The notes beneath the pieces are model-generated. The model ran no database searches and was not told where the DNA came from. It was given only the letters and a program-made list of their open reading frames with translations. 64,000 nt of DNA from Hyphomicrobiales bacterium (GTDB lineage Bacteria > Pseudomonadota > Alphaproteobacteria > Rhizobiales > Rhizobiaceae), in contig UBNV01000006.1 of assembly GCA_900466945.1 (NCBI GenBank), positions 186,001 through 250,000 of the forward strand, given 5' to 3'. Positions 1 to 64,000 of the stretch are shown in pieces. Made by a program: the position numbers and the translations under genes. Each line of letters opens with the position of its first letter. Positions within the stretch are counted from its first letter, which is position 1.

Positions 1-1385
1 TGTTCGGCGAGATCGGCCGGCAGCGAGAGGATGACACGGCCGTCATGTGCATTCAGACCGCCGAGTTCGGTGCGCTTGGCGGTGATCATGCCGCCGGCGA
101 CCGTGTTGTTGGTATCCGGGTCGATCAGAATGAAGGCGCCGGTGCCGCGGTTTAGCTCGTAAGGGTCGAAGATCGCGGTTTCGTCGAAGGCCAGATGCAC
201 CTTGCCGATCGCGTTCATCTGCAGCATCTCCGCCGACTGCCACTTGCCGGACTTGAGATCCAGCTGCTGAACCGGCTGCACCTGCACGCGCTGGCGGCGC
301 GAACCGGCCTTCAGCCAGTAACGCTTGCCGGGCACGATGCCGTCGGGCTGCAGCGCCACGAGCTGCGCGTCGAAGGCAAGGCCCGTCTGCGGCTGGGCAT
401 CGAGGGAGACGATCATGTCGCCCCGCGCCACGTCCACCTGGCGGTCGAGCACGAGCGTGATCGCATCACCGGCAACGGCTGCGTTACGAACCAGGTCGAA
501 GGTGACGATCTGCTTGACGTTCGCCACCTGGCCGGACGGCAGGATCGCGACGCTATCGCCGGGCTTCACCGCACCGCCCGCAACCGTGCCCTGATACCCG
601 CGAAAACTTTCGCCGGGGCGCGAGACGCGCTGGACGGGCAGGCGGAAACCGGTCGACTGGCCAGAGCGCAGCGTCGCCAGCTCCAGCGCCTCGACCAGCG
701 TCGGACCTTCGTACCAGGGGATGACCGCTTGACCGGAATAGACGACGTTTTCGCCCTTCAGCGCCGACATCGGGATGGCAGTGACCTGACGCACGCCGAG
801 CGATAGCGCGAGTGCCTTGAAATCGGTGCTGATCTGGTCGAACACGGCGCGGTCATAAGCCACGAGATCGAACTTGTTGACCGCCAATACGAACTGCTTG
901 ATGCCCATCAGCGAGGCGATGGTGGCGTGGCGGCGGGTCTGCTCGAGCAGGCCGGCACGGGCGTCGACCAGCAGGATGGCCAGATCCGCCGTCGAGGCGC
1001 CGGTCGCCATGTTGCGGGTATACTGCTCGTGGCCGGGCGTATCGGCAACGATGAAGGAGCGGCGGTCGGTGGCGAAATAGCGATAGGCGACATCGATGGT
1101 GATGCCCTGTTCGCGCTCGGCCTGCAGACCGTCGAGCAGAAGCGCGAAATCGGGCAGGCCGAGATCGTTCTGTTGCCCGGAATCACGGCGAAGCGTGGCG
1201 GCCTGGTCTTCCTTGACCGCCTTGGTGTCCCAGAGCAGGCGACCGATCAGCGTCGATTTGCCGTCATCGACGGAACCGCAGGTGATCAGGCGCAAAGGGC
1301 GGGAATCGCGGGCGATGGGTGCGGCTTCGCTGTGGGACGCTTCTAGGATCTCGGAGGCGAGGGCGGTATTGGCTTGGGCGGTCAT
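1..1385 (-). CDS. cysN: Sulfate adenylyltransferase subunit 1 (GTPase), C-terminus beyond window
   Basis: Large GTP-hydrolysing subunit of ATP sulfurylase; with CysD it makes adenosine 5'-phosphosulfate from ATP and sulfate. The minus frame stays open from the ATG at 1385 to the window edge, 461 codons without a stop. Seen: P-loop GSVDDGKST (res. ~37-45), DTPGHEQY (~115-122) and NKFD (~170-173), the G1, G3 and G4 boxes of translation-factor GTPases, then a beta-barrel domain. The start lies 1 nt after the cysD stop, so the genes are probably translationally coupled. Known family length is about 490 residues, or longer when fused to the APS kinase CysC; the cut prevents telling whether a CysC domain follows. 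Confidence 0.95.
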   Translation of the reverse strand, partial: MTAQANTALASEILEASHSEAAPIARDSRPLRLITCGSVDDGKSTLIGRLLWDTKAVKEDQAATLRRDSGQQNDLGLPDFALLLDGLQAEREQGITIDVAYRYFATDRRSFIVADTPGHEQYTRNMATGASTADLAILLVDARAGLLEQTRRHATIASLMGIKQFVLAVNKFDLVAYDRAVFDQISTDFKALALSLGVRQVTAIPMSALKGENVVYSGQAVIPWYEGPTLVEALELATLRSGQSTGFRLPVQRVSRPGESFRGYQGTVAGGAVKPGDSVAILPSGQVANVKQIVTFDLVRNAAVAGDAITLVLDRQVDVARGDMIVSLDAQPQTGLAFDAQLVALQPDGIVPGKRYWLKAGSRRQRVQVQPVQQLDLKSGKWQSAEMLQMNAIGKVHLAFDETAIFDPYELNRGTGAFILIDPDTNNTVAGGMITAKRTELGGLNAHDGRVILSLPADLAE

Positions 1386-1386
1386 T

Positions 1387-2343
1387 TCAGAAATATCCTT
1401 CGCGCTTCTTCTTTTCCATCGAGCCGGCCTGGTCGCGGTCGATGGCGCGGCCCTGGCGTTCGGAGACGGTGGCGATTTCGAGTTCGGCAATGACCGCATC
1501 GAGCGTGGTCGCCTGCGAGCGTATGCCGCCGGTCAGCGGCCAGCAGCCGAGGGTGCGGAAGCGCAGCATGCCTTCCTGGATCTGTTCGCCGGGAAGCGGC
1601 TCGAAGCGCGGATCTTCTGCCCACATCAGCATGCCGTCGCGCTCCACATACTTTTGGCGCTTGGCGTAGTAGAGCGGCGGCAGTTCGATGTTTTCGGCCT
1701 GGATGTAACGCCAGATGTCGACTTCGGTCCAGTTCGACAGCGGAAACGCGCGTACGCTCTCGCCGCGGCGAACCATGCCGTTATAGATGTTCCAGAGTTC
1801 CGGACGCTGGTTGCGCGGATCCCATTTGTGGTCGGGCGTGCGGAAGGAATAGATGCGCTCCTTGGCGCGGGAAGCCTCTTCGTCGCGGCGCGCGCCGCCG
1901 AAGGCCGCATCATACTTGCCGGCGTCGAGCGCCTGGCGAAGCGCTTCCGTCTTCATCACGTCGGTGTGGTAGGACGAGCCATGCGTGAAGGGGCCGATGC
2001 CCTCGGCTGCACCGCGCGGATTGGTGTGCACGATCAGATCCAGATCGTACTTCTCCGCCGTCGCGTCACGAAACGCGATCATCTCGGGGAATTTCCAGCC
2101 CGTGTCGACATGCAGAAGCGGGAAGGGCACACGGCCGGGGAAGAAGGCCTTGCGCGCGAGATGCAGCAGCACAGACGAATCCTTGCCGATCGAATAGAGC
2201 ATGACCGGCTTCTCGAACTCGGCCGCCACTTCGCGGAAGATGTAGATCGCTTCGTTTTCCAGCGCCTTCAGATGCGGATCGAGCGGCGGCTTGGTCACGG
2301 GATCCTTGGAATGCGGATCGAATTCGGATGTGTGTACGTGCAT
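1387..2343 (-). CDS. cysD: Sulfate adenylyltransferase subunit 2
   Basis: Catalytic subunit of ATP sulfurylase, an N-type ATP pyrophosphatase, 318 residues. The PP-loop SIGKDSS is at res. 51-57, and later blocks ([42 protein letters not shown]) are characteristic of CysD. The reading frame is open further upstream, but the start [10 protein letters not shown] at 2343 gives the family's usual length and the longer N-terminus looks like intergenic translation. It lies between cysH (stop 75 bp upstream) and cysN (1 nt downstream), in one sulfate-assimilation operon. Confidence 0.96.
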
Positions 2344-2417
2344 GGTCTTCTTTTCTTTCACTGGGCTTGTCGCCCGAAATCTCTGTCTTCCAATACGCCT
2401 GATCCGCAGGTGAAGCG

Positions 2418-3167
2418 TCAGGCCGGCGTCGGGATTGCCGATGAAGCCGCCTCCGGCACATGCAGCCCGCATTCGCGCTTTTCGTCATTTTCCCACCACC
2501 AACGGCCAGCGCGTTCCGGCTCGCCGGGCTTGATGGCCCGGGTGCAGGGCTCGCAGCCGATCGAGGGGTAGCCCTTCTTGTGCAGCGGATTGGTCGGCAC
2601 GCTCTCGGCCTCGACATAGGCATTGATGTCGTCGAGAGACCAGTCGGCCAGCGGGTTCACCTTGATGAGGTCGCGCTCGGCGTCGTATTCGGCAAAGGGG
2701 GTGGCCGCGCGGTTGCCGGACTGCGAGCGGCGCAAGCCCGTGATCCAGAAGCGGGCGCCGGACAGCGCCTCGGCCAGCGGAACCAGCTTGCGCACATGAC
2801 AGCAGGCATGCCGCGCTTCGACGCTCTCGTAAAAGCCGTTCAATCCATACTTGGCCGCATAGGCGTCGATATCATCCTGCTTGGGATGAAACCTCTGGAT
2901 CGTGATGCCGAAACGGTCTTCCGTCTCGGCAATCAGGTTGACCGTCTCCTGAAAAAGGCGGCCGGTCTCGAGCGTCGAGACGTCGATCGGAAGCCCGGCA
3001 AGGCCGATTGCCGCCGTGATCACCTGATCCTCGATGCCGAGCGACGTGGTGAAAACGGCGCGGCCTTCGAGCGCGGCGACGATGCGCAGGCGGTCGGTGA
3101 GGTCTGCGGATGCCAGTTGCTGGTCCAGTGTGCCGGCCAGGTCTGCGGAGGTGTTAGCGGTCATCAT
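2418..3167 (-). CDS. cysH: Adenylyl-sulfate (APS) reductase, assimilatory
   Basis: Reduces activated sulfate to sulfite using thioredoxin. The 249-residue protein has the PP-loop-like TSLGIEDQ (~41-48), the paired cysteines HACCHVRK (C122/C123) and CEPC (205-208), and the C-terminal catalytic ECGLH (C233). The CC plus CXXC set ligates a [4Fe-4S] cluster and marks the APS-type rather than the PAPS-type enzyme, which is usual in rhizobia. Two adjacent ATGs (3167 and 3164) follow an AGGA ribosome site; the first is given. It heads the cysHDN operon and is divergent from the Rrf2 gene 218 bp away. Confidence 0.94.
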
Positions 3168-3385
3168 GTGGTTCCTGCTCAGTCTCACCATTATCCGGCA
3201 AGAGCAGGAGCACGGACAGAAATCGACGTTCGCCGAGCTGCAGACAAAGAGCAAATATCTCTCTCGCACGCGCTTATCGCGGCAATTCGTCCCGCGCCTC
3301 TGAAATGAGCCGTGGAACAGCAGGTCGAATTGCGCTATGGCCGGGTCCAGGATTTTGGGACGGTTCTGGCAGACGCTGACGATCG

Positions 3386-3817
3386 ATGATCACACAGAAA
3401 GCCAAATATGCGCTGAGGGCGCTGACGCTTCTCGCCCGCGCCGAGCCGGGTGAGCCGATCCAGATTCCCGACATTGCCGATCGCCAGAAGATCCCGAAGA
3501 AATTCCTCGAACAGATCATGCTCGACCTGAAACGCGGCGGCATGGTCGAAAGTCGCCGGGGTAAACAGGGCGGCTACCTGCTGCTCAGACCGGCAAGCGA
3601 CATCACCTATGGCGAGGTTTTGCGACTGATCGACGGCCCGGTGGCACCCTTGCCCTGTCTGTCGCTCACGGCCTATCGCCGCTGCGAGGATTGCGACGGC
3701 GAGACGGAGTGCGAGATCCGCCGCGTCTTTGCGCGTGTCGCCGATGAGACGCGCGCTGTGCTTCTCTCGACCAGCCTGGCAGATGCGGCCACTGGCACGG
3801 GTGAAAGCACCCACTGA
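3386..3817 (+). CDS. Rrf2-family transcriptional regulator with a cysteine cluster
   Basis: 143-residue Rrf2 winged-helix regulator. The N-terminal HTH (res. ~1-75) contains IPKKFLEQIMLDLKRGG and the wing RRGKQGGY typical of the family. Four cysteines (C91, C100, C103, C109) sit where Rrf2 proteins such as IscR and NsrR hold an Fe-S cluster, though spaced differently. Divergent transcription from cysHDN suggests control of cysteine or sulfate assimilation, or Fe-S/redox sensing; that is inference from context. I saw no clear operator in the 218-bp divergent region. It converges on the tandem array behind the bidirectional-looking terminator at 3857-3888. Confidence 0.9.
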   Translation: MITQKAKYALRALTLLARAEPGEPIQIPDIADRQKIPKKFLEQIMLDLKRGGMVESRRGKQGGYLLLRPASDITYGEVLRLIDGPVAPLPCLSLTAYRRCEDCDGETECEIRRVFARVADETRAVLLSTSLADAATGTGESTH

Positions 3818-3856
3818 TCCGATATATACCGGCTGACTTCCTGCCCCTAAAAACGC

Positions 3857-3888
3857 AAAAAGGCCCCGGGGCCGAAGCCCCGAGGCCC
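3857..3888 (-). terminator. Rho-independent terminator closing the tandem array
   Basis: Read on the minus strand, a GC-rich stem with arms GGCCTCGGGGC and GCCCCGGGGCC (one wobble) encloses a TTCG tetraloop and is followed by TTTTTGCGTTTTT. It lies 17 bp after the stop of the last array gene. It is the only T-tailed hairpin I can find in the array, so the five genes may share one transcript end. A shorter A-run on the other side could also help end the Rrf2 transcript. Confidence 0.9.
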
Positions 3889-3904
3889 ACCACGCACCCT
3901 TGGA

Positions 3905-4153
3905 TTAGGAGGCGTTGGAAACCGTGCGGTTGACGAGGGTCACCGACTTGTCGGCATTGACCTTGTAGATCTCGCGAACATCGCGGCCGTCACCGTTGGC
4001 AAAGGTGTGGAAGAAGGTCGAACCGGCCGGTGCCTTTTCCAGCTGAACATTGGCGTTGTCATAGGTGATCGAGCCCGGGATCGGCTGGACGGATGCGAAA
4101 GCGGCCGAGCCGGCTGCGAGGGTGATGAGGGCTGCAGAGAGAATGGTCTTCAT
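3905..4153 (-). CDS. Small exported protein, tandem copy 1 (last in transcription order)
   Basis: 82 residues, family not recognised. A Sec signal peptide (MKTILSAALITLAAGSAAFA) leaves a mature chain of about 62 residues opening with VQPIPGSITYD and containing APAGSTFFHTF, the charged GDGRDVREIYKVNADKSV and a C-terminal NRTVSN. No cysteine, and no methionine in the mature part. AAAGGAA precedes the ATG. Relative to its sisters it carries T11, S21, A52 and I62, so it pairs with copy 2 at two sites and with copy 3 at the other two. Likely periplasmic or secreted; no function assigned. Confidence 0.85.
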   Translation of the reverse strand: MKTILSAALITLAAGSAAFASVQPIPGSITYDNANVQLEKAPAGSTFFHTFANGDGRDVREIYKVNADKSVTLVNRTVSNAS

Positions 4154-4179
4154 GATCGTGTTCCTTTGTGCGTTGGGTT

Positions 4180-4222
4180 GGCGGCGGCTCAGTGTCAGGG
4201 GGGAGGGGCCGAGCCAGCCGCC
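4180..4222 (-). promoter_or_regulatory. Intergenic hairpin between copies 2 and 1
   Basis: GGCGGC plus GGCTC (4180-4190) pairs with GAGCC-A-GCCGCC (4211-4222): 11 bp with a one-base bulge around a 20-nt purine-rich loop. Its base is 26 nt before the copy 1 start. No T-run follows, so it is not a standard terminator; an mRNA processing, stability or translation element is more likely. Confidence 0.6.
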
Positions 4223-4270
4223 GGGGTCTTGTTTGCGTCTTGGGAGGCGCGTTCGTTCAGGCGCTTCGTA

Positions 4271-4519
4271 TTAAGAAGCGTTCGAGACAGTGCGGTTAAC
4301 CAGGGTCACCGACTTGTCGGCATTGACCTTGTAGATCTCGCGAACGTCGCGGCCGTCACCATTGGAGAACGTGTGGAAGAAGGTCGAACCGGCAGGTGCC
4401 TTTTCCAGCTGAACATTGGCGTTGTCATAGGTGATCGAGCCCGGGATCGGCTGGACGGCGGCGAAAGCGGCCGAACCGGCTGCGAGGGTGATGAGGGCTG
4501 CAGAGATGATGGTCTTCAT
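4271..4519 (-). CDS. Small exported protein, tandem copy 2
   Basis: 82 residues and nearly identical to copy 1: same signal peptide and same VQPIPGSITYD, APAGSTFFHTF and IYKVNADKSV blocks. Diagnostic residues are I5, T11, A21, S52 and I62. The mature part has neither Cys nor Met. It is offset by exactly 722 bp from copy 4 at both start and stop, indicating duplication of a two-gene unit. Exported, function unknown. Confidence 0.85.
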   Translation of the reverse strand: MKTIISAALITLAAGSAAFAAVQPIPGSITYDNANVQLEKAPAGSTFFHTFSNGDGRDVREIYKVNADKSVTLVNRTVSNAS

Positions 4520-4549
4520 GGTGATATTCCTTTGTGTAGCGTTTGGGTT

Positions 4550-4598
4550 GGCGGCGACCCGGTTTGGGGCGGGGGAGAGGGGAACCGGGCCGGCCGCC
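4550..4598 (-). promoter_or_regulatory. Intergenic hairpin between copies 3 and 2
   Basis: Same position as the other array hairpins (base 30 nt before the copy 2 start). The outer stem GGCGGC (4550-4555)/GCCGCC (4593-4598) is kept, but the inner stem is CCCGGTT (4558-4564)/AACCGGG (4583-4589) instead of GGCTC/GAGCC. Both strands of the inner helix changed together, which argues that the RNA fold is selected. Confidence 0.62.
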
Positions 4599-4626
4599 GA
4601 AGGGTGCGTCTTGGGAGGCGCGTTGA

Positions 4627-4875
4627 TTACGAAGCGTTGGAAACCGTGCGGTTGACGAGGGTCACCGACTTGTCGGCATTGACCTTGTAGACTTCGCGAA
4701 CGTCGCGGCCGTCACCGTTGGCAAACGTGTGGAAGAAGGTCGAACCGGCCGGAGCCTTTTCCAGCATGACGTTGGCGTTGTCATAGGTGATCGAGCCCGG
4801 GATCGGCTGAACGGAGGCGAAAGCGGCCGAACCGGCTGCGAGCGAGATCAGGGCGGCGGAGATGATGGTCTTCAT
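4627..4875 (-). CDS. Small exported protein, tandem copy 3
   Basis: 82 residues from the ATG at 4875, the start equivalent to the sister genes; the frame is open 30 codons further upstream but that stretch covers the intergenic hairpin and is not homologous to anything in the family. Diagnostic residues are S11, S21, M37, A52 and V62. M37 is the only methionine in any mature copy. Start and stop lie exactly 722 bp from those of copy 1. Confidence 0.84.
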   Translation of the reverse strand: MKTIISAALISLAAGSAAFASVQPIPGSITYDNANVMLEKAPAGSTFFHTFANGDGRDVREVYKVNADKSVTLVNRTVSNAS

Positions 4876-4903
4876 GGTCGTGTTCCTTTGTGCGTTGGGT
4901 GTG

Positions 4904-4942
4904 GCGGCGGCTCGGGGCGGTGGAGAGGGCCGAGCCTGCCGC
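4904..4942 (-). promoter_or_regulatory. Intergenic hairpin between copies 4 and 3
   Basis: GCGGC plus GGCTCGG (4904-4915) pairs with CCGAGCC-T-GCCGC (4930-4942), 12 bp with one bulge, base 28 nt before the copy 3 start. Third member of the hairpin family. Its inner helix is extended relative to the 4180-4222 hairpin. The region before copy 4 lacks this structure. Confidence 0.6.
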
Positions 4943-4992
4943 TGGAGGTCTTCTTGCGTCTTCAAGAGGCGCGTTAGTTCAGACGCTTCGGA

Positions 4993-5241
4993 TTAAGAAG
5001 CGTTGGAAACCGTGCGGTTGACGAGGGTCACCGACTTGTCGGCATTGACCTTGTAGACTTCGCGAACATCGCGGCCGTCACCGTTGGAGAAGGTGTGGAA
5101 GAAGGTCGAACCGGCAGGTGCCTTTTCCAGCTGAACATTGGCGTTGTCATAGGTGATCGAGCCCGGGATCGGCTGGACGGCGGCGAAAGCGGCCGAACCG
5201 GCTGCGAGAGAGATGAGGGCTGCAGAGATGATGGTCTTCAT
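4993..5241 (-). CDS. Small exported protein, tandem copy 4
   Basis: 82 residues; diagnostic residues S11, A21, S52 and V62. It therefore shares A21/S52 with copy 2 and S11/V62 with copy 3, which produces the mosaic pattern of the array. Signal peptide cleavage is expected after AFA. The leader differs from the other copies (TTTCCTTATCTTGG, no GC hairpin), consistent with copy 4 being the upstream edge of the amplified block. Function unknown. Confidence 0.85.
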   Translation of the reverse strand: MKTIISAALISLAAGSAAFAAVQPIPGSITYDNANVQLEKAPAGSTFFHTFSNGDGRDVREVYKVNADKSVTLVNRTVSNAS

Positions 5242-5367
5242 GGTCTTGTTTCCTTATCTTGGATTGAGAGACACGATTTGTGTTCAGCTCAGGATTGTGG
5301 TTGTGGGTATGATCAGTCTGTATTCTCGGTCGTCAGTCCTGGTGGTCAGTCCCGGTCGTCTGGGCGT

Positions 5368-5619
5368 TCAGTCGCTGTTTGAGACGGAACGCGAGACGAT
5401 GGAGACGGACCGGTCTGCATTCACCTTGTAGATCTCGTGGACTTCAGAGCCGTTGAGATGGAAGGTGTGGAAGAAGTTCGAACCGGCCGGTGCCTGTTCG
5501 AGCCTTGGCTGCGCACCGCCATAGGTGATGGAGCCTGGGACGGGCTCTACCGCGAAAGCGGCGGATGTTCCGGCGATGCCGGCGAGAGTGGCGAGGAGTG
5601 CTGCTGCTAGGATCTTCAT
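5368..5619 (-). CDS. Small exported protein, diverged copy 5 (first in transcription order)
   Basis: 83 residues and clearly homologous: signal peptide ending SAAFA, then EPVPGSITYGG, APAGSNFFHTF, HEIYKVNADRSVS and SVSN. It differs from copies 1-4 at many positions and replaces the NGDGRDVRE segment by LNGSEVHE. It is probably the older member, with copies 1-4 arising by later amplification. No Cys and no internal Met. Two matching dyads and a long AT-richer region lie upstream, so a promoter for the whole array is likely here. Confidence 0.82.
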   Translation of the reverse strand: MKILAAALLATLAGIAGTSAAFAVEPVPGSITYGGAQPRLEQAPAGSNFFHTFHLNGSEVHEIYKVNADRSVSIVSRSVSNSD

Positions 5620-5645
5620 CGTCGTGTACCTTGGAAGCTTGTTCG

Positions 5646-5736
5646 ATCGAACTGTGCGGTTCGATGATGTAGATTTGGCGCAGAACGATGGGAATTACAA
5701 TACCCCATTGCGCACAATCGAACTGATTGGTTCGGT
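5646..5736. promoter_or_regulatory. Two matching dyads upstream of the array
   Basis: Site A is ATCGAAC-N6-GTTCGAT (5646-5652/5659-5665, perfect). Site B is ATCGAAC-N6-GTTCGGT (5717-5723/5730-5736, one mismatch). Both sit in a longer direct repeat that also matches in the spacer start (TG) and in the flank TTGATGTA/TCGATGATGTA. Centres are 71 bp apart, about seven helical turns. They look like paired operators for a dimeric regulator controlling the array, or a divergent gene. The regulator is unknown. Confidence 0.5.
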
Positions 5737-6152
5737 TGATGTACCCGGTATCAAGATTGGCACTTGAAATTCGGAGTGAGTTAAATCAACGGCTTAGTCT
5801 GTCTTTTTGCCGTCATTTAACTATGACATAGAACGATTATTTTTTATTTCTTTCACCCTTTTGTGACTGCTGCTTGAGGGCTTTCGGGGCTGGCGGAGGC
5901 TTTTCACTCGTGCTTGGACAGGCGACTGCGCCCGTCAACTGGCCCCGTCCCTGTACTCAGAAGCCTGCTTGCGATCCCGCCCAAGAGCCAGCCAAGACCC
6001 GCCTATGACTCCGCGATGCGGCATCCAGACTTTCTGCCGAAGCCGCTCTCCGCGGAAGCTTTCACCAAAACCACGCAGCTGGGCAGCATGTCTGTCGCGT
6101 CTGCGGTGGGGGCACGGGAAACGCTTTTGCGAACTGCCTTCCCTGCGTTGAC

Positions 6153-6177
6153 TAAGACGACTTGTGAGGTAGTCTTA
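6153..6177. promoter_or_regulatory. Dyad before the sulfate-binding protein gene
   Basis: TAAGACGAC (6153-6161) and GTAGTCTTA (6169-6177) form an inverted repeat with one mismatch around 7 bp, 31 bp before the start codon. Its place and symmetry suggest an operator overlapping the promoter or leader. It does not resemble the CGAAC-N6-GTTCG sites. Confidence 0.4.
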
Positions 6178-6207
6178 AATCGTTAACGCCAGAGAGGAGG
6201 CACAGAC

Positions 6208-7224
6208 ATGAAGTGCATTGGGAAAAATCTTGCGGCGTTTCTCGTCGGACTGAGCCTGTCCACTGGCCTCGTGCTGCCAGCGGGCGCCGCGGAGCTCCTG
6301 AACGTCTCCTATGATCCGACGCGCGAACTCTACGCCGAGTTCAACACCACCTTCACCGAACACTGGAAACAGGAGACGGGCGAGACGCTGACGATCAGCC
6401 AGTCGCATGGCGGATCCGGCCGCCAGGCCCGCGCCGTGATGGAAGGCCTCGAGGCCGATGTCGTCACACTCGCCCTGCAGAGCGACATCGACATCATCTC
6501 CGAGCGGGCAAAGCTGATCGCGCCTGACTGGCGCACGCGCCTGCCCAACAACTCGTCCCCCTATACCTCGACCATCGTCTTCCTGGTGCGCAAGGGCAAT
6601 CCGAAGGGCATCCAGGATTGGGGCGATCTGGTGAAGGGCGACGTGCAGATCGTCACGCCCAATCCGAAGACCTCGGGCGGTGCGCGCTGGAACTATCTCG
6701 CCGCCTGGGCCTGGGCCAACAAGGAATTCGGCGGCGACCAGCAGAAGATCCGCGATTACATCGCTGAGATCTACCGCCGCGCGCCTGTGCTGGATACCGG
6801 CGCCCGCGGCTCCCTTACGAGCTTTGCCCAGCGCGAAATCGGCGACGTGCTGATTTCCTGGGAAAACGAGGCCTATCTCGCCGGCAAGGAATTCGGCGCC
6901 GACCAGTTCGACATCGTCACTCCCTCGCTGTCGATCCTCGCCGAACCGCCGGTCGCTGTCGTCGACGTCAATGTCGACAAGAAGGGCACCCGCAAACAGG
7001 CGGAAGCCTATCTGAACTACCTCTATTCGGCAGAAGGCCAGGCGCTAGCCGCCAAGCACTTCTATCGCCCCTCGCGTCCGGACCTCGTGCCCGCAGGCTC
7101 CGGCCCGGAACTGCCCAAGCTCGATCTCATCACCATCGACGATCCGCTCTTTGGCGGCTGGGCAAAGGCACAGCCGGAGCATTTCGGCGAAGGCGGCGTC
7201 TTCGACCAGATCTACCGCCCCTGA
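6208..7224 (+). CDS. Sulfate ABC transporter periplasmic substrate-binding protein
   Basis: 338 residues with a Sec signal ([12 protein letters not shown]). It matches the Sbp/CysP family throughout: [15 protein letters not shown] near the mature N-terminus, [12 protein letters not shown] (~70-81), [25 protein letters not shown] (~152-164) and [13 protein letters not shown]. It binds sulfate or thiosulfate in the periplasm for a CysTWA importer. No permease or ATPase gene adjoins it, so it must work with components elsewhere. GAGGAGG precedes the ATG. Its position near cysHDN and a SulP permease suggests shared sulfur-limitation control. Whether it is Sbp or CysP cannot be settled here. Confidence 0.92.
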
Positions 7225-7248
7225 CGGGCGGCTCCTCCCAAGGGTCAG

Positions 7249-7283
7249 GAAGGCGGCTTCGCAAGGGCCGCCTTCTCTGTTTG
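7249..7283 (+). terminator. Rho-independent terminator
   Basis: GAAGGCGGC (7249-7257) pairs with GCCGCCTTC (7267-7275), loop TTCGCAAGG, followed by the T-rich TCTGTTT, 25 bp after the sulfate-binding protein stop. Confidence 0.85.
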
Positions 7284-7370
7284 TAGATGAAGCGAAGCGG
7301 CGGCCCCTTGCTCGCCATCCGTCGCCCGTCGTTGCGCCGCAGCACATTTTCCGCTAGAAAAATCATCCGC

Positions 7371-7470
7371 ATGGACCCGGTGCAAATCCGGGTGGCTCTT
7401 CTGGCCGCCGATCCGCCAGACAACACAGCAACGCAACCATCTTATTTTCCTGGCCCGAGACCCTCTCGGA
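7371..7470 (+). ncRNA. Structured leader RNA before the SulP permease (candidate cis-regulator)
   Basis: Three consecutive stems can be drawn in the 130 nt before the start: ACCCGG/CCGGGT (7375-7380/7388-7393) with loop TGCAAAT; TCTGGC/GCCAGA (7400-7405/7415-7420) enclosing a CCGCC that could pair with the GGTGG at 7391-7395; and CCGAGA/TCTCGG (7455-7460/7464-7469) with loop CCC. From memory, an orphan motif called sul1 has been reported upstream of SulP-type genes in Alphaproteobacteria; I cannot verify that this is a member. The start codon has only a weak ribosome site (GTGAAAAA), so leader control of translation is plausible. Confidence 0.5.
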
Positions 7471-7498
7471 CCGTTGCAACAACTGTGAAAAATCAACA

Positions 7499-8986
7499 AT
7501 GCAAAGCCTTATCAATTACCGCCGCGAGTGGTTCTCCAACATCCGTGGCGACATCCTCTCGGGCATCGTCGTGGCACTCGCCCTCATCCCCGAGGCCATC
7601 GGCTTTTCCGTCATCGCTGGAGTCGATCCCAAGGTCGGCCTTTACGCCTCCTTCGCCATCGCCTGCGTCGCCGCCTTTGTCGGCGGTCGCCCCGGCATGA
7701 TCTCGGCAGCGACGGCTGCCACCGCCGTGATCATGGTGACGCTGGTCAAGGAACACGGCCTACAATACCTCTTCGCCGCCACGATCCTAATGGGCCTCAT
7801 CCAGATCCTTGCCGGCTTCCTGAAGCTTGGCCGCGTCATGCGCTTCGTCTCCCGCTCAGTCATCACGGGCTTCGTCAACGCGCTCGCCATCCTCATCTTC
7901 ATGGCGCAGTTGCCCGAACTCATCGGCGTGCCGGGGCTCACCTATGCCATGATCGCCGGTGGCCTTGGGATCATCTACCTCTTCCCCTATGTGACAAAGG
8001 CCATCCCGTCGCCGCTCGTCGCCATCGCCGTGCTCACCACGCTTGCCTGGTGGACGGGCATGGACCTGCGCACCGTCGGTGACCTCGGCGAATTGCCCTC
8101 GACACTGCCCGTCTTCCTGCTGCCGGATGTGCCGCTCACGCTTGAGACGCTGCAGATCATCCTGCCCTACTCGATCACGCTCGCCGCCGTCGGCCTGCTG
8201 GAATCGCTGCTGACCGCCCAGATCGTCGACGACATGACGGATACGCCGAGCAACAAGAGCCAGGAATGCATTGGCCAGGGCACGGGCAACATCGCCTCCG
8301 CCCTGATCGGCGGCATGGGCGGCTGCGCCATGATCGGCCAGTCTGTCATCAACGTCACCTCGGGTGGCCGGGGGCGCCTGTCGGCCTTCGTCGCCGGCGC
8401 CTTCCTGCTCTTCCTCATCGTGGTGCTCGATGATCTCGTCCGCATCATCCCGATGGCAGCCCTCGTTGCCGTCATGATCATGGTCTCGATCGGCACCTTC
8501 TCCTGGCGCTCGATCCTGGATGTCAGGCGCAATCCCTGGCAGTCCTCCGTCGTCATGCTGGCAACCGTCGTCACGGTCGTGGCCACCCATGACCTCGCCA
8601 AGGGCGTCATCGTGGGCGTGCTCCTCTCCGGCATATTCTTCGCCGGCAAGGTGGCAAAACTCTTTCGCGTCACCCGCCATGCCGAGCACGCATCCGGCAC
8701 CGTCACCTACCGCGTCACCGGCCAGATCTTCTTCGCTTCGGCCGAGAGCTTCATCCACGCCTTCGACTTCTCGGATACAGCGAACAAGGTGGTCATCGAC
8801 GTCACCGCCGCCCATATCTGGGACATCACCGCCGTCGGCGCGCTGGACAAGATCGTGTTGAAATACCGCAAGGCCGGCATCGAGGTCGAAGTTCTCGGCT
8901 TCAACGCGGCGAGCGCCGACATGGTCGACCGCTTCGCCTTGCACGACAAGGACGAGCGGCTCGCAGCCAGCGCTGCCTTGCACTGA
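7499..8986 (+). CDS. SulP-family inorganic anion transporter with STAS domain
   Basis: 495 residues. The N-terminal ~385 residues are a multi-pass SLC26/SulP core, with the signature region [17 protein letters not shown] (~21-37), then [28 protein letters not shown]. The last ~100 residues form a cytosolic STAS domain ([17 protein letters not shown] ... [19 protein letters not shown]). Members move sulfate or bicarbonate, usually with H+ or Na+. Placement near sulfate-assimilation genes favours sulfate, but many short SulP proteins carry bicarbonate, so the substrate is not settled. Transcribed after a structured leader and separated from the binding protein by a terminator. Confidence 0.9.
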
Positions 8987-8995
8987 GAAGAGGGC

Positions 8996-9021
8996 AGGGG
9001 CGCCCGCAAACCTGCGCCCTT
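8996..9021 (+). terminator. Possible terminator after the SulP gene
   Basis: AGGGGCGC and GCGCCCTT can pair (one wobble) around a 10-nt loop shortly after the stop. The T-run is poor (TTGTCC). Confidence 0.35.
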
Positions 9022-9118
9022 GTCCCGCTTCACCTTGCGATCAAGCAAAGGTGAGGTCGCAAAACCGGGTTCGCGCACTACCCTTGAGGTTAGGTGTGAA
9101 CCAATCCGGAGAACGATC

Positions 9119-9493
9119 ATGAACCGCTCAATCACCCTGTCTGCCCTGGCAGGCATCGCCCTCTCTGCCGGTGCCGCCATGGCCCATCACGGCTGGTCCT
9201 GGGCCGAGGCCGACCAGATCGACCTGACAGGAACGATCACGTCCATCTCCTTTGCCCCGCCGCATCCGACGCTGGAACTCGACACGGCCGAGGGTGCCTG
9301 GCGCATCGAGCTGGGCAATCCGAACCAGACCCAGCGCTCCGGCTTTGTCGAGGGCGTGGTCGCGGTCGGGAATGAGATCACTGTGCGCGGCAATCGGTCT
9401 CTCGATCCGAATGAAAAGCGCCTGAAGGCTGTCCGTGTCACGGTGGCGGGCAAGAACTACGACATCTATCCCAGCCGCATCGTAACGAACTGA
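9119..9493 (+). CDS. Exported DUF6152-type protein
   Basis: 124 residues. Signal peptide (LSALAGIALSAGAAMA) then a mature start HHGWSWAEADQ, a compact beta-rich domain with TGTITSISFAPPHPTLEL and a conserved end. These features match small periplasmic DUF6152 proteins, which have no established role. The start at 9119 is chosen for its GGAGA ribosome site and complete signal peptide; the frame is open upstream. The next gene begins 4 nt after the stop, so the two form an operon. The HH motif near the N-terminus could bind metal; inference only. Confidence 0.75.
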   Translation: MNRSITLSALAGIALSAGAAMAHHGWSWAEADQIDLTGTITSISFAPPHPTLELDTAEGAWRIELGNPNQTQRSGFVEGVVAVGNEITVRGNRSLDPNEKRLKAVRVTVAGKNYDIYPSRIVTN

Positions 9494-9497
9494 CGGC

Positions 9498-9965
9498 ATG
9501 GAATGGCTGGCAACCCTTGCGGCACCTGTGGGCCAGACCCTCATTCGCTGGCCCATGCTCTACATCTTTGCCAATGCCAGCCATATTCTTTCATTGGCCA
9601 TGCTGATCGGCGCGAGCGTCCTCCTCGACCTGCGCCTCCTCGGCGGCCTCTCTCGCCTGCCGCTCATTGAGATCACGCAAGTCCTGTCACGCGTCGCCGC
9701 ACTCGCTCTGGGCGCGACCATCTTCACCGGGTTGCTGCTCTTTTCCGTGCGCCCGCTTGAATATGCTGCAAACACGGCCTTCCAGATCAAGATCGGCCTC
9801 GTCCTCGTCGGCACACTCAACGCAATCGCCGTGCACGCATCCAGACATTGGGTCGGCATGCACAGGTGCGCACCGCCCTCCCTGGCAATACGGCTTGCCG
9901 CCTGCGCGTCGCTCGTCATCTGGATCGCAACCCTGCTCGCCGGGCGCTGGATCGGCTTCCTCTAG
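9498..9965 (+). CDS. Integral membrane protein (DUF6644/DUF2214-like)
   Basis: 155 residues with about four transmembrane helices: YIFANASHILSLAMLIGASVL, a segment around LSRVAALALGATIFTGLLLF, IKIGLVLVGTLNAIAVHASRHW, and LAACASLVIWIATLLAGRW. A histidine in helix 1 and others near helix 3 (HASRHW) recall haem-binding membrane proteins. It directly follows the DUF6152 gene, and these two families often lie together. Function unknown. Confidence 0.75.
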   Translation: MEWLATLAAPVGQTLIRWPMLYIFANASHILSLAMLIGASVLLDLRLLGGLSRLPLIEITQVLSRVAALALGATIFTGLLLFSVRPLEYAANTAFQIKIGLVLVGTLNAIAVHASRHWVGMHRCAPPSLAIRLAACASLVIWIATLLAGRWIGFL

Positions 9966-10076
9966 CGGCCGTCATCGACATGCGAGTGAGATTTCCCCCG
10001 AAAATGACGATTGTCACCCAATTGCGCTTCTAGATAGCAGTGCTACTCTCCTCGAGTTGTTTCGGGGGATTTCAAC

Positions 10077-10448
10077 ATGCCACAATTATCTGTCTGGTAT
10101 TTCCGCACGGCCATCCTGTTCCTGATCGCCGGCATCTGTCTCGGTCTCTACATGTCGATCACGCACCAGTTCGAGGCGACGGGTGCCCATGCGCACATCA
10201 ACCTGCTCGGCTGGGTGACGATGGCGATCTTCGGCATCTACTATGCGCTCAACCCTGTCCAGGCCGCGAGCCGAGTCGCCAAGATCCAGTACATGCTCTA
10301 CACGATCGGCATCCTGGTCATGGCGCCTTCGCTCTTCCTGATGCTGACCGGCAATCCGGCGCTGGAGCCCGTCGTCGCGGTCTCCTCGCTGGTGACCTTC
10401 GCCGGGGTATTGTTGTTCGCCGTGATCCTGTTCACCCGCAAGGCGTGA
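10077..10448 (+). CDS. Small membrane protein resembling a heme-copper oxidase fragment
   Basis: 123 residues and four predicted helices. Helix 2 carries HAHINLLGWVTMAIFGIYY, a motif also found in the catalytic subunit of cbb3 oxidases and nitric oxide reductases, where HAH histidines take part in haem or metal binding. The protein is only a quarter of that subunit's size and lacks its other metal ligands, so it cannot be an oxidase by itself. It has its own promoter-sized upstream gap (about 110 bp). Possible roles are haem sensing or assembly; not shown. Confidence 0.7.
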   Translation: MPQLSVWYFRTAILFLIAGICLGLYMSITHQFEATGAHAHINLLGWVTMAIFGIYYALNPVQAASRVAKIQYMLYTIGILVMAPSLFLMLTGNPALEPVVAVSSLVTFAGVLLFAVILFTRKA

Positions 10449-10454
10449 GGGAAG

Positions 10455-10480
10455 GCGGCCCATTCGGGCTGCCACTTTCC
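10455..10480 (+). terminator. Hairpin after the oxidase-like gene
   Basis: GGCGGCCC and GGGCTGCC pair (one G-U) around ATTC just after the stop, followed by ACTTT. Weak terminator, convergent with the TetR gene. Confidence 0.4.
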
Positions 10481-10510
10481 CGTGTCCGTTCATCACCGGT
10501 CTGGAACAGC

Positions 10511-11104
10511 TCATTCCTGCAGTGACTGTTCCAGCGCCTTCTCTGCGAGTCGCGCGATCGCCGTAAGCCGGTCGAGCGAAAGGCCCGACCGTGCCTTTGC
10601 GGACATTCCGGCCATGGTCGCACCCATGAAATCCGTCACGTCATCGGCCTTGTCTGGATAGCGTGCGGCAATATAGGTGCGGATCACCTCCTCGGCGCCC
10701 CGCTGAAAGACACAAGCCGCTGCCCGTGCCTCCGGGTCGTCCGACCGTGCGCCTTCTACCACCAGGCATCCGGTCGCCTCGGGATTGTCAGCGTAGCGGC
10801 GGGCGGCCTCCTCGAGCACGGCACCGAGGCAAGCCGCCACTGCTTTGTCGGGACGGAGGAGATCGGCAAGCGGTATTGCACCGGTTGCCGCGTAGCGGTC
10901 CAGAACCCGCCCATACAGTCCCATCTTGTTGCCAAAGGCGGCATAGAAGCTCGGCGGATTGATGCCGAGCGCCGCCGCAATCTCCGCCACGCCGACCGCA
11001 TCATAGCCGCGGGCATGGAAGAGTTGCTGCGCAATAGCCACACCTTCGTCGGGATCAAAGCGACGCGGTCTTCCCCGTGTCTGCACCTTTTTTGTATCGA
11101 TCAT
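10511..11104 (-). CDS. bdcR: TetR-family repressor of the biofilm-dispersal gene
   Basis: 197 residues. N-terminal TetR HTH (GVAEIAAALGINPPSFYAAF, ~40-60) and an all-helical ligand domain with a TetR_C-like C-terminus. It is transcribed away from the bdcA homologue across a 72-bp gap containing a near-palindrome, the same arrangement as E. coli bdcR/bdcA. The symbol rests on that arrangement plus the strong bdcA match. Expected role: repression of bdcA and itself. Confidence 0.82.
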   Translation of the reverse strand: MIDTKKVQTRGRPRRFDPDEGVAIAQQLFHARGYDAVGVAEIAAALGINPPSFYAAFGNKMGLYGRVLDRYAATGAIPLADLLRPDKAVAACLGAVLEEAARRYADNPEATGCLVVEGARSDDPEARAAACVFQRGAEEVIRTYIAARYPDKADDVTDFMGATMAGMSAKARSGLSLDRLTAIARLAEKALEQSLQE

Positions 11105-11137
11105 TACAAAAAAACCTTGAAGCTAAGAATTCAGTAT

Positions 11138-11159
11138 TTATGTAGCGCTCGTTACGTAA
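11138..11159. promoter_or_regulatory. Palindromic operator between bdcR and bdcA
   Basis: A 22-bp imperfect palindrome with arms TTATGTAGCG and CGTTACGTAA (16 of 22 positions symmetric), centred between the divergent genes and 18 bp before the bdcA start. Position and symmetry fit a TetR-type operator. Confidence 0.55.
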
Positions 11160-11176
11160 ACTCTCAAGGAGCAGAA

Positions 11177-11890
11177 ATGTCCAATTTTCAAGGAAAATCC
11201 GTATTGGTGGTTGGCGGCAGTCGCGGAATAGGTGCGGCTATTGTCCGGCGGTTTGCGAACGATGGCGCAAACGTCACCTTCACCTATGCCGGATCCCAGG
11301 CTGCGGCCGAACAACTGGCGTCGGAGACCGGAAGCATCGCAGTCGTAACCGACAGTGCGGACCGCGATGCCGTAATTGCCAGGGTACGAGACAGCGGCCC
11401 GCTCGACATCCTCGTCGTCAACTCCGGCATCGCACTCTTTGGCGACGCGCTGAAACAGGATGTCGATGCCATCGACCGGCTGTTCCAGATCAACATCCAG
11501 ACGCCATACCACGCTTCGGTGGAGGCCGCGCGGCACATGCCGGACGGGGGGCGCATTATCGTCATGGGCTCCGTGAACGGCGATCGCATGCCGGTCCCGG
11601 GCATGGCATCTTACGCGGTCAGCAAGTCTGCCCTGCAGGGACTTGCCAGGGGGCTGGCGCGCGACTTCGGTCCGCGCGGCATTACTATCAATGTGGTCCA
11701 GCCGGGGCCGATCGACACCGATGCCAATCCTGAGGATGGCCCGATGAAAGACCTGATGCACAGCTTCATGGCGATCAAGCGCCACGGGCGGCCGGAAGAG
11801 GTCGCGGGCATGGTTGCCTGGCTTGCAGGCCCGGAAGCCAGCTTCGTGACGGGCGCGATGCACACGATCGACGGTGCCTTCGGCGCCTGA
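11177..11890 (+). CDS. bdcA: SDR-family protein BdcA (cyclic-di-GMP-linked biofilm dispersal)
   Basis: 237 residues, full length for the family. Rossmann motif GGSRGIGAAIVRRF (~13-26), VVNSGI, the catalytic YAVSK (~152-156) and an end (ASFVTGAMHTIDGAFGA) recalled as the same in E. coli BdcA. BdcA is reported to bind cyclic-di-GMP and promote biofilm dispersal, although the fold is that of an NADPH-dependent reductase. The start at 11177 follows AAGGAGCAG; an upstream in-frame extension overlaps the regulator and is rejected. Three other c-di-GMP-related proteins lie in this window. Confidence 0.88.
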   Translation: MSNFQGKSVLVVGGSRGIGAAIVRRFANDGANVTFTYAGSQAAAEQLASETGSIAVVTDSADRDAVIARVRDSGPLDILVVNSGIALFGDALKQDVDAIDRLFQINIQTPYHASVEAARHMPDGGRIIVMGSVNGDRMPVPGMASYAVSKSALQGLARGLARDFGPRGITINVVQPGPIDTDANPEDGPMKDLMHSFMAIKRHGRPEEVAGMVAWLAGPEASFVTGAMHTIDGAFGA

Positions 11891-11964
11891 CGGACCGTTA
11901 CCGAGCGGCGTCACGTCCGGCGCCGCCCGGTTGAATAGACGTCACTTCCCAAACGAAGTCGTCG

Positions 11965-12615
11965 CTATACTGGCTTCCACCGCGCCAGTGCCTCCAGCCC
12001 GATAGGCGTCAACCCGTAAACACCGCGTTCCACCCGCTCGAACCAGCCATAGACATTCCCCTGCAAGATCTTGGCCGCCTCCGGCACCTGGGCCCGGATT
12101 TCCCGCACCTTGAGCGGCCCCGCTGCCAGAGCGGAGGCGCATCCGAGTGCCTGCTGGCGGTAGGCCGTCATGAGCGGTGTCCTCGTGCTGCCACCGACGG
12201 CCGGATCGCCCTCGCGCCGCTGGTGCTCGCGCATCAGGCGCGATCGCCTTTTCGGATTGGTCCTCGGCATGGGCGTCACCGAACCGACGATGACGCTCAC
12301 CTCGCCGGCATCTGAAATGCCGAGCATGCCGATCCCCAGCCGCCGGCAGAGATCGCGGTAGCGTTTGTCGCTCTCGCGCCCCTTGCCCTTGGCCGAGATG
12401 CGCCCCGCGATCCAGACCTCGTCGGCGGCCGCCGCACGATCGACCGCCTGCAGGATGAGTTCGAGATTGAAACTGAGCTTAAGCTCACAGATCACGACAA
12501 CCGGCGGATCCTGATCGCTGAGCCCCACGAGATCGCATCCGCCGATCTCGCCCTTCACGGTGTAACCCGCCTGTTCGAGGAAAGCTTTGACGGGCAGGTA
12601 AAGGGAAGTTTCCAT
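11965..12615 (-). CDS. DUF2161-type protein (PD-(D/E)XK nuclease-like fold)
   Basis: 216 residues from METSLYLPVK. The N-terminal part shows a restriction-nuclease-like core: VKAFLEQAGYTVKGEIGGCDLVGL then VVVICELKLSF, that is E ... D ... ExK. A central basic linker (NPKRRSRLMREHQRR) and a winged-helix-like C-terminus (LKVREIRAQVPEAAKIL) follow. DUF2161 is described as a putative phosphodiesterase family; no substrate is known. Converges with bdcA across 74 bp. Confidence 0.72.
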   Translation of the reverse strand: METSLYLPVKAFLEQAGYTVKGEIGGCDLVGLSDQDPPVVVICELKLSFNLELILQAVDRAAAADEVWIAGRISAKGKGRESDKRYRDLCRRLGIGMLGISDAGEVSVIVGSVTPMPRTNPKRRSRLMREHQRREGDPAVGGSTRTPLMTAYRQQALGCASALAAGPLKVREIRAQVPEAAKILQGNVYGWFERVERGVYGLTPIGLEALARWKPV

Positions 12616-12742
12616 GGATCTGAGGCAAGGTTCGAGGGAAGACGCGGCCACGACTACAGTGGAACGTCGGCGCCGGACAGCCCAAATCGTTTGAGCCTGA
12701 CCGCAGGAACGGATGTGGTCTCCTGATCCGGCCAGGGTGATG

Positions 12743-13141
12743 TCAGACGAAGAGGACGATCATGAGCCAGATCGTTGCGGTGGCGCGGATGATGAGCCTC
12801 GCCAGGCCATCGACCGCTTCGGCACCCGCCCACACGCAGTGCCACATGAAAGCATTATACGGCAGCGGTAGCAGGAAGACGACGACGACAAGCCAGATCG
12901 GAGCCTCGGAGGCCGCCAGTAACAGTGACGCGGCAAGGCAGGCGAAGCTCGCCGCCGTGCCGATTGCGATCATGTCGCGCCAGTACAGTGTCCGGAGAGG
13001 CACTCGGCTGGCCAGCCTGTCGGTGAAAAACTTCACGTTACCTGCCTCGAACTGCAGCCACGGACACATATCTGCAATGCCTATACCGGGTCCGGCCCAC
13101 CGGACAATCGGAATCTCGAAACGTCGCCCCGGGGAGTCCAT
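12743..13141 (-). CDS. Hypothetical small membrane protein
   Basis: 132 residues if started at MDSPGRRF, unknown family. After a soluble N-terminus, three hydrophobic segments are visible: a helix around IAIGTAASFACLAASLLL, WLVVVVFLLPLPYNAFMW and LIIRATATIWLMIVLFV. No good ribosome site; a shorter start at 13069 (MCPWLQF) is possible. The chosen start codon overlaps the start of the divergent PgpA-like gene, so one of the two starts may be wrong. Moderate confidence that the gene is real. Confidence 0.45.
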   Translation of the reverse strand: MDSPGRRFEIPIVRWAGPGIGIADMCPWLQFEAGNVKFFTDRLASRVPLRTLYWRDMIAIGTAASFACLAASLLLAASEAPIWLVVVVFLLPLPYNAFMWHCVWAGAEAVDGLARLIIRATATIWLMIVLFV

Positions 13142-13646
13142 GCCGGAATTTAATATTCTTGAGCCGCCAGGCTTCGACCTCGTACCCACCTGGCAGTGGC
13201 TCCTGGCCACCTGGTTCGGAGCGGGGCTGGTTGTTCCCTTCAGGGCAGGGCTGGCGGTCTTCGCCCTCATGCCGCTGCTGCTGGTGTCGATCAAGCTGCC
13301 GAGGCTTGTGGTGCCGGTGCTGGCCATCACCATCTTCGCCCTCGGCGTTTACGTCTCGTCGGCGATCGATCTGGCGACGGAGGTAAAGGACGACCGCCGA
13401 ATCGTCATCGACGAAGTGGCGGCCTTCCTGATCGGGGCATCCCTCATTCTACAGGCCGGCTGGAAAATGCTGTTGCCCTTTGCCGCACTTTTCCTGTTCC
13501 TCGACAGGCTGAAACCCTGGCCTATGGCCTATGTCGAGCAAGTGCCGTCTGGCCTGGGCGTGATGCTGGACGATCTGGTCCCAGCCCTGCTGGTCGGCAT
13601 TCTCTTTGCCGCGGTCCAGCATGTCTGGAACCGCCGATCGGCTTGA
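13140..13646 (+). CDS. PgpA-like phosphatidylglycerophosphatase
   Basis: 168 residues. Conserved PgpA elements: DDRRIVIDEVAAFLI (~82-96), DRLKPWPMAYVEQ (~121-133) and GLGVMLDDLVPALL (~137-150), with several hydrophobic segments between. PgpA removes phosphate from phosphatidylglycerophosphate at the inner membrane to make phosphatidylglycerol, which is also the substrate of the LpiA-like enzyme at 20.2 kb. The start follows GGGGAG. The family glycine in the first motif is an alanine here, so it may be a divergent paralogue; confidence in the family is good, in activity less so. Confidence 0.75.
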   Translation: MPEFNILEPPGFDLVPTWQWLLATWFGAGLVVPFRAGLAVFALMPLLLVSIKLPRLVVPVLAITIFALGVYVSSAIDLATEVKDDRRIVIDEVAAFLIGASLILQAGWKMLLPFAALFLFLDRLKPWPMAYVEQVPSGLGVMLDDLVPALLVGILFAAVQHVWNRRSA

Positions 13647-13682
13647 TCCCGACCGGCGGATTCGAAAAACGGGTGAACCGGA

Positions 13683-14963
13683 TCAGGTCTCGATCCGCTG
13701 CACGAGCAGCTTGTCCACTCGGCGTCCGTCCATGTCGATCACCTCGAAGGACCAACCCTTCGCGGTGAACTTCTCGCCAAGAGACGGCAAACGCTTGATC
13801 TCGTCGATGACGAAGCCGGCCACGGTTTCATAGTCCGGGTCGCCCTCGATCGGGAAGTTCATCTCGTCGGCGAACTCGTCGATCGGCATCCAGCCGGCCA
13901 CGAGGAAGGATCCGTCCTCGCGTTCGACGATCGGCGGTTCCTCGCCATCCTCCTCCTGGAAGACGCCGGTAATGGCTTCGAGAACGTCACCTGAGGTCAC
14001 GATCCCTTCGAAATGACCGTATTCGTCATAGACGAGAACCATGTGCGCCGGCGAGCGACGCAGCGACTGGATCACATTTATCGCCCCGGTTCGGTCCGAC
14101 ACGACGGGCGCATCCCGCATCAGGGCGCGAATGTCGAGATCGGTGCCCTGCAGGAAGGCGTCCAGCGCGTCCTTGACGAAGACGACGCCGAGGATTTCGT
14201 CCGAGGATCCGTTGCGGACGGGGAGGCGCGACCGCTGCGAATTGCGCAACTGTTCCCGGATCGTGGCAAAATCGTTCTGGATGTCGATGACCTCGACGTC
14301 GCGCCGCGGCGTCATCAGGCCGCGTGCGGTGCGGTCCGCGAGGCGCATGACGCCAGAGATCATTTCGGATTCTTCTTCCTCGATGACGCCTGCGCTGTGC
14401 GCTTCGGCAAGAACGGTTCTGATTTCCTCGTCGGTCATCTTCTCGTCGGTTTCGCCCTTCTGGCCCAAGAGGGCGAGAACGCCCTTGCCGGAAGCATTGA
14501 GCAGCCAGACCAGCGGCAGAGCGACCCTGGAGAGCATGAACATGGCCGGCGCGACCTTGGCCGCGACAGCCTCGGGAGCGCGAAGCGCGATCTGCTTCGG
14601 AACGAGCTCGCCGACGATCAGCGACAGATAGGTGATGGCAACGACGACCGATCCGACACCCAGACCGTCGGAAAGGGCTTCAGACAGGCCCTGAGTCTCC
14701 AACCAGCCGGCAAGGCGGGCACCAAGCGTCGCCCCTGAAAAGGCGCCGGACAGCACGCCGACAAGGGTGATGCCGATTTGCACGGTGGAAAGAAAGCGGC
14801 CCGGGTCATCGGCAAGCCTGATGGCGATTGCAGCGCCCCGATTGCCTTGATCGGCAAGGAGCTTGAGACGGACGGGGCGGGAGGAGACAACGGCGAGTTC
14901 GGACATGGCCAGAACGCCGTTCACGAGCGTTAGAAAGATAACGATGGAGATTTCGGTTAACAC
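13683..14963 (-). CDS. CNNM/CorC-type hemolysin-family membrane protein with CBS pair
   Basis: 426 residues from a GTG (VLTEISIVIF). Order: DUF21/CNNM transmembrane domain (~1-190, with GELVPKQIALR), paired CBS domains (~205-330, with VYDEYGHFEGIVTSGDVLEAI) and a CorC_HlyC domain (~345-426). The family is linked to Mg2+/Co2+ efflux or sensing; the name hemolysin is historical. The open frame runs further upstream to 15125, but that portion is unlike the family, so the GTG directly before the first helix is used. No ribosome site is obvious. Confidence 0.88.
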   Translation of the reverse strand: MLTEISIVIFLTLVNGVLAMSELAVVSSRPVRLKLLADQGNRGAAIAIRLADDPGRFLSTVQIGITLVGVLSGAFSGATLGARLAGWLETQGLSEALSDGLGVGSVVVAITYLSLIVGELVPKQIALRAPEAVAAKVAPAMFMLSRVALPLVWLLNASGKGVLALLGQKGETDEKMTDEEIRTVLAEAHSAGVIEEEESEMISGVMRLADRTARGLMTPRRDVEVIDIQNDFATIREQLRNSQRSRLPVRNGSSDEILGVVFVKDALDAFLQGTDLDIRALMRDAPVVSDRTGAINVIQSLRRSPAHMVLVYDEYGHFEGIVTSGDVLEAITGVFQEEDGEEPPIVEREDGSFLVAGWMPIDEFADEMNFPIEGDPDYETVAGFVIDEIKRLPSLGEKFTAKGWSFEVIDMDGRRVDKLLVQRIET

Positions 14964-15211
14964 GAGAGGTCCATTGGTTACGTCGGGACGCGGTCGAGCA
15001 GGATGCTCGGCGATCCGGGATGCCGATAAGCCGGCCAGTCCCTCCGTTCCGCCTTCACGCGCAATAGCGTGCGGCAGGAGGACGTCGACACGCCTTGATA
15101 TATGGGAAGAGTCCCGGTCCTGCAAACTGCAGATTTGTGACCAGCGGGAAACGGGTGGCTACAAAACGCGCTCGCCTGCATCCTGCAGATAGGAAAACAC
15201 CGGAGGCCCAC

Positions 15212-15469
15212 ATGCAGACCGACCGCAGATCAACGACAGTACAGACACCTACGGAGGCGCAGTGGCAGGCGATCCGCAGCCGTGACACGGCCATGGACGG
15301 TCGCTTCTTCTATGGCGTCCTCTCCACCCGCATCGTCTGTCGCCCCTCCTGCGCCGCGCGCCCGGCGCGGCCGGAAAATGTCGTCTGTCATCAAATAGTG
15401 GAGCAGGCGAGGGCCGCCGGCTTCCGCCCCTGCCTGCGCTGTCGGCCCGACCGCCCAGAGACCTGGTGA
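15212..15469 (+). CDS. Standalone Ada-type zinc-binding domain
   Basis: 85 residues made almost entirely of the N-terminal domain of Ada. DGRFFYGVLSTRIVCRPSC then FRPCLRCRP supplies the four cysteines that bind zinc in Ada, where one accepts methyl groups from DNA phosphotriesters. The AraC-type HTH and the methyltransferase domain of full Ada are absent, and a stop follows directly. Strong ribosome site GGAGG. It could act as a suicidal phosphotriester repair factor or a regulator partner; or be a remnant. The intact start and frame argue for function. Confidence 0.8.
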   Translation: MQTDRRSTTVQTPTEAQWQAIRSRDTAMDGRFFYGVLSTRIVCRPSCAARPARPENVVCHQIVEQARAAGFRPCLRCRPDRPETW

Positions 15470-15491
15470 GGGCTCGGGCCGATCCCTTCGT

Positions 15492-16802
15492 TTACACCAG
15501 GAAGATCGAGATGATCGGAAATGCCGTCAAGAGCACGATCCGCAGAAGGTCGGCCGTGACGAAGGGAACGATGCCCTTGTAGGTTTCGCGGATCGGCACG
15601 TCGCGTGACATGGCCGATATGATGAAGAGATTGAGCCCCACCGGTGGCGTTATCATGCCGATTTCGGCCACCATCAGCACCAGGATGCCGAACCAGATGG
15701 CAAAATGCTCCGGGCTCATGCCGAAATCCATGGCCGTCACGATCGGGAAGAAGATCGGGATGGTGAGCACGATCATGGACAGCGAATCCATGATGCAGCC
15801 GAAGATGATGTAGAGGATCAGGATGATGATCAGCACGGTCATCGGGGCATAACCCTGCGCCGTCACCCATTCCGCACCCACCTGCGGCAGACGGGAGAAG
15901 GCGAGGAAGGAGTTGAACACCGAGGCGCCGAGGATGATGAAGAAGATCATGCCCGTCGAGACGGCCGTCTCCTTGAAGCAGTCGAACAGCGACTTGCGGT
16001 CGAGCCCGCCATTCACCCAGGCAACGAGGCCGGCACCCGCAGCTCCGATGGCGGCCGCCTGGGTGGGGGTGAACCAGCCGAGATAGATGCCGCCGACAAC
16101 CATGAAGAAGATCGCAACGACCGGCCAGACCGCAACCAGCGCCGGCACGCGGTCGCGCCAGGGCATGCGCGGTGCCTGACCTGCACTCTCGGGCCTCAGG
16201 CGGACATAGATCGCGATCACCGCGAGATAGGACATCGCCGCGATGATGCCCGGCACGAAGGCCGCGAGGAAGAGCTTGGCAATGTTCTGCTCGGCGAGGA
16301 TTGCATAGATCACCAGAACCACCGACGGCGGGATCAGGATTCCGAGTGTGCCTCCGGCTGCCAGCGTCGCTGTCGCAAGCCCGCCGTCATAGCCGTTGCG
16401 CTTCAGTTCCGGCAGCGCCACCTGGGCCATGGTCGCAGCCGTTGCCAGCGAGGAGCCGCAGATCGAGCCGAAGCCGGCACAGGCGCCGACGGCCGCCATC
16501 GCGACGCCGCCCTTGCGGTGACCGAGAAAGGCTGCGGCTGCATTGAACAGCGCCTGGCTCATGCCGCCGCGGGCAGCAAACTGGCCCATCAGCAGGAAGA
16601 GCGGGATGATCGACAGCGAATAATTGACATTCGTGTTCCAGGCGACGGCCTTCAGCTGCGCGAGGATCGGGGTCCATTTGCCAAGCACGAGGAAAGTGCC
16701 GACGAGGCCGGTTCCCAGCATGGCAGCGCCGATCGGCACGCGCAGAAAAATGAGGAGGATCAGGACCGGGAAGGACCATAGGCCGATTTCAATACTGCTC
16801 AT
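15492..16802 (-). CDS. TRAP transporter large permease (DctM)
   Basis: 436 residues, 12 or more helices. Typical DctM segments: LRVPIGAAMLGTGL, SIIPLFLLMGQFAARGGM, GSICGSSLATAATMAQ and GGTLGILIPPSVVLVIYA. It is the channel-forming subunit of a Na+-dependent uptake system for organic acids. Its ATG shares one base with the stop of the small subunit (TGATG), showing translational coupling. Confidence 0.93.
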   Translation of the reverse strand: MSSIEIGLWSFPVLILLIFLRVPIGAAMLGTGLVGTFLVLGKWTPILAQLKAVAWNTNVNYSLSIIPLFLLMGQFAARGGMSQALFNAAAAFLGHRKGGVAMAAVGACAGFGSICGSSLATAATMAQVALPELKRNGYDGGLATATLAAGGTLGILIPPSVVLVIYAILAEQNIAKLFLAAFVPGIIAAMSYLAVIAIYVRLRPESAGQAPRMPWRDRVPALVAVWPVVAIFFMVVGGIYLGWFTPTQAAAIGAAGAGLVAWVNGGLDRKSLFDCFKETAVSTGMIFFIILGASVFNSFLAFSRLPQVGAEWVTAQGYAPMTVLIIILILYIIFGCIMDSLSMIVLTIPIFFPIVTAMDFGMSPEHFAIWFGILVLMVAEIGMITPPVGLNLFIISAMSRDVPIRETYKGIVPFVTADLLRIVLLTAFPIISIFLV

Positions 16803-17341
16803 CAATGTGCCCCCAACGCGGCAATGATCGTCTTGCCCCGGCGGATGTCGCGAATGTCTGCGGCAATCACATAGAGGGAGACGAGAAGATTGGCGACGAG
16901 GATCGCAAGCGCGATGGCAAAGCCCCACCAGACGGGCAGGATCAGGAGAGGCGTGGTTTCGCCGTTCTCGAACTTGTCCATCGTTCCGATCGCGTGGCGC
17001 CATGTGATCAACGCCATCAGCACGGCGATGATGATGTCGCCGATCAGTTGGGTCCAGTTCATGGCCTTTGGCCCGAAGGCGGAGATCAGGATGTCGACGC
17101 CGACATGGCCGCGCTTCAACTGGCAGAAGGGCAGAAAGGCAAAAACGCCGAGCCCGCAGAGCGCCTCGACGACTTCGATTTCACCGGGCAGCGGCCGGAT
17201 GACGATGGCACCGATGATCGACGCTGCGGTCAGTGCGCAGGCCAGCACAAGGCAAAAGCCGCCGAAGACGACGAGACCGGTCGCAAGGGCATTGCAGACC
17301 CGCTCCAATCTGTCGAAGCTGGTTGAGGTGGCTGTCGCCAT
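16802..17341 (-). CDS. TRAP transporter small permease (DctQ)
   Basis: 179 residues with four helices: LATGLVVFGGFCLVLACALTA, VEALCGLGVFAFLPFCQLKRG, WTQLIGDIIIAVLMALITW and WWGFAIALAILVANLLVSLY, the standard DctQ layout. The start MATATSTSF follows AGGA; upstream codons of the open frame overlap the spacer after dctP. It links binding protein and large permease. Confidence 0.9.
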   Translation of the reverse strand: MATATSTSFDRLERVCNALATGLVVFGGFCLVLACALTAASIIGAIVIRPLPGEIEVVEALCGLGVFAFLPFCQLKRGHVGVDILISAFGPKAMNWTQLIGDIIIAVLMALITWRHAIGTMDKFENGETTPLLILPVWWGFAIALAILVANLLVSLYVIAADIRDIRRGKTIIAALGAH

Positions 17342-17414
17342 GGGGAAAATCCTCGGAGTCGATGACAAAAAGTCCGGGCGCCTTCCGACAGAACGCCCGG
17401 ACAAGTTTGGGAGC

Positions 17415-18449
17415 TTACTTGGCGTTCGCCTGGATCAGGGCGAGGGCGTCGTTGTAGAGGGTCGTGCCGTCCAGGCCCTTGCCGTCCATTTCGGCGATCC
17501 AAGCCTTGGTTACGGCCTCGCCTGCCGCTTTCCAGCGCGCGGTTTCGGCCTCGTCCAGGGTGATCGTGGTGTTGCCGGCCTTGTCGGCGATATCCTTGCC
17601 GCGGATGTCGCCTGCGTCCATGGCCTGGCCGAAGAGCCTGGCGAGTTCCTTGCCCGAATTGGCGTCGATGACCTTTTTCAGGTCGTCAGGCATGGCGTCG
17701 TAGCTGTCCTTGTTCATCGCGAAGAAGAACGTGCCGGTGTAGAGGCCGGTCGAGCCGGAAAATGCCGTGTGGTTCGGTGCGAGTTCGGCGATCTTGATCG
17801 CCGGCGTCACTTCCCACGGCACGACCGAGCCGTCGATGACGCTCTTCGACAGGCTTTCCGGCACCGCCGTTACCGGCATGCCGACGGCTGATGCGCCCAT
17901 GGCTTCGAGCATCTGGTTGACCACCTTGGATGTACCGCGCAGCTTCAGGCCCTGCATGTCTTCGAGCTTGGCGACTGGCTTCGAGGCGATCGTGTGGATC
18001 AGGCCGGGTCCATGTGTGTGAACGGCCAGCACGTGATAGTCGGCCAGCTCGTCCTTCAGGTGCTTTTCATAATAGTCCTGGAAAGCGAGCGAGGTCGCTT
18101 CCGCCGTCGTCACCATGAAGGGCAGCTCGAAGGCTTCCGACTTGGGGAAGCGGCCCGGCGTATAACCGAAAAGGGTCCAGGTGAGATCGACGACACCGTC
18201 CTTGACCTGGTCGACGAGGTCGGCCGGCTTGCCGCCCAGCTGCATGGCCGGGTAGAGCTCGACTTCAATTCGGCCACCGGAATCAGCCTTGATCTTGTCG
18301 GCCCAGGGTTGCAGGACCTTGGCCGGGATTGTCGCCTGCGGCGGCAACATCTGGTGCAGTTTCAGGGTGACGTCGGCGGCAAAGCTTACGGTCGCAGAAA
18401 GCGACATGACCAGTCCGGATAGTCCGGCGATGAGAAACGGGCGCAACAT
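17415..18449 (-). CDS. TRAP transporter solute-binding protein (DctP)
   Basis: 344 residues. Signal peptide to SFAA, then the DctP family fold with KLHQMLPPQATIPAKVLQPWA, KLRGTSKVVNQMLEAMGA, the conserved arginine region LKLRGTS that binds carboxylates, and DGSVVPWEVTPAIK. The start MLRPFLIAG follows GGGAGGAAATC. First gene of the dctPQM-type operon. No catabolic genes adjoin, so the ligand cannot be guessed beyond a small organic acid. Confidence 0.93.
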   Translation of the reverse strand: MLRPFLIAGLSGLVMSLSATVSFAADVTLKLHQMLPPQATIPAKVLQPWADKIKADSGGRIEVELYPAMQLGGKPADLVDQVKDGVVDLTWTLFGYTPGRFPKSEAFELPFMVTTAEATSLAFQDYYEKHLKDELADYHVLAVHTHGPGLIHTIASKPVAKLEDMQGLKLRGTSKVVNQMLEAMGASAVGMPVTAVPESLSKSVIDGSVVPWEVTPAIKIAELAPNHTAFSGSTGLYTGTFFFAMNKDSYDAMPDDLKKVIDANSGKELARLFGQAMDAGDIRGKDIADKAGNTTITLDEAETARWKAAGEAVTKAWIAEMDGKGLDGTTLYNDALALIQANAK

Positions 18450-18516
18450 GATTTCCTCCCATGTCTTGTTGAGCGCGGGGAACCTGCCGACCTGAGATCC
18501 TGCTGCGATCCGAACA

Positions 18517-18534
18517 CATGACCGTGAGGTCATG
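18517..18534. promoter_or_regulatory. Perfect dyad upstream of dctP
   Basis: CATGACC-GTGA-GGTCATG, 7-bp arms, 68 bp before the dctP start codon. Likely operator or promoter-proximal site for the TRAP operon. Confidence 0.5.
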
Positions 18535-18586
18535 CAAAGACCGCAACATGGGACTCCTCACTCCCGTCCGGCAAACTCTCCCTTGA

Positions 18587-18648
18587 TGGTTATGCTTACA
18601 GATGGCTTCGTCGCATGCAAATAATCTTCTGGCGGTCATGCATAACCA
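18587..18648. promoter_or_regulatory. Spaced inverted repeat TGGTTATGC ... GCATAACCA
   Basis: Perfect 9-bp arms (18587-18595 and 18640-18648) with centres 53 bp apart, about five helical turns. Such spacing suits two half-sites brought together by protein or DNA looping. The sequence resembles GntR/FCD operators; regulator unknown. Confidence 0.42.
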
Positions 18649-18849
18649 AACCTGTATGATTGTGCCTGCCGTACCTCCAATTTCGTCTCTGCTTTCGTGC
18701 CATCCGACGCAGGCATGGAACGGGGGAGCTTGGCGGGGGCCGAGCACCCGGCTATAGCTCGCCCGATCCGCTCATGACGAGCGGAATACCGGTTGTCGCA
18801 TATCGAGGATGGGTCGGAAATGAGTTTCACCACGCCAGGATCTTCCGGC

Positions 18850-19962
18850 ATGTCCAGGACCTTGTCCATCACCATTTGCCTGGTCGCAGCTGGCCTCCTG
18901 TCGGGCTGTGCTGGACGCCCGGGACCGGAGACCCTCGGTACCGTCGCCCTCGGTGACTTCCAGCCGACACGGGTCGAGACCCTGTACACGGTTACCACCC
19001 GCGATCGGGCAGAGCCGGGGAAAAATGTCTTCACCACGGACAAAACCCGCGAACCCAATTATGCGAGTTTCGACGTCTCCATTCCCCCGACCCATGTGGC
19101 GGCCGCGATCGAATGGCCGAAGCCGGGCCGCAAGGTCGATCCGAAGACCGATTTCGCCGTCGTCTCTCAATCCGTGCTCGACCGCGAGGCCCTCCTGCAG
19201 GCGGTCCGCAGGCGCGAGTCTGCGGCTCCCGTCGTCTTCGTCCACGGCTACAACTACAATTTCCAGGAATCGCTCTTCCGGTTGGCCCAGCTGAAGACGG
19301 ACAGCAATATCGATGGCACGCCGGTGCTCTTCTCCTGGCCGTCTCTTGCCGCCCTGCCAGCCTATGTGGCCGACAAGGAATCCGCCACCTATTCGCGCGA
19401 CGCGCTGGCCGACCTTCTGTCCGACATGGTGCGGGCGCGAAAGGGCGAGGTCGATGTCTTCGCCCATTCCATGGGCGGATGGCTGACGGTCGAGGCGCTT
19501 CGACAGCTCAGGCTGGAAGGCAAGGGCGACGTGCTCGACCGCTTGCGGGTGATCATGGCAGCCCCCGATATCGACGAGGACGTCTTCACCGCCCAGCTCG
19601 ATGTCATCGGTCGCATGCGCACCCCCATCACCATCCTCGTTGCGCCCGACGATCGCGCCCTCCAGGTGTCGAGCATCCTCGGAGCCGGCACCCAGAGGGT
19701 CGGTGCCCTCGATGCCCGAAGCCCGGAAGTCGAGGAAGCCGCGAAGCGCTACGGAATCACGATCGTCGACATCTCCTCGCTGGAATCGATCGACGCGACC
19801 AACCACAATCGCTTCTTCGACGTGAAGCAACTGGCCGCCGCATTGAACAAGCCGGCAGCCGTCGCAACCCTTGGCGATGCCGGAGCCTTCGTGCTGGATG
19901 CCGCCGCCCAGACCGTGTCTAGCCCCTTCTCGCTGGCCGCGACTGTTCTGCGCCAGCGATGA
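18850..19962 (+). CDS. Lipoprotein alpha/beta hydrolase (DUF900-type)
   Basis: 370 residues. The start MSRTLSITIC gives a compact lipoprotein signal with lipobox LLSGC, so the protein is probably anchored to a membrane facing the periplasm. The hydrolase core shows VVFVHGYNYNFQESLFR (~133-149), nucleophile elbow FAHSMGGW (~201-208) and a late NHNRFFD with the catalytic histidine. DUF900 hydrolases are serine esterases of unknown substrate. An ATG 30 bp upstream is possible but would add a poor signal peptide. Confidence 0.85.
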   Translation: MSRTLSITICLVAAGLLSGCAGRPGPETLGTVALGDFQPTRVETLYTVTTRDRAEPGKNVFTTDKTREPNYASFDVSIPPTHVAAAIEWPKPGRKVDPKTDFAVVSQSVLDREALLQAVRRRESAAPVVFVHGYNYNFQESLFRLAQLKTDSNIDGTPVLFSWPSLAALPAYVADKESATYSRDALADLLSDMVRARKGEVDVFAHSMGGWLTVEALRQLRLEGKGDVLDRLRVIMAAPDIDEDVFTAQLDVIGRMRTPITILVAPDDRALQVSSILGAGTQRVGALDARSPEVEEAAKRYGITIVDISSLESIDATNHNRFFDVKQLAAALNKPAAVATLGDAGAFVLDAAAQTVSSPFSLAATVLRQR

Positions 19963-20080
19963 TTCGGCTGGTCCTGGCGATCGACGGGCTGGCGACACTG
20001 GCTATTCCTGCAGGGCTGGCTTGCGTTTCGTCAGCTTGACTGGAGAAGAATTCGGGTGTCTTGCGCAATTCATGCGCGGC

Positions 20081-20123
20081 ATTACCGAAGCGTTTACCCG
20101 TTGGTGGCACAAGCTTCGGTAAT
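20081..20123 (+). promoter_or_regulatory. Perfect 11-bp hairpin before the LpiA-like gene
   Basis: ATTACCGAAGC (20081-20091) and GCTTCGGTAAT (20113-20123) are exact inverted repeats around 21 bp, 39-50 bp before the start. Neighbouring words GCGCAATTCATGCGC and AATTGCGAATGCGC extend the symmetric character. No T-run, so an operator or leader hairpin is more likely than a terminator. The hydrolase upstream also lacks another obvious terminator. Confidence 0.5.
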
Positions 20124-20161
20124 TGCGAATGCGCTAATAAGCGTCAGATCCTCTTCATCCT

Positions 20162-21493
20162 GTGGTCCGTTTCATGGCTTCTCCTTCGTCCGGTGCCGAT
20201 CCGGCGGCGCTCGCGCCCGCCGCTGATCTCCCCAAGCCGCTGTCGCATGTGGCAATCTCGCTGATTCCGCGTCTTCTTCTCCGCCTGCCGCCGACGGGGC
20301 TGGTGCTGGGCGCCGTCGCCATGCTTGCCCTGCTGGGCCCGATCCTTGCAGAGGAGAGCGCATTCCGATTCGGCTGGAGCCTCGTCATGGCGCGTCAGGG
20401 CATCGATGCGACCGAAGGCACGCTGGGCCTGTCGATGGTGCTCGGTGTCATTGCGTCGCGCGGTCTGGTGCGCATGCCGCGTCGGCGTCAGAAGGACGGA
20501 TCGGGGAAAGGGGATCTGGCCCGCGCCATCGCTCTCCTGCCCGAGCAGGACAACGCCAGCGCCGGCCTCGTCCGCCTTGGCGACAAACGCATCCTGATGT
20601 CCGACTGCGGCCAGGGTTTCGTCATGTACGCGCGTCGGGGCCGCTCGCTTGTGGCGCTGTTCGACCCTGTCGGGCCGAAACATCTCTGGGCGCCACTCGT
20701 GGAAAAATTCATCGACGAGGCGCGCCGCACCCGCAGCCGTCCCGTCTTCTATCAGGTCTCTGCCGATTTCCTGCCGGTTGCCGTCGAGTTGCGCCTCCAA
20801 GCGCTGAAGCTCGGTGAGCAGGCCGTCGTCGATCTCACCCGTTTCAGCCTTGCCGGTGGAGACTGGTTGAAGCTCAGGCGCTCGATCAACCGTGCCGAAC
20901 GGGATGGGCTTTGCTTCGAACTCGTCCCGTCGGGTTCGGTGCCGCCGCTGCTTGATGAGCTCCGATTTGTCTCCGAAACCTGGCTTTCCGCACACAAGGC
21001 CGGCGAAAAGGGCTTCTCGCTCGGAACCTTCGAGCCGGACTATGTCGCCTCCGGGCCGGTCGCGGTGATCCGTCTCGAAGGTCGGATCGTCGCCTTTGCC
21101 ACCCTGATGACCGCGTCATCGGAAGGCGATGCCTTCATCGACCTGATGCGCCATGTGCAGGGCGTTCATCGCGGCCTGATGGACCTGCTCTTCGTGAAGA
21201 TCATGGAGGCGTTGAAGGCCGAAGGGTTCCGGACACTCAATCTCGGCATGGCCCCGCTCGCCGGGCTCGCCGTCCATCGCCGTGCGCCCGCCTGGAACCA
21301 TGTCGCCCGCCAGATCTTCGAACACGGCGAACGCTTCTACAACTTCCGTGGCGTGCGCGCCTTCAAGGAGAAATTCGACCCCGAATGGCAGCCTCGCTAT
21401 CTGGCTGTCGCCGGCCAGGGCCTCCCGATTCTGTCTCTGATCGACGTGACGCTGCTGATCGGCGGCGGGCTGAAGGGCCTGATGCGCAAATGA
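20162..21493 (+). CDS. Shortened LpiA/MprF-like phosphatidylglycerol lysyltransferase domain protein
   Basis: 443 residues. Only one clear hydrophobic stretch (around LVLGAVAMLALLGPILA, ~50-66) precedes a soluble DUF2156 domain with tandem GNAT folds (LRRSINRAERDGLCFELVP, NLGMAPLAGLAVHRRAPAWN, FYNFRGVRAFKEKFDP). This domain in MprF/LpiA adds lysine from Lys-tRNA to phosphatidylglycerol. Full MprF/LpiA carries a large N-terminal flippase, absent here: an in-frame TAA at 20138 rules out a longer start. Start is GTG 20162 or ATG 20174; neither has a good ribosome site. It overlaps the AcvB gene by 4 nt, the rhizobial lpiA-acvB (atvA) arrangement associated with acid and peptide tolerance. Confidence 0.82.
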   Translation: MVRFMASPSSGADPAALAPAADLPKPLSHVAISLIPRLLLRLPPTGLVLGAVAMLALLGPILAEESAFRFGWSLVMARQGIDATEGTLGLSMVLGVIASRGLVRMPRRRQKDGSGKGDLARAIALLPEQDNASAGLVRLGDKRILMSDCGQGFVMYARRGRSLVALFDPVGPKHLWAPLVEKFIDEARRTRSRPVFYQVSADFLPVAVELRLQALKLGEQAVVDLTRFSLAGGDWLKLRRSINRAERDGLCFELVPSGSVPPLLDELRFVSETWLSAHKAGEKGFSLGTFEPDYVASGPVAVIRLEGRIVAFATLMTASSEGDAFIDLMRHVQGVHRGLMDLLFVKIMEALKAEGFRTLNLGMAPLAGLAVHRRAPAWNHVARQIFEHGERFYNFRGVRAFKEKFDPEWQPRYLAVAGQGLPILSLIDVTLLIGGGLKGLMRK

Positions 21494-22914
21494 TGGGAAT
21501 AGGGGCAAAGATCGCGAATTGCAGCAGCCTGCGCGGGCTGCTGGCGTCAGGCCTTCTCGTTCTTCCGGTTCTGGCCGCGGCCCCTCCAGCGACGGCGACG
21601 AGCAATGGTATCGTGAGCCTGCCCCAGGATCACATGTCCGCCCCGGATGACGACAGCATGTCCGGTGTCGTCGTGCTGATCTCCGATGCCAATGGCTGGG
21701 ATATGGCCGAGCAGGCCGCGCTCGAAACCGTGGTGGTCGGCGGCGCGATCGGCGTCGGCGTCGATCTGCGCACCTGGCGGGCGGCACTTTCGCGCGAGAC
21801 GGAGCGGGACTGCCTCTTCCTGCCCGCCGATATCGAACGCCTGAGCCGTCAACTGCATCGCAGCCACACCGCGGATTTCTATCGGCCGCCGCGCATCATC
21901 GGTTTCGGTGAAGGCGGGGCGCTGGCACTCGCCATCGCCGCCCAGACCCCGAACGGCAGCTTCGCCGAGACGATCGGCGAGACCGTCGCCATTGATCCGA
22001 CCGAGGACGTTGCTTTGCCGAAGCCGCTCTGCACCGCGGCGCCCCGCCTGGAGACGTCCACCGGCGTCGCCTATGGTTTGGCCGCCGGCAACTTGCCCAA
22101 TCCCGTTCGCATCGTGTTTTCCTCGGTGGCAAAGCCTGGCGCGCGCGCCCATGCCGCGTCGCTTCAGGCCACCCACGCGGATGTGGTGATTGCCGAAGGG
22201 GCGGGCGGCCCCGCGCGCGTCCTATCCTCGGAGGCGGCGGGCCTCGCCGAACGTCTGACCCCTGATGGTGCAGCCCTCGACCTGCCGCTGGTGGAAGGCC
22301 TGGTGACGCCGACCCGCGATACGGTTGCGATCTTCTACTCTGGTGACGGTGGTTGGCGCGATATCGATCAGCGCATCGCAGACAGGCTGAACGAAAAGGG
22401 CGTGCCCGTCGTCGGCGTCGATGCCCTGCGCTACTTCTGGAGCGAGAAGGCGCCTGAGACGACGGCCGCCGATCTCTCGGCCATCATCTCCCACTACAGG
22501 AAGCGCCTCGGCGTCTCGAGGGTGGTGCTGATCGGCTATTCCTTCGGGGCCAATCTCCTGCCGAAAGTCTACGCCCGACTGCCCGAATCCGACCGCAGCG
22601 CCGTGACACTACTCTCGCTTCTGGCGCTCTCCCGCCAAGCCGATTTCGAGATCGCCGTCTCCGGCTGGCTGGGTGCGGCAGGAGCCGGCAAACATGGCGA
22701 CCCCATCGATCATCTCGCCAGTGTCGAGGCTGCCAAGATCCAGTGCGTCTATGGCCTCGATGAGGAAGCCAGCGCTTGCCCGGCACTCGAATCCCGCGTC
22801 AAGGACGGCATCGAACTCATCGCCCGCCCCGGCGGCCATCACTTCGACGAGAATTACGAGTTGGTGGCCGATCGCATCCTGGCGCGAGTAACGCCAACTC
22901 GTGCCGCCGATTGA
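21490..22914 (+). CDS. acvB: AcvB/VirJ-family lysyl-phosphatidylglycerol hydrolase
   Basis: 474 residues. Signal peptide (GLLASGLLVLPVLAAAPPATA), an N-terminal non-catalytic hydrolase-like half with FGEGGALALAIA, and a catalytic VirJ half with AIFYSGDGGWRDID (~313-326) and nucleophile GYSFGANLLPKVY (~353-365), ending RPGGHHFDENY with the histidine. AcvB in Agrobacterium is reported to be a periplasmic lysyl-PG hydrolase needed for virulence and acid tolerance; the same family is atvA in R. tropici. Start ATG overlaps the upstream stop (ATGA), so synthesis and hydrolysis of lysyl-PG are co-expressed. Confidence 0.9.
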   Translation: MMGIGAKIANCSSLRGLLASGLLVLPVLAAAPPATATSNGIVSLPQDHMSAPDDDSMSGVVVLISDANGWDMAEQAALETVVVGGAIGVGVDLRTWRAALSRETERDCLFLPADIERLSRQLHRSHTADFYRPPRIIGFGEGGALALAIAAQTPNGSFAETIGETVAIDPTEDVALPKPLCTAAPRLETSTGVAYGLAAGNLPNPVRIVFSSVAKPGARAHAASLQATHADVVIAEGAGGPARVLSSEAAGLAERLTPDGAALDLPLVEGLVTPTRDTVAIFYSGDGGWRDIDQRIADRLNEKGVPVVGVDALRYFWSEKAPETTAADLSAIISHYRKRLGVSRVVLIGYSFGANLLPKVYARLPESDRSAVTLLSLLALSRQADFEIAVSGWLGAAGAGKHGDPIDHLASVEAAKIQCVYGLDEEASACPALESRVKDGIELIARPGGHHFDENYELVADRILARVTPTRAAD

Positions 22915-22919
22915 AGTTC

Positions 22920-24572
22920 CTACCGGTCGCTGACTTCCCAGCGCGGGTTGATCCACGGTTCCTGATTGCTGCGGGGCAGGGGTTGCTTGCCGAGAATATG
23001 ATCGGCCGCCTTCTCGCCCGTCATGATCGATGGGCCGTTGAGATTGCCATAGGTCAGCTTCGGGAAGATGGATGAGTCCGCCACGCGTAGGCCTTCCACC
23101 CCGATCACCCGGCATTCCGGATCCACGACCGCCATTGGATCGTCCTTCGATCCCATCTTCGATGTGCCACAAGGATGATAGGCGCTCTCCAGATGTTCCC
23201 GCAGGAAGGCATCGATCTGGTCGTCCGTCTGCACCCCTTCGCCCGGCTGGATTTCCGGACCGCGGAAGGCATCGAAGGCTTTCTGCCCGAAGATCTCGCG
23301 GGTCAGGCGCACGCAGTGGCGGAATTTCACCCAGTCTTCCTCATGGCTCATGTAGTTGAACTTGATCACCGGATCCGCCATCGGATCGGGCGAGGCAAGG
23401 GTCACCGAGCCGCGTGATTTTGAATGATTGTAGCCGACATGGACCTGGAAGCCGTGGCTCTTGGCGGCCGCCTTTCCGTCATAGGAGATGGCGACGGGCA
23501 GAAAGTGGAACTGGATGTCCGGCTGCCTGACTCCCGGCGCCGAGCGCACGAAGGCGCAAGATTCGAACTGGTTCGAGCCGCCGAGCCCGCGGCCGGAAAA
23601 CAGCCACTGCGCGCCGGCCACCCCCTGCCAGAACCAGGGCAGCCAGGAATAGAGCGAGACGGGTTTGAGAGAGACCTGCTGAAAGTAGAATTCCATATGG
23701 TCCATCAGATTGGCGCCCACGCCCGGGCGATCGACTTTCACCTCGATACCCATCGCCTTCAGATGCGCAGCCGGGCCGATGCCAGACAGCATCAAGAGCT
23801 TCGGTGAGTTGAAGGAGGAGGCCGAAACGATCACCTCGCGATTGGCCTTCACCACCTCGGTCTTGCCATTGCGTTCGATCTCGACGCCGACGGCACGGCC
23901 GTTCTCGATCACGATCTTGCGGGCAAAGCAGCGCACCAATTCGACATTGCCGCGCTTCATCGCCGGCTTGAGATATGCATTGGCGGCCGACCAGCGGCGC
24001 GAACGCCAGATGGTCTGCTCCATCAGTCCGAAGCCTTCCTGCTTCTCGCCGTTGTAGTCCTCCGTCGTCTCGAAACCGGCCTGCTTGCCCGCTTCGACAA
24101 AGGCGCGCACCAAGGGGTTCTTCGCCGGCCCGCGCTGGACATGCAGCGGCCCATCCGTTCCGCGCCAGCCCTCCTGGCCGCCATGCGAGTTCTCCATCCG
24201 CTTGAAATAGGGAAGCACGTCGGCATAACCCCAGCCTTTGGCCCCGCTTTCCTCCCAACCGTCGAAATCCTCGGCCGACCCGCGCACATAGACCATGCCG
24301 TTGATCGAGGACGAGCCGCCGATCACCTTTCCGCGCGGTGCGGTGATCCGTCGGTTGTTGAGGTTCGGCTCGGGCTCGGACAGATAACCCCAATTGTAGC
24401 GCTTCATGCTCATCGGCCAGGCGAGTGCCGCCGGCATCTGGATGAACGGCCCGATATCCGACCCGCCATATTCCAGCACCATGACGCTGTGCTTGCCGTC
24501 CTCGGAGAGACGGTATGCCATGGCCGAACCGGCAGAGCCGGAACCGATGATGATGAAGTCTGCCTGGTTCAT
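22920..24572 (-). CDS. betA: Choline dehydrogenase (GMC oxidoreductase)
   Basis: 550 residues, FAD-dependent, oxidises choline to betaine aldehyde. FAD motif [18 protein letters not shown] (~8-25), GMC signatures [15 protein letters not shown] and [17 protein letters not shown], and the C-terminal catalytic [13 protein letters not shown] plus [15 protein letters not shown]. Start [10 protein letters not shown] at 24572 restores the family N-terminus; the open frame extends through the intergenic palindrome. Third gene of betIBA. It ends 5 bp from acvB with no terminator between the convergent genes. Confidence 0.95.
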
Positions 24573-24614
24573 TGCGGTAAAAATCCCAGCCTCGGAATTG
24601 TGGTAAAGTCCCCG

Positions 24615-24634
24615 ACCTCCCCCGCAGGGGAGGT
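24615..24634. repeat. GC-rich palindromic element between betB and betA
   Basis: ACCTCCCC-CGCA-GGGGAGGT, 8-bp perfect stem. It resembles the short CCCCGC/GCGGGG palindromes dispersed in rhizobial genomes, with relatives near 26168-26225, 34891-34910 and 48253-48282. Confidence 0.6.
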
Positions 24635-24648
24635 TTCGTGACGTCAGA

Positions 24649-26112
24649 TCAATACGGCGCCTCGCACTTGCCCATGCCGACATAAACAGTCTTCAGCTCG
24701 GAATAATGCTCCAAAGCGGCTGCCGAATTCTCGCGGCCGAAGCCGGATTGCTTCGAACCGCCGAAGGGGATCTCGACCGGGCAGAGATTATAGGTGTTGA
24801 TCCACAGCGTTCCCGCCTCCAGCTGATCGACCACGCGGTGCGCACGCGAGAAATCGGCAGTGAACACACCGGCGGACAGGCCGAATTCGGTGGCATTCGC
24901 CCGCGCAATCACCTCTGCCTCGTCCTCGAAATCGAGCACGCACATGACAGGCCCGAAAATTTCCTCCCGCGCGATCGTCATGTCATCGGTGACATCGGCA
25001 AAGACGGTCGGCTGGATGTAGAAGCCTTCGCCGGTGACGCTGTTCGGAATGCCGCCGCCGGTGATGAGCGTCGCACCTTCCGCCTTGCCCTTGTCGATAT
25101 AGGAGAGGACCTTCTCGCGCTGGGCGAGGGAGACCATCGGCCCCATCTGGGTGGCCTCGTCCTGCGGATCGCCGATCAGGATCGCTTCCGTGCGGGCCTT
25201 CAGCCGCGCGAGAAACGTCTCCTTGATTGCCGTGTGCACGAAGACGCGCGTGCCGTTCGAGCAGACCTGGCCGGTCGAATAGAAATTGCCGAGCATGGCG
25301 CCGGAGATCGCACTGTCGATATCGGCATCGTCGAAGACGACGATCGGCGACTTTCCGCCGAGTTCCATCGTCACGTGCTTGAGCTGGCTGGCAGCCGCCC
25401 CCGCCACCTTGCGGCCGGTCGGCACGGAGCCGGTCAGCGACACCTTGGCAACTTCGGGATGGCTGACAAGCAGCGGCCCGGTCTCGCGATCCCCCTGGAT
25501 GACATTATAGACGCCCTTCGGCGCGCCGGCCTCGATCAGGATCTCGGCGATTTTCAACGCACCGAGTGGGGTCACTTCCGACGGCTTGAACACCATGGCA
25601 TTGCCGGCGGCGAGCGCCGGCGCCCCCTTCCAGCAGGCGATCTGCTGCGGATAGTTCCAGGCGCCGATGCCGACGACCACGCCGAGCGGCACGCGCTTGG
25701 TATAGGCCCAGTCGCCACCCAGCGGGATCTGGCTACCGTTCATCGCGGTCGCGATGATGCCGCCGAAGAATTCGAAACTGTCGGCACCCGAGGTGGGGTC
25801 AGCGACGATCGTCTCCTGGATCGGCTTGCCGGTGTCGAGCGTCTCGAGTTCGGAAAGCTCGCGATTGCGCTCGCGCATGATTTCGGCGGCCTTTTTCAAC
25901 ACGCGTCCACGTGCCGCCGGGCTCCAGGACGCCCATTCCTTCTGCGCCCGCTTGGCCGACGCAATCGCCTTCTCGACAATCGCAGGCGTCGCCGCATGCA
26001 GTCGGGCGATCACTTCGCCCGTGGCGGGATAGATGCTCTCGATGACGGTGCCGTCGGTATCCTCGACATACTCCCCGTCAATGAAGTGGGAGGCTTGCGG
26101 TTGAGCTTTCAT
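24649..26112 (-). CDS. betB: Betaine-aldehyde dehydrogenase
   Basis: 487 residues; NAD(P)-dependent oxidation of betaine aldehyde to glycine betaine. ALDH hallmarks: [18 protein letters not shown] (~146-163), [13 protein letters not shown], catalytic glutamate in MELGGKSP and nucleophile in [13 protein letters not shown], end [20 protein letters not shown]. Lies between betI and betA with short gaps, so co-transcribed and likely BetI-repressed in the absence of choline. Confidence 0.95.
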
Positions 26113-26149
26113 GTCCTGTCTCCAGACGGGTGTTCGGTTTTGCTAGTCA

Positions 26150-26818
26150 TCAATAGGGGGCCCTCGCCGGGCTAACCTTCGCCTCCCCATCTCCCGCCTG
26201 CGGGGAGAGGGTAGGGTAAGGGGCAATTGTTTCGGCGGCGACGGCTTGCAGCTGCCCCGCAACATAATCCTCGACCAATGCGACAGAGGCATCAATCGAG
26301 AGTGGCGCTGCCTTGAGAGATTGACGGATATAAAGCCCGTCGATCATAGCGGCTGCGCCGTCTGCAATGCGGCTTGCGTCGGCCGACCCACACAGCGGCT
26401 TCAGCCCCGAGATCAGGTTCGAATGCAGCCGCCGTGCATAGACGACGAGCAGTCGACGCACCTCTTCCGATCGTTGGGCCTCGGAGTAAAAGGCGAGCCA
26501 GGCGGCGACCACCTCTGGCGCAAACTGGTCGGCATTAAACGAGATGCGGATCACGGCCGAAATCCGCTCGCGCGGCGTCTCAGCCGCTGCCAGTGCCGCT
26601 ACCGCATCGGCACGCAGCTGACGCAGAAGCGAACGGATCGTCTCGATCAGCAACTGGTCCTTCGAGCCGAAATAGTGATGCGCCAGCGCGGCAGACACAC
26701 CGGCCTCGCGCGCGATCTCCAACATGGTCACCGTCAGCGAGCCGTGATGGCCGATCGTCTTCAACGCGGCATCAACAAGCGCCTTGCGGCGCACCGGCTC
26801 CATTCCGACCTTCGGCAT
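26150..26818 (-). CDS. betI: Choline-responsive TetR-type repressor
   Basis: 222 residues. HTH with TVTMLEIAREAGVSAALAHHYFGSKDQL (positions ~29-56) as in BetI, then the choline-binding helical domain (VVAAWLAFYSEAQRS). The family is about 195-200 residues; the last ~22 here (from APYPTLSPQAGDG) are translated from a dispersed palindromic repeat, suggesting the element inserted over the original stop. First gene of betIBA, followed 38 bp later by betB. A perfect BetI box lies 33 bp before its start. Confidence 0.93.
   Translation of the reverse strand: MPKVGMEPVRRKALVDAALKTIGHHGSLTVTMLEIAREAGVSAALAHHYFGSKDQLLIETIRSLLRQLRADAVAALAAAETPRERISAVIRISFNADQFAPEVVAAWLAFYSEAQRSEEVRRLLVVYARRLHSNLISGLKPLCGSADASRIADGAAAMIDGLYIRQSLKAAPLSIDASVALVEDYVAGQLQAVAAETIAPYPTLSPQAGDGEAKVSPARAPY
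26160..26225. repeat. Dispersed rhizobial palindromic repeat overlapping the betI 3' end
   Basis: The minus strand reads CCCCTTACCCTACCC then CTCTCCCCGCAGGCGGG and a matching GGGGAGGCG, the familiar layout of repeated intergenic palindromes in Rhizobiales. Here it is inside the coding end of betI. Confidence 0.6.
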
Positions 26819-27145
26819 GCCCCATCTCCGTTATCTGACACAAGATAAGTTTGATTGACTGATCAATCAATGAAAATCTGCGCGGGATTGACATCGCACG
26901 CGACACTTAACGGTAAAGCGCCGGCAAATCCTGGATTGGCGAGACACCGGTCGTATCGTCGCCTGGCCCCCGCAAATGCCTGCAGAGACTGCCGTCCCGC
27001 CCGCTGAGACAGCGCGCAAGCGCCGACATGTAACGGGCAATGACATCAAACTTTCATACCACTGTCACACTACGGAAAGCCTTTGTTGACGATTGCTCGC
27101 GCACATTTCCGCCCATAAAAACAAATGCATACTGGAGTACTGCGT
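26819..27145. other. 327-bp divergent region between betI and the EAL-CBS-GGDEF gene
   Basis: Holds the BetI box near betI. The remainder shows no gene or strong repeat. A ribosome site (GGAG at about 27134) precedes the start at 27146. Confidence 0.5.
26851..26870. promoter_or_regulatory. BetI operator box
   Basis: TTGATTGA-CTGA-TCAATCAA is a perfect 20-bp palindrome 33 bp before betI and close to the TTGATTGG-type box recognised by E. coli BetI. Predicted to give autoregulation of betIBA and choline induction. Confidence 0.8.
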
Positions 27146-28948
27146 ATGGGTGCGGGGGTCGCGGAAGATTTGGGCGCGCTGCGGCGTTTTGCCAGTGACC
27201 AGCTTGTCACGCTTGCCAAGCTCGTGGTCGAAAATGCCTTCCAGCCCATCGTTGAAGTCGGCACCGGCGCCGTCTTCGGCCATGAAAGCCTGATGCGCGG
27301 CCACGACCGTATCGGCTTTGAGAGCCCGCTCGATCTGCTCGACCAGGCGGCCGCGACCGGCCAGCTCTTGGCCCTCGAACAGATGGTCGCCAGCCGCGCG
27401 CTCGCCAAGTTCGCGACGCTTCCCGATTGCGCCGGCGCCACGCTTTTTCTCAATCTCGACGTCCGCCTCATCCCCGACGGTAACGCCTTGGTCGACACGC
27501 TGCTCGACCAGCTGCGCAAGGCCCATGTGCCGCCGTCCTCCGTCTGTTTCGAGCTCTCCGAGCGTTTCGACAACACCCGCGTTCCGGAATTCGCAGCCCT
27601 GGTCGAGCGCCTGCGCCGCTCCGGCTTCAAGCTTGCCATCGATGATTTCGGCGTTGGCCATGGCGAGATGAAGCTGCTCTGCGACTATCCCGTCGACTAT
27701 GTGAAGATCGACCGCCATTTTATCGCCGGCCTCGACAGCAATCCGCGCAAGCGCCACCTCGTCAAGAACATCGTCAATTTCTGCCATGTGCTCGGTGTGC
27801 GCGTCATTGCTGAAGGCATCGAGACGGAAGGTGAATTCCTCGCCTGCCGCGAATTCGGCGTCGATCTCGTCCAGGGCTGGTACATCTCCCGTCCCAGCAC
27901 CATCGTCTCGGAGCTGAAGAGCGCCTTTCCCCATCTCCAGGATGTCGGCAAGGCCCGCCGCGCCACCCAGTCGCTCGACGAGATCCTGATCCGCAAGCAG
28001 ATCGAGACGCTGCCGACCGTCTACGAACACGAGAACATCGACCACGTCTTCGATCTCTTCCGCCGCAATCCCGGCCAGTCCTTCTTCCCGGTCCTGAACG
28101 CCAACGGCGAACCGCGAGGCATCATCAATGAGCGGCATCTGAAGGAATACATCTACCAGCCCTTCGGTCGCGATCTCCTGAAGAACAAGCTCTACGAGCG
28201 CTCCATCTCCCACTTCGTCGACCGTGCCCCGATCGTCGGTCTGGATGCCGATGCCGAGCGGCTGATGACGATGTTTGCCAATATGGAAGGCTCCGACTGC
28301 GTCATTCTGACGGAAAACATGCGTTATGCCGGTGTCGTCTCCGCCGCATCGCTGATCCGCATCATGAGCGAGAAACAGCTGAAGACTGCCCAGGACCAGA
28401 ACCCGCTGACGAGCCTGCCCGGCAATCGCGCCATCCGCGATTTCATGCGCACGGCGGCGCTGGATGGCGATGGCGCCCGCTTCTTCTGCTACTGCGATTT
28501 CGACCACTTCAAGCCGTTCAACGACCATTACGGCTTCCATCAGGGCGACCATGCCATCTCGCTTTTCGCCGCGCTGCTACGCCGCTATTTCTTCTCCGAA
28601 GGCGATTTCCTCGGTCATGTCGGCGGTGATGACTTTTTCATCGGCGTCAGCGACTGGACCCGCGAGGAACTGACCGAAATCCTCGACCGCCTGCTGTCGG
28701 ACTTCCACGACGACGTCATCGACCTCTATTCCGAAGCCGACCGCCAGACCGGCCACATCAAGGGCCTCGACCGCCAGGGCCTGGAACGGGAGTTTCCCCT
28801 GATGCGCTGCTCTATCGGCGTGCTCGAACTGCCCACCGGCCTCGTCATCGATGACGTCAACCGCATCAGCGGCGAGATCGCCGAGCTGAAGAAGCAGGCG
28901 AAGGAAAGTCCCGAAGGCGTGGTGATCGGCGTGTCGGGCGATCAATAA
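27146..28948 (+). CDS. EAL-CBS-GGDEF cyclic-di-GMP protein
   Basis: 600 residues; start at 27146 chosen because GGAG lies 8 bp upstream, although an ATG seven codons earlier is open. EAL domain (~25-255): ESL in place of EAL (HESLMRG), but N, ExxE-like FELSER, IDDFG, VKIDRHF and AEGIE are kept, so phosphodiesterase activity is plausible. Two CBS motifs (~270-400). GGDEF domain (~415-590) reads GGDDF, an unusual E-to-D change at a metal ligand. Likely a cytosolic bifunctional or regulatory c-di-GMP enzyme sensing a nucleotide through CBS. Confidence 0.88.
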   Translation: MGAGVAEDLGALRRFASDQLVTLAKLVVENAFQPIVEVGTGAVFGHESLMRGHDRIGFESPLDLLDQAAATGQLLALEQMVASRALAKFATLPDCAGATLFLNLDVRLIPDGNALVDTLLDQLRKAHVPPSSVCFELSERFDNTRVPEFAALVERLRRSGFKLAIDDFGVGHGEMKLLCDYPVDYVKIDRHFIAGLDSNPRKRHLVKNIVNFCHVLGVRVIAEGIETEGEFLACREFGVDLVQGWYISRPSTIVSELKSAFPHLQDVGKARRATQSLDEILIRKQIETLPTVYEHENIDHVFDLFRRNPGQSFFPVLNANGEPRGIINERHLKEYIYQPFGRDLLKNKLYERSISHFVDRAPIVGLDADAERLMTMFANMEGSDCVILTENMRYAGVVSAASLIRIMSEKQLKTAQDQNPLTSLPGNRAIRDFMRTAALDGDGARFFCYCDFDHFKPFNDHYGFHQGDHAISLFAALLRRYFFSEGDFLGHVGGDDFFIGVSDWTREELTEILDRLLSDFHDDVIDLYSEADRQTGHIKGLDRQGLEREFPLMRCSIGVLELPTGLVIDDVNRISGEIAELKKQAKESPEGVVIGVSGDQ

Positions 28949-29054
28949 GCCAAGTCGTCCGCCGGCCCCGCCGCTTGAACCTGCCGTCTCATCCTTCATG
29001 ATATCGCAGGTGTCGACAGCGCGGCGCCCAGACCGTGAATGAGGGACGAATGTT

Positions 29055-29504
29055 TTGGTGGCCACGGAGCCTGCCGACCAGGCCGAGATCCAGCGCCTTC
29101 TGGACCTGTCGGACTCCGTCGCTGCGCGCCTTTATCCCGGCGCTTTCCGCCAGCCGATCAAGGCCGACACCCTTGCTCGCCCTGGCGTTGCCCTTTTCGT
29201 CGCCCGCGACCAGACAGCACGTGCACTCGGGTTTGCCGCGCTCCTCGATCTGACCGACGGCACCGCCGAGATCAAGCGCATGATCGTCGATCCCGATTGT
29301 GCGGGGCAGGGCGTCGGTCGCAGCCTCCTCCTGGCGATCCTCCAAGCGGCGAGAGAGCGAGGCTTCACCGCCGTGCTGCTCGAAGTCGGCATCCGCAATA
29401 TCGAAGCGCGCCGGCTGTATCAAAGCATAGGTTTCCGCGATCGCGGCCATTTCGGCAGCTACAAACATACACCCATCGCCACCTTCATGCAGATCGACCT
29501 CTAG
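29055..29504 (+). CDS. GNAT-family N-acetyltransferase
   Basis: 149 residues. Acetyl-CoA site [20 protein letters not shown] (~73-92) with the Q-x-x-G-x-G/A pattern, and the GNAT end [17 protein letters not shown]. The start is TTG 29055 or GTG 29058 after GAGGGA; there is no in-frame ATG. Single gene; the substrate (small molecule, peptide or antibiotic) cannot be inferred. Confidence 0.85.
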
Positions 29505-29616
29505 GATCCGGCGCATCTCCCGATACCATTTGTCACGTCGGACAAAGGGCCTCCTTTTCATCGCAATTCAGAGGCTCTATGCCTCGCTTCAGCATTTGCA
29601 TCCGAGGAGCTTCCCC

Positions 29617-30618
29617 ATGTCACTGCCCGCCACCATGCGCCATGTCGACCTGCCCACCCATGGCGGCCCGGAGGTCATGCGCCTCGTCGAGGGGCCACTG
29701 CCGGTCCCGCGCATGGGCGAAGTGCTGGTGAAGGTCGAGGCGGCGGGCGTCAACCGGCCGGATGTTGCCCAGCGCCAGGGCGCCTATCCGCCGCCGAAGG
29801 ATGCAAGCCCGATCCTCGGCCTGGAGATCGCAGGCGAGATCGTAGCACTTGGCGAAGGTGTCACCGACTTTCAGATCGGCGATCACATATGCGCACTCGC
29901 CAATGGCGGCGGGTATGCCGAATATTGCTGCGTGCCCGCCACCCAGGCCCTGCCATTCCCCAAGGGCTATGACGCCGTGAAGGCCGCAGCCCTGCCCGAG
30001 ACCTTCTTCACCGTCTGGGCCAATCTCTTCCAGATGGCGGGCCTCACCGAAGGTGAGACCGTGCTCATCCATGGCGGCTCCTCGGGCATCGGTACTACCG
30101 CCATTCAGCTGGCAAAGGCCTTCGGCGCCAAGGTCTACACCACCGCCGGCTCGGCCGAAAAATGCGCCGCCTGTATGGATCTGGGTGCTGCAAGGGCGAT
30201 CAATTACAAGCGCGAAGACTTCGTCGAGATCGTCAAGGAAGAGACCCAAGGCAAGGGCGTCGATGTCATCCTCGACATGATCGGGGCTGCCTATTTTGAT
30301 AGAAACCTGCAGGTCCTCGCCAAGGACGGCTGCCTCTCGATCATCGCCTTCCTCGGCGGCTCCACGGTCGAAAAGGCGAGCCTCGCCCCGATCATGACCA
30401 AGCGCCTGACCGTCACCGGCTCCACCATGCGCCCGCGCACGGCCGAGGAGAAACGCGCCATCCGCGACGACCTGATGACGCAGGTCTGGCCCCGCCTGGA
30501 GCGCGGCGACGTCGCCCCGGTCATCCATACGGTGCTGCCGTTCGAGGACGTGGTCGACGCACACCGGCTGATGGAGAGCTCGGCGCATATCGGCAAGATC
30601 GTGCTGAAACTGGGCTGA
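29617..30618 (+). CDS. NAD(P)H quinone oxidoreductase (zinc-independent MDR)
   Basis: 333 residues, PIG3/QOR type. N-terminal GroES-like domain ([21 protein letters not shown], ~34-54), no zinc-ligand cysteines, and nucleotide-binding [20 protein letters not shown] (~149-168). Reduces quinones or enones with NADPH. The start [11 protein letters not shown] follows GAGGAG; the upstream open frame overlaps the acetyltransferase trailer. Confidence 0.9.
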
Positions 30619-30634
30619 AATGACGTAGAGGTCA

Positions 30635-30679
30635 GGTGACGGGGACCTGCAGTCCTGTACCCCGGTCCCCGATATCACC
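30635..30679. other. Long intergenic hairpin between convergent genes
   Basis: GGTGA plus CGGGGACC (30635-30647) pairs with GGTCCCCG (30664-30671) and TCACC (30675-30679) around a 16-nt loop. No T-run; it may end or stabilise transcripts from both sides. Confidence 0.45.
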
Positions 30680-30732
30680 GACGCTGCTCATATCGAAAGC
30701 AGGTCTTCCTGCTCGCAAGAAGAGACCCGCGG

Positions 30733-31113
30733 TCACTTCTCGCTGGCAGGCAGCGACCGGGCCGTCAGCTTGTTGCCGTCTGGGTCTCGCATATAGGCAA
30801 CGAAAGACCCGTCCGGACGCTCCGTGGGCGGTGTCTCGATCGAGGTGCCGCCATGCGCTGTGCCTTGGTCATGCCAGGCTTGAACCCGTTCCGGGCTCTC
30901 GGCGAGAAGGCCGATCGTGCCGCCATTCGCCGAAGTTGCCGGATTGCCGTCGATCGGTTTCGTGATCATCAGTCGTCCGCCATTGTGTTTATAGATGAGC
31001 CGGCCTCTCGGATCCGTCTCGCCGGGCTTTCCGCCCAGAGCAACAAAGGTGGCATCATAGAAGCGTTTTGAGCGCTCCAGATCGTTGCTTCCGATCATGA
31101 TGTGCGTGAACAT
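30733..31113 (-). CDS. VOC-family (glyoxalase/bleomycin-resistance fold) protein
   Basis: 126 residues. Opens MFTHIMIGSNDLERSKRFYD and closes with YMRDPDGNKLTA, the paired beta-alpha-beta-beta-beta elements of a single-chain VOC protein. H4 and a late Glu-type metal ligand pattern are partly kept. AGGAG ribosome site. Function among VOC enzymes not predictable. Confidence 0.87.
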   Translation of the reverse strand: MFTHIMIGSNDLERSKRFYDATFVALGGKPGETDPRGRLIYKHNGGRLMITKPIDGNPATSANGGTIGLLAESPERVQAWHDQGTAHGGTSIETPPTERPDGSFVAYMRDPDGNKLTARSLPASEK

Positions 31114-31214
31114 GTTTCGTCTCCTGAAATCTAGGGATTCTGAAAGTCTGATCCGGCTGGGTATTGGCGGTAATCAAACCCGCCACGGCTTTGCGCCAGA
31201 TCTGGCCCGAGCCA

Positions 31215-32240
31215 TCAAGACACACTCACCGGCTTTGACCTCAGCCGGCTGGCCGTTGCCGGATCGGCGCGGCGGCACAGGCGGGGCGGCAGTCCCTTCA
31301 TGATCAGTTCGGCATCGGCAACGGCCATGGATCCGAGCGCATAGAAGGCGTCCCGCGTGCCGCCGGTTCGATGCGCGGAGAGCAGAATGCCGGACGCTTG
31401 GCGCACGGGATCGTCCGTCGCCACAGGCTCCTCCGGAAACACGTCTGTCGCCACCTTGATATGGCCGGATTGGGCCGCCTCGATCATCGCCGGAAAATCG
31501 ACGACGGCAGCCCGGCTCATCAGCAGAAACGCCGCGCCGGGCTTCATCATCGCGAACTCTCGTTTTCCAATGAAGCCCTCGTTCTCGCTGGTGACGCTTG
31601 CAAAAACGAAGACCACCTGGCTTTCACGGAGCACCTCGTCGAGTGTCGACGGTTCGCAATCCTGGCCTTCGATGATCTCGCTCGGAAGCCAGGGGTCGAA
31701 AACGCGGACCCTGTTTTTGAATGGCCGAATGAGGTCGCGAAACGCATTTCCGAGATCGCCGAAACCGATGATCCCGACGGGCGCGCCGGCAAAACGGAAG
31801 GTGTTGGCATTGCCCTCCAGCCCATAGCGCTCGACACCTTGGCGAAAATCGCGATCCGCCGCGGTGATCCCCCGGGCGAGATCGAGGGCCATGGCAAGGG
31901 CCGCCTCCGCCACCGGTGACGCGAAGGCAGACGCCGGCGTGATCACCCAGATCCCGCGTTCGACGCAGGCCTGATAGTCGATGTTCGGCAGGAAATTCGA
32001 TTCGACGTTGATGATGGCCTTCAGCTTGGGTGCCCTGTCCAGGCGCTCTCTCGGCATGTCGGTCTGGCCGAAAATCAGCACCGTTTCGGGGAGATGCCGC
32101 TCGACCTCTTCGGCCGGCATTGCTCGGTCCTCCGACACGATGACCTCGCCCAGCGCCTCGAGCCGGGCCCTGACCGAGGGTTCCATGATCAGGTCGAGTG
32201 TCCTGGGCAATGGATCGACCAGAATGATGTTGCGGCTCAA
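31215..32240 (-). CDS. D-isomer-specific 2-hydroxyacid dehydrogenase-like protein
   Basis: 341 residues from TTG 32240, picked because GGGGAGG sits 5 bp upstream and no ATG fits. NAD-binding GIIGFGDLGNAF (~155-166) and late motifs VATDVFPEEPV and LLSAHRTGGT supply the Glu and His of the charge relay. The usual arginine-containing segment reads MSRAAVVD, so R is kept. It acts on 2-keto/2-hydroxy acids or phosphoglycerate-like substrates. The DUF551-like gene lies 46 bp upstream on the same strand. Confidence 0.85.
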   Translation of the reverse strand: MSRNIILVDPLPRTLDLIMEPSVRARLEALGEVIVSEDRAMPAEEVERHLPETVLIFGQTDMPRERLDRAPKLKAIINVESNFLPNIDYQACVERGIWVITPASAFASPVAEAALAMALDLARGITAADRDFRQGVERYGLEGNANTFRFAGAPVGIIGFGDLGNAFRDLIRPFKNRVRVFDPWLPSEIIEGQDCEPSTLDEVLRESQVVFVFASVTSENEGFIGKREFAMMKPGAAFLLMSRAAVVDFPAMIEAAQSGHIKVATDVFPEEPVATDDPVRQASGILLSAHRTGGTRDAFYALGSMAVADAELIMKGLPPRLCRRADPATASRLRSKPVSVS

Positions 32241-32286
32241 TGTGTCCTCCCCTTGAACTCCGCGTGAGACACGCCGGAGGGCTTGT

Positions 32287-32592
32287 TCAAATTCCCGAGC
32301 CGTCCAGTTCCTTTTCGTCCTCGCCCTCCCATGCCGGCGGTCGCACCATCGCATCCATATCGACCCCCGGCAGCGGCATCCAGCATTTCAGTTCCGGCTC
32401 CGCATAGGCGACGATCAGGCCCGGCGTCGAATCCGAGGAGCGCCAGCCGTCGGCTCCGAAGCGGTCGCCGTTGGACCAGTAGACGAGATCGACCGCTCCC
32501 GGCCCCTGTTCGGAGGCGCGGATGGTCACGAGAATGCGGCTTCCGTCGCGCGGTGCCGTGCGCATGTTTCGCCAGCGGATGGATTCTTCCAT
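32287..32592 (-). CDS. DUF551-like small protein
   Basis: 101 residues from MEESIRWRNM after GGGAGGAACATCC. The pattern WRNMRTAPRDGSRILV followed by a late CWMPLP resembles DUF551 proteins, frequent in bacteria and phages with no known role. Acidic C-terminus (EGEDEKEL). Probably co-transcribed with the dehydrogenase. Confidence 0.72.
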   Translation of the reverse strand: MEESIRWRNMRTAPRDGSRILVTIRASEQGPGAVDLVYWSNGDRFGADGWRSSDSTPGLIVAYAEPELKCWMPLPGVDMDAMVRPPAWEGEDEKELDGSGI

Positions 32593-32779
32593 GGATGTTC
32601 CTCCCATTGCAGGAGGGAGTTTCACCGTCGAAGGCTGGGCGGTCAACACGCAAAGAACCACTGCGATGAAACTGCGGCGTTGTCGGGAATGAAATAGCAG
32701 GGAGGACGGGCGCGCGAATTATGCGCTCACGCCGCTGCAATGCAACACAATTATCCCAACAAAACGTCACATAACGTGC

Positions 32780-32808
32780 CTTGCCGAATCCCCTGGGCCA
32801 CCCTACCT
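32780..32808 (+). promoter_or_regulatory. Sigma-70-like promoter of the small transcript
   Basis: CTTGCC (32780-32785), exactly 17 bp, then CTACCT (32803-32808), close to the rhizobial housekeeping consensus CTTGAC-N17-CTATAT. Predicted transcription start near 32815. Confidence 0.55.
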
Positions 32809-32847
32809 TTTCAGTTATCGGCAACGTAACGAAAGGAAGGTGATCCA

Positions 32848-32922
32848 ATGTCTAATGAGATTTCGGTCTGCGTGTGTGACTTTGGAAAGGGTGCGGTTTT
32901 GACGGGGCGGCCCTCGGCCTGA
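32848..32922 (+). CDS. 24-residue small ORF in an isolated short transcript
   Basis: ATG at 32848 preceded by AAAGGAAGGTGATCC, one of the best ribosome sites in the window. The peptide MSNEISVCVCDFGKG then AVLTGRPSA has two cysteines in CVC. It starts ~33 nt into the predicted transcript and ends 60 nt before a strong terminator. No gene lies downstream in the same direction for ~840 bp, so a leader peptide controlling a neighbour is unlikely; it may be a small protein or a dual-function RNA. Confidence 0.5.
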   Translation: MSNEISVCVCDFGKGAVLTGRPSA

Positions 32923-32981
32923 CCCAGCCTTCCTTCGGATGGTCTTCCATCCGGGTCCAGACAAAGGACTAAAGCTCATGG

Positions 32982-33007
32982 GAGCCACCCTCGCGGGTGG
33001 CTCTTTT
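32982..33007 (+). terminator. Strong rho-independent terminator
   Basis: GAGCCACCC-TCGC-GGGTGGCTC followed by TTTT; perfect 9-bp stem. Confidence 0.9.
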
Positions 33008-33039
33008 GATTCATGGGTTTGGCATTGAGGGTAGGATGC

Positions 33040-33774
33040 TCAGAGCCCGATCGTGCCGAAGCCCGGCACCTTGATGCCCGGCCGGACGATGTCGATGCCG
33101 GCCACAAGGCCCAGGAAATTTACTTCAAGCCCGCTGCGGACCCCGACCGACAGCCCGGCCAGGCCGCCGAGGCTCAAATGCAGATCGCGTCCGTCCTTGT
33201 CGAGATGGTAGAAGGCGCCGCCGGCGAGATAGTCGCGGCCGACGGCATCGGCCGGTAGCACCGCGCCCAGTTCCGGCACTTCGCGCAGCACATGTGCAAC
33301 GAAGGTATTCGAGTTCGGCCCCGGATAGATCCTGTAGCCGCCCGGCTGGCCATATTGGTAGCCGGCGATTGCCGCTTCAACCATCGGGATCAGCCGCTTG
33401 GCCTCGTCGCCCTTGACCTCCGCCACCAGCCGCGGCGGGTTGGAATACCAGAAAGCATCGGGTGCCCGGTGATTGCGCCGGATCGGCGAACCCCAGCCCA
33501 CCTTGTCGTAACGCTGATAGGCGCCGTTCTCGTCCTTGGTGACGATCCAGGCATGGCTGGCAATCGCGCCCTTCAGGCCGCCGGTCATCGCCGAGAAGAC
33601 ATAGATCGCCGCTTCGGGGCTCTCTTCTGCCGAAGGCAGGAGGCCAGACGAGCCCCATTTCGCCGAGCTCCAGCCGTCCGGATGCTCGCGCGTCGCCCAG
33701 AGTCCGGCGGAAACGAGGGTCGGCAGGACAAAGACGAGCAGGATGACGGAAACGATGCGCAGCAGAAATTTCAA
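33040..33774 (-). CDS. DUF3750-type membrane-anchored protein
   Basis: 244 residues from a TTG (LKFLLRIVSV) directly before a signal-anchor helix (SVILLVFVLPTLVSAGLW). The body matches DUF3750: EAAIYVFSAMTGGLKGAIASHAW, VGWGSPIRRNHRAPDAFWY, GPNSNTFVAHVLREVPEL. The conserved His and Asn-Cys/Ser-like positions recall papain-like NlpC-related folds, but no activity is known. The open frame continues far upstream through the antisense of the asparaginase gene; the hydrophobic anchor marks the true N-terminus. Confidence 0.75.
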   Translation of the reverse strand: MKFLLRIVSVILLVFVLPTLVSAGLWATREHPDGWSSAKWGSSGLLPSAEESPEAAIYVFSAMTGGLKGAIASHAWIVTKDENGAYQRYDKVGWGSPIRRNHRAPDAFWYSNPPRLVAEVKGDEAKRLIPMVEAAIAGYQYGQPGGYRIYPGPNSNTFVAHVLREVPELGAVLPADAVGRDYLAGGAFYHLDKDGRDLHLSLGGLAGLSVGVRSGLEVNFLGLVAGIDIVRPGIKVPGFGTIGL

Positions 33775-33846
33775 TCCGGACCTCGAAGAAGGGGATAAGG
33801 CATGCTTTAACAAGCAACAGACAATATTGGCATTTTGAGGCAGAGC

Positions 33847-34854
33847 ATGGAAAATCCGATCACGGTCGAGGTCACGCGCGGTCAACTCGTCGAGAGCCGC
33901 CATCGCGGTCAGGCGATCGTGGTGGATGCCGAGGGCAAAACCGTCTTTTCCGCCGGTGACGTCGATGCCGGCGTCTTCCCGCGCTCCGCCTGCAAGGCCA
34001 TGCAGGCCTTGCCGCTGGTCGAAAGCGGCGCGGCTGACGCCTATGGCTTCGGCAACCGCGAACTCGCGCTCGCCTGTGCCTCCCATTCCGGCGAGCCGGA
34101 GCATGTCGCAACCGCTGCTGCCATGCTGAAGTCTGCGGGTCGTGACGAAAGCGTGCTCGAATGCGGCGCCCACTGGTCCTCGCACCAGGCCGTCCTGATC
34201 GATCAGGCCCGCACGCTGGAAAAGCCGTCGGCACTCCACAACAATTGCTCCGGCAAACATTCCGGTTTCGTCTGCACCTGCTGCCACACCGGCGAAGATC
34301 CACGCGGTTATGCCGGCTTCGATCATCCGCTGCAGCAGGCGATCCGCGCCATCATGGCGGACCTGACCGGTGCCGTGCTCTCGAGAGATAATTGCGGCAC
34401 CGACGGCTGTTCCATCCCGACCTATGCCGTGCCGCTCACGGGCCTCGCACGCGGCTTCGGCAAGCTCGCGACGGGCAAGGGGCTCGAGCCCATCCGCGCC
34501 GCAGCCGCTCGCCGCCTGATCACCGCCTGCATGGCCGAACCCTTTTATGTCGCTGGCACCAAGCGCTTCTGCACGAAGCTCATGCAGGTGGCACCCGGCA
34601 AGATCTTCGCCAAGACCGGCGCCGAAGGCGTCTTCTGCGCGCTTCTGCCGGACAAGGGTCTTTCTTTCGCGGTCAAGGCAGAGGATGGCGCCACGCGCGC
34701 CGCCGAAGCCATGATCGCAGCTTTGCTTGCCCGCCATTTTGAGGAAGGAAGCGAAGAGCAGGCCGCGCTGATGGCGTTGTCCCACCACGGCATGACCAAC
34801 TGGAACGGGCTGCATGTCGGTAGGATCAGGGTCACTGACGTGCTGTTTGCCTGA
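33847..34854 (+). CDS. L-asparaginase, class 3 (Rhizobium etli ReAV/AnsA type)
   Basis: 335 residues. It has the residues reported for R. etli ReAV: tandem Ser-Lys in FPRSACKAMQ (S47, K50), ACASHSGE (S79), NNCSGKHSG (C134, K137) and DNCGTDGC (C188), each one position lower than my recollection of the ReAV numbering. These enzymes use a Ser-Lys dyad and a Cys/Lys-bound zinc site, unlike E. coli asparaginases. Converts asparagine to aspartate and ammonia in the cytoplasm. Start at 33847 follows GAGG; an upstream TTG is open. Confidence 0.93.
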   Translation: MENPITVEVTRGQLVESRHRGQAIVVDAEGKTVFSAGDVDAGVFPRSACKAMQALPLVESGAADAYGFGNRELALACASHSGEPEHVATAAAMLKSAGRDESVLECGAHWSSHQAVLIDQARTLEKPSALHNNCSGKHSGFVCTCCHTGEDPRGYAGFDHPLQQAIRAIMADLTGAVLSRDNCGTDGCSIPTYAVPLTGLARGFGKLATGKGLEPIRAAAARRLITACMAEPFYVAGTKRFCTKLMQVAPGKIFAKTGAEGVFCALLPDKGLSFAVKAEDGATRAAEAMIAALLARHFEEGSEEQAALMALSHHGMTNWNGLHVGRIRVTDVLFA

Positions 34855-34890
34855 GCGGCCGGTTTGGCTTCGCGACGGGTTGCAGGAAGT

Positions 34891-34914
34891 CCTCCCTGCC
34901 TCAAGGGAGGTTTA
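34891..34914 (+). terminator. Possible terminator / palindromic repeat after asparaginase
   Basis: CCTCCCT-N6-AGGGAGG followed by TTTAA, 37 bp after the asparaginase stop. Could be a terminator or one of the short palindromic repeats. Confidence 0.5.
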
Positions 34915-34971
34915 ACCCTTGTCCGGTAGACTGGCGCCCGACCCATCGCGCAACCGACGAGGCCGATCACC

Positions 34972-36267
34972 ATGGATGCTTCGATGAGAGGCCTGAACCG
35001 GAGCCCCGGTGCACTCGCTGCCCGTGACGCGGCCGTGCTCGTCGAGCATGACGGCCGTCTCCTCGAACTCGAATGCTGCGAAACACTTGATGAAATCGAT
35101 GCCCTGCAGGCGGTCTGGCAGGCGCTGGAGCGCCGGTGCCCGGAGCCCTTCACCTATTTCCAGGGCTTCGACTGGTGCCGGAACTGGTGCCGGGCCTTTC
35201 TGTCGGGTGAAAACGGTGATCAGCTGCGTCCCAGGGTCTACGTCCTCAGGGATGGCCCCGATTGCCTGATGATCTGGCCGCTGATGGCGCGCCGGGTGAG
35301 CCCCGCCATCACGATCCTGGTGCCCCTGACGGCGCCGATGAACCAATACGCCACCTTGCTCCATGACCCCGAGCGCTTCGATCTGGCCCTCGGCCGGGCC
35401 GTCTTCGACGAGATTCGCAAGCACGGCGCCGGTGACGCCATCTGCCTCGATCACGTGCCGCAATCCGCGCTGCTCGCTCGCATCCTCAAAGGCCGCGGCT
35501 CCGCGCCGGAAGGCCTGCAGCAGTCCTCCATCCTCGATCTGACCGGCATCTCCGATTGGGAAAGCCACCATGCAGGCCTCCCGAAGAAACAACGCCTGCA
35601 GCGCAACAGCCGCCGCAACAGGCTGGAGAAACTGGGCGCCCTCGACTATCAGGTCTATCCGGCTGGCAGCCCGGCTTATGCCGAGCATATCGGCCATTGC
35701 ATCGCCATGAAACAGGACTGGCTGAGGGGCACCGGACGTCTCGGCCGCGATCTCTTCGATCCGCGCTTCGCCGCCTTCCTGCGGGATCTCGGTGGCACGG
35801 CCGGCGAGGACGAAGGCGGGGTTTTCCTGCATGCCCTGACGCTCGATGGCGTGCCGATCGCCATGGAGCTCGGCATGCGGTTCCGGAAGGATTATTACTG
35901 CTTCCTCGGGGCCATCGATCTCGCCTATCAAAAATTCTCGCCCGGCAAGGTGCAGATGGAAAATGCCCAGCGCTGGGCGATCGAGACAGGCATAAGCCGC
36001 TTCGACTTCCTCAATGATCCCTCCACCTACAAGTCGAGCTGGACCAACACGACTGCGCCGCTCACCGCCTGCTACATCCCCTTCACCAGCCTCGGTCAGC
36101 TCTATTGCCGCCACTGGATGGCCGGCCTTCGACCGCGCCTGCGTGCGGTGTATGATGGCATCGGCCCGGCCTGGCGCAGCCGCCTTCGCGGCGTGATCGA
36201 TGTGGTCCAGCGATTTGCCGGACGCAATGCCGGCAGCATGAGCCTCGTGCTGTGCTGCATTCCATGA
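34972..36267 (+). CDS. FemAB/CelD-like GNAT acyltransferase
   Basis: 431 residues. N-terminal half around TYFQGFDWCRNWCRAFL (~60-76) and C-terminal GNAT half with LPKKQRLQRNSRRNRLEKLG (~204-223), FRKDYYCFLGAIDLAYQKFSPGK and FDFLNDPSTYKSSWT, a layout of BioF2-like (Acetyltransf_6) proteins such as CelD. Members modify polysaccharides or cell-wall precursors. The start codon has AGG nine bases upstream. Overlaps the flippase gene by 4 nt, implying a joint role in envelope polysaccharide assembly. Confidence 0.8.
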   Translation: MDASMRGLNRSPGALAARDAAVLVEHDGRLLELECCETLDEIDALQAVWQALERRCPEPFTYFQGFDWCRNWCRAFLSGENGDQLRPRVYVLRDGPDCLMIWPLMARRVSPAITILVPLTAPMNQYATLLHDPERFDLALGRAVFDEIRKHGAGDAICLDHVPQSALLARILKGRGSAPEGLQQSSILDLTGISDWESHHAGLPKKQRLQRNSRRNRLEKLGALDYQVYPAGSPAYAEHIGHCIAMKQDWLRGTGRLGRDLFDPRFAAFLRDLGGTAGEDEGGVFLHALTLDGVPIAMELGMRFRKDYYCFLGAIDLAYQKFSPGKVQMENAQRWAIETGISRFDFLNDPSTYKSSWTNTTAPLTACYIPFTSLGQLYCRHWMAGLRPRLRAVYDGIGPAWRSRLRGVIDVVQRFAGRNAGSMSLVLCCIP

Positions 36268-37601
36268 TCGGCAAGCTTCACCGCAAGATCCTCGATCTCA
36301 TCGGCGATCCCGGCCTGCGGGGTGCGCTCACCAGCATTTCCGTGCGCATCGCCGCCGCCTTTGTCGGGCTCGGACTGCAGATCCTGCTCGCCCGCCTCAT
36401 GGCGCTCGAGGACTACGGCATCTATGTCATCCTCTGGACCTGGACCAGTGTCGTCGGCCAGGTCGGCGTGCTCGGTTTCTACGATTCCGCCGCCCGCTTC
36501 ATTCCGCGTTATGGGCGGCGCGAGAAACATGCCCATCTCGCCGGTTACCTCTCGACCGGTTTCCGCGTCGTCGTGACAGGTTCATGCCTTCTGGCGGCCG
36601 CAGCGCTCGTCTTTCTCGCCGTCCTGCCCGGCCTCGTCGATCCGGCCTTCCTGTTGCCACTCGGTGTGCTCGCCCTCGGCTTTCCGATCCTGTCGCTCGA
36701 ATCCTATCTCACCGGCGTCTTCAGAGGGTTCGGCTGGTATGCACTCTCCACCATTCCGGGCTTCATCCTGCGGCCGGTGCTGATCATGCTCGGCGTCGGC
36801 CTTGCCCGGGCGGCGGGCCTTCCCCTCGATGCCATCACAGTGCTCGCTGTCGTCGTCTTCGCCTCCATCGTCGTTCTGCTCGTCCAGGCACTCCTCCTGC
36901 GCGCGCGCCTGCCAAAAACGGAACGCGTCGTCACGACTCCACAGCGCCGTCGCTTCTGGCTGCTCGCCTCCGTCCTGATGATGCCGGCCATGACGGCCGA
37001 GGAGCTCTTCGTCTGGATCGACGTGCTGATCCTCGGCTTCCTCGTCGCCCCTGACGACGCCTCGCTCTATTTTGCCGCCCAGCGCTCGCTGTCGCTGGCA
37101 GCCTTCGTGCAATACGGTTTCATGCTGGTCGCCGCCCGCGGCTTTTCGCTCTCGCTCGCCTCGGCCGACCGGGCAGGGCTGCAGGCCCGGATTACCCGCT
37201 CCACCAATGCCACCTTCTGGCTCACCATTCCCTCTGTCGCGCTGACGCTCGTTGCCGGCTATCCCTTGCTCGCCCTGTTCGGCCCGGAATTCCTCGCCGC
37301 CTATCCTTGCCTCGCTTTGCTTGGCCTCGCCTACGTCATCCGCGCCGCGACCGGCCAGGCCGCCGAACTGCTGGTCGTCCAGGGCCGCTATCGCCTGAGC
37401 TTGCTCATCGTCTCCATCTCGGTGGTGACCTGTCTCCTGTTGATGCTGCTGCTCGTTCCCCTGTGGGGCATCGTCGGTGCTGCCGCCGCCATGGTCCTCG
37501 TCCAGATGCTGCGCCTCGCCGTGGTGACATGGCTCGTGCATCGCCAGACCGGATACTGGGTGCTGGTGCGCCCGTTCACGCGCTTGGCGCAGGAGGCATG
37601 A
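36264..37601 (+). CDS. Polysaccharide flippase (Wzx/MATE-like)
   Basis: 445 residues with 12-14 hydrophobic helices. ISVRIAAAFVGLGLQILLARLM opens the protein, followed by LEDYGIYVILWTWTSVVGQVG, a typical Polysacc_synt element. Exports lipid-linked oligosaccharide across the inner membrane. The ATG at 36264 is embedded in the upstream stop (ATGA). No glycosyltransferases or polymerase lie nearby, so the pair probably serves a locus elsewhere. Confidence 0.87.
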   Translation: MIGKLHRKILDLIGDPGLRGALTSISVRIAAAFVGLGLQILLARLMALEDYGIYVILWTWTSVVGQVGVLGFYDSAARFIPRYGRREKHAHLAGYLSTGFRVVVTGSCLLAAAALVFLAVLPGLVDPAFLLPLGVLALGFPILSLESYLTGVFRGFGWYALSTIPGFILRPVLIMLGVGLARAAGLPLDAITVLAVVVFASIVVLLVQALLLRARLPKTERVVTTPQRRRFWLLASVLMMPAMTAEELFVWIDVLILGFLVAPDDASLYFAAQRSLSLAAFVQYGFMLVAARGFSLSLASADRAGLQARITRSTNATFWLTIPSVALTLVAGYPLLALFGPEFLAAYPCLALLGLAYVIRAATGQAAELLVVQGRYRLSLLIVSISVVTCLLLMLLLVPLWGIVGAAAAMVLVQMLRLAVVTWLVHRQTGYWVLVRPFTRLAQEA

Positions 37602-37640
37602 TCCTCGGGATCTCAGTTGGGATCTCGAGCGTCTGAAGCC

Positions 37641-38396
37641 TCAGGCCGGGATCACATTGGCGCCCCATGCCCTGTAGCCGTCGAGCACCGCATCCTCGAC
37701 CTCCGGCACCACGATCATCCCTGTGAGTTCCGCGATGGAGGCAATGCCGAAAGGCGAGACGCTGTCGAGTTTGTCCAGCGTCAGAGGACAATAGGTCGCG
37801 AGGCTCCGCTCCAGGATCCGCCGCTTGATCGCCGCCTCTTCGAAATCCCCTGTCGTCAGGCCGTCGGTCGCATGCACGGCCGTTGCGCCGAGGAAAAAGA
37901 CATCCGGCCGCAAGCGCTCTATCGCGGCAAGCGCCGTCGGTCCGACCGCAACCATCGAATGTTTGTAGACCCGACCGCCGATCAGCACGACCTCCACGGC
38001 TGTATGGCCTTCCAGTTCGGAAGCGATTGTCGGTGCATGGGTGACCACGGTGAGAACCATGTCCCGGGGGATCTGTCGCACGATCTCCGCCGTCGTTGTG
38101 CCACCGTCGAGAAACACCACCTGACCGGGCGACATCAACCGAACGGCCGCCGCGGCCAGCCGCCGTTTCTCCTCGGTCGCCAGCCCGCGCCGCACGGAGA
38201 GCGCGGGCAGGGGCGCTGCAACCGGCAATGCCCCACCATGCACGCGTTTCAGAAGCCCAGCCGAGGCCATGTCGCGCATGTCGCGTCGGATCGTGTCTTC
38301 CGACACGCTCCAGAGGCGCGCGAGTTCGCCGGCGACTGCCCGGCCGTCACGCTTCAACACGTCGAGGATCTGCCGCCGTCTCTGTTCTGTCAGCAC
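37641..38396 (-). CDS. DeoR-family transcriptional regulator
   Basis: 251 residues from GTG 38396 (VLTEQRRRQILDVLK). DeoR HTH with LWSVSEDTIRRDMRDMASAGLLKRVHGGA (positions ~22-50), then a sugar-isomerase-like effector domain (FLDGGTTTAEIV; HSMVAVGPTA; FFLGATAVHATDGLTT). Such regulators respond to phosphorylated sugars. Divergent from a DUF4406 gene, the likely partner. The upstream open frame covers the intergenic region and is not used. Confidence 0.9.
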   Translation of the reverse strand: MLTEQRRRQILDVLKRDGRAVAGELARLWSVSEDTIRRDMRDMASAGLLKRVHGGALPVAAPLPALSVRRGLATEEKRRLAAAAVRLMSPGQVVFLDGGTTTAEIVRQIPRDMVLTVVTHAPTIASELEGHTAVEVVLIGGRVYKHSMVAVGPTALAAIERLRPDVFFLGATAVHATDGLTTGDFEEAAIKRRILERSLATYCPLTLDKLDSVSPFGIASIAELTGMIVVPEVEDAVLDGYRAWGANVIPA

Positions 38397-38515
38397 GTTT
38401 CTACCCGAATATTCACGATATCGCGTGATGATAACGCAAATGATTCGACAATCCAGAAGAATCGTGCGGAAATGTGCATGTTTCCGCATGAGGCGGACAA
38501 ACCATGGAGAATGAC

Positions 38516-38872
38516 ATGCTGATATTGATTGCCGGTCCCTATCGTTCGGGCACCGGAGACGACCCTCAGAAGATGGCGGCCAATCTCAAGGTGCTGGAAG
38601 CACCATCGCACGCCCTGTTCAAAGCGGGCCATGTGCCGATGATCGGCGAATGGGTGGCCCTGCCGATCTGGCATGCAGCGGGAGGAAAGACGGTCGGCGA
38701 TGATCTCTACGAGGAAATCTTCCACCCGGTCGCGGGCCGTTTGCTGCAACTCTGCGAAGGCGTCCTGCGCCTTCCCGGCGCCTCCAAGGGCGCCGACAAC
38801 GACGTCCGCATCGCCACCGAACGCGGAATTCCGGTCTGGTACCGGCTCGAAGATGTGCCGGGCTGCGGGTGA
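38516..38872 (+). CDS. DUF4406 protein (nucleoside deoxyribosyltransferase-like fold)
   Basis: 118 residues from MLILIAGPYRSGTGDDP, preceded by GGAG six bases upstream; an ATG four codons earlier would place the ribosome site inside the gene. The N-terminal AGPYRSG and the RLPGASKGADND block are as in DUF4406, which is related to 2'-deoxyribosyltransferases. The neighbouring DeoR-type regulator fits a sugar or nucleoside substrate. Function not established. Confidence 0.8.
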   Translation: MLILIAGPYRSGTGDDPQKMAANLKVLEAPSHALFKAGHVPMIGEWVALPIWHAAGGKTVGDDLYEEIFHPVAGRLLQLCEGVLRLPGASKGADNDVRIATERGIPVWYRLEDVPGCG

Positions 38873-38947
38873 GGGTGCAAGGCCAAACCAATGGCCGAAA
38901 CAACGGGCAAAAATTGAGAAACCCTACTACATGGGTTCCCATCTTGC

Positions 38948-39167
38948 GTGGTCACCGTTCTTCGCAAGCATGGCATGCGGCTCGTCATCTACACGGCAGA
39001 TCACGAGCCGCCGCATGTGCACATCTATGGTGATGGTGAAGCCCGTATCGACATTGTGACATTGAAGGTGATGACACAAGGCAGGCTCTCGGATCAGGAC
39101 GTCCGAAAGGCTGTCTAGCACGCAGCAGGCGCTCTTCCTCCCAATGTGGAGCCAGTATCATGGTTGA
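38948..39167 (+). pseudogene. DUF4160 protein, frameshifted near the 3' end
   Basis: From GTG 38948 the frame gives VVTVLRKHGMRLVIYTADHE then PPHVHIYGDGEARI, the recognisable DUF4160 core, and stops at TAG 39116-39118 after 56 codons. One frame over, the sequence carries on as STQQALFLPMWSQYHG and stops at 39165-39167, matching the W-x-x-x-H-G ending usual in this family. A single inserted base around 39115-39116 explains this. The intended stop would overlap the DUF2442 start by 8 nt. The N-terminal part could still be made as a 56-residue fragment. Confidence 0.65.
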
Positions 39168-39558
39168 AGTCACGGACGCCGGATGACAGTGCGCCAAGGC
39201 CCGCCGGGCGGCGGAGCGGGCGGGGCGACCGGTTCCGGTCGCCGTGCGTTTCGATCGCGAAACCAAGCGGATCGTCGTCGATTTCGCCAACGGCGCGACC
39301 TTCCTCGTGCCGGCACGTGCGCTTGAAGGCCTTGAGCAGGCGCCTTCCGATGAACTGGCCGAAGTCGAACTGCTCGGTGAAATCGGCCTCCACTGGGAAA
39401 CGCTCGATGTGGACTACACCATCCAGGGCCTGATGGCCGGCATCTTCGGCTCCCGCGCCTTTATCGAGGCCCAGCGCCGGGGAGGGCAGTCGCGTTCCGC
39501 GGCCAAGGCCGCTGCCAGCCGCGCCAGAGGTGGCCGACCGAAAAAGACGATCGGCTGA
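39160..39558 (+). pseudogene. DUF2442 protein with an early in-frame stop
   Basis: ATG 39160 opens MVEVTDAG, then TGA at 39184-39186, then the same frame continues QCAKARRAAERAGR and VAVRFDRETKRIVVDFANGA, a good DUF2442 protein to the end (GGRPKKTIG). The residues either side of the TGA fit the family N-terminus, so the stop is a nonsense change, not a wrong start. Translation could restart at GTG 39244, giving 104 residues. DUF4160 and DUF2442 genes are commonly paired and resemble small toxin-antitoxin-like units; here both are damaged. Confidence 0.68.
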
Positions 39559-39581
39559 GCAGTCCGTCGACTTTCGCCCCC

Positions 39582-40241
39582 TTACTCCACCTCCGCCAAC
39601 CGCTTCTCCCACATCGCCCTGAAGCCCGGGCGGGACTGGATGCGGGTTAGCCATGCCGCCGTCTTCGGATGGGCGTCGAACAGCGGCTGGTAGGCCTGGG
39701 CATAGCGCACCATCTCGCCGAGATTGATGTCGGCAACGGTGAAGCGGTCGCCGACGGCGTAGTCATGGGTGGCAAAATGCTTCTCCAGCACGCCGAAGGG
39801 GCGGGCAAGAATGCGGGCGACAACCTTGGCTTCCGCCTGGCCCGCCTCGGAGGCAAGGCGCCCCTCGCCATTGGCCATAGAGATCTTCAAGGCCTCGGTC
39901 TCGATCGACGTGGCACCGAACAGCGTCCACTGCAGCATCAGCGCATCTTCCGCCGCATCCTTCGGGGCGAGCGGTCCGCCAGACTTCTTGGCCACGTAGA
40001 TGGTTTGCGCAAGCGACTCGTTGAGCACGAGCCCGTCGTCGTCGATCGTCGGGATGCTGCCCATCGGGTTGACCGCCAAAAATTCCGGCGAACGGGTGTT
40101 GAGCCTTGCGTCCGGGGCCATCGGATCTTTGAGCTTGTAGGCCTGCAGCACCGGCACCAGCTCGAAAGGGGTGCCCAGTTCTTCCATCAGCCAGAGAATG
40201 CGCGTGGCGCGTGATTTGTAGACGCCGTAGATCTTCAGCAT
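39582..40241 (-). CDS. Glutathione S-transferase family protein
   Basis: 219 residues. Thioredoxin-like N-terminal domain (YGVYKSRATRILWLMEELG, ~5-23; NPMGSIPTIDDDGLVLNES, ~58-76 with the cis-Pro and the glutathione-binding ES), then the helical C-terminal domain ending VADINLGEMVRYAQA. Detoxification or thiol chemistry; the substrate is unknown. Converges on the DUF2442 remnant. Confidence 0.9.
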   Translation of the reverse strand: MLKIYGVYKSRATRILWLMEELGTPFELVPVLQAYKLKDPMAPDARLNTRSPEFLAVNPMGSIPTIDDDGLVLNESLAQTIYVAKKSGGPLAPKDAAEDALMLQWTLFGATSIETEALKISMANGEGRLASEAGQAEAKVVARILARPFGVLEKHFATHDYAVGDRFTVADINLGEMVRYAQAYQPLFDAHPKTAAWLTRIQSRPGFRAMWEKRLAEVE

Positions 40242-40544
40242 GCCGGTCTCCCTTGAATGGTGCGCCGGAGGCTATCCCGCGTCAGGCGCCCAGAAAAGCC
40301 GTTCATGCTGATGTGGTCGATGAAATTTCCTGATGATTGCCGACGATTGACAGCAGTCGCATGTCGCGCGTATTTCTGCCGCTCCAGGGTCTGCAGTTCA
40401 CCCAGGCGTCACCGCCCCGATGAGGGGAGCTAAACCTGCCTTTCTCTTGTCGACGTCAGCTCGTTTTCCCGTGCCCCGTCGGAAGTCGGTGACCACCGGC
40501 CTTGTTGGTCGCTTGCGCGACCGGGCACGACCTGGAGACATGAG
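40242..40544. other. 303-bp region between the GST and DUF2087 genes
   Basis: Divergent control region. A perfect 6-bp hairpin GGTCGC-TTGC-GCGACC lies at 40507-40522, 22 bp before the DUF2087 start. No gene supported. Confidence 0.45.
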
Positions 40545-41099
40545 ATGTCAAGGACGACACATGCCTATGCGGCGCCCGATCTGTCGGCGCTGGCGAAAAA
40601 CCTCAAGCGCGAACTGGAGGCGCGGGCGGATCTGCCCGGCCATGTCGAGCTTCTGAACATGCTGACGCGCGCCGTCGGCTATCGCAATTACCAGCATTTC
40701 AAGGCGAGCCGCGGGGCGGAAGAGCGTCTCGCCAATCCGCCTGTGTCAGTATCCGAGCCTGCAGTCGATTACCGCCGTGTCGAGCTCACCGCCCGCTGCT
40801 TTGCCGGCACCGATGTTCTCGTCCGCTGGCCCGGCAAGTTCAACCAGCAGCAACTGGCGCTCTGGGGGCTCTGGTCCTTCCTGCCGGCCGGGGAGGAGGC
40901 GCCCGAGAAGGCGGTCAATGCGGTGCTGATGCGCCACAATGGCTTCGGCGACCATGTCCTGATCCGGCGCGAGCTGGTCAACATGGGTCTTTTGACCCGC
41001 ACACCGGACTGCCGTCTCTATCGTCGGGTGGAGAAGCGGCCGCCGCCGGAGGCGCGAGAACTGATCCGGCTGATCACAAGCCGGCGCCGCGTAAGCTGA
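40545..41099 (+). CDS. DUF2087 protein
   Basis: 184 residues. N-terminal segment with NLKRELEARADLPGHVELLN and YRNYQHFKAS, then the DUF2087 domain (VRWPGKFNQQQLALWGLWSF; VLMRHNGFGDHVLIRRELVN; a late CRLYRRVEKR). DUF2087 occurs in small bacterial proteins, some described as regulators; no function shown. GGAG precedes the ATG. Converges with the diguanylate cyclase gene. Confidence 0.8.
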   Translation: MSRTTHAYAAPDLSALAKNLKRELEARADLPGHVELLNMLTRAVGYRNYQHFKASRGAEERLANPPVSVSEPAVDYRRVELTARCFAGTDVLVRWPGKFNQQQLALWGLWSFLPAGEEAPEKAVNAVLMRHNGFGDHVLIRRELVNMGLLTRTPDCRLYRRVEKRPPPEARELIRLITSRRRVS

Positions 41100-41139
41100 G
41101 AGGTGAAGTCGGGACGCGTCAGGCTTCGCCCGTCGCGTC

Positions 41140-42978
41140 TCAGCCGGCCTTATCGAGCACCAGCCGTTCGCGCTCCCTGAGGATGCGTGTCCATTCGAGG
41201 TGGAAATTGCTGACCTCGAGCATTTCGCGCACGCTGTCCCTGTCGACGGGGCGGGAGAAGAAATATCCCTGGCCTGCCTTGCAGTCGAGGGAGAGCAGAT
41301 GCTCGGCCTGCGCCTGTTCCTCGATGCCCTCCGCCACGACCCAGATGTCGAGGCCCCGAGCGATGTCGAGCAGACCCCGCGTGATCACGCTGCCACTGCC
41401 AGCATCCGCCAGGCGGCGCACGAAACATTTGTCGATCTTGATGATGTCGACAGGCACGGTCAGCAGATGGGTGAGCGACGCAAAGCCCGTGCCGAAATCG
41501 TCGAGTGCCACCTTGATGCCCGCTTCGCGCATCGCGTGGATCTCTTCGGCGACGACATTGTCCTTTTGGCCGAGATAGACGGATTCCGTAACTTCGGCCA
41601 CGACATAGTCCGGAGAAAGTCCGGCGCGACCGAAGGAATCGACGATACGCTGCGTCAGCCCGCCGCGATGGAAGTCGGCAGCCGTGAGGTTCAGCCCGAC
41701 GCGGGAAAATTCGAGACCTTCACGATGCCAGTCGCCAGCCGCAGACGAGATTCGTTCCAGCATGCGTTCGGTGATCTCGATGGCCACATGGGCGTCCTTC
41801 ATCGCCTCGTGAAAATGCGCAGCAGCAATAAGGCGGCCGTCCGGCATTTTCATCCGGCAGAGCGCTTCAAAGCCCATGATGCGCCCGGTGGAAAGTTCGA
41901 TCACCGGCTGGAAATGCGCATCGATCCGGTCGTCGCGCAGCGCCTGGTCGACCTCCTGAACCGAGCGGAAACGCTTGGCGATCGCGGTGCCGAGGCCCGG
42001 CTGATATTCGAGGTAACGTCCGCGGGCCCGTTCCTTGGCGTGATAGAGCGCGTAGTCGGCGTTCTGTCGCACCTGTTGCGGGCTCCGCTCCACGCCGGCC
42101 CGGGCACCACCCAGTGTCGCGGCCGGATAGATGAGGTGGCCGGCGCAATCGGCCGGTTCCTTGATGCGGGAAATCAGCCGCTCGGCAAGAGCCGCCGGAT
42201 CGATTGTCGCGATACAGGGCACCAGCACGGCAAATTCGTCCCCACCGAGCCGGAAGGCCATGCCAGGTGCTGCTTCCTGCTTCATGCGTTCCGCCACGAT
42301 CCGGATCAGGTCGTCGCCGGCGCCGTGGCCGAACGTGTCGTTGACCATCTTCAGATTGTCGAGATCGACCAGCATCAGGGCCCAGTCTGGCTCGCGCCGG
42401 GAAACCTCTGATATCACCTCGTTGAACCGGCTGCGATTGGGCAGCCCCGTCAGCCCGTCGGTATCGGCCATGCGCCGCCGTTCGGCCATGCGCTGGTCGC
42501 GTTCCATCGCAATCGCACAGAGATGCACGCAGGCATTGACGATCTGCCGCTCCTGTTCTGAAGGACCCCGCGTCGTGCGGTAGTAGAAGGCAAACGTTCC
42601 CAGCACTTTGCCGGAGCCGATGATCGGCGTCGACCAGCAGGCCCTCAGCCCGAGTGGTAGGGCCAGTTGCTTGTAGGGCTGCCAGTATTCATGCGCATCG
42701 ATGTCTTCGACCAGAACCGGTTCGCCGTAGAAGGCGGCCGTGCCGCAGGATCCGACCCCGTGGCCGATGGTGATGCCGTCAATGGCGGATGTGTATTCGA
42801 ACGGAAGGGAAGGACCGGCCAGGTGGCGCAAGCGCCGCTCCTCGTCGAGCAGCAGCACAGAGCAGACGATGTCGTCCGTCATCGTCTCCACTTCTCGGCA
42901 CAGATAATCCACGGTCTCCGCCAACGACTGCCCTGTCGCGATCTTCTCGAGGATGATGTTCTGCAAGGTTAGAAGCAT
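41140..42978 (-). CDS. GAF-GGDEF-EAL cyclic-di-GMP enzyme
   Basis: 612 residues. GAF domain (~20-160; SCGTAAFYGEPVLVEDI, CWSTPIIGSGKVLGTFAFYY), GGDEF (~170-335) with intact RLGGDEFAVLV (~243-253), EAL (~350-600) with intact FEALCR, ALDDFGTGFASL, IIKIDKCF and AEGIEEQ. All catalytic residues I can place are present, so both synthesis and breakdown are possible, gated by a ligand or redox signal at GAF. Cytosolic, no membrane segment. Confidence 0.92.
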   Translation of the reverse strand: MLLTLQNIILEKIATGQSLAETVDYLCREVETMTDDIVCSVLLLDEERRLRHLAGPSLPFEYTSAIDGITIGHGVGSCGTAAFYGEPVLVEDIDAHEYWQPYKQLALPLGLRACWSTPIIGSGKVLGTFAFYYRTTRGPSEQERQIVNACVHLCAIAMERDQRMAERRRMADTDGLTGLPNRSRFNEVISEVSRREPDWALMLVDLDNLKMVNDTFGHGAGDDLIRIVAERMKQEAAPGMAFRLGGDEFAVLVPCIATIDPAALAERLISRIKEPADCAGHLIYPAATLGGARAGVERSPQQVRQNADYALYHAKERARGRYLEYQPGLGTAIAKRFRSVQEVDQALRDDRIDAHFQPVIELSTGRIMGFEALCRMKMPDGRLIAAAHFHEAMKDAHVAIEITERMLERISSAAGDWHREGLEFSRVGLNLTAADFHRGGLTQRIVDSFGRAGLSPDYVVAEVTESVYLGQKDNVVAEEIHAMREAGIKVALDDFGTGFASLTHLLTVPVDIIKIDKCFVRRLADAGSGSVITRGLLDIARGLDIWVVAEGIEEQAQAEHLLSLDCKAGQGYFFSRPVDRDSVREMLEVSNFHLEWTRILRERERLVLDKAG

Positions 42979-43103
42979 GGGGCCCGCGACATGTTGACTG
43001 CCGCAGATTAGATCAGGGGAGACTTAAATAGAAATTACGACCATTCGGAAGCTTTGATGTTGGTTTCCGGATTGTTAATCAAATCACCCGGGTCGTCCCG
43101 ATG

Positions 43104-44483
43104 TCAGCCACCTACCAAGCGGTTCCCGGAAAGCGTCAGATGCGGGAAGGACGTATCCCCGTCATCGAGGGGATCGCCCACTCGGTCGTTCCAGCGATAT
43201 CCGACGATCGCGCCGCCGGTGGCGCCATCGACGATGTTGCCGCGGATGAGGGTCTCGCCGGAGCCTTCCACCACGCTCACACGCATGCCTTGGGGGCTGC
43301 CACGCAGGATGTTGTCGCTGACGATGACATTGCGCAGATAGGGTCCCCAGCCGATCGCGAGCGCCGCCGTTTCGGCTCCGTCCACCTGATTTGCGGTCAC
43401 CAGCGTGTCGGCCTCGACCGAAATCCCGAAACCGAAGCCGCTGACGGTCGGCACATAGGGTCCCTTGTTGACGATCCCCCGGACAATGTTGTTGCTCACG
43501 GTCGATAACCGCCCGCCATGGTCGAAATTGGCCACCGAGATCCCGATCGCGGCCCCGTCGATCAGATTGCCCTCGATCAGCGCGCCCGCGAATTCGAACT
43601 CGGCATAGATGGCCGTCTCGCCGGAGCGGAAGGCCTGGTTGCCGCTGATCGTGATGTTGGATGCGGAATTGGCGCGGATCGCGGAGAAAGCGCAGTCGGA
43701 GACGTGATTGCCCGACACGAGCACATTATCTGCCCGGAAGATATTGATGCCGTTGCCATATTGACCGGTGCCGCCATTCGTCGCCGCGATCCGTGCCACG
43801 CGGTTGCCGGAAATGACGGTCCCATCTTCGCCTTTCGTCCAGCGATGCACGAGAATGCCGCCATTGCCGCAGTCGAAGATCTCGTTGTCACGCAGGGTGA
43901 AGGCCTTGCCTTCGATAGCCCAGATCCCGGCCTCGGCCGCACCCGTGATCCGGCAGTTTTCGATCCGTCCGCCCGATCGTGCCAGATGGATCCCGCATTT
44001 GCGGCTTCCGACGATCGCGCAGTCATCGATTGTCACATCGCCGACACTGCGAAAGGCGAGAAGCCCCTCGGTATAGTCCGCAAGCCAGCGGTTGGCGCCG
44101 TCGAAGGTGATGCCGGACAGGCTGACGCCGCGCACATCCTGGGCTGCGATCAGATGCCCGTCGCCGCGGTAGACGAGCCGGGTCAGCCCCGGCACGCCGG
44201 AGATACGGCTGCCATCGCGCAATTCGAGATTGGCCACTTCATAGGTGCCGGCCGGAAGAAAGACGGGCTGGCCGACCGCCGCCGCCCTGTCGATCAGATC
44301 CTGCAGCTTGCGGCTCTGGTCATCCTCGGTTCCGGGCAGGATGCCGGCCTCTGCCGCATCGAACCCGCCGCGCAGCTCCGCCATGGCGAGCGTCTGCGCC
44401 CGCGGCGCACGGATGCCGCCGGGCAGGCCCGCAGTCGCGAGCAGCCCACCCAGTCCGACAATGACCGCGCGTCGAGAAGGCAT
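43104..44483 (-). CDS. TIGR03808-type Tat-exported parallel beta-helix protein
   Basis: 459 residues. MPSRRAVIVGLGGLLATAG is a twin-arginine-type signal (S-R-R). The mature protein is a right-handed beta-helix with many NxI/V-x-G-N rungs (ISGNRVARI, VSGNHVSDC, ISGNQAFRSG, IEGNLIDGA), as in pectate-lyase-like folds. The match is to the Rhizobiales family of Tat-translocated repetitive proteins. The role is unknown; a polysaccharide-acting enzyme is plausible. A pectate-lyase-like N-terminal AGTYEVANLELRDGSRISG is present. Confidence 0.85.
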   Translation of the reverse strand: MPSRRAVIVGLGGLLATAGLPGGIRAPRAQTLAMAELRGGFDAAEAGILPGTEDDQSRKLQDLIDRAAAVGQPVFLPAGTYEVANLELRDGSRISGVPGLTRLVYRGDGHLIAAQDVRGVSLSGITFDGANRWLADYTEGLLAFRSVGDVTIDDCAIVGSRKCGIHLARSGGRIENCRITGAAEAGIWAIEGKAFTLRDNEIFDCGNGGILVHRWTKGEDGTVISGNRVARIAATNGGTGQYGNGINIFRADNVLVSGNHVSDCAFSAIRANSASNITISGNQAFRSGETAIYAEFEFAGALIEGNLIDGAAIGISVANFDHGGRLSTVSNNIVRGIVNKGPYVPTVSGFGFGISVEADTLVTANQVDGAETAALAIGWGPYLRNVIVSDNILRGSPQGMRVSVVEGSGETLIRGNIVDGATGGAIVGYRWNDRVGDPLDDGDTSFPHLTLSGNRLVGG

Positions 44484-44694
44484 CCAGGTTTTCCTGTCCG
44501 AATCCTGAGCCGGACCTTGGCCGAACGGGGCCGGGGCGGCAAGAACAGGCTTAAAACAGTGTTAACGCCTCAAATGAAGATCTTCGCCTTTCGTCTAGGC
44601 ATTTCCTTGCAAGCAATTGAGCCAGATCAAGGAAACCTGTCCTGACGCGCCTAAGGTGATCCTCGAAAGACATGGACCACGAAGGAAAACGCTC

Positions 44695-44898
44695 ATGTTT
44701 CGTCTCGCTGCCGTCCTCTATATTCTCGTCGCCAGCGCCGTCGGCGGTGCGGCGGTGATTGCGGTTCTGTCGCTCGAGATGCGTGAGGGTTGGCAGATCG
44801 CCGCCGCCTTTGCAGCGGGCCTGGTGATCTCGATCCCGATAGCCGCCGTGCTGGGCAAGAAGATCTACAACGCCCTGCAAGGTCCAAAGCCCGTCTGA
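44695..44898 (+). CDS. Small membrane protein
   Basis: 67 residues, two helices (LAAVLYILVASAVGGAAVIAV and IAAAFAAGLVISIPIAAVL) joined by a short charged loop, ending KKIYNALQGPKPV. AAGGA precedes the ATG. The length and two-helix hairpin are typical of CTP-less small inner-membrane proteins of unknown function. Family not recognised. Confidence 0.72.
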   Translation: MFRLAAVLYILVASAVGGAAVIAVLSLEMREGWQIAAAFAAGLVISIPIAAVLGKKIYNALQGPKPV

Positions 44899-45043
44899 AC
44901 CATTCCCTTCGGCGTGGGACGCAAACCCTTTCTGTCCTGGCGGAGCGGAAAGGGCGGTGGATACCAGTCCCATGACGACCGGCCGGCATTTTCTCGGGGG
45001 AGGGAATGCCGGTCGGGTCAATTCTGTCGCCTGCCGTTTTTGC

Positions 45044-45595
45044 CTATCGGCTTTCGTCCTGTTCGAACCGGTCGAACTGCGCCTCGAGACCTTCGGTAAA
45101 GCGCATATAGAGCCGCCCGAAGGCCTCCACGTCTTCGGCCGACCATCCGGACGTGGCCTCCCTGATTGTCTCGCGCTTGATCGCCTCGATCTCGTCCAGC
45201 ACCTTGCGGCCCGCATCGGTCACGCGCACCAGGCTGCGGCGTCCGTCCTCCTGAGAGGCGGCACGCTCCAGCAGTCCCTGCTTCACCAGATCCGCCACGA
45301 TCCGGCTGCCGCGCGAGGGGTCGATCCGGAGCTGCTCGGCGATCGTGCCGACTGTCACCTCCTGCTGGCTGCCGATCCGCTTGATCACGCCGATCGCGTC
45401 GATATCGGAGAGCTCGAGCCCCGTCTCCATGCGTTTCAGCGCCATACGGCCGATGAAACGGCGGCCAATCAGCAGCCGCATGCGTGTCATCGCCTGGCCA
45501 ATGGCGGCAAGTGGCGCCCCGCCCGAAAGGGGCGTGGTCTCGGATTGGTTTTCATGGCTCTGGGCCGAAGATTTGGGGTGCGAAGCTGGCGTCAT
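45044..45595 (-). CDS. MarR-family regulator of the adjacent MFS exporter
   Basis: 183 residues. Winged helix with VTVGTIAEQLRIDPSRGSRIVADLVKQGLLERAASQEDGRR (positions ~80-120). A long N-terminal tail precedes the family core. Divergent from the MFS gene across 121 bp that contains the dyad ATATGT-N7-ACATAT, the usual regulator/exporter layout. Likely responds to a phenolic or drug-like ligand. Confidence 0.88.
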   Translation of the reverse strand: MTPASHPKSSAQSHENQSETTPLSGGAPLAAIGQAMTRMRLLIGRRFIGRMALKRMETGLELSDIDAIGVIKRIGSQQEVTVGTIAEQLRIDPSRGSRIVADLVKQGLLERAASQEDGRRSLVRVTDAGRKVLDEIEAIKRETIREATSGWSAEDVEAFGRLYMRFTEGLEAQFDRFEQDESR

Positions 45596-45653
45596 GCCAA
45601 AAACAATAGCAGAGGCGCCCGGCCGCGAAAAGCAAAATAGATGCCATCAGCAA

Positions 45654-45672
45654 ATATGTGCTATTGACATAT
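45654..45672. promoter_or_regulatory. MarR-type operator dyad
   Basis: ATATGT (45654-45659) and ACATAT (45667-45672), perfect 6-bp arms around 7 bp, overlapping a possible promoter (TTGACA at 45664-45669) for the exporter. Confidence 0.6.
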
Positions 45673-45716
45673 AAATGCGAGAGGCACATTTTGCGGTCAG
45701 ACAGGAGCCTCGATCC

Positions 45717-47309
45717 ATGACCAAGCACAGCACGGCCGCCCCCTCCGGCCCCGACCCCCGTTTCGAACCGCACCCCACACCTGCAGCCGCGGGCAGGGGG
45801 CCCGCCAGCCTCGACAACACGCCGCTGGTCACCGATCCCAGGCTCCGCCTCTTCGTCTATCTCCTGCTGATGTCGGCCATGTTCATGGCAACCCTCGACA
45901 ACCAGATCGTCTCGACCGCGCTGCCGACCATCGTCGGCGAGTTCGGCGAACTGGAGCGTTTCGGCTGGGTCGGCTCCGCCTATCTGCTAACCACCAGCGC
46001 CGTCATGCCGCTCTACGGCAAGCTCGGCGATCTCTTCGGCCGCAAATATGTAATCATGGCCGCCATCGCCATCTTCACGGCAGGCTCGCTGGTCTGCGGC
46101 CTCGCCGTCTCCATGGACACGCTGATCGCCGCCCGCGTCCTGCAGGCGCTCGGCGGCGGCGGCATCATGGTCTCGATCTTCTCGATCAATGCCGATCTTT
46201 TCGAGCCGCGCGAGCGGGCCCGCTATCAGAGCTATTCCAGCCTCGTGCTGATGGCCTCGGGCGCGCTCGGCCCGGTTCTCGGCGGCACGCTGTCGGATCT
46301 GTTCGGCTGGCGCTCGATCTTCTTGGTCAACCTGCCGATCGGCATCGCCGTCCTGATCGGTCTTGCCTTCCTGCTGCCCTATCGGAAGCCAAACAGAAAG
46401 CCGAAGATCGACTATGCCGGTGCGATCCTGCTCGCCGGCGCCGTCGCCTCCATCGTCTTTTGGGCCGATAGCGGCCAGATCTTCGGCTCCTTGATCGCCT
46501 GGCAAAGCCTCGCCGTCGTCGCCTTCGGTGCCCTCTGCGCCACAGGCTGGGTCCTGGTCGAGCGCCGCGCGCCCGAACCCGTCGTGCCGCTGTCGCTCTT
46601 CTCCAAGCCCACCATCAATCTGCTGCTGATCATCTCGATCGTCTCGGGTGCCATCGGCATCGGCTCGGTCAACTATATCGCGCTCTTCCTCCAGACGACG
46701 ACTGGCCTCTCGCCCTCCATGGCCGGCCTGCTCTTCGTCGCGACAACAGGCGGCATCGCCATCGGCTCCATCGCCGCCGGTCGCCTGATCGCGAAAAGCG
46801 GCCGCTACAAGCCCTTCTCGATTGCCTCGGCAGCGCTGGGTGTCGTCAGTCTCGGCATCTTCTCCTTCATGCATGCCGGGACGCCCTTGATCTTCATCGC
46901 GCTGGTCATGCTGCTGCAGGGTTTCGGCGTCGGCATCGGTCAACAGGTGCCCGTCATCGGCGTGCAGAATGCCGCCTCCCGCGCCGATGTCGGAGCCGCC
47001 ACTGGAACCGTCACGCTCACCCGCATGGGCGGCGCGGCAATCGCGATCTCGATCTACGGCGCCATCGTCAGTTCGGGTCTCACCCATGTCCGGATCGCAC
47101 TGCCCGGCGGCGTCGATTTCCGCAACCTCACCCCCGAAGGGCTCGCCGCCCTGCCGGAGGCCGCCCGCGCCCTCGTCGCCAACGCTTACTCCGACGCCTT
47201 CGTGCCGCTCTTCCTGACCGCCTCGGGCATGATGGTCATCGGCCTGATCTGCGCACTTCTCCTGCCGAACATCCGCCTGCCGCGCGAAGGCGAGGGAAAG
47301 ACGGCATGA
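45717..47309 (+). CDS. MFS multidrug exporter (DHA2, 14 helices)
   Basis: 530 residues. Motif A-like region GKLGDLFGRKYVIM (~100-113), and LDNQIVSTALPTIVGEFG (~60-77), the DHA2 signature, with 14 hydrophobic segments. Proton-driven drug efflux at the inner membrane. The start MTKHSTAAPSG follows GGAG; the frame upstream covers the operator. Regulated presumably by the divergent MarR protein. Confidence 0.92.
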   Translation: MTKHSTAAPSGPDPRFEPHPTPAAAGRGPASLDNTPLVTDPRLRLFVYLLLMSAMFMATLDNQIVSTALPTIVGEFGELERFGWVGSAYLLTTSAVMPLYGKLGDLFGRKYVIMAAIAIFTAGSLVCGLAVSMDTLIAARVLQALGGGGIMVSIFSINADLFEPRERARYQSYSSLVLMASGALGPVLGGTLSDLFGWRSIFLVNLPIGIAVLIGLAFLLPYRKPNRKPKIDYAGAILLAGAVASIVFWADSGQIFGSLIAWQSLAVVAFGALCATGWVLVERRAPEPVVPLSLFSKPTINLLLIISIVSGAIGIGSVNYIALFLQTTTGLSPSMAGLLFVATTGGIAIGSIAAGRLIAKSGRYKPFSIASAALGVVSLGIFSFMHAGTPLIFIALVMLLQGFGVGIGQQVPVIGVQNAASRADVGAATGTVTLTRMGGAAIAISIYGAIVSSGLTHVRIALPGGVDFRNLTPEGLAALPEAARALVANAYSDAFVPLFLTASGMMVIGLICALLLPNIRLPREGEGKTA

Positions 47310-47404
47310 CGCGTTGCTGTCATGGCGAAGCTTGCCCCGCCATAAGCTTCGCGCCAGCCGCGGCTGACAGGGTGCGCCCAGTGATGTCAGTGAATCGGTG
47401 CAGC

Positions 47405-48232
47405 ATGTCCAAGCCTTTCCCGTCCGGTCGGACCGCCACAGCCTCTCTCCTGTCGAAGCGGCTTCTGTCGCTGGGGCTCGGCACGGCGCTGGTCGGATCG
47501 CTCTCGGGCTGCATCCTGATGACCGACACCAGCCGCATGAACATCGACGTCTTCCAGGACGAGGTCGCGCCCGTCTGGTACGACCCGGCGCGCACGCCGC
47601 CCGCCGCCGACCAGACAGCACCGCAGAAACGCGATCTGTATCGCACCCAGTTTCACCAGACCTATGGCCTGCCGGTCACCAATCCGCTGCATCGCACCAT
47701 GTATGGCTTGATCGTTGACGACGGCCATACCCTGCCGCCGATCCCGCTCGACCGCGTGCGGTCCGACATGCTGCGCCAAGAGGTGACCTACCAGACGGTG
47801 GAGGCCCCCGGCACCATCGTCGTCGACACCAAGGCGCATTACCTCTATCTCGTCCAGCCGGGTGGCAAGGCGGTCCGCTACGGCGTCGGCCTCGGCCGCG
47901 ACGGTTATGCCTGGTCGGGCAGGGGTGTCATCCAGCGCAAGGCCAAATGGCCGCACTGGACCCCGACCGATGGCATGGTTGAGGAGAATCCCAATCTGCG
48001 CCCTGTTTCTGCCGCGCGCGGCGGTCTGGTCGCCGGCCTCAACAATCCGCTCGGTGCCCGCGCGCTCTACATCTATCAGGACGGCAAGGACACGCTCTAC
48101 CGCGTCCACGGCACGCCAGACTGGCAGTCGGTCGGCAAGGCGACGTCCTCGGGATGCGTGCGCATGTTCAATCAGGACGTCATCGATCTCTTCGATCGCG
48201 TGCCCGACAACACCCCGATTGTTGTCATTTAG
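47405..48232 (+). CDS. L,D-transpeptidase (YkuD) lipoprotein, copy 1
   Basis: 275 residues. Signal with lipobox-like VGSLSGC, then a YkuD domain: TIVVDTKAHYLYLVQPGG (~138-155), IYQDGKDTLYRVHGTP and the active site SSGCVRM (Cys nucleophile, ~252-258) with the preceding histidine in RVHGTP. Forms 3-3 peptidoglycan cross-links or attaches proteins to the wall in the periplasm. The start follows the MFS stop by 95 bp. The next gene is a paralogue with the same C-terminal half. Confidence 0.88.
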   Translation: MSKPFPSGRTATASLLSKRLLSLGLGTALVGSLSGCILMTDTSRMNIDVFQDEVAPVWYDPARTPPAADQTAPQKRDLYRTQFHQTYGLPVTNPLHRTMYGLIVDDGHTLPPIPLDRVRSDMLRQEVTYQTVEAPGTIVVDTKAHYLYLVQPGGKAVRYGVGLGRDGYAWSGRGVIQRKAKWPHWTPTDGMVEENPNLRPVSAARGGLVAGLNNPLGARALYIYQDGKDTLYRVHGTPDWQSVGKATSSGCVRMFNQDVIDLFDRVPDNTPIVVI

Positions 48233-48252
48233 CGACACTCATTTGCGACTAT

Positions 48253-48282
48253 GACCCTCTCTCCAAAACGTGAGAGGGGGTC
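48253..48282. repeat. GC-rich palindromic repeat between the two L,D-transpeptidases
   Basis: GACCCTCTC (48253-48261) and GAGAGGGGGTC (48272-48282) form a stem with two extra Gs. Same class as the elements near betI and betA. Confidence 0.55.
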
Positions 48283-48391
48283 GGCGTTGCATTAAGGGTA
48301 CCTTTGCTGTTTGCATCGCATCATCGCGGAACAAAGCGCACCTCCCAGCGTCTTTTACCCGCAGCGCTGCCACAGGATATTTGTAACCTAT

Positions 48392-49099
48392 ATGTCTTCA
48401 ATACCTCACCTGACACGCCGTTCGCTTCTGTCGCTGACAGGCCTCGGCGCCGCCTCGCTGCTCGCAAGCTGCTCAACCTCCCGCCCGCTGCCACCAGGCG
48501 TTCGCCTCGATGGTCCCGTCGTACCCGCCGCGCCCTCGGGCCGCACGCCTGAACTCGATGCGATGTACGGCGAAGTTTATGACGGCGGCTTTGTGATTCC
48601 GGCCGTGCCATACTGGCGCATCCCGGAACGCTTCTATCGCCAGCAGGTCATCGACCCCACAGGCGAAGCCCCCGGCACCGTCGTCGTCGATACGCCCAAC
48701 CGCTTCCTCTACCTCGTCGAGCGCGGCGGCACCGCCATGCGCTACGGCGTCGGCATCGGCCGTGACGGTTTCTCCTGGGGCGGCGCCGGCGTCATCCAGT
48801 GGCGCCAGAAATGGCCGAAATGGACCCCGCCGGACGAAATGATCGCCCGCCAGCCGGAACTCGAGATCTATTCCGTGCGCAACGGCGGCAAGCCCGGCGG
48901 CATTGACAATCCGCTCGGTGCCCGCGCGCTCTACATCTTCCAGAACGGTGAAGACACACTCTACCGCCTGCACGGTTCGCCGGAATGGAATTCCATCGGC
49001 AAGGCCGTCTCGTCGGGCTGCGTGCGCCTGATGAACCAGGACATCATCGACCTCTACGAGCGCGTGCCCAACAAGGCGAAGATTGTCGTCCGCCAGTAA
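48392..49099 (+). CDS. L,D-transpeptidase (YkuD), copy 2
   Basis: 235 residues. N-terminus MSSIPHLTRRSLLSLTGLGA then LLASCSTS has both RR and a lipobox-like Cys, so a Tat-exported lipoprotein is possible. YkuD domain: VVVDTPNRFLYLVERGG, NPLGARALYIFQNGED and active site SSGCVRLMNQD. It shares GARALYI..., WPKWTP and VSSGCVR with copy 1; the two are tandem paralogues. Weak ribosome site. Confidence 0.87.
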   Translation: MSSIPHLTRRSLLSLTGLGAASLLASCSTSRPLPPGVRLDGPVVPAAPSGRTPELDAMYGEVYDGGFVIPAVPYWRIPERFYRQQVIDPTGEAPGTVVVDTPNRFLYLVERGGTAMRYGVGIGRDGFSWGGAGVIQWRQKWPKWTPPDEMIARQPELEIYSVRNGGKPGGIDNPLGARALYIFQNGEDTLYRLHGSPEWNSIGKAVSSGCVRLMNQDIIDLYERVPNKAKIVVRQ

Positions 49100-49145
49100 C
49101 GGCTGGGCGACCTCGGTCGCGTCGCAATCGAATCACGATACAAAG

Positions 49146-49173
49146 AGGCCCCGCCAGCGATGGCGGGGCCTTT
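49146..49173 (+). terminator. Rho-independent terminator after the transpeptidases
   Basis: AGGCCCCGCCA-GCGA-TGGCGGGGCCT then TTTCT; perfect 11-bp stem with a GNRA loop. Confidence 0.9.
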
Positions 49174-49198
49174 CTGCATCTCGGATCCGGCGTTGGAA

Positions 49199-49603
49199 TC
49201 AGGCCGCCTCGAGTGCCTTCTCGATCGCCTCCACAGAGTGGCCGGTTAGGTCCTTGTCCAGTTCGCCGATCAGAACGGCCGAAAGCTGCTTGTGATAGCC
49301 CTTGCGCATCTCGCCCAGCGTCCGCGGGGCGGCGATGATGACGAGGTTCTTGATCTTGCCGTCCAGTACGTGGCGGTTCAGCATGTCGGTGATACCGCTG
49401 CCGAAACCATCCTCTTCCTGCTGGCTGTCGTCAGGATTGGCAGCACTGCTGGAATGGCGGGCGCCGGAGGCGATCTTCGAGCTGTCGATCTCTTCTGCAG
49501 GCATGGCCTTCAGCTTCACGTTCAGCGCGTTGCCCTCGTTCTGGAAGAGGCTCAGCTTCTCGCCGTCGGCGACGGCAATGACGGTGTTCTGGGGCAATTG
49601 CAT
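49199..49603 (-). CDS. Host attachment family protein
   Basis: 134 residues from MQLPQNTVIAVADGEK; AAGGAG ribosome site. The family (required for attachment to host cells) is recognised by the N-terminal VIAVADGEKLSLFQNEG and C-terminal VIIAAPRTLGEMRKGYHKQL, an eRF1-like (baeRF) fold. Named from Agrobacterium attachment work; the biochemical role is unclear. Cytoplasmic by sequence, with no signal peptide. Confidence 0.88.
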   Translation of the reverse strand: MQLPQNTVIAVADGEKLSLFQNEGNALNVKLKAMPAEEIDSSKIASGARHSSSAANPDDSQQEEDGFGSGITDMLNRHVLDGKIKNLVIIAAPRTLGEMRKGYHKQLSAVLIGELDKDLTGHSVEAIEKALEAA

Positions 49604-49743
49604 GAAAATTCTCCTTGATGGTCTGTGCGACGTCCACCGAAGGTGGCGTTGCCGCAGGTGACCGGACGACAACCCCTCGGGCGGGTCATCGGTTCCTCGT
49701 CGCAGGTCACGTTTCTCACGGAATGCCGATATGGCCTCCCATC

Positions 49744-50151
49744 TCAGCCCCGACAGCGAAACGGGCTGAAAGAACTCGCGGCCCCGGCATTCATGGTGGC
49801 GATGGTCAGCCCGTTGGCGACCTCGATGTCATCATCGGTCTCCGGACAGGCATCGATGTCGGCCAGGCAACCGCTGTCGATGAATTCCCGGTTCCGGGCC
49901 AGAAAAAGGTCGGAGACGCCGTCGCGCCCGATATGATCGAGGATTTCGCCGAGAGCCTTGGCATAGACGTCGCATTTCTTCCGTTGCCAGTCCGACCGCC
50001 CCTCCGCCGTCGTGCCGGCCTCTTGCGCCCATGCCGGCGCCCCGATGATCGTCACGGAGACGACACCTGCCGTCAAAAAAGAAAGGGTGAGGCCGAGGCG
50101 GATCAATGCGCTGCCCGACCTCGCGCCACCCGTTTTTATAAGGGATGTCAT
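49744..50151 (-). CDS. Exported small protein co-transcribed with the beta-lactamase
   Basis: 135 residues, unknown family. Signal peptide (LTLSFLTAGVVSVTIIGAPAWA) then a mature part with C61-like KKCDVYAK, SGCLADIDACPETDDD and a C-terminal FRCRG, giving at least four cysteines that may form disulfides in the periplasm. Its ATG overlaps the beta-lactamase stop by 4 nt, so the two are coupled. Confidence 0.7.
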   Translation of the reverse strand: MTSLIKTGGARSGSALIRLGLTLSFLTAGVVSVTIIGAPAWAQEAGTTAEGRSDWQRKKCDVYAKALGEILDHIGRDGVSDLFLARNREFIDSGCLADIDACPETDDDIEVANGLTIATMNAGAASSFSPFRCRG

Positions 50152-51044
50152 CGCCCGTATTCCGCAAAGATCGCGGCGCCGATTTCGGCAATCGCAGCAT
50201 CCCGCACCTTCAGCGGATGCTTGCGTCCGTCCATATAGATCGCGACGACAAGCGGCGCACCCTCGGGCGGGCGCAGCAGCGCGATCACGCCGCGCGTGCC
50301 GTGCCCACCGGCACCGCTGCGATCGGCGATCGCCCAGCCCTTCGGCAGCCCCGCGCGCAGCAATCCGCCCGCGACGGCATTCGCCGCCATCCAGGCTTCC
50401 AGCTGGTCCCGGGCCTTCGGCTCGAGCGCACGGTCGAGCAGCAGCCGTCCAACTGTCTCTGCCATCGCCTGCGGTGTCGTCGTGTCACGCGGATCGCCGG
50501 GTGTCGCCTCGTTGAGTTCCGGTTCGTATCGATCGAGCCGTGTCGTGTCGTCGCCGATGCCCCGAAGAAACGTCGTGACGGCAGCCGGCCCGCCGATCGC
50601 TTTCAAAATGGCATTGGCTGCGGCATTGTCGCTGGTTCTGAGCGTGATCTCGCAGAGTGCCCGCGTCGAAAGGCCCGTCCCCACGCGCTTTTCGGTGACA
50701 GGCGAATGCGGCCTCAGATCTGCCTTGGAGATGCGGGTTTGCTTGTCGAGAACGGATGGGCCGGCAGAGAGCGCCGCGGCACAGGCGAGCGCCTTGAAGG
50801 TGCTGGCCATGGCGAAGCGCTCGTTGGCGCGATAGCGGCGCACCTCGCCGCTGCCTGTATCGAGAACTGCAAAGCCGACGCGCATGCCAAGCTCGGTCTC
50901 CACGCGCTGGGCGGCGACGGTCACCGGATCGGCGTCTCTCGCATGTGCGGGCGGGAGCCCGGGCGCGAACGGAAGAGCGGGAAGGATGAGGGCGATCAGC
51001 CGGGCAGCGATGCGGGGCACGGCGGAGGGTGGGGTGTTTCTCAT
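50148..51044 (-). CDS. Class A beta-lactamase
   Basis: 298 residues with a Sec signal (LIALILPALPFAPGLPPAHA). Class A elements in order: STFK (S70, ~82-85), SDN (~137-139), the omega-loop glutamate in YEPELNE (E166) and, in place of KTG, RSG (DRSGAGGHGTRG). An RSG/RTG box is known from carbenicillinase-type enzymes. Hydrolyses beta-lactams in the periplasm. Followed by a coupled small exported protein. Intrinsic to the chromosome by context: no mobile element nearby. Confidence 0.92.
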   Translation of the reverse strand: MRNTPPSAVPRIAARLIALILPALPFAPGLPPAHARDADPVTVAAQRVETELGMRVGFAVLDTGSGEVRRYRANERFAMASTFKALACAAALSAGPSVLDKQTRISKADLRPHSPVTEKRVGTGLSTRALCEITLRTSDNAAANAILKAIGGPAAVTTFLRGIGDDTTRLDRYEPELNEATPGDPRDTTTPQAMAETVGRLLLDRALEPKARDQLEAWMAANAVAGGLLRAGLPKGWAIADRSGAGGHGTRGVIALLRPPEGAPLVVAIYMDGRKHPLKVRDAAIAEIGAAIFAEYGR

Positions 51045-51194
51045 GCGGTTCTCCCTGATGCGTCCCTCAAATCGAAGGCGAAAAAGGCGAGAGCGAGGCG
51101 CAGCGCTTTTATCCCGTCTTGAGAGTCGGGCAGGTTCGCCGGCTGAACCCTTTGCGTCGTCGGTAAAGCGGCGGCCTCCTGGTCGAGGCCGCCC

Positions 51195-51650
51195 TTATTC
51201 TTCCGGAATGGTCTCGAGATGGCCCTTCAGCCGCTTCAGGCTGTCGCGCAGGCTTTCGATCTCGGCGATGTCGCAGCCCGTCAGATTGCCAATGGACGCG
51301 AAAACCTCCAGCGCCCGGTCCTTCAGCGCCCGGCCTTCGTCTGTAAGCGTGATGAAGACCACGCGTTCGTCGGCGGCATCCCGGCGGCGGGCGACATACT
51401 GGACCTGTTCGAGCCGCTTGAGCAGGGGAGAGAGCGTGCCGGAATCGAGCCCGACCTTTTCGCCGAGCACCTTCACCGAGAGATCGTCTTCCTCCCACAG
51501 TGCCATCATCACCACATATTGCGGATAGGTAAGGCCGAGCGGCGAGAGCAGCGGCTTGTAGGCGCGTGTAAAGGCATGTGCTGCGCCGTAGAGCGCAAAG
51601 CACAGCTGCTTGTCCAGCCTCAGTTCCTTTTCGAGTGTTTCGTCGGTCAT
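51195..51650 (-). CDS. ohrR: Organic-peroxide-sensing MarR regulator
   Basis: 151 residues from MTDETLEKELRLDKQ. The reactive cysteine that senses peroxide in OhrR is in LDKQLCFALYGA (C19), and the winged helix LSVKVLGEKVGLDSGTLSPLLKRLE and RRDAADERVVFI is present. Divergent from ohr with an OhrR-type operator between. Oxidation by organic hydroperoxide releases the repressor. The open frame is longer upstream but that part is the intergenic region. Confidence 0.9.
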   Translation of the reverse strand: MTDETLEKELRLDKQLCFALYGAAHAFTRAYKPLLSPLGLTYPQYVVMMALWEEDDLSVKVLGEKVGLDSGTLSPLLKRLEQVQYVARRRDAADERVVFITLTDEGRALKDRALEVFASIGNLTGCDIAEIESLRDSLKRLKGHLETIPEE

Positions 51651-51726
51651 GGCCCTTGATGAACCCCTTTCGGCATCTATTGTTTCCACAGTGGCCAAAA
51701 CTGGCGCACATTTCAATGTGCAAAAA

Positions 51727-51749
51727 ACAATTGCACACAAATCAATTGT
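51727..51749. promoter_or_regulatory. OhrR operator
   Basis: ACAATTG (51727-51733) and CAATTGT (51743-51749), perfect 7-bp arms around 9 bp in the ohrR-ohr divergent region. The CAATTG core agrees with known OhrR boxes. Confidence 0.72.
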
Positions 51750-51793
51750 GCCCTATATAGGTCACCACCAACCCGCAAACAAGGAGAACACCC

Positions 51794-52216
51794 ATGGCAA
51801 TCCTCTACACCGCACACGGTCATGCCACCGGCGGCCGCTCTGGCCACGGCGTATCCGATGACGGCGTACTTGATGTGACGCTCACCACGCCGAAAGAACT
51901 CGGTGGCGATGGCGCGACCGGCACCAACCCGGAACAGCTCTTTGCCGTCGGTTACTCCGCCTGCTTCCTGGGCGCCTTGAAGGCTGTCGCTCGCAAGGAA
52001 AAGATCACGATTCCGGAAGATGCCAAGGTCCACGCCGAAGTCGGCATCGGCCCGCGTGAGGACGGCGGTGGTTTCGGCATCGAGGTGAAGCTCAGCGTCG
52101 AGGTCCCCGGTATCGACCGCGAAACCGTCGAGCGTCTCGCGGCCGCAGCCCATATCGTCTGCCCCTACAGCCACGCCATGCGCACCTCGACCGAAGTTCC
52201 GGTCACGGTTCTCTGA
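51794..52216 (+). CDS. ohr: Organic hydroperoxide resistance protein
   Basis: 140 residues, OsmC/Ohr fold. The two catalytic cysteines are in SACFLGALK (C54) and CPYSHAMR (C118), with the conserved Arg/Glu region LGGDGATGTNPEQLF. Reduces fatty-acid and other organic peroxides using lipoylated partners. AAGGAGAAC ribosome site. Controlled by the divergent OhrR. Confidence 0.95.
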   Translation: MAILYTAHGHATGGRSGHGVSDDGVLDVTLTTPKELGGDGATGTNPEQLFAVGYSACFLGALKAVARKEKITIPEDAKVHAEVGIGPREDGGGFGIEVKLSVEVPGIDRETVERLAAAAHIVCPYSHAMRTSTEVPVTVL

Positions 52217-52246
52217 TCGCCTGATTTTCAGCAGATCCACCGTCAG

Positions 52247-52272
52247 AAGGCCGGCCTCGCGCCGGCCTTTTT
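52247..52272 (+). terminator. Rho-independent terminator after ohr
   Basis: AAGGCCGGC-CTCGC-GCCGGCCTT followed by TTT, 30 bp after the ohr stop. Confidence 0.9.
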
Positions 52273-52399
52273 GCGTCAGCCGCGCAGCCGGAGATCGGGA
52301 CGATCCGAGCGAGCCTTGCAGATTGCGATCCGACCATTTGCCGTTTCCCAGCCCGTAAAGTTTATGCGCTAGCCTCTGGTGATCGGTTCAGACCTGCCG

Positions 52400-53038
52400 T
52401 CAGCGCACATCCGCCGCGGCAAAATGCGCCATCTGGTCCGCATGGGCTTTGAGAAAGGCCGGTCTTGCGGTGGCCCGGGCGACATAGGCTTGGCAAGCAG
52501 GGTACTCGCCAAGACCATCGAGCCGCCCGACGAGCCGCAGCACATCCGCCATGGCGATGTCGGCGACGGAGAACGACCCGGCCAGCCAGTCCCCGGTCGT
52601 AAGCACCGCTTCCATGCGCGAGAGCCGTGCGGAGAGAAACCCGACCAGGGCTTGCGGGATGCCGCCTTCCGGCTTGGAAAAGGTCAGGATCGACCAGGGC
52701 ATGCTGGCCGCCTCGACGGAGTTGAGGGCTGCAAACAGCCATTCCGTCACCTTGGCCCGTCCAGCCGGGTCGCCCGGCATCAGCCGATCGCTCTTGGCGC
52801 CCAGATAGAGCAGGATCGCGCCAGTCTCGAAGATGGAAAGGTCGCCATCGGTCAGCCAGGGTACCTGCGCGAAGGGCTGATGCGCGAGATGCTCCGCCTC
52901 GCGCTGGCGAAAGGGCGTGCTGGCCACCTGATAGGGCAGGCCGGCTTCTTCCAGCGCCCAGCGTATCCTGAGGTCGCGCACATAGCCCCGTGGCAGGTCC
53001 GGCACCCAGTCGTAGGTCGTCAGCGTGATGGTCGTCAT
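52400..53038 (-). CDS. Glutathione S-transferase family protein
   Basis: 212 residues. Opens TTITLTTYDWVPDLPRGYV, with the thioredoxin-like segment FAQVPWLTDGDLSIFETGAI (positions ~57-76) and a helical domain ending around SVADIAMADVLRLVG. Different in sequence from the GST at 39.6 kb. Lies next to a MarR gene and DUF899 operon; may belong to the same stress response. Confidence 0.9.
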   Translation of the reverse strand: MTTITLTTYDWVPDLPRGYVRDLRIRWALEEAGLPYQVASTPFRQREAEHLAHQPFAQVPWLTDGDLSIFETGAILLYLGAKSDRLMPGDPAGRAKVTEWLFAALNSVEAASMPWSILTFSKPEGGIPQALVGFLSARLSRMEAVLTTGDWLAGSFSVADIAMADVLRLVGRLDGLGEYPACQAYVARATARPAFLKAHADQMAHFAAADVR

Positions 53039-53122
53039 GAAGGCCCTGCCTTGCTGCGTTGAACGGAAAGAGGGAGGTGAAACGGATCGCGACAGCGCCC
53101 GAAGCGGGGGGGAGGGGTGGAA

Positions 53123-53569
53123 TCACATGCTGACCTCGATCAGCCCCTGGCGCAGCATGCCGGCATCGCTCTGCATGCCGGCTTCGATTTCGCCATGCAC
53201 CTCTTTCCAGATCGGCACGGCGCTCAACAGAGCCGCGGAACCCTCCGCGGTCAGCCTCAGCCGCTTGCCGCGACGGTCCTTCGGGTCGGGCTCGATTGAT
53301 ACCCAGCCACGAGCGGAAAGCGGCTTCAGCGCAGCAGTCAGCGTGGTGCGATCCATGGCCAGAAGTCTGGCAACTGGCCCCATCGGCGGCGGCTCTGGGC
53401 GGTTCAATGCCATCATCAGCGAGAACTGCTGATTGGTCAGTCCAACTGGCTTGAGTGCCAGATCGAAGCGCCGGGCCAAAGCGCGGGCTGCGCGCTGCGC
53501 ATGCAGGCAAAGGCAGGTGTCTTTGACATGAAGGGTGGTGGAATAGGGAATCAGTGGCCCGTTTGACAT
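53123..53569 (-). CDS. MarR-family regulator of the DUF899 operon
   Basis: 148 residues. HTH around MGPVARLLAMDRTTLTAALKPLSARGWVSI (positions ~63-92) and wing DPKDRRGKRLRLT. Two cysteines at the start of the ligand domain (DTCLCLHAQ) could sense oxidants or thiols. Divergent from DUF899-DUF1579-VOC, with a perfect palindrome at 53581-53592 between the start codons. Confidence 0.87.
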   Translation of the reverse strand: MSNGPLIPYSTTLHVKDTCLCLHAQRAARALARRFDLALKPVGLTNQQFSLMMALNRPEPPPMGPVARLLAMDRTTLTAALKPLSARGWVSIEPDPKDRRGKRLRLTAEGSAALLSAVPIWKEVHGEIEAGMQSDAGMLRQGLIEVSM

Positions 53570-53580
53570 GGAATAAATAT

Positions 53581-53592
53581 GTTGATATCAAC
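53581..53592. promoter_or_regulatory. Perfect palindrome GTTGATATCAAC
   Basis: A 12-bp palindrome lies 11 bp from the MarR start and 28 bp from the DUF899 start; the flanks TAAATAT...CTAAAT continue the AT-rich character. Likely MarR operator controlling both directions. Confidence 0.65.
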
Positions 53593-53619
53593 CTAAATGT
53601 CAAGAGGAGGAGTGATAAG

Positions 53620-54351
53620 ATGGAACATTCGATTGTTTCGCGAGAGGAGTGGCTCGAAGCCCGCAAGGCCCTTCTGCAGCAGGAAAAGGAACTGACCCGG
53701 CAGCGCGACCGGGTGAATGCGGAGCGGCAGTCGCTTCCCTGGGTCAAGGTTGACAAGGACTATCGGTTCCAGGCGCCATCAGGCGAAAAGACGCTCGCCG
53801 AGCTCTTCGAGGGCCGCAGCCAGCTGATGATTTACCACTTCATGTTCGGCCCCGATTGGGATGCCGGCTGCCCCGGCTGCTCCTTCTTCGGCGACCACAT
53901 CGACGGCATGCTCCCGCACTTGAACAATCACGACGTCACCTTCGTCTGCGTCTCGCGCGCGCCGCTCGACAAGATCGAGGCCTACAGGCGCCGCATGAAC
54001 TGGCATTTCCCCTGGGTCTCCTCCTTCGGCAGCGAGTTCAACTATGACTTCCACGTCTCCTTTACGCCGGAACAACTGGCCTCAGGCACGGTCCGCTATA
54101 ATTTCCGCGACACCCCGCGCGAGCAGGCGCATGACGAGCTTCCCGGCCTCTCCGCCTTCTACAGGAACGAGAAAGGCGATATCTTCCATACCTATTCGCA
54201 GTATGCGCGCGGCGGCGAGGAGGCCCTCGGCACGCTGATGATCCTCGACCACGCGCCGCTCGGTCGCAACGAGACCGGCACGCTGAGCTTCGTCAAGCGC
54301 AAGGACGAATATGCCGCCAAGCCGGTCGAAACGGCCGGTTGCTGCCACTGA
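53620..54351 (+). CDS. DUF899 thioredoxin-like protein
   Basis: 243 residues. Thioredoxin-like: opens HSIVSREEWLEARKALL, central FGPDWDAGCPGCSFFGDHI (~81-99) with a CxxC, and DDF-like end. DUF899 proteins are thioredoxin-fold and of unknown substrate. Start at 53620 after GAGGAGG; the MarR gene diverges. First of three genes with short gaps (13 and 32 bp), so co-transcribed with DUF1579 and a VOC protein. Confidence 0.85.
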   Translation: MEHSIVSREEWLEARKALLQQEKELTRQRDRVNAERQSLPWVKVDKDYRFQAPSGEKTLAELFEGRSQLMIYHFMFGPDWDAGCPGCSFFGDHIDGMLPHLNNHDVTFVCVSRAPLDKIEAYRRRMNWHFPWVSSFGSEFNYDFHVSFTPEQLASGTVRYNFRDTPREQAHDELPGLSAFYRNEKGDIFHTYSQYARGGEEALGTLMILDHAPLGRNETGTLSFVKRKDEYAAKPVETAGCCH

Positions 54352-54364
54352 AGGAGGATAGACC

Positions 54365-54853
54365 ATGGAATTTCCCAAACCCACGGAACATCACCGCGTC
54401 CTCGACCGCCTCGTCGGCGACTGGCTCTATGTCAGCTCGACAGGACACGAGGCTTATGATCCGGAAGACCCCCTCAAGCGCTGGACCGAGAAGGTCCGGC
54501 CCGTCGGCGATTTCTGGGTCATGGCGGAAGGGGAGGGTGGCATGGGCGACGGCACGCGCTCTTCGATGATCATGACGCTCGGCTACGATCCGCGCCTCGG
54601 CCACTATGTCGGGACCTGGGTGGGCTCGATGATGGACAAGCTCTGGGTCTACAAGGGTTGGCTGGAAGATGATGGCCAGACGCTCGTGCTCGAGGCCGAG
54701 GGGCCGAGCATGGAGGACCCCTCCCGCAACGAGATTTATCGTGATGTCATCCACTTCATCGATGATGACACCAGGACCTTCTCCGGCAGTGTCCGCAAGC
54801 CGGATGGCAGCTTCCACACTTTCATGACGAGCGAATCGAAACGCGTCGGCTGA
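54365..54853 (+). CDS. DUF1579 protein
   Basis: 162 residues. HRVLDRLVGDWLYVSSTGHE near the start, GYDPRLGHYVGTWVGSMMD in the middle and KPDGSFHTFMTSESKRV at the end are characteristic of DUF1579, a lipocalin-like fold of unknown role. GGAGGA precedes the ATG. Middle gene of the MarR-controlled operon. Confidence 0.82.
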   Translation: MEFPKPTEHHRVLDRLVGDWLYVSSTGHEAYDPEDPLKRWTEKVRPVGDFWVMAEGEGGMGDGTRSSMIMTLGYDPRLGHYVGTWVGSMMDKLWVYKGWLEDDGQTLVLEAEGPSMEDPSRNEIYRDVIHFIDDDTRTFSGSVRKPDGSFHTFMTSESKRVG

Positions 54854-54885
54854 CGCCTGGAAACGTGAAAAGAGAGGGATTGCGC

Positions 54886-55662
54886 ATGCACGGGACATTC
54901 ATTTGGCACGAGCTCATGACCCCGGATCCGGCTGCGGCCAAGGCCTTTTACGGCCGGCTACTCGGCTGGGAGCCTACCGATATGCCAATGGAAGGCTTCA
55001 CCTACACCTCGTTCGCAGTGCCTGGATTTCCCTTCGGCGTGGCCGGCATGATGGCGCTGACCGAGGAGTTGAAGGGGCAGGGTATCCCGCCCAACTGGAC
55101 CGGCTACATCGCCGTCGACGACGTCGACAAAACGGCGGCGGACTATCAGAGCGATGGCGGTATGATCTGCCGTCCCCCGGAAGATATCCCCGGTGTCGGC
55201 CGATTCGCCGTCGTCGCCGATCCGCAAGGTGCGGTCGTCTGCATCATGACCCCGATGATGGAAGACAGGAGTACCGGCACCTGGCCCACGCCCGGCAGCA
55301 CCGGCACCGTCGGCTGGAACGAGCTGATGGCCGGCGACTGGGAAAAGGTCTGGGACTTCTACGCCGCGCGCTTCGGCTGGGAAAAGGACATGGCCGTCGA
55401 CATGGATGCCATGGGCATCTACCAGACCTTCAAGTTAGGCGACCGCGGCATCGGCGGCATGATGACCAAGCGGCCGGAAATGCCCATGCCCTATTGGGGC
55501 TTCTACTTCATCGTGCCTGCGATCGATTCGGCGATCGAGAAGGTGAAATCGCTCGGCGGTCAGCTGCTGATGGGGCCGCATCAGGTTCCCGGTGGCTCCT
55601 GGATCGCCGCCTGCCAGGATCCGCAAGGGGCGTATTTCAACCTGACGTCGGCCACGAAATGA
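54886..55662 (+). CDS. Two-domain VOC family protein
   Basis: 258 residues with two tandem VOC modules: HELMTPDPAAAKAFYGRLLG (~6-25) and NELMAGDWEKVWDFYAARFG (~145-164), each followed by a closing ADPQGAVVCIM / QDPQGAYFNLT. Metal ligands H and E/D are partly kept. Such proteins are annotated as glyoxalase-like and often adjoin DUF1579. Start at 54886 follows GAGAGGGA. Confidence 0.85.
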   Translation: MHGTFIWHELMTPDPAAAKAFYGRLLGWEPTDMPMEGFTYTSFAVPGFPFGVAGMMALTEELKGQGIPPNWTGYIAVDDVDKTAADYQSDGGMICRPPEDIPGVGRFAVVADPQGAVVCIMTPMMEDRSTGTWPTPGSTGTVGWNELMAGDWEKVWDFYAARFGWEKDMAVDMDAMGIYQTFKLGDRGIGGMMTKRPEMPMPYWGFYFIVPAIDSAIEKVKSLGGQLLMGPHQVPGGSWIAACQDPQGAYFNLTSATK

Positions 55663-55665
55663 CGC

Positions 55666-55704
55666 ACAAAGGCCGGAGTGGCGCACTGCCGCTCCGGCCT
55701 TTGT
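55666..55704. terminator. Terminator of the DUF899 operon
   Basis: ACAAAGGCCGGAG and CTCCGGCCTTTGT, 13-bp perfect arms around 13 nt, starting 4 bp after the VOC stop, with T-runs on both strands. Also usable by the convergent gene. Confidence 0.88.
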
Positions 55705-55737
55705 CGAATTCTGCTTCATGGCTCGTGTGCGCTGGCC

Positions 55738-55965
55738 TCAGCCGCGCTTCACGGCCTTTTTCACGGCACGCTTCTTCGGTGCGGGCGCGTTTTCGGCCTC
55801 GACCGCCTCGCGCTGCATGCGCAGGGCCTTCAGGGCTTCGGTCTTGCGTTCGCGCGCCGTTGCTTCCGCTGCGATCAGCGAGCGGGCGACGCTGTCGGTT
55901 GTCGCAGCCTTGTCCTGCGGCGAAACCTTCTCGGGCTTGAAAAATGCGTCTTTGGTGGCATTCAT
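55738..55965 (-). CDS. Small basic hypothetical protein
   Basis: 75 residues from MNATKDAFFKPEKVS, AAGGA ribosome site. Composition is charged: a helix-rich centre (SLIAAEATARERKTEALKAL) and a basic tail (APKKRAVKKAVKRG). No signal peptide. Family not recognised; similar short proteins exist in rhizobia. It may bind nucleic acid or ribosome through the tail, but this is a guess. Confidence 0.7.
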   Translation of the reverse strand: MNATKDAFFKPEKVSPQDKAATTDSVARSLIAAEATARERKTEALKALRMQREAVEAENAPAPKKRAVKKAVKRG

Positions 55966-56134
55966 GTCGGGGTCCTTCCTGCAGCCTGGCTGCCTGTCTC
56001 GGCATGGGGGTGAGGTCCGGCGGCCCTGGCCCGATGGAATGGCCTGATGACCTAGGCCGATGACCGAGGAAAGGCCGCTGGCCTTCCTCCTGGTCGGACA
56101 TCCGCGCGCCCTGGGGCGCACGGAGGTGGTCGTG

Positions 56135-56254
56135 TCAGCGTGCGCCGCGAACGGCAGCCTTCTTAGGAGCCGGAAGCAGGCCTTCGCGCTGCATCTTCTT
56201 CTTCAGCACGCGGAGCGCCTGGTCGACATTGTTGTCACGAACGAGAACTTGCAC
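56135..56254 (-). CDS. Shortened S21 ribosomal protein (39 residues)
   Basis: From GTG 56254 (GGAAAGGAAACGACC upstream). The first ~25 residues, [20 protein letters not shown] then MQREG, are S21. The usual middle and C-terminus (~40 residues) are missing; the protein ends [15 protein letters not shown]21 in this group is about 70-80 residues, and a second QREG block lies near its C-terminus from memory, so an in-frame deletion between the two REG-like segments would create exactly this form. It may not assemble fully, or may be a special paralogue. Its promoter and ribosome site look intact. Confidence 0.75.
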
Positions 56255-56404
56255 GGTCGTTTCCTTTCCGGGCGTGGAGCCCGATTTATCTTGTGTTTCG
56301 AAAAAGGGGATACTGCAGGCTAACGCGCCACGCCCCGGCGAAGATCCCGAAAAAATCGGGTTTGGCCCATCGCATACAGCAGTTGCGTCAGGCCAACAAT
56401 AAAA

Positions 56405-56427
56405 AAGGCCGGGCGAAACCCGACCTT
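56405..56427 (-). terminator. Terminator of the cold-shock gene
   Basis: Minus strand AAGGTCGGG-TTTCG-CCCGGCCTT (one U-G pair) followed by TTTTTATT, 62 bp after the csp stop. The wobble only works on the minus transcript, so it is directional. Confidence 0.8.
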
Positions 56428-56488
56428 CCATCGCCACTCAGCCCCCTCTGCGGAATATCCGTGATCAGCGGGGGCGAGCGACAAATCC

Positions 56489-56698
56489 TTAAGCGGCGCG
56501 CAGGTTGTCGGCCGAGCTCTTGCCCGAACGCTTGTCCTGAACGATGTCGTAGCCGATCTTCTGGCCTTCGACGAGATCGCGCATGCCGGCGCGCTGAACG
56601 GCAGAGATGTGGACGAACACGTCGGCAGAGCCTTCATCCGGCTGAATGAAGCCAAAACCCTTGGTGCTGTTGAACCACTTTACGGTACCTGTGTTCAT
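56489..56698 (-). CDS. Cold-shock protein (CspA family)
   Basis: 69 residues; complete cold-shock domain with RNP motifs KGFGFIQ (~13-19) and DVFVHIS (~26-32). RNA chaperone binding single-stranded nucleic acid. AAAGGAAATCG precedes the ATG. A long leader (56699-56830) upstream is usual for csp genes and may fold in response to temperature. Confidence 0.95.
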
Positions 56699-57170
56699 AA
56701 CGATTTCCTTTCAATCGTTGGGCGTGCCGCCGAGACATTCGACGGCTGGTATATCGACGTTGAAGGAAATCTGGCGTGCGCCGGGGGCGCGTAGACAAAG
56801 TCGCTCGCAATCTTCGATGGCGGCAATATAGTGGGTGCGAACCGCGCTGACAAGCAAAAATGGCCGACTGCCGCCATTGTGGCGGCGATTGCCACTGTAT
56901 GAGGCCTCAAAATGCCAGGAAAATCAGGGCTCGTCACGCGCCGCCGCCAATGGCTGCCGCAGCGAGGACGGCCTCAGATCGCCGCGCATTCATTCGCATT
57001 CTCTTAGCCAAATCTGCTGAAATCCGTCTCCGCAAGAGCCGTCGGCCGTTCCACGCAGAAACAGTACAACGATTCTTCACGCGCCCTTGATACGAGTGGC
57101 CCGGTCCGGCCACCCTGCCTTCGGGGCAGAGTGCCGACATGCGTCTTTCTCTCAGCAACGGGCATTTCCG
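56699..57170. other. 472-bp region: csp leader plus spacer
   Basis: 56699-56830 is the probable 5' leader and promoter area of the csp gene. In 56840-57170 a 76-codon frame exists but lacks a ribosome site and has an atypical Arg/Ala composition. No gene supported. Confidence 0.5.
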
Positions 57171-57662
57171 ATGAACAAGTTCCTCGCCGCAACGGCCATC
57201 CTTCTGATCTCCGCTACCGCATCGCTTGCCGGCAGCTTCACTTTCCCGGCCGACGAACCGGCCGCGACCGTTGAAATTCCGGATGACTGGCAGCCGACCG
57301 AAACCGACTACGGCATTGAAGGCAATTCGCCGGACGCCGGCACCTACATCTCCTTCGATATTGCCGGCGCCGAAGACATGGATCAGGTGATGACCGACGT
57401 CTTTGCGTTCCTCGAGGAAAACGGCGTCACCGCCGATCCGGCGAGCCAGAAGGAATCGAAGGACGAGCTGAACGGCATGACGTTCCAGACCATCGACTGG
57501 AAGGGTACCGACAAGGACGGCCCGGTTTCGATCGGCGTCGGCATCATCGGCCTTTCGGAAGAAAAGATTGCCATCGTCACCTATTGGGCCTCGACTGAAA
57601 CCGAAGCGCAGAACCTGCCGGAAGTTGGCAAGATCCTCGCCACGCTGCAGCCGGCCGAATAA
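57171..57662 (+). CDS. Exported hypothetical protein
   Basis: 163 residues. Signal peptide MNKFLAATAILLISATASLA, then a mature acidic protein with SFTFPADEPAATVEIPDDW and VGIIGLSEEKIAIVTYW. Family not recognised; similar single-domain secreted proteins occur in rhizobia. A terminator follows at 57699. The chosen start gives a clean signal peptide; the longer open frame upstream has none. Confidence 0.78.
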   Translation: MNKFLAATAILLISATASLAGSFTFPADEPAATVEIPDDWQPTETDYGIEGNSPDAGTYISFDIAGAEDMDQVMTDVFAFLEENGVTADPASQKESKDELNGMTFQTIDWKGTDKDGPVSIGVGIIGLSEEKIAIVTYWASTETEAQNLPEVGKILATLQPAE

Positions 57663-57698
57663 GGCCTGACGCGATTCGACCGACGGCAGACAAAGATG

Positions 57699-57733
57699 CG
57701 CCCCGTGCTCGAAAAAAGGCCGGGGCGCTTTTC
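57699..57733 (+). terminator. Rho-independent terminator
   Basis: GCGCCCCG (57699-57706) pairs with CGGGGCGC (57722-57729), followed by TTTT; 36 bp after the stop of the exported protein. Confidence 0.88.
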
Positions 57734-57927
57734 GTTGCTTTAAGCACCGATATGCGCTGCTGGTCCGGTCGTTGGGATGGGGCCGGTGGCGGTGCTCACG
57801 ATCGGCGAAATGCCGCAGCCGGCGCGGTGGCCGAGTTCCATGGCGACAAGCCGGCCGCGATCTGCTACGAGAGCGCACCCGTTCCTGGAGTGACGGGCGA
57901 TCTCTAAGCCACGAAAGCCAGCCGACC

Positions 57928-58047
57928 ATGACCATTGCTGTGGGCCTCTCCTTCGGAAGCCCCGTGTCGCGCGCCCCGATTTTGGGCGCATCCAGCCTCT
58001 CCGCCGCCATTCCCGATCACGACAACCTTTCGGAGGCTGGCCAGTGA
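57928..58047 (+). CDS. Possible 39-codon ORF overlapping the desaturase start
   Basis: MTIAVGLSFGSPVSRA then a run to EAGQ, stop TGA overlapping the desaturase GTG (GTGA). Overlap suggests translational coupling, but the upstream ribosome site is weak (AAAGCCAGCCGACC) and the sequence is unlike a known family. The rest of the 57734-57927 gap shows nothing. Low confidence. Confidence 0.25.
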   Translation: MTIAVGLSFGSPVSRAPILGASSLSAAIPDHDNLSEAGQ

Positions 58048-59096
58048 GTGCTGCATTCGACTATCGCGACGATCAGATCCCCGAGGACGAGACCCCCGAT
58101 GCAAAGGCTTGGCTGAAAATCGTCAATGCCTATCGCAAGCCCAACCTGACGCGCTCAAGCGTCGAGCTCGCCATCACCCTCGTTCCCTTCCTGGCTCTCT
58201 GGGCCGGTGCCTGGGCGAGCTTCCAGTTCGGCTTCTGGCCGGGGCTCGTCTTGGTCCTTCCGGCCGGGGCCTTCCTGTTGCGCCTTTTCATCATCCAGCA
58301 CGATTGCGGTCATGGAGCTTTCTTCGCCCGCCGTTCGATCGACGACTGGACCGGACGTCTCCTCGGCGTGCTGACCTATACCCCTTACGACTACTGGCGC
58401 CGGGCGCATGCCGAGCATCATGCGACTGCCGGCAATCTCGAGGAACGCGGCGTGGGCGACATCACCACGCTGACGGTCGCCGAATACCGCGCGCTGTCGC
58501 CGCTCGGCCGCCTCGGCTATCGCCTCTATCGCAACCCGATCGTGCTCTTCGGCATCGGCCCGATCTGGGTCTTCCTCTTGAAGCAGCGTCTTCCCTTCGG
58601 CATGATGAAGGACGGGGCTTTGCCCTGGGTCTCGACCATGGCCACCAATGCCGGCATGGTCGCCGTCGCCGCGCTGATGATCTGGCTCGCTGGCCTCGAT
58701 ACCTTCCTCGTCGTGCATCTGCCCATCGTGCTGATCGCTGGCGCCCTTGGCATCTGGCTCTTCTACGTCCAGCACCAGTTCGAAGACACCCACTGGTCGA
58801 ACCCTCCGGAATGGCAGTTCCAGCACGCTGCCCTGCATGGCGCGTCCCATTACGACTTGCCCTGGGGCCTGCGCTGGCTGACAGGTCATATCGGCGTGCA
58901 CCACGTGCATCACCTGTCGAGCAAGATCCCCTTCTACCGCCTGCCGGAAGTCCTGCGCGACCATCCCGAACTGAAGACGATCAGCCGCATCACGCTGAGA
59001 GAAAGCTTCGCCTGCGTAAAGCTCGTCCTCTGGGACGAAGCCCGCGGCCGGCTCGTTTCGTTCCGCGAGGCGCGCCGCATGGTGGTGGCCGCCTGA
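58044..59096 (+). CDS. Fatty acid desaturase
   Basis: 350 residues from GTG 58044 (GGAGG upstream). Three histidine boxes of membrane desaturases: HDCGH (~90-94), HAEHH (~125-129) and HVHH (~291-294), with hydrophobic segments in between. Introduces a double bond in acyl lipids at the inner membrane, for fluidity control at low temperature; a cold-shock gene lies 1.4 kb upstream. Regiochemistry not predictable. Confidence 0.92.
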   Translation: MSAAFDYRDDQIPEDETPDAKAWLKIVNAYRKPNLTRSSVELAITLVPFLALWAGAWASFQFGFWPGLVLVLPAGAFLLRLFIIQHDCGHGAFFARRSIDDWTGRLLGVLTYTPYDYWRRAHAEHHATAGNLEERGVGDITTLTVAEYRALSPLGRLGYRLYRNPIVLFGIGPIWVFLLKQRLPFGMMKDGALPWVSTMATNAGMVAVAALMIWLAGLDTFLVVHLPIVLIAGALGIWLFYVQHQFEDTHWSNPPEWQFQHAALHGASHYDLPWGLRWLTGHIGVHHVHHLSSKIPFYRLPEVLRDHPELKTISRITLRESFACVKLVLWDEARGRLVSFREARRMVVAA

Positions 59097-59123
59097 TCTC
59101 TGCACCACAGCTTCAAAACAGAT

Positions 59124-59155
59124 ACGCCCGTTGTTCGACCGAGCAGCGGGCGTTT
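59124..59155 (+). terminator. Terminator after the desaturase
   Basis: ACGCCCG and CGGGCGT around a partly paired 16-nt loop, then TTT, in the gap between the convergent desaturase and WYL genes. Confidence 0.75.
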
Positions 59156-59186
59156 CCTTATTGACGGTGCACAGCGGGGCCTTTCG

Positions 59187-59879
59187 TCAGCCTTTTGCAC
59201 CGGTCTCCCATCCCGCCACCCACAGCTTGCGCAGCCGATCTCCCTCGCGGCGAAAATGCTCGCCCGTCGCCCGGCAATCCCTGACGCGATCAACGCGGAA
59301 ATTGCGGATCCCGTCGCGCAGCTCGCACCAGCCGACGATGACAGCTGCTTCGGCATAATGGATCACCGCGATCGGCCGGATCCTGCGCGTCGTCCCGTCT
59401 TGCCGTTCGTTGACATAGTCGATGTCGAGTTTTTCCTCGTTGCGGATCGCCCGGCGGATCATCGAGAAGTCGACGGCCTCTGGCGCCTCCGCCACCCGTC
59501 CCCAGGCATAGAGCGAGCGCGACAGGATCGATTCGCGCAGCGGTGCAGGCAAGGCCGCCGCGATCTTGTCCAGCACGCGGGCGGAGGCATCGCGCAGCTC
59601 GCGGTCCGCCGTGCGTTTGGTCAGCGCCATGCCGAGCACGATCGCCTCGGTTTCTTCCGGCGTAAACATCAGCGGCGGCAGGTGAAAACCGGGGCGCAGG
59701 ATATAGCCGATCCCGCGCTCACCCTCGATCGGCACGCGCATCGCCTGGAGTGCCGCGATATCGCGATAGATCGAGCGCTGCGTCACCTCCAGCTTTTCCG
59801 CGATCTGCTGCGCCGTTATCGGGTGGGCCGCAAGCCTCAAGGTCTGGATGATCTCGAACAGCCGGGACGCCTTGCGCAT
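59187..59879 (-). CDS. WYL-domain transcriptional regulator (YafY type)
   Basis: 230 residues. N-terminal HTH_11 (ITAQQIAEKLEVTQRSIYRDIAALQ, positions ~21-45) followed by a WYL-like ligand domain (AVIVGWCELRDGIRNFRVDRV). Divergent from the LysE exporter, with a dyad between the genes, so probably its regulator. WYL domains can bind nucleic-acid fragments or small ligands. Confidence 0.88.
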   Translation of the reverse strand: MRKASRLFEIIQTLRLAAHPITAQQIAEKLEVTQRSIYRDIAALQAMRVPIEGERGIGYILRPGFHLPPLMFTPEETEAIVLGMALTKRTADRELRDASARVLDKIAAALPAPLRESILSRSLYAWGRVAEAPEAVDFSMIRRAIRNEEKLDIDYVNERQDGTTRRIRPIAVIHYAEAAVIVGWCELRDGIRNFRVDRVRDCRATGEHFRREGDRLRKLWVAGWETGAKG

Positions 59880-59897
59880 GGGTCAGACCTCATCTCA

Positions 59898-59917
59898 ACT
59901 GACACACCTTTGTCAGT
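59898..59917. promoter_or_regulatory. Dyad ACTGACA-N6-TGTCAGT
   Basis: Perfect 7-bp arms (59898-59904 and 59911-59917), 19 bp from the WYL regulator start. Such ACTGACA/TGTCAGT sites are typical next to YafY-type regulators; likely autoregulatory operator. Confidence 0.62.
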
Positions 59918-60001
59918 AGCCCTTGTCTAGAGCATCCTCAACGCATTGAAAACAGGCCTCTCCCTGCGGATGGCCTGTCTGATCGAGGAGATCCTACTGA
60001 C

Positions 60002-60637
60002 ATGACCTATGCCGAAAACCTCTGGCTTTTCACCCTGCTTCTCGCCGGCATCATCGTCGTGCCCGGCATGGACATGATCTTCGTTGTCGCGAATGGCCTG
60101 ACGGGTGGCCGGCGCGCAGGCATTGCCGCAACCTCCGGCATCATGCTGGGCGGCGCCTTCCACACGCTCTTCGGCACGATCGCCGTAACGGCACTGTCGA
60201 CCCTCGTTCCGCAACTTGCCGGCCCCATGCTGGTGATCGGAGCAGCCTACATGATCTGGATCGGTTACACGCTCGCCAAAAGCGCCATCGTCATCGACGG
60301 CATCGAGGCGTCGAACCTGCATCGAACGACCCGGATCTTCACCCAGGGGCTGATCACATGTCTCCTCAACCCGAAGGCCTGGTTGTTCATCCTCGCCGTC
60401 TATCCGCAGTTCATGCGCCCCGAATACGGCCCGTTCTGGCGCCAGGCGTTGATGATGGGCGCGCTGACGCTGCTGTTGCAGGGACTGATCTATGGCGGAT
60501 TGGCCATCGCTGCGGCCAGGGGACGGGACGCGCTCGTCTCCAAGCCCGGGATCACCATCTGGATCGGCCGCGGCGCGGGCTGGTTGCTGGTGGCCGTCGC
60601 CACGTTGATGCTGGTCGAGGGATGGAGCAAATGGTGA
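60002..60637 (+). CDS. LysE-family exporter
   Basis: 211 residues, six hydrophobic helices. LysE signature VVPGMDMIFVVANGLTGGRRAGIAATSG (positions ~19-46) and the TCLLNPKAWLFIL block. Exports amino acids or derivatives. Paired with the divergent WYL regulator; the substrate is unknown. Confidence 0.9.
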   Translation: MTYAENLWLFTLLLAGIIVVPGMDMIFVVANGLTGGRRAGIAATSGIMLGGAFHTLFGTIAVTALSTLVPQLAGPMLVIGAAYMIWIGYTLAKSAIVIDGIEASNLHRTTRIFTQGLITCLLNPKAWLFILAVYPQFMRPEYGPFWRQALMMGALTLLLQGLIYGGLAIAAARGRDALVSKPGITIWIGRGAGWLLVAVATLMLVEGWSKW

Positions 60638-60656
60638 GTTGAGAAAGGGGAGGGAG

Positions 60657-60968
60657 CTAGAGCCCGACCGCCTTGCGCAGCGCCTCGTTCATCCGAGATT
60701 GCCAGCCATCGCCGCCCGCCTTGAACCGGTCGATCACCTCCTGGTCGAGCCGGATGCTGATGGCTTTCTTCGGGCTCTCCGCTTTCGGCCGTCCGGCAAG
60801 CTTGCGATCAATTGAGGCGGCAAGATCGGGGAACACCTCGCGGAAGGGGCGAAATTCCTTCAACTTCTCTTCCGTCACTTCGGGGTTATCGCTGACATCG
60901 TCCCAATCGGCCTGCGTATAGCCGCGGCCCTCGCGAAAACCGGGCGACACTGACTTCGTTTTCTTCAT
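60657..60968 (-). CDS. brnA: BrnA-family antitoxin
   Basis: 103 residues. The N-terminal region with YTQADWDDVSDNPEVTEEKL and the ribbon-helix-helix C-terminus KKAISIRLDQEVIDRFKAGG are typical of BrnA. It neutralises BrnT and represses the operon. The ATG overlaps the brnT stop (ATGA). The antitoxin is intact although the toxin is broken. Confidence 0.9.
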   Translation of the reverse strand: MKKTKSVSPGFREGRGYTQADWDDVSDNPEVTEEKLKEFRPFREVFPDLAASIDRKLAGRPKAESPKKAISIRLDQEVIDRFKAGGDGWQSRMNEALRKAVGL

Positions 60969-61213
60969 CGCAATACCCTCCTCTCAGCCGGATTGGCGGC
61001 ACGCATCGAAATCACGGAGGGTCCCTCCGTTCCGAGCCGCACGAAAATCACGGCAATCGTCCCGTCCGCCAGACGCCCGATTGCCTACAGCCGGCCTCGT
61101 TTTGCAGGGCGGATCAGCGCGCGCTGGAAAAATTCAAGCGACAGGTCGGCAAAATCCAGCCCGTGCTTGTCGATATTCGCCAGCCGCTTCGGTTCATCCC
61201 AGACGATGATCAT
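60965..61213 (-). pseudogene. brnT: BrnT toxin with premature amber stop
   Basis: Complete BrnT frame of 82 codons from ATG 61213: MIIVWDEPKRLANIDKHG then LDFADLSLEF, the toxin core, but codon 43 is TAG (61085-61087). After it the frame continues AIGRLADGTIAVIFVRLG and SVISMRAANPAERRVLR, so the stop is internal, not at the end. Flanking sequence fits BrnT, an RNase of the RelE-like superfamily. Only a 42-residue fragment would be made. A palindromic pair (GTATATAC, 61221-61228; CGGAAATTCCG, 61228-61238) lies just before the start and is the probable BrnA operator. Confidence 0.85.
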
Positions 61214-61220
61214 ATTTTAT

Positions 61221-61238
61221 GTATATACGGAAATTCCG
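61221..61238. promoter_or_regulatory. Probable BrnA operator
   Basis: Overlapping palindromes GTATATAC and CGGAAATTCCG, 7 to 25 bp before the brnT start, containing a possible -10 (TATATAC on the minus strand). Confidence 0.55.
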
Positions 61239-61273
61239 CAAGTCGGCACTCTACCTTTTAAGGGGGATTTCGC

Positions 61274-61594
61274 TCAGCCCCGCTGCGGCAGCAGGATGAC
61301 GGCCGCCCCGACGAGGCAGATTGCAGCGCCGACAAGGTCGAAACGGTCGGGCCGCTGCCCCTCGGCAAGCCAAAGCCAGACGAGCGATGCGGCGATGTAA
61401 ACCCCGCCATAGGCCGCATAGGCCCGACCCGCCGCCTCCGACGGGACCAGCGTCAGCAACCAGGCGAAGAGGGCGAGCGAAACGATCCCGGGCACGAGCC
61501 ATAGGGACGAGCGGTCAAGCTTCAGCCAGGCCCAGAAGGCAAAACATCCAGCGATTTCGGCAAGGGCTGCGGAAGCGTAGATGAGGATGGTCAT
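61274..61594 (-). CDS. YnfA/UPF0060 family membrane protein
   Basis: 106 residues, four helices, e.g. [20 protein letters not shown] and [18 protein letters not shown]. Resembles the YnfA family (small multidrug-resistance-like proteins). AFAWLLTL and [15 protein letters not shown] are characteristic. Inner membrane; proposed efflux role unproven. Confidence 0.87.
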
Positions 61595-61643
61595 GGTTGC
61601 ACCATGCCAAGCTGCCGGGCGAATGGAAAGGCCGGAGGACGGA

Positions 61644-62462
61644 TCAGCCTGAACGGCCCTGCAGGTTCAGCACGTGACAGACGCGCGGCAGGAGGTCGGC
61701 CTCCTTCGGAAAACAGACGAAGAAACCCTGCACGCTGTCGAAGCCGAGCTGCACGGCGCTTTCCATCTGGTCCTCGTTCTCGACGCCGGCGGCCGTAACG
61801 ATCAGACCGAGATCGTGTCCGAGTGCGATCACATGGCGCACGATCGCCTTGTCGACAGGATTGCTCAGCGCACTGCGCATCAGCGCGTGGTCGATCTTGA
61901 GGCGCCGGAAGCTGTGGTTCCTGAGCGCCGAGAGCCCGGCATGGGTGGCGCCGAAATTGTCCATGGCCAGCGCAAAGCCGCAATAATGCAGCGCCTCGAG
62001 CGCAAGGCTGACCGGCTTGGCGAGCGGGCCGTAGAAGGCAGGCTCCGCCACCTCGATCTCCAGCATCTCGGGCGTCAGGCCGAAATCCTGCACCATGTCG
62101 GTGAGGCGCAAGGCAAAATCCCCGGCACAGAGGTCGAAGGCGGTGGCATTGACGCTGATCCGCCCGAAATCATGCCCCTCCGCCCGCCAGCGGGCGGCCT
62201 GGCGCAGCGTGGTCGAGAGCACGAAGTCGCGGATCGACAGCGATAACATCGGATCGCGAAAAACGGAGCGGAAATCCTGCGCCACTGCCAGCCTGTCCGG
62301 ACCCAGGCGCCAACGCAACAAGGTTTCGACGCTGTCCACTTCGCGCTGGTCGACGGAATAGATGGGTTGATAGGTGAGCTCGAAGCGACCGCGTTGCAGC
62401 GCGCGCTTTGCATTGTTGACCAGAACGATGTGATCCAGACTGCTGTCCAAGCTCCACCCCAT
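61644..62462 (-). CDS. Degenerate EAL-domain protein
   Basis: 272 residues from MGWSLDSSL; an open frame further upstream uses a TTG without support. EAL-family order is kept ([42 protein letters not shown]), but the metal-binding DDFG is DNFG ([11 protein letters not shown]) and AEGVE is AAGVE. Two catalytic acids are lost, so it is predicted to be unable to hydrolyse c-di-GMP and may act as a c-di-GMP receptor or protein-binding module. No GGDEF partner domain. Confidence 0.82.
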
Positions 62463-62641
62463 GAACCCACGGGCCCTTGCCCGCGAATTGTATCCCTCCA
62501 CTATATATATCAGGGATAGTTGCCCGGAAGTGAACAAAAATAGACCGCAGACGGTGAGCTTTTATCACTGAGTTCTTGTGTCGCGCTTAAAAACGCGGCC
62601 GTGACGCGCCTTGACCTGGGCGCGCCCTTCGCCTTTGCCTC

Positions 62642-63898
62642 TCAGGCCACCAGGGTCTGTGCGATCTTGAAACGCTTGGTGGTTTCACCCACCTTGTCGG
62701 CCGGTTTCTCGAAGTGGTGCACGAAGATCTCGACGGCTTCCAGCAGGCTCGTGGTCGTCATGAACCGCTTCCGGTGCTGTGTCTGGTGAGGCATGGCAAT
62801 CTCGCCTAGCATGATGGCGATGTTGCGCTTCGGATCCTTTAGCTCGGCTTCGGGAAAACCGGTGCCGACTCCCCCATTCTGGTTCAGCTGAAAAAGCCCG
62901 AAGCTGCGTTCGCCGTTCAGGTTCTCCGCGGCGGGGTTCAAGCCGGATTCGGCGATCGCATTGGCGATGGCGGCAATCTGCTGGATTGCGCCAAAACCCG
63001 CGGCTGCGAAGCTCTCCGCAATGAGGCTCGCGATTGCTCTGCGCGAGGCTGGGATCTTGGGGGAGTTCAGGTTGATGCCTGCGACAGGCCGGGCAGGGCC
63101 GAAATTTGTCTCGAGCGAGGCGATCCTCTTGTCCACCTCCTGGCGCACATGTCCGCGGCTCGCCTCCAGCGCGGCCTCGAGCTGGCCCGCGGCGAGGCCG
63201 AGCGAGGTCTTGCCATCGGTGGAAAGCAACGGCTTGTCACGGCCGTCGAGATTGGCGGGATCGATCTTTTCCGCCTCGGCCACCTGCCGCGCTTGTGACA
63301 GGATCTCGGTGAGGTCGGTCCCGGGTTCCGTTATGGCAAGGGCAGCCGCGCCCGTCCCGAGCACCTGGGCGAGCAGCAGCTCGGCCATGCTGGGCTGCCG
63401 CGAAAGGGTCTCGGCGAGTGCCCTCTGCCGCGTCGAGGCCATCGCAGCGAATACCATCATCTGCGCACGCCACCGGGTAATATGTTCGGGCGAAAATTCG
63501 ATTTTCCAGTCAGGCTGGACCGCATTCAGCGCCCATTCCTGTTTGGTGAAGCCGATCGGACCGAAACCTTGGTCGCCAGCGATAGCGACGCCGGAGACAT
63601 TGCTCCTCAGCTGCGCGACCGCCATCAGATAGAAGGCGTTCACATCGAAGACGCCAGCCAGGTCGACACATTCCCAGGCAACGTCTTCGCGGCTCAGCGG
63701 GCCGAGAACATCCGACGTCTTGTTGATGGCGCCGTCGCTGACCCAGCCTTCCTGACCGGTTTCCTTCACCCTGATCTTCGTCCAGGGCAATGTGTTGTCG
63801 TCCAGCACTTCGACGACGGTTCCTTGCTTGAGCTCGGTTTCGGTCAATGGGCCGCCGGCGGTCTCTCTGAGTGTCCGGTCTGCAATCATGATAGGCAT
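62642..63898 (-). CDS. SH3-domain and lysozyme-like protein
   Basis: 418 residues from MPIMIADRTLRE; AGGAGG seven bases upstream. An N-terminal SH3-type fold (~10-65; ELKQGTVVEVLDDNTLPWTKI) is followed by a helical middle region and a C-terminal lysozyme-like domain (AIANAIAESGLNPAAENLNG and SFGLFQLNQNGGVG, res. ~310-350), as in phage tail-tip lysozymes. No signal peptide. Could be a secretion-system or phage-derived wall hydrolase. Last gene before the window ends. Confidence 0.68.
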   Translation of the reverse strand: MPIMIADRTLRETAGGPLTETELKQGTVVEVLDDNTLPWTKIRVKETGQEGWVSDGAINKTSDVLGPLSREDVAWECVDLAGVFDVNAFYLMAVAQLRSNVSGVAIAGDQGFGPIGFTKQEWALNAVQPDWKIEFSPEHITRWRAQMMVFAAMASTRQRALAETLSRQPSMAELLLAQVLGTGAAALAITEPGTDLTEILSQARQVAEAEKIDPANLDGRDKPLLSTDGKTSLGLAAGQLEAALEASRGHVRQEVDKRIASLETNFGPARPVAGINLNSPKIPASRRAIASLIAESFAAAGFGAIQQIAAIANAIAESGLNPAAENLNGERSFGLFQLNQNGGVGTGFPEAELKDPKRNIAIMLGEIAMPHQTQHRKRFMTTTSLLEAVEIFVHHFEKPADKVGETTKRFKIAQTLVA

Positions 63899-64000
63899 GG
63901 CATGTCCTCCTGATGACATTCCTTTTGCGGATCGATCAATTGTAGAACCAGGGCCGAAGCCGGAGCGGCGCTGTTCCCGGCGCGTGTCAGCGGGACTGGT

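Follow-up and report, generated by a model that had tools for sequence, protein, structure and literature searches.

A twinned tandem array of genes for small, putatively exported proteins in Rhizobiaceae, read as a regulated dosage operon

Near-identical multicopy genes for proteins are rarely kept by bacteria. Unlinked operons that are kept alike, such as those for rRNA, EF-Tu and ammonia monooxygenase, usually make a product that the cell requires in large amounts, and tufA/tufB and the rRNA operons are duplicated bacterial genes that evolve concertedly. For the Nitrosomonadales, PMC6053082 reports 26 concertedly evolving genes, including amo and hao genes. The locus described here resembles these systems in that, for most of the promoters compared, paralogues at separate loci are more alike within a genome than the same locus is across species. 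It differs from them in that the unit is a tandem array with its promoter and operators, in that the product is a small, putatively exported protein, and in that the likeness breaks down among the closest relatives.

Two further groups invite comparison. The enterobacterial DUF1471 proteins (BhsA, McbA), which are stress-induced and periplasmic, are likewise small exported proteins with several paralogues, and bhsA is under a TetR-family repressor. The window proteins have no match to this family, however, and one relative from genus g82 gave a weak hit to McbA (E 0.09); the comparison is one of analogy only. With operons controlled by TetR-family operators the array shares paired palindromes at its promoter and an apparently ancestral locus that adjoins a TetR gene, but the repeat in front of that gene differs from the array palindromes and the regulator binding at the array is putative.

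The array and its protein

The window, a stretch of 64,000 nucleotides (contig UBNV01000006.1, positions 186,001 to 250,000), comes from a soil bacterium related to Rhizobium, whose genome (G000) is assembled in 40 contigs. Its minus strand carries, at 3905-5619, five open reading frames of 82-83 amino acids, each with a signal peptide. Transcription would run from copy 5 (5368-5619), the first gene of the operon, of diverged type and with average codon adaptation, through the main copies 4 (4993-5241), 3 (4627-4875) and 2 (4271-4519) to copy 1 (3905-4153), also a main copy and the last gene. In protein sequence, copies 1, 2 and 3 are 94%, 98% and 96% identical to copy 4, and copy 5 is 56% identical. 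The DNA of copies 1-4 is 90.2-95.1% identical, with 31 variable sites among the four. As read off the sequence, the signal peptide of copies 1-4 ends in Ala-Phe-Ala and their start is preceded by a Shine-Dalgarno-like AAGGA, which is AAGG in copy 5. An earlier sequence-only reading had described just such an array, four near-identical copies and a diverged fifth, and all five frames were recovered as it gave them. The array is not a product of chance, since four 290-nt repeats match the reference at 84-93% and the tandem layout recurs in many relatives.

A search of the contigs of G000 returned 14 family members with E-values of at most 3.6e-14. Five are those of the window, another five open contig C18, C30 carries two, and C16 and C21 have one each; a pair of weaker matches (E 0.43 and 0.53) was left out of the count. 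In samples of other genomes, 57 of 297 of the bacterial family and 42 of 60 of the genus gave a match, G000 being counted in both. Tandem arrays of shorter, diverged relatives with a KAPAGS...YRV..DGSL motif occur in genus g82 of the Rhizobiaceae (L095-L099), and G161 has them at more than one place. Outside arrays, several members that stand alone or in pairs lie near genes for two-component or AraC-type regulators, as annotated for L085 and as judged by eye from the reading frames for L010, L011, L012 and L101.

The sequence-only reading had called the proteins unknown and exported. No known family was found for them, and export is deduced from the signal peptide. The profile searches it had proposed gave nothing over cut-off in Pfam, NCBIfam or PHROGs. 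In Pfam, the best E-value was 0.0096 for the five window copies, under the gathering cut-off, and 0.019 for 82 aligned members, none of which exceeded it. In NCBIfam, no family member scanned had a match over cut-off, and the HPE1-like model NF041110 scored 13.4 bits over residues 1-35 of copy 1, against a curated cut-off of 45 bits; in PHROGs, the three members scanned had none. Sequence searches against the PDB yielded no convincing relative, the best matches being HalluTIM2-2 (E 0.0013, with no stretch passing alone) and, in a second search, mL54 (E 0.11). An AlphaFold model from 82 sequences (pLDDT 74, pTM 0.55) is a three-stranded β-meander with strands at residues 46-52, 58-65 and 70-78, for which no convincing structural match was obtained; the candidates from Foldseek and VIA-align, among them laterosporulin, SH2, cystatin and BamE, were weak matches only and were set aside. 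Conserved positions include G27, S28, T30, P42, G44, S45, G56, E61, Y63 and R76. Among the open-licence papers listed, we found no description of the family or the array. A guess that the S. meliloti relative is SMb21440 (see PMC8343143) was dropped, as no tie to the sequence could be made.

The codon usage of the main copies resembles that of highly expressed genes. The eight main copies of the window array and the C18 array have codon adaptation indices of 0.70-0.83, compared with a mean of 0.567 for 56 background reading frames of the window, among which they rank from the 94.6th to the 100th percentile; the reference set for these values consisted of 24 reading frames chosen by GC3 from one ribosomal-protein stretch, some of which look misframed or not ribosomal. 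Five of the eight also exceed the 95th percentile (0.752) of random 82-codon segments, although the copies are mutually dependent. The two first genes score 0.53 and 0.51. Of the members elsewhere in the genome, the one on C16 has an index of 0.78, the two on C30 have 0.84 and 0.67, and the one on C21 has 0.47. A dN/dS comparison, likewise proposed in the sequence-only reading, points to purifying selection: over the 28 pairs of main copies, mean dN is 0.019 and mean dS 0.275, a ratio of means of about 0.07. Constraint looks weaker when the first gene of one array is set against that of the other (dN 0.022, dS 0.065).

Promoter region, spacers and a candidate repressor

The whole cassette of promoter region, five genes and terminator (3857-5914, minus strand) is matched at 92% DNA identity by the five-gene array of C18 (C18:1-2061). 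Because the match spans 3857-5914, it includes the promoter region and the terminator hairpin as well as the genes. Contig C18 begins at the array, so that the far end of the twin lies outside it.

Upstream of copy 5, sequence comparison delimits a leader and promoter region (5620-5914, minus strand) common to the arrays at both loci and across species. Its conserved part, of about 250 bp, contains two operator-like palindromes of the type GAACC-N5-GTTCGA, a proximal one at 5646-5663 (core GAACCGCACAGTTC) and, 71 bp from it, a distal one at 5717-5734 (core GAACCAATCAGTTC), both given on the minus strand. Among 20 loci picked for readable promoters, the spacing is 71 bp in 19 and 72 bp in the remaining one. 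The pair extends to L078, L079 and L072, which are more distant records. Outside this count, it is visible by eye in L046, L054, L056 and L075, the palindrome is degenerate or single in L076, L077 and L081, and no pair was seen by eye at the ilvC locus of L016, L022 and L025. The exact pattern had six hits in G000, corresponding to four sites, all of them before the two arrays, and a reversed-pattern control had one. A scan for the σ70 consensus found no promoter; motifs of the ECF-sigma type were scattered upstream of family members, with none in the array promoters among the matches listed. The members on C16 and C30 and in L073 have another upstream motif, ACTAATACC..CGTT / AAGTTCGATA, as judged by eye.

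The spacers between the main copies (4154-4270, 4520-4626 and 4876-4992, minus strand) each form a stable hairpin according to folding and spacer alignment, with folding z-scores of −1.9, −2.4 and −2.4; the spacer that follows the first gene has +0.9. Across 38 different spacers, the cells pair at the hairpin in 91.9% of cases, as against 28.3-53.1% when slid; shuffling the 3' letters hardly lowers the pairing, which is then still 91.2%. Double changes occur in only two pairs, and the covariation score was attained in 5 of 500 shuffles. After copy 1, a hairpin with a T tract resembling an intrinsic terminator (3861-3888, minus strand) recurs at both loci of each of the seven genomes discussed below. 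Codon usage, hairpins and low dN/dS together fit a high output of one nearly uniform product. An Rfam scan found no family at the array. Elsewhere in the window it placed a sul1 RNA motif (RF03058, 78.1 bits) at 7370-7425, just upstream of a gene for a SulP-type transporter (7499-8986), and a COG3860 RNA motif (RF02940, 71.9 bits) at 40387-40441.

The C18 array adjoins a TetR-family gene and ilvC, which encodes ketol-acid reductoisomerase. This TetR has an AefR-like C-terminal domain and is close to PDB entry 3c2b, named there only as a TetR-family regulator. Paired conserved palindromes, as found at the array promoter, are a feature expected of a TetR-regulated operon, and a repressor switch at this promoter is plausible. 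A 19-bp repeat precedes the TetR gene itself (C18:2170-2188, L094); its 12-base core was not found in the open-licence literature. Since this repeat and the most symmetrical of the array palindromes both fit the common form G(A/T)ACCG-NN-CGGT(A/T)C, we consider the TetR a fair candidate for the regulator of the array. The repeat is identical, and usually present once, in 102 of the 297 genomes sampled from the family, whereas the strict form of the distal array operator occurs in 2 of 297; the TetR may therefore regulate only itself or ilvC.

The two loci and their likeness within genomes

In the window, the array lies between two genes on the plus strand, assigned by domain match to an Rrf2-family regulator (3386-3817) and to the sulfate-binding protein Sbp (6208-7224). 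In relatives, wherever the flanks are readable, arrays are found either beside TetR-ilvC or between Rrf2/CysH and Sbp/SulP, with other members of the family elsewhere. The TetR-ilvC position is common to Agrobacterium sp. a22-2, Rhizobium sp. RU36D, Ciceribacter sp. L1K22 and Peteryoungia ipomoeae, and it is also occupied in genus g62 (L016, four genes) and, by single genes, in genus g98 (L022, L025). This locus thus looks ancestral. In P. ipomoeae (G320), G327 and G324, the Rrf2 and Sbp genes are about 240-270 bp apart; this gap is too small for an array, and the copy in the window is therefore most readily explained by the entire operon having been inserted between the two genes. The Sbp of G348 is 99% identical, and the contig of that genome ends at the array start, with the insertion site beyond it. 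In seven genomes that carry both loci, the flanking genes agree from species to species, L166 being judged on CysH and Rrf2 only. Upstream of the Sbp gene, at 6150-6190, the window has the stretch gttgactaagacgacttgt..ggtagtctt, also present in P. ipomoeae, which may hold the operator of the Rrf2-family regulator.

For seven genomes we compared the promoters of both loci. The two promoters of one genome are 91.5% identical in G000, 99.2% in R. rosettiformans W3, 98.1% in the metagenome-assembled genome (MAG) OY288189, 93.1% in P. aggregata, 100% in G334, 96.9% in G325 and 95.4% in G304, compared with a highest identity between species of 90.3%. Between species, the means for the same locus (78.6%) and for different loci (78.7%) are equal. 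The nearest promoter was the own-genome partner in all 14 cases, as was the nearest first gene in 13 of 14 and the nearest second gene in 10 of 14; with a control segment taken 600-400 bp upstream, the partner was nearest in none of the 14 cases. AOL15, RU33A and others were left out, as one promoter was missing from the sequence compared.

With the closer relatives TH135 (L046 with L173) and G348 added, the eight genomes with both loci have 16 promoters, and the own partner was nearest for 12 of these, the reason being that each locus has stayed recognisably similar between very close relatives. The promoters of TH135 are 97.7 and 96.9% identical to those of the same locus in the MAG, as against 94.6% to each other, and those of G000 are 96.9 and 92.3% identical to the cys promoter of G348, as against 91.5% to each other. 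Given these exceptions, homogenisation would be intermittent rather than constant. The pattern fits two standing loci that drift apart and are made alike again at intervals; intermittent conversion between the twins is likely, and we consider it likely, too, that gene conversion is the cause of the within-genome likeness.

Within the arrays, a Sawyer-type run test by sum of squares gave p=0.0005 for window copies 1-4, 0.001 for the eight main copies and 0.023 for C18 alone; by longest run, the values were 0.034, 0.086 and 0.145. The mosaic distribution of residues 11, 21, 52 and 62, from which gene conversion within the array had originally been proposed, is as described, and the run tests, suggested at the time, support the proposal, which the comparison of loci extends to likeness between them. 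The spacings on which a duplicated two-gene unit had been proposed are also correct: copies 1 and 3 and copies 2 and 4 are each offset by 722 bp, and the gaps before copies 1, 2 and 3 are 117, 107 and 117 bp, to which we add 126 bp before copy 4. A strict gene-pair unit is nevertheless only partly supported. In its favour, the spacers between copies 1 and 2 and between 3 and 4 are 79.0% identical (gaps counted), compared with 56.7 and 54.3% to the spacer between 2 and 3, and copies 2 and 4 are the closest pair in DNA sequence (95.1%). Against it, copies 1 and 3 are less alike (91.5%) than the pairs 1-4 (94.3%), 3-4 (93.1%) and 1-2 (92.7%). Sites shared two against two fall into three incompatible splits, four sites for 1+3/2+4, three for 1+2/3+4 and two for 1+4/2+3. 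The spacers of the twin measure 117/120/107 bp, and those of other arrays show no consistent alternation, although L164 alternates (108/105/108).

Explanations considered and their meaning

Our preferred reading, to which we give a probability of about 60%, is that the array would be a complete dosage operon, under regulation and of high output, that supplies a single uniform exported protein and that was amplified in tandem, duplicated as a whole and partly homogenised. A dosage operon with a twin is well supported by the comparisons above: tandem amplification, a second operon copy on C18 and purifying selection all emerge from them, and the two copies, promoter and operators included, are more alike within the genome than to most other species. 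By the proposed mechanism, a repressor, most likely the TetR of the ancestral locus, would bind the two palindromes and keep the promoter shut; when a signal arrives, one transcript with five ribosome-binding sites would be made and protected or processed at the intercistronic hairpins. It would yield much of a nearly uniform protein, exported by Sec and cleaved after Ala-x-Ala to a mature product of about 62 residues. Such a protein probably acts stoichiometrically in the periplasm, in the envelope or outside the cell, as a coat, matrix or binding protein, and not as an enzyme.

The likeness of the two loci within a genome could also arise without conversion, if the cassette had been copied into one and the same cys site several times over, each time independently. 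The likeness spans about one transcription unit, as such copying would have it, and fades at the T tract of the terminator or within some 25 bp past it in the six genomes with both ends read (by eye); past the terminator, also by eye, the loci of some pairs differ at once, those of the MAG after about 25 bp. Yet the array sits between the same two genes wherever both flanks are in the sequence examined, a likeness by locus persists between TH135 and the MAG and, for the cys locus, between G000 and G348, as expected of standing copies, and the arrays contain mosaics within them, all of which makes repeated insertion rather unlikely. That the array is an assembly artefact or a collapsed repeat, one of the outcomes that the sequence-only reading named as refuting it, we regard as extremely improbable. 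Draft contigs of this clade (L172, L173 and others) do often end within or at arrays, and copy numbers from drafts may therefore be too low, but the four main copies of the window differ at their 31 variable sites, and both arrays are present in assemblies that consist of just one to five contigs, with 6+5 genes in G334, 5+5 in the MAG OY288189 and in G304 and 5+4 in G325, so that an artefact is unlikely.

The flanking genes raise the question of a sulfate-assimilation locus (CysH, Rrf2, Sbp, SulP), in which sulfur-poor exported proteins would be made under sulfur limitation. The position of the array between the Rrf2 and Sbp genes would suit this role, as would the fact that 110 of 145 distinct family proteins contain neither cysteine nor methionine past residue 20; in genus g4, too, a distant member that occurs singly has genes for Rrf2 and Sbp as neighbours. 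However, one window copy carries a methionine in its mature chain, and P. ipomoeae has an ilvC array but none between Rrf2 and Sbp. Nor is the promoter particular to sulfur loci: it is common to the TetR-ilvC locus, and the exact palindrome occurs before the two arrays only. As the ilvC-side twin has the same promoter, a role in sulfur metabolism is quite improbable and the neighbouring sulfur genes are probably incidental. Paralogues and mosaics would be expected, too, of a diversifying array that maintains a repertoire of variants, such as bacteriocins, effectors or antigens; the strong constraint on the main copies, the single distinct main protein encoded by three genes in the ilvC array of P. 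aggregata and the lack of PHROGs matches for the three members scanned speak against it and leave it little likelihood.

Beyond the dosage operon itself, we tentatively raise the possibility, which we hold at well under even odds, of an undescribed class of bulk exported small β-proteins in the Rhizobiaceae. Its marks would be repeated tandem amplification, a switch with paired operators to which the TetR on the ilvC side is linked, and near-uniformity maintained by conversion of twin operons as in rRNA and EF-Tu. The product could be a new subunit of an extracellular matrix or a coat, or else scavenge a ligand stoichiometrically. Species that have both loci, close and distant, offer a natural system for timing the conversion of whole operons, promoters included. 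Where, as here, an exported protein that has no recognised relative bears such a signature, this points to a component of the envelope or the extracellular space that is major in this group and yet unstudied.
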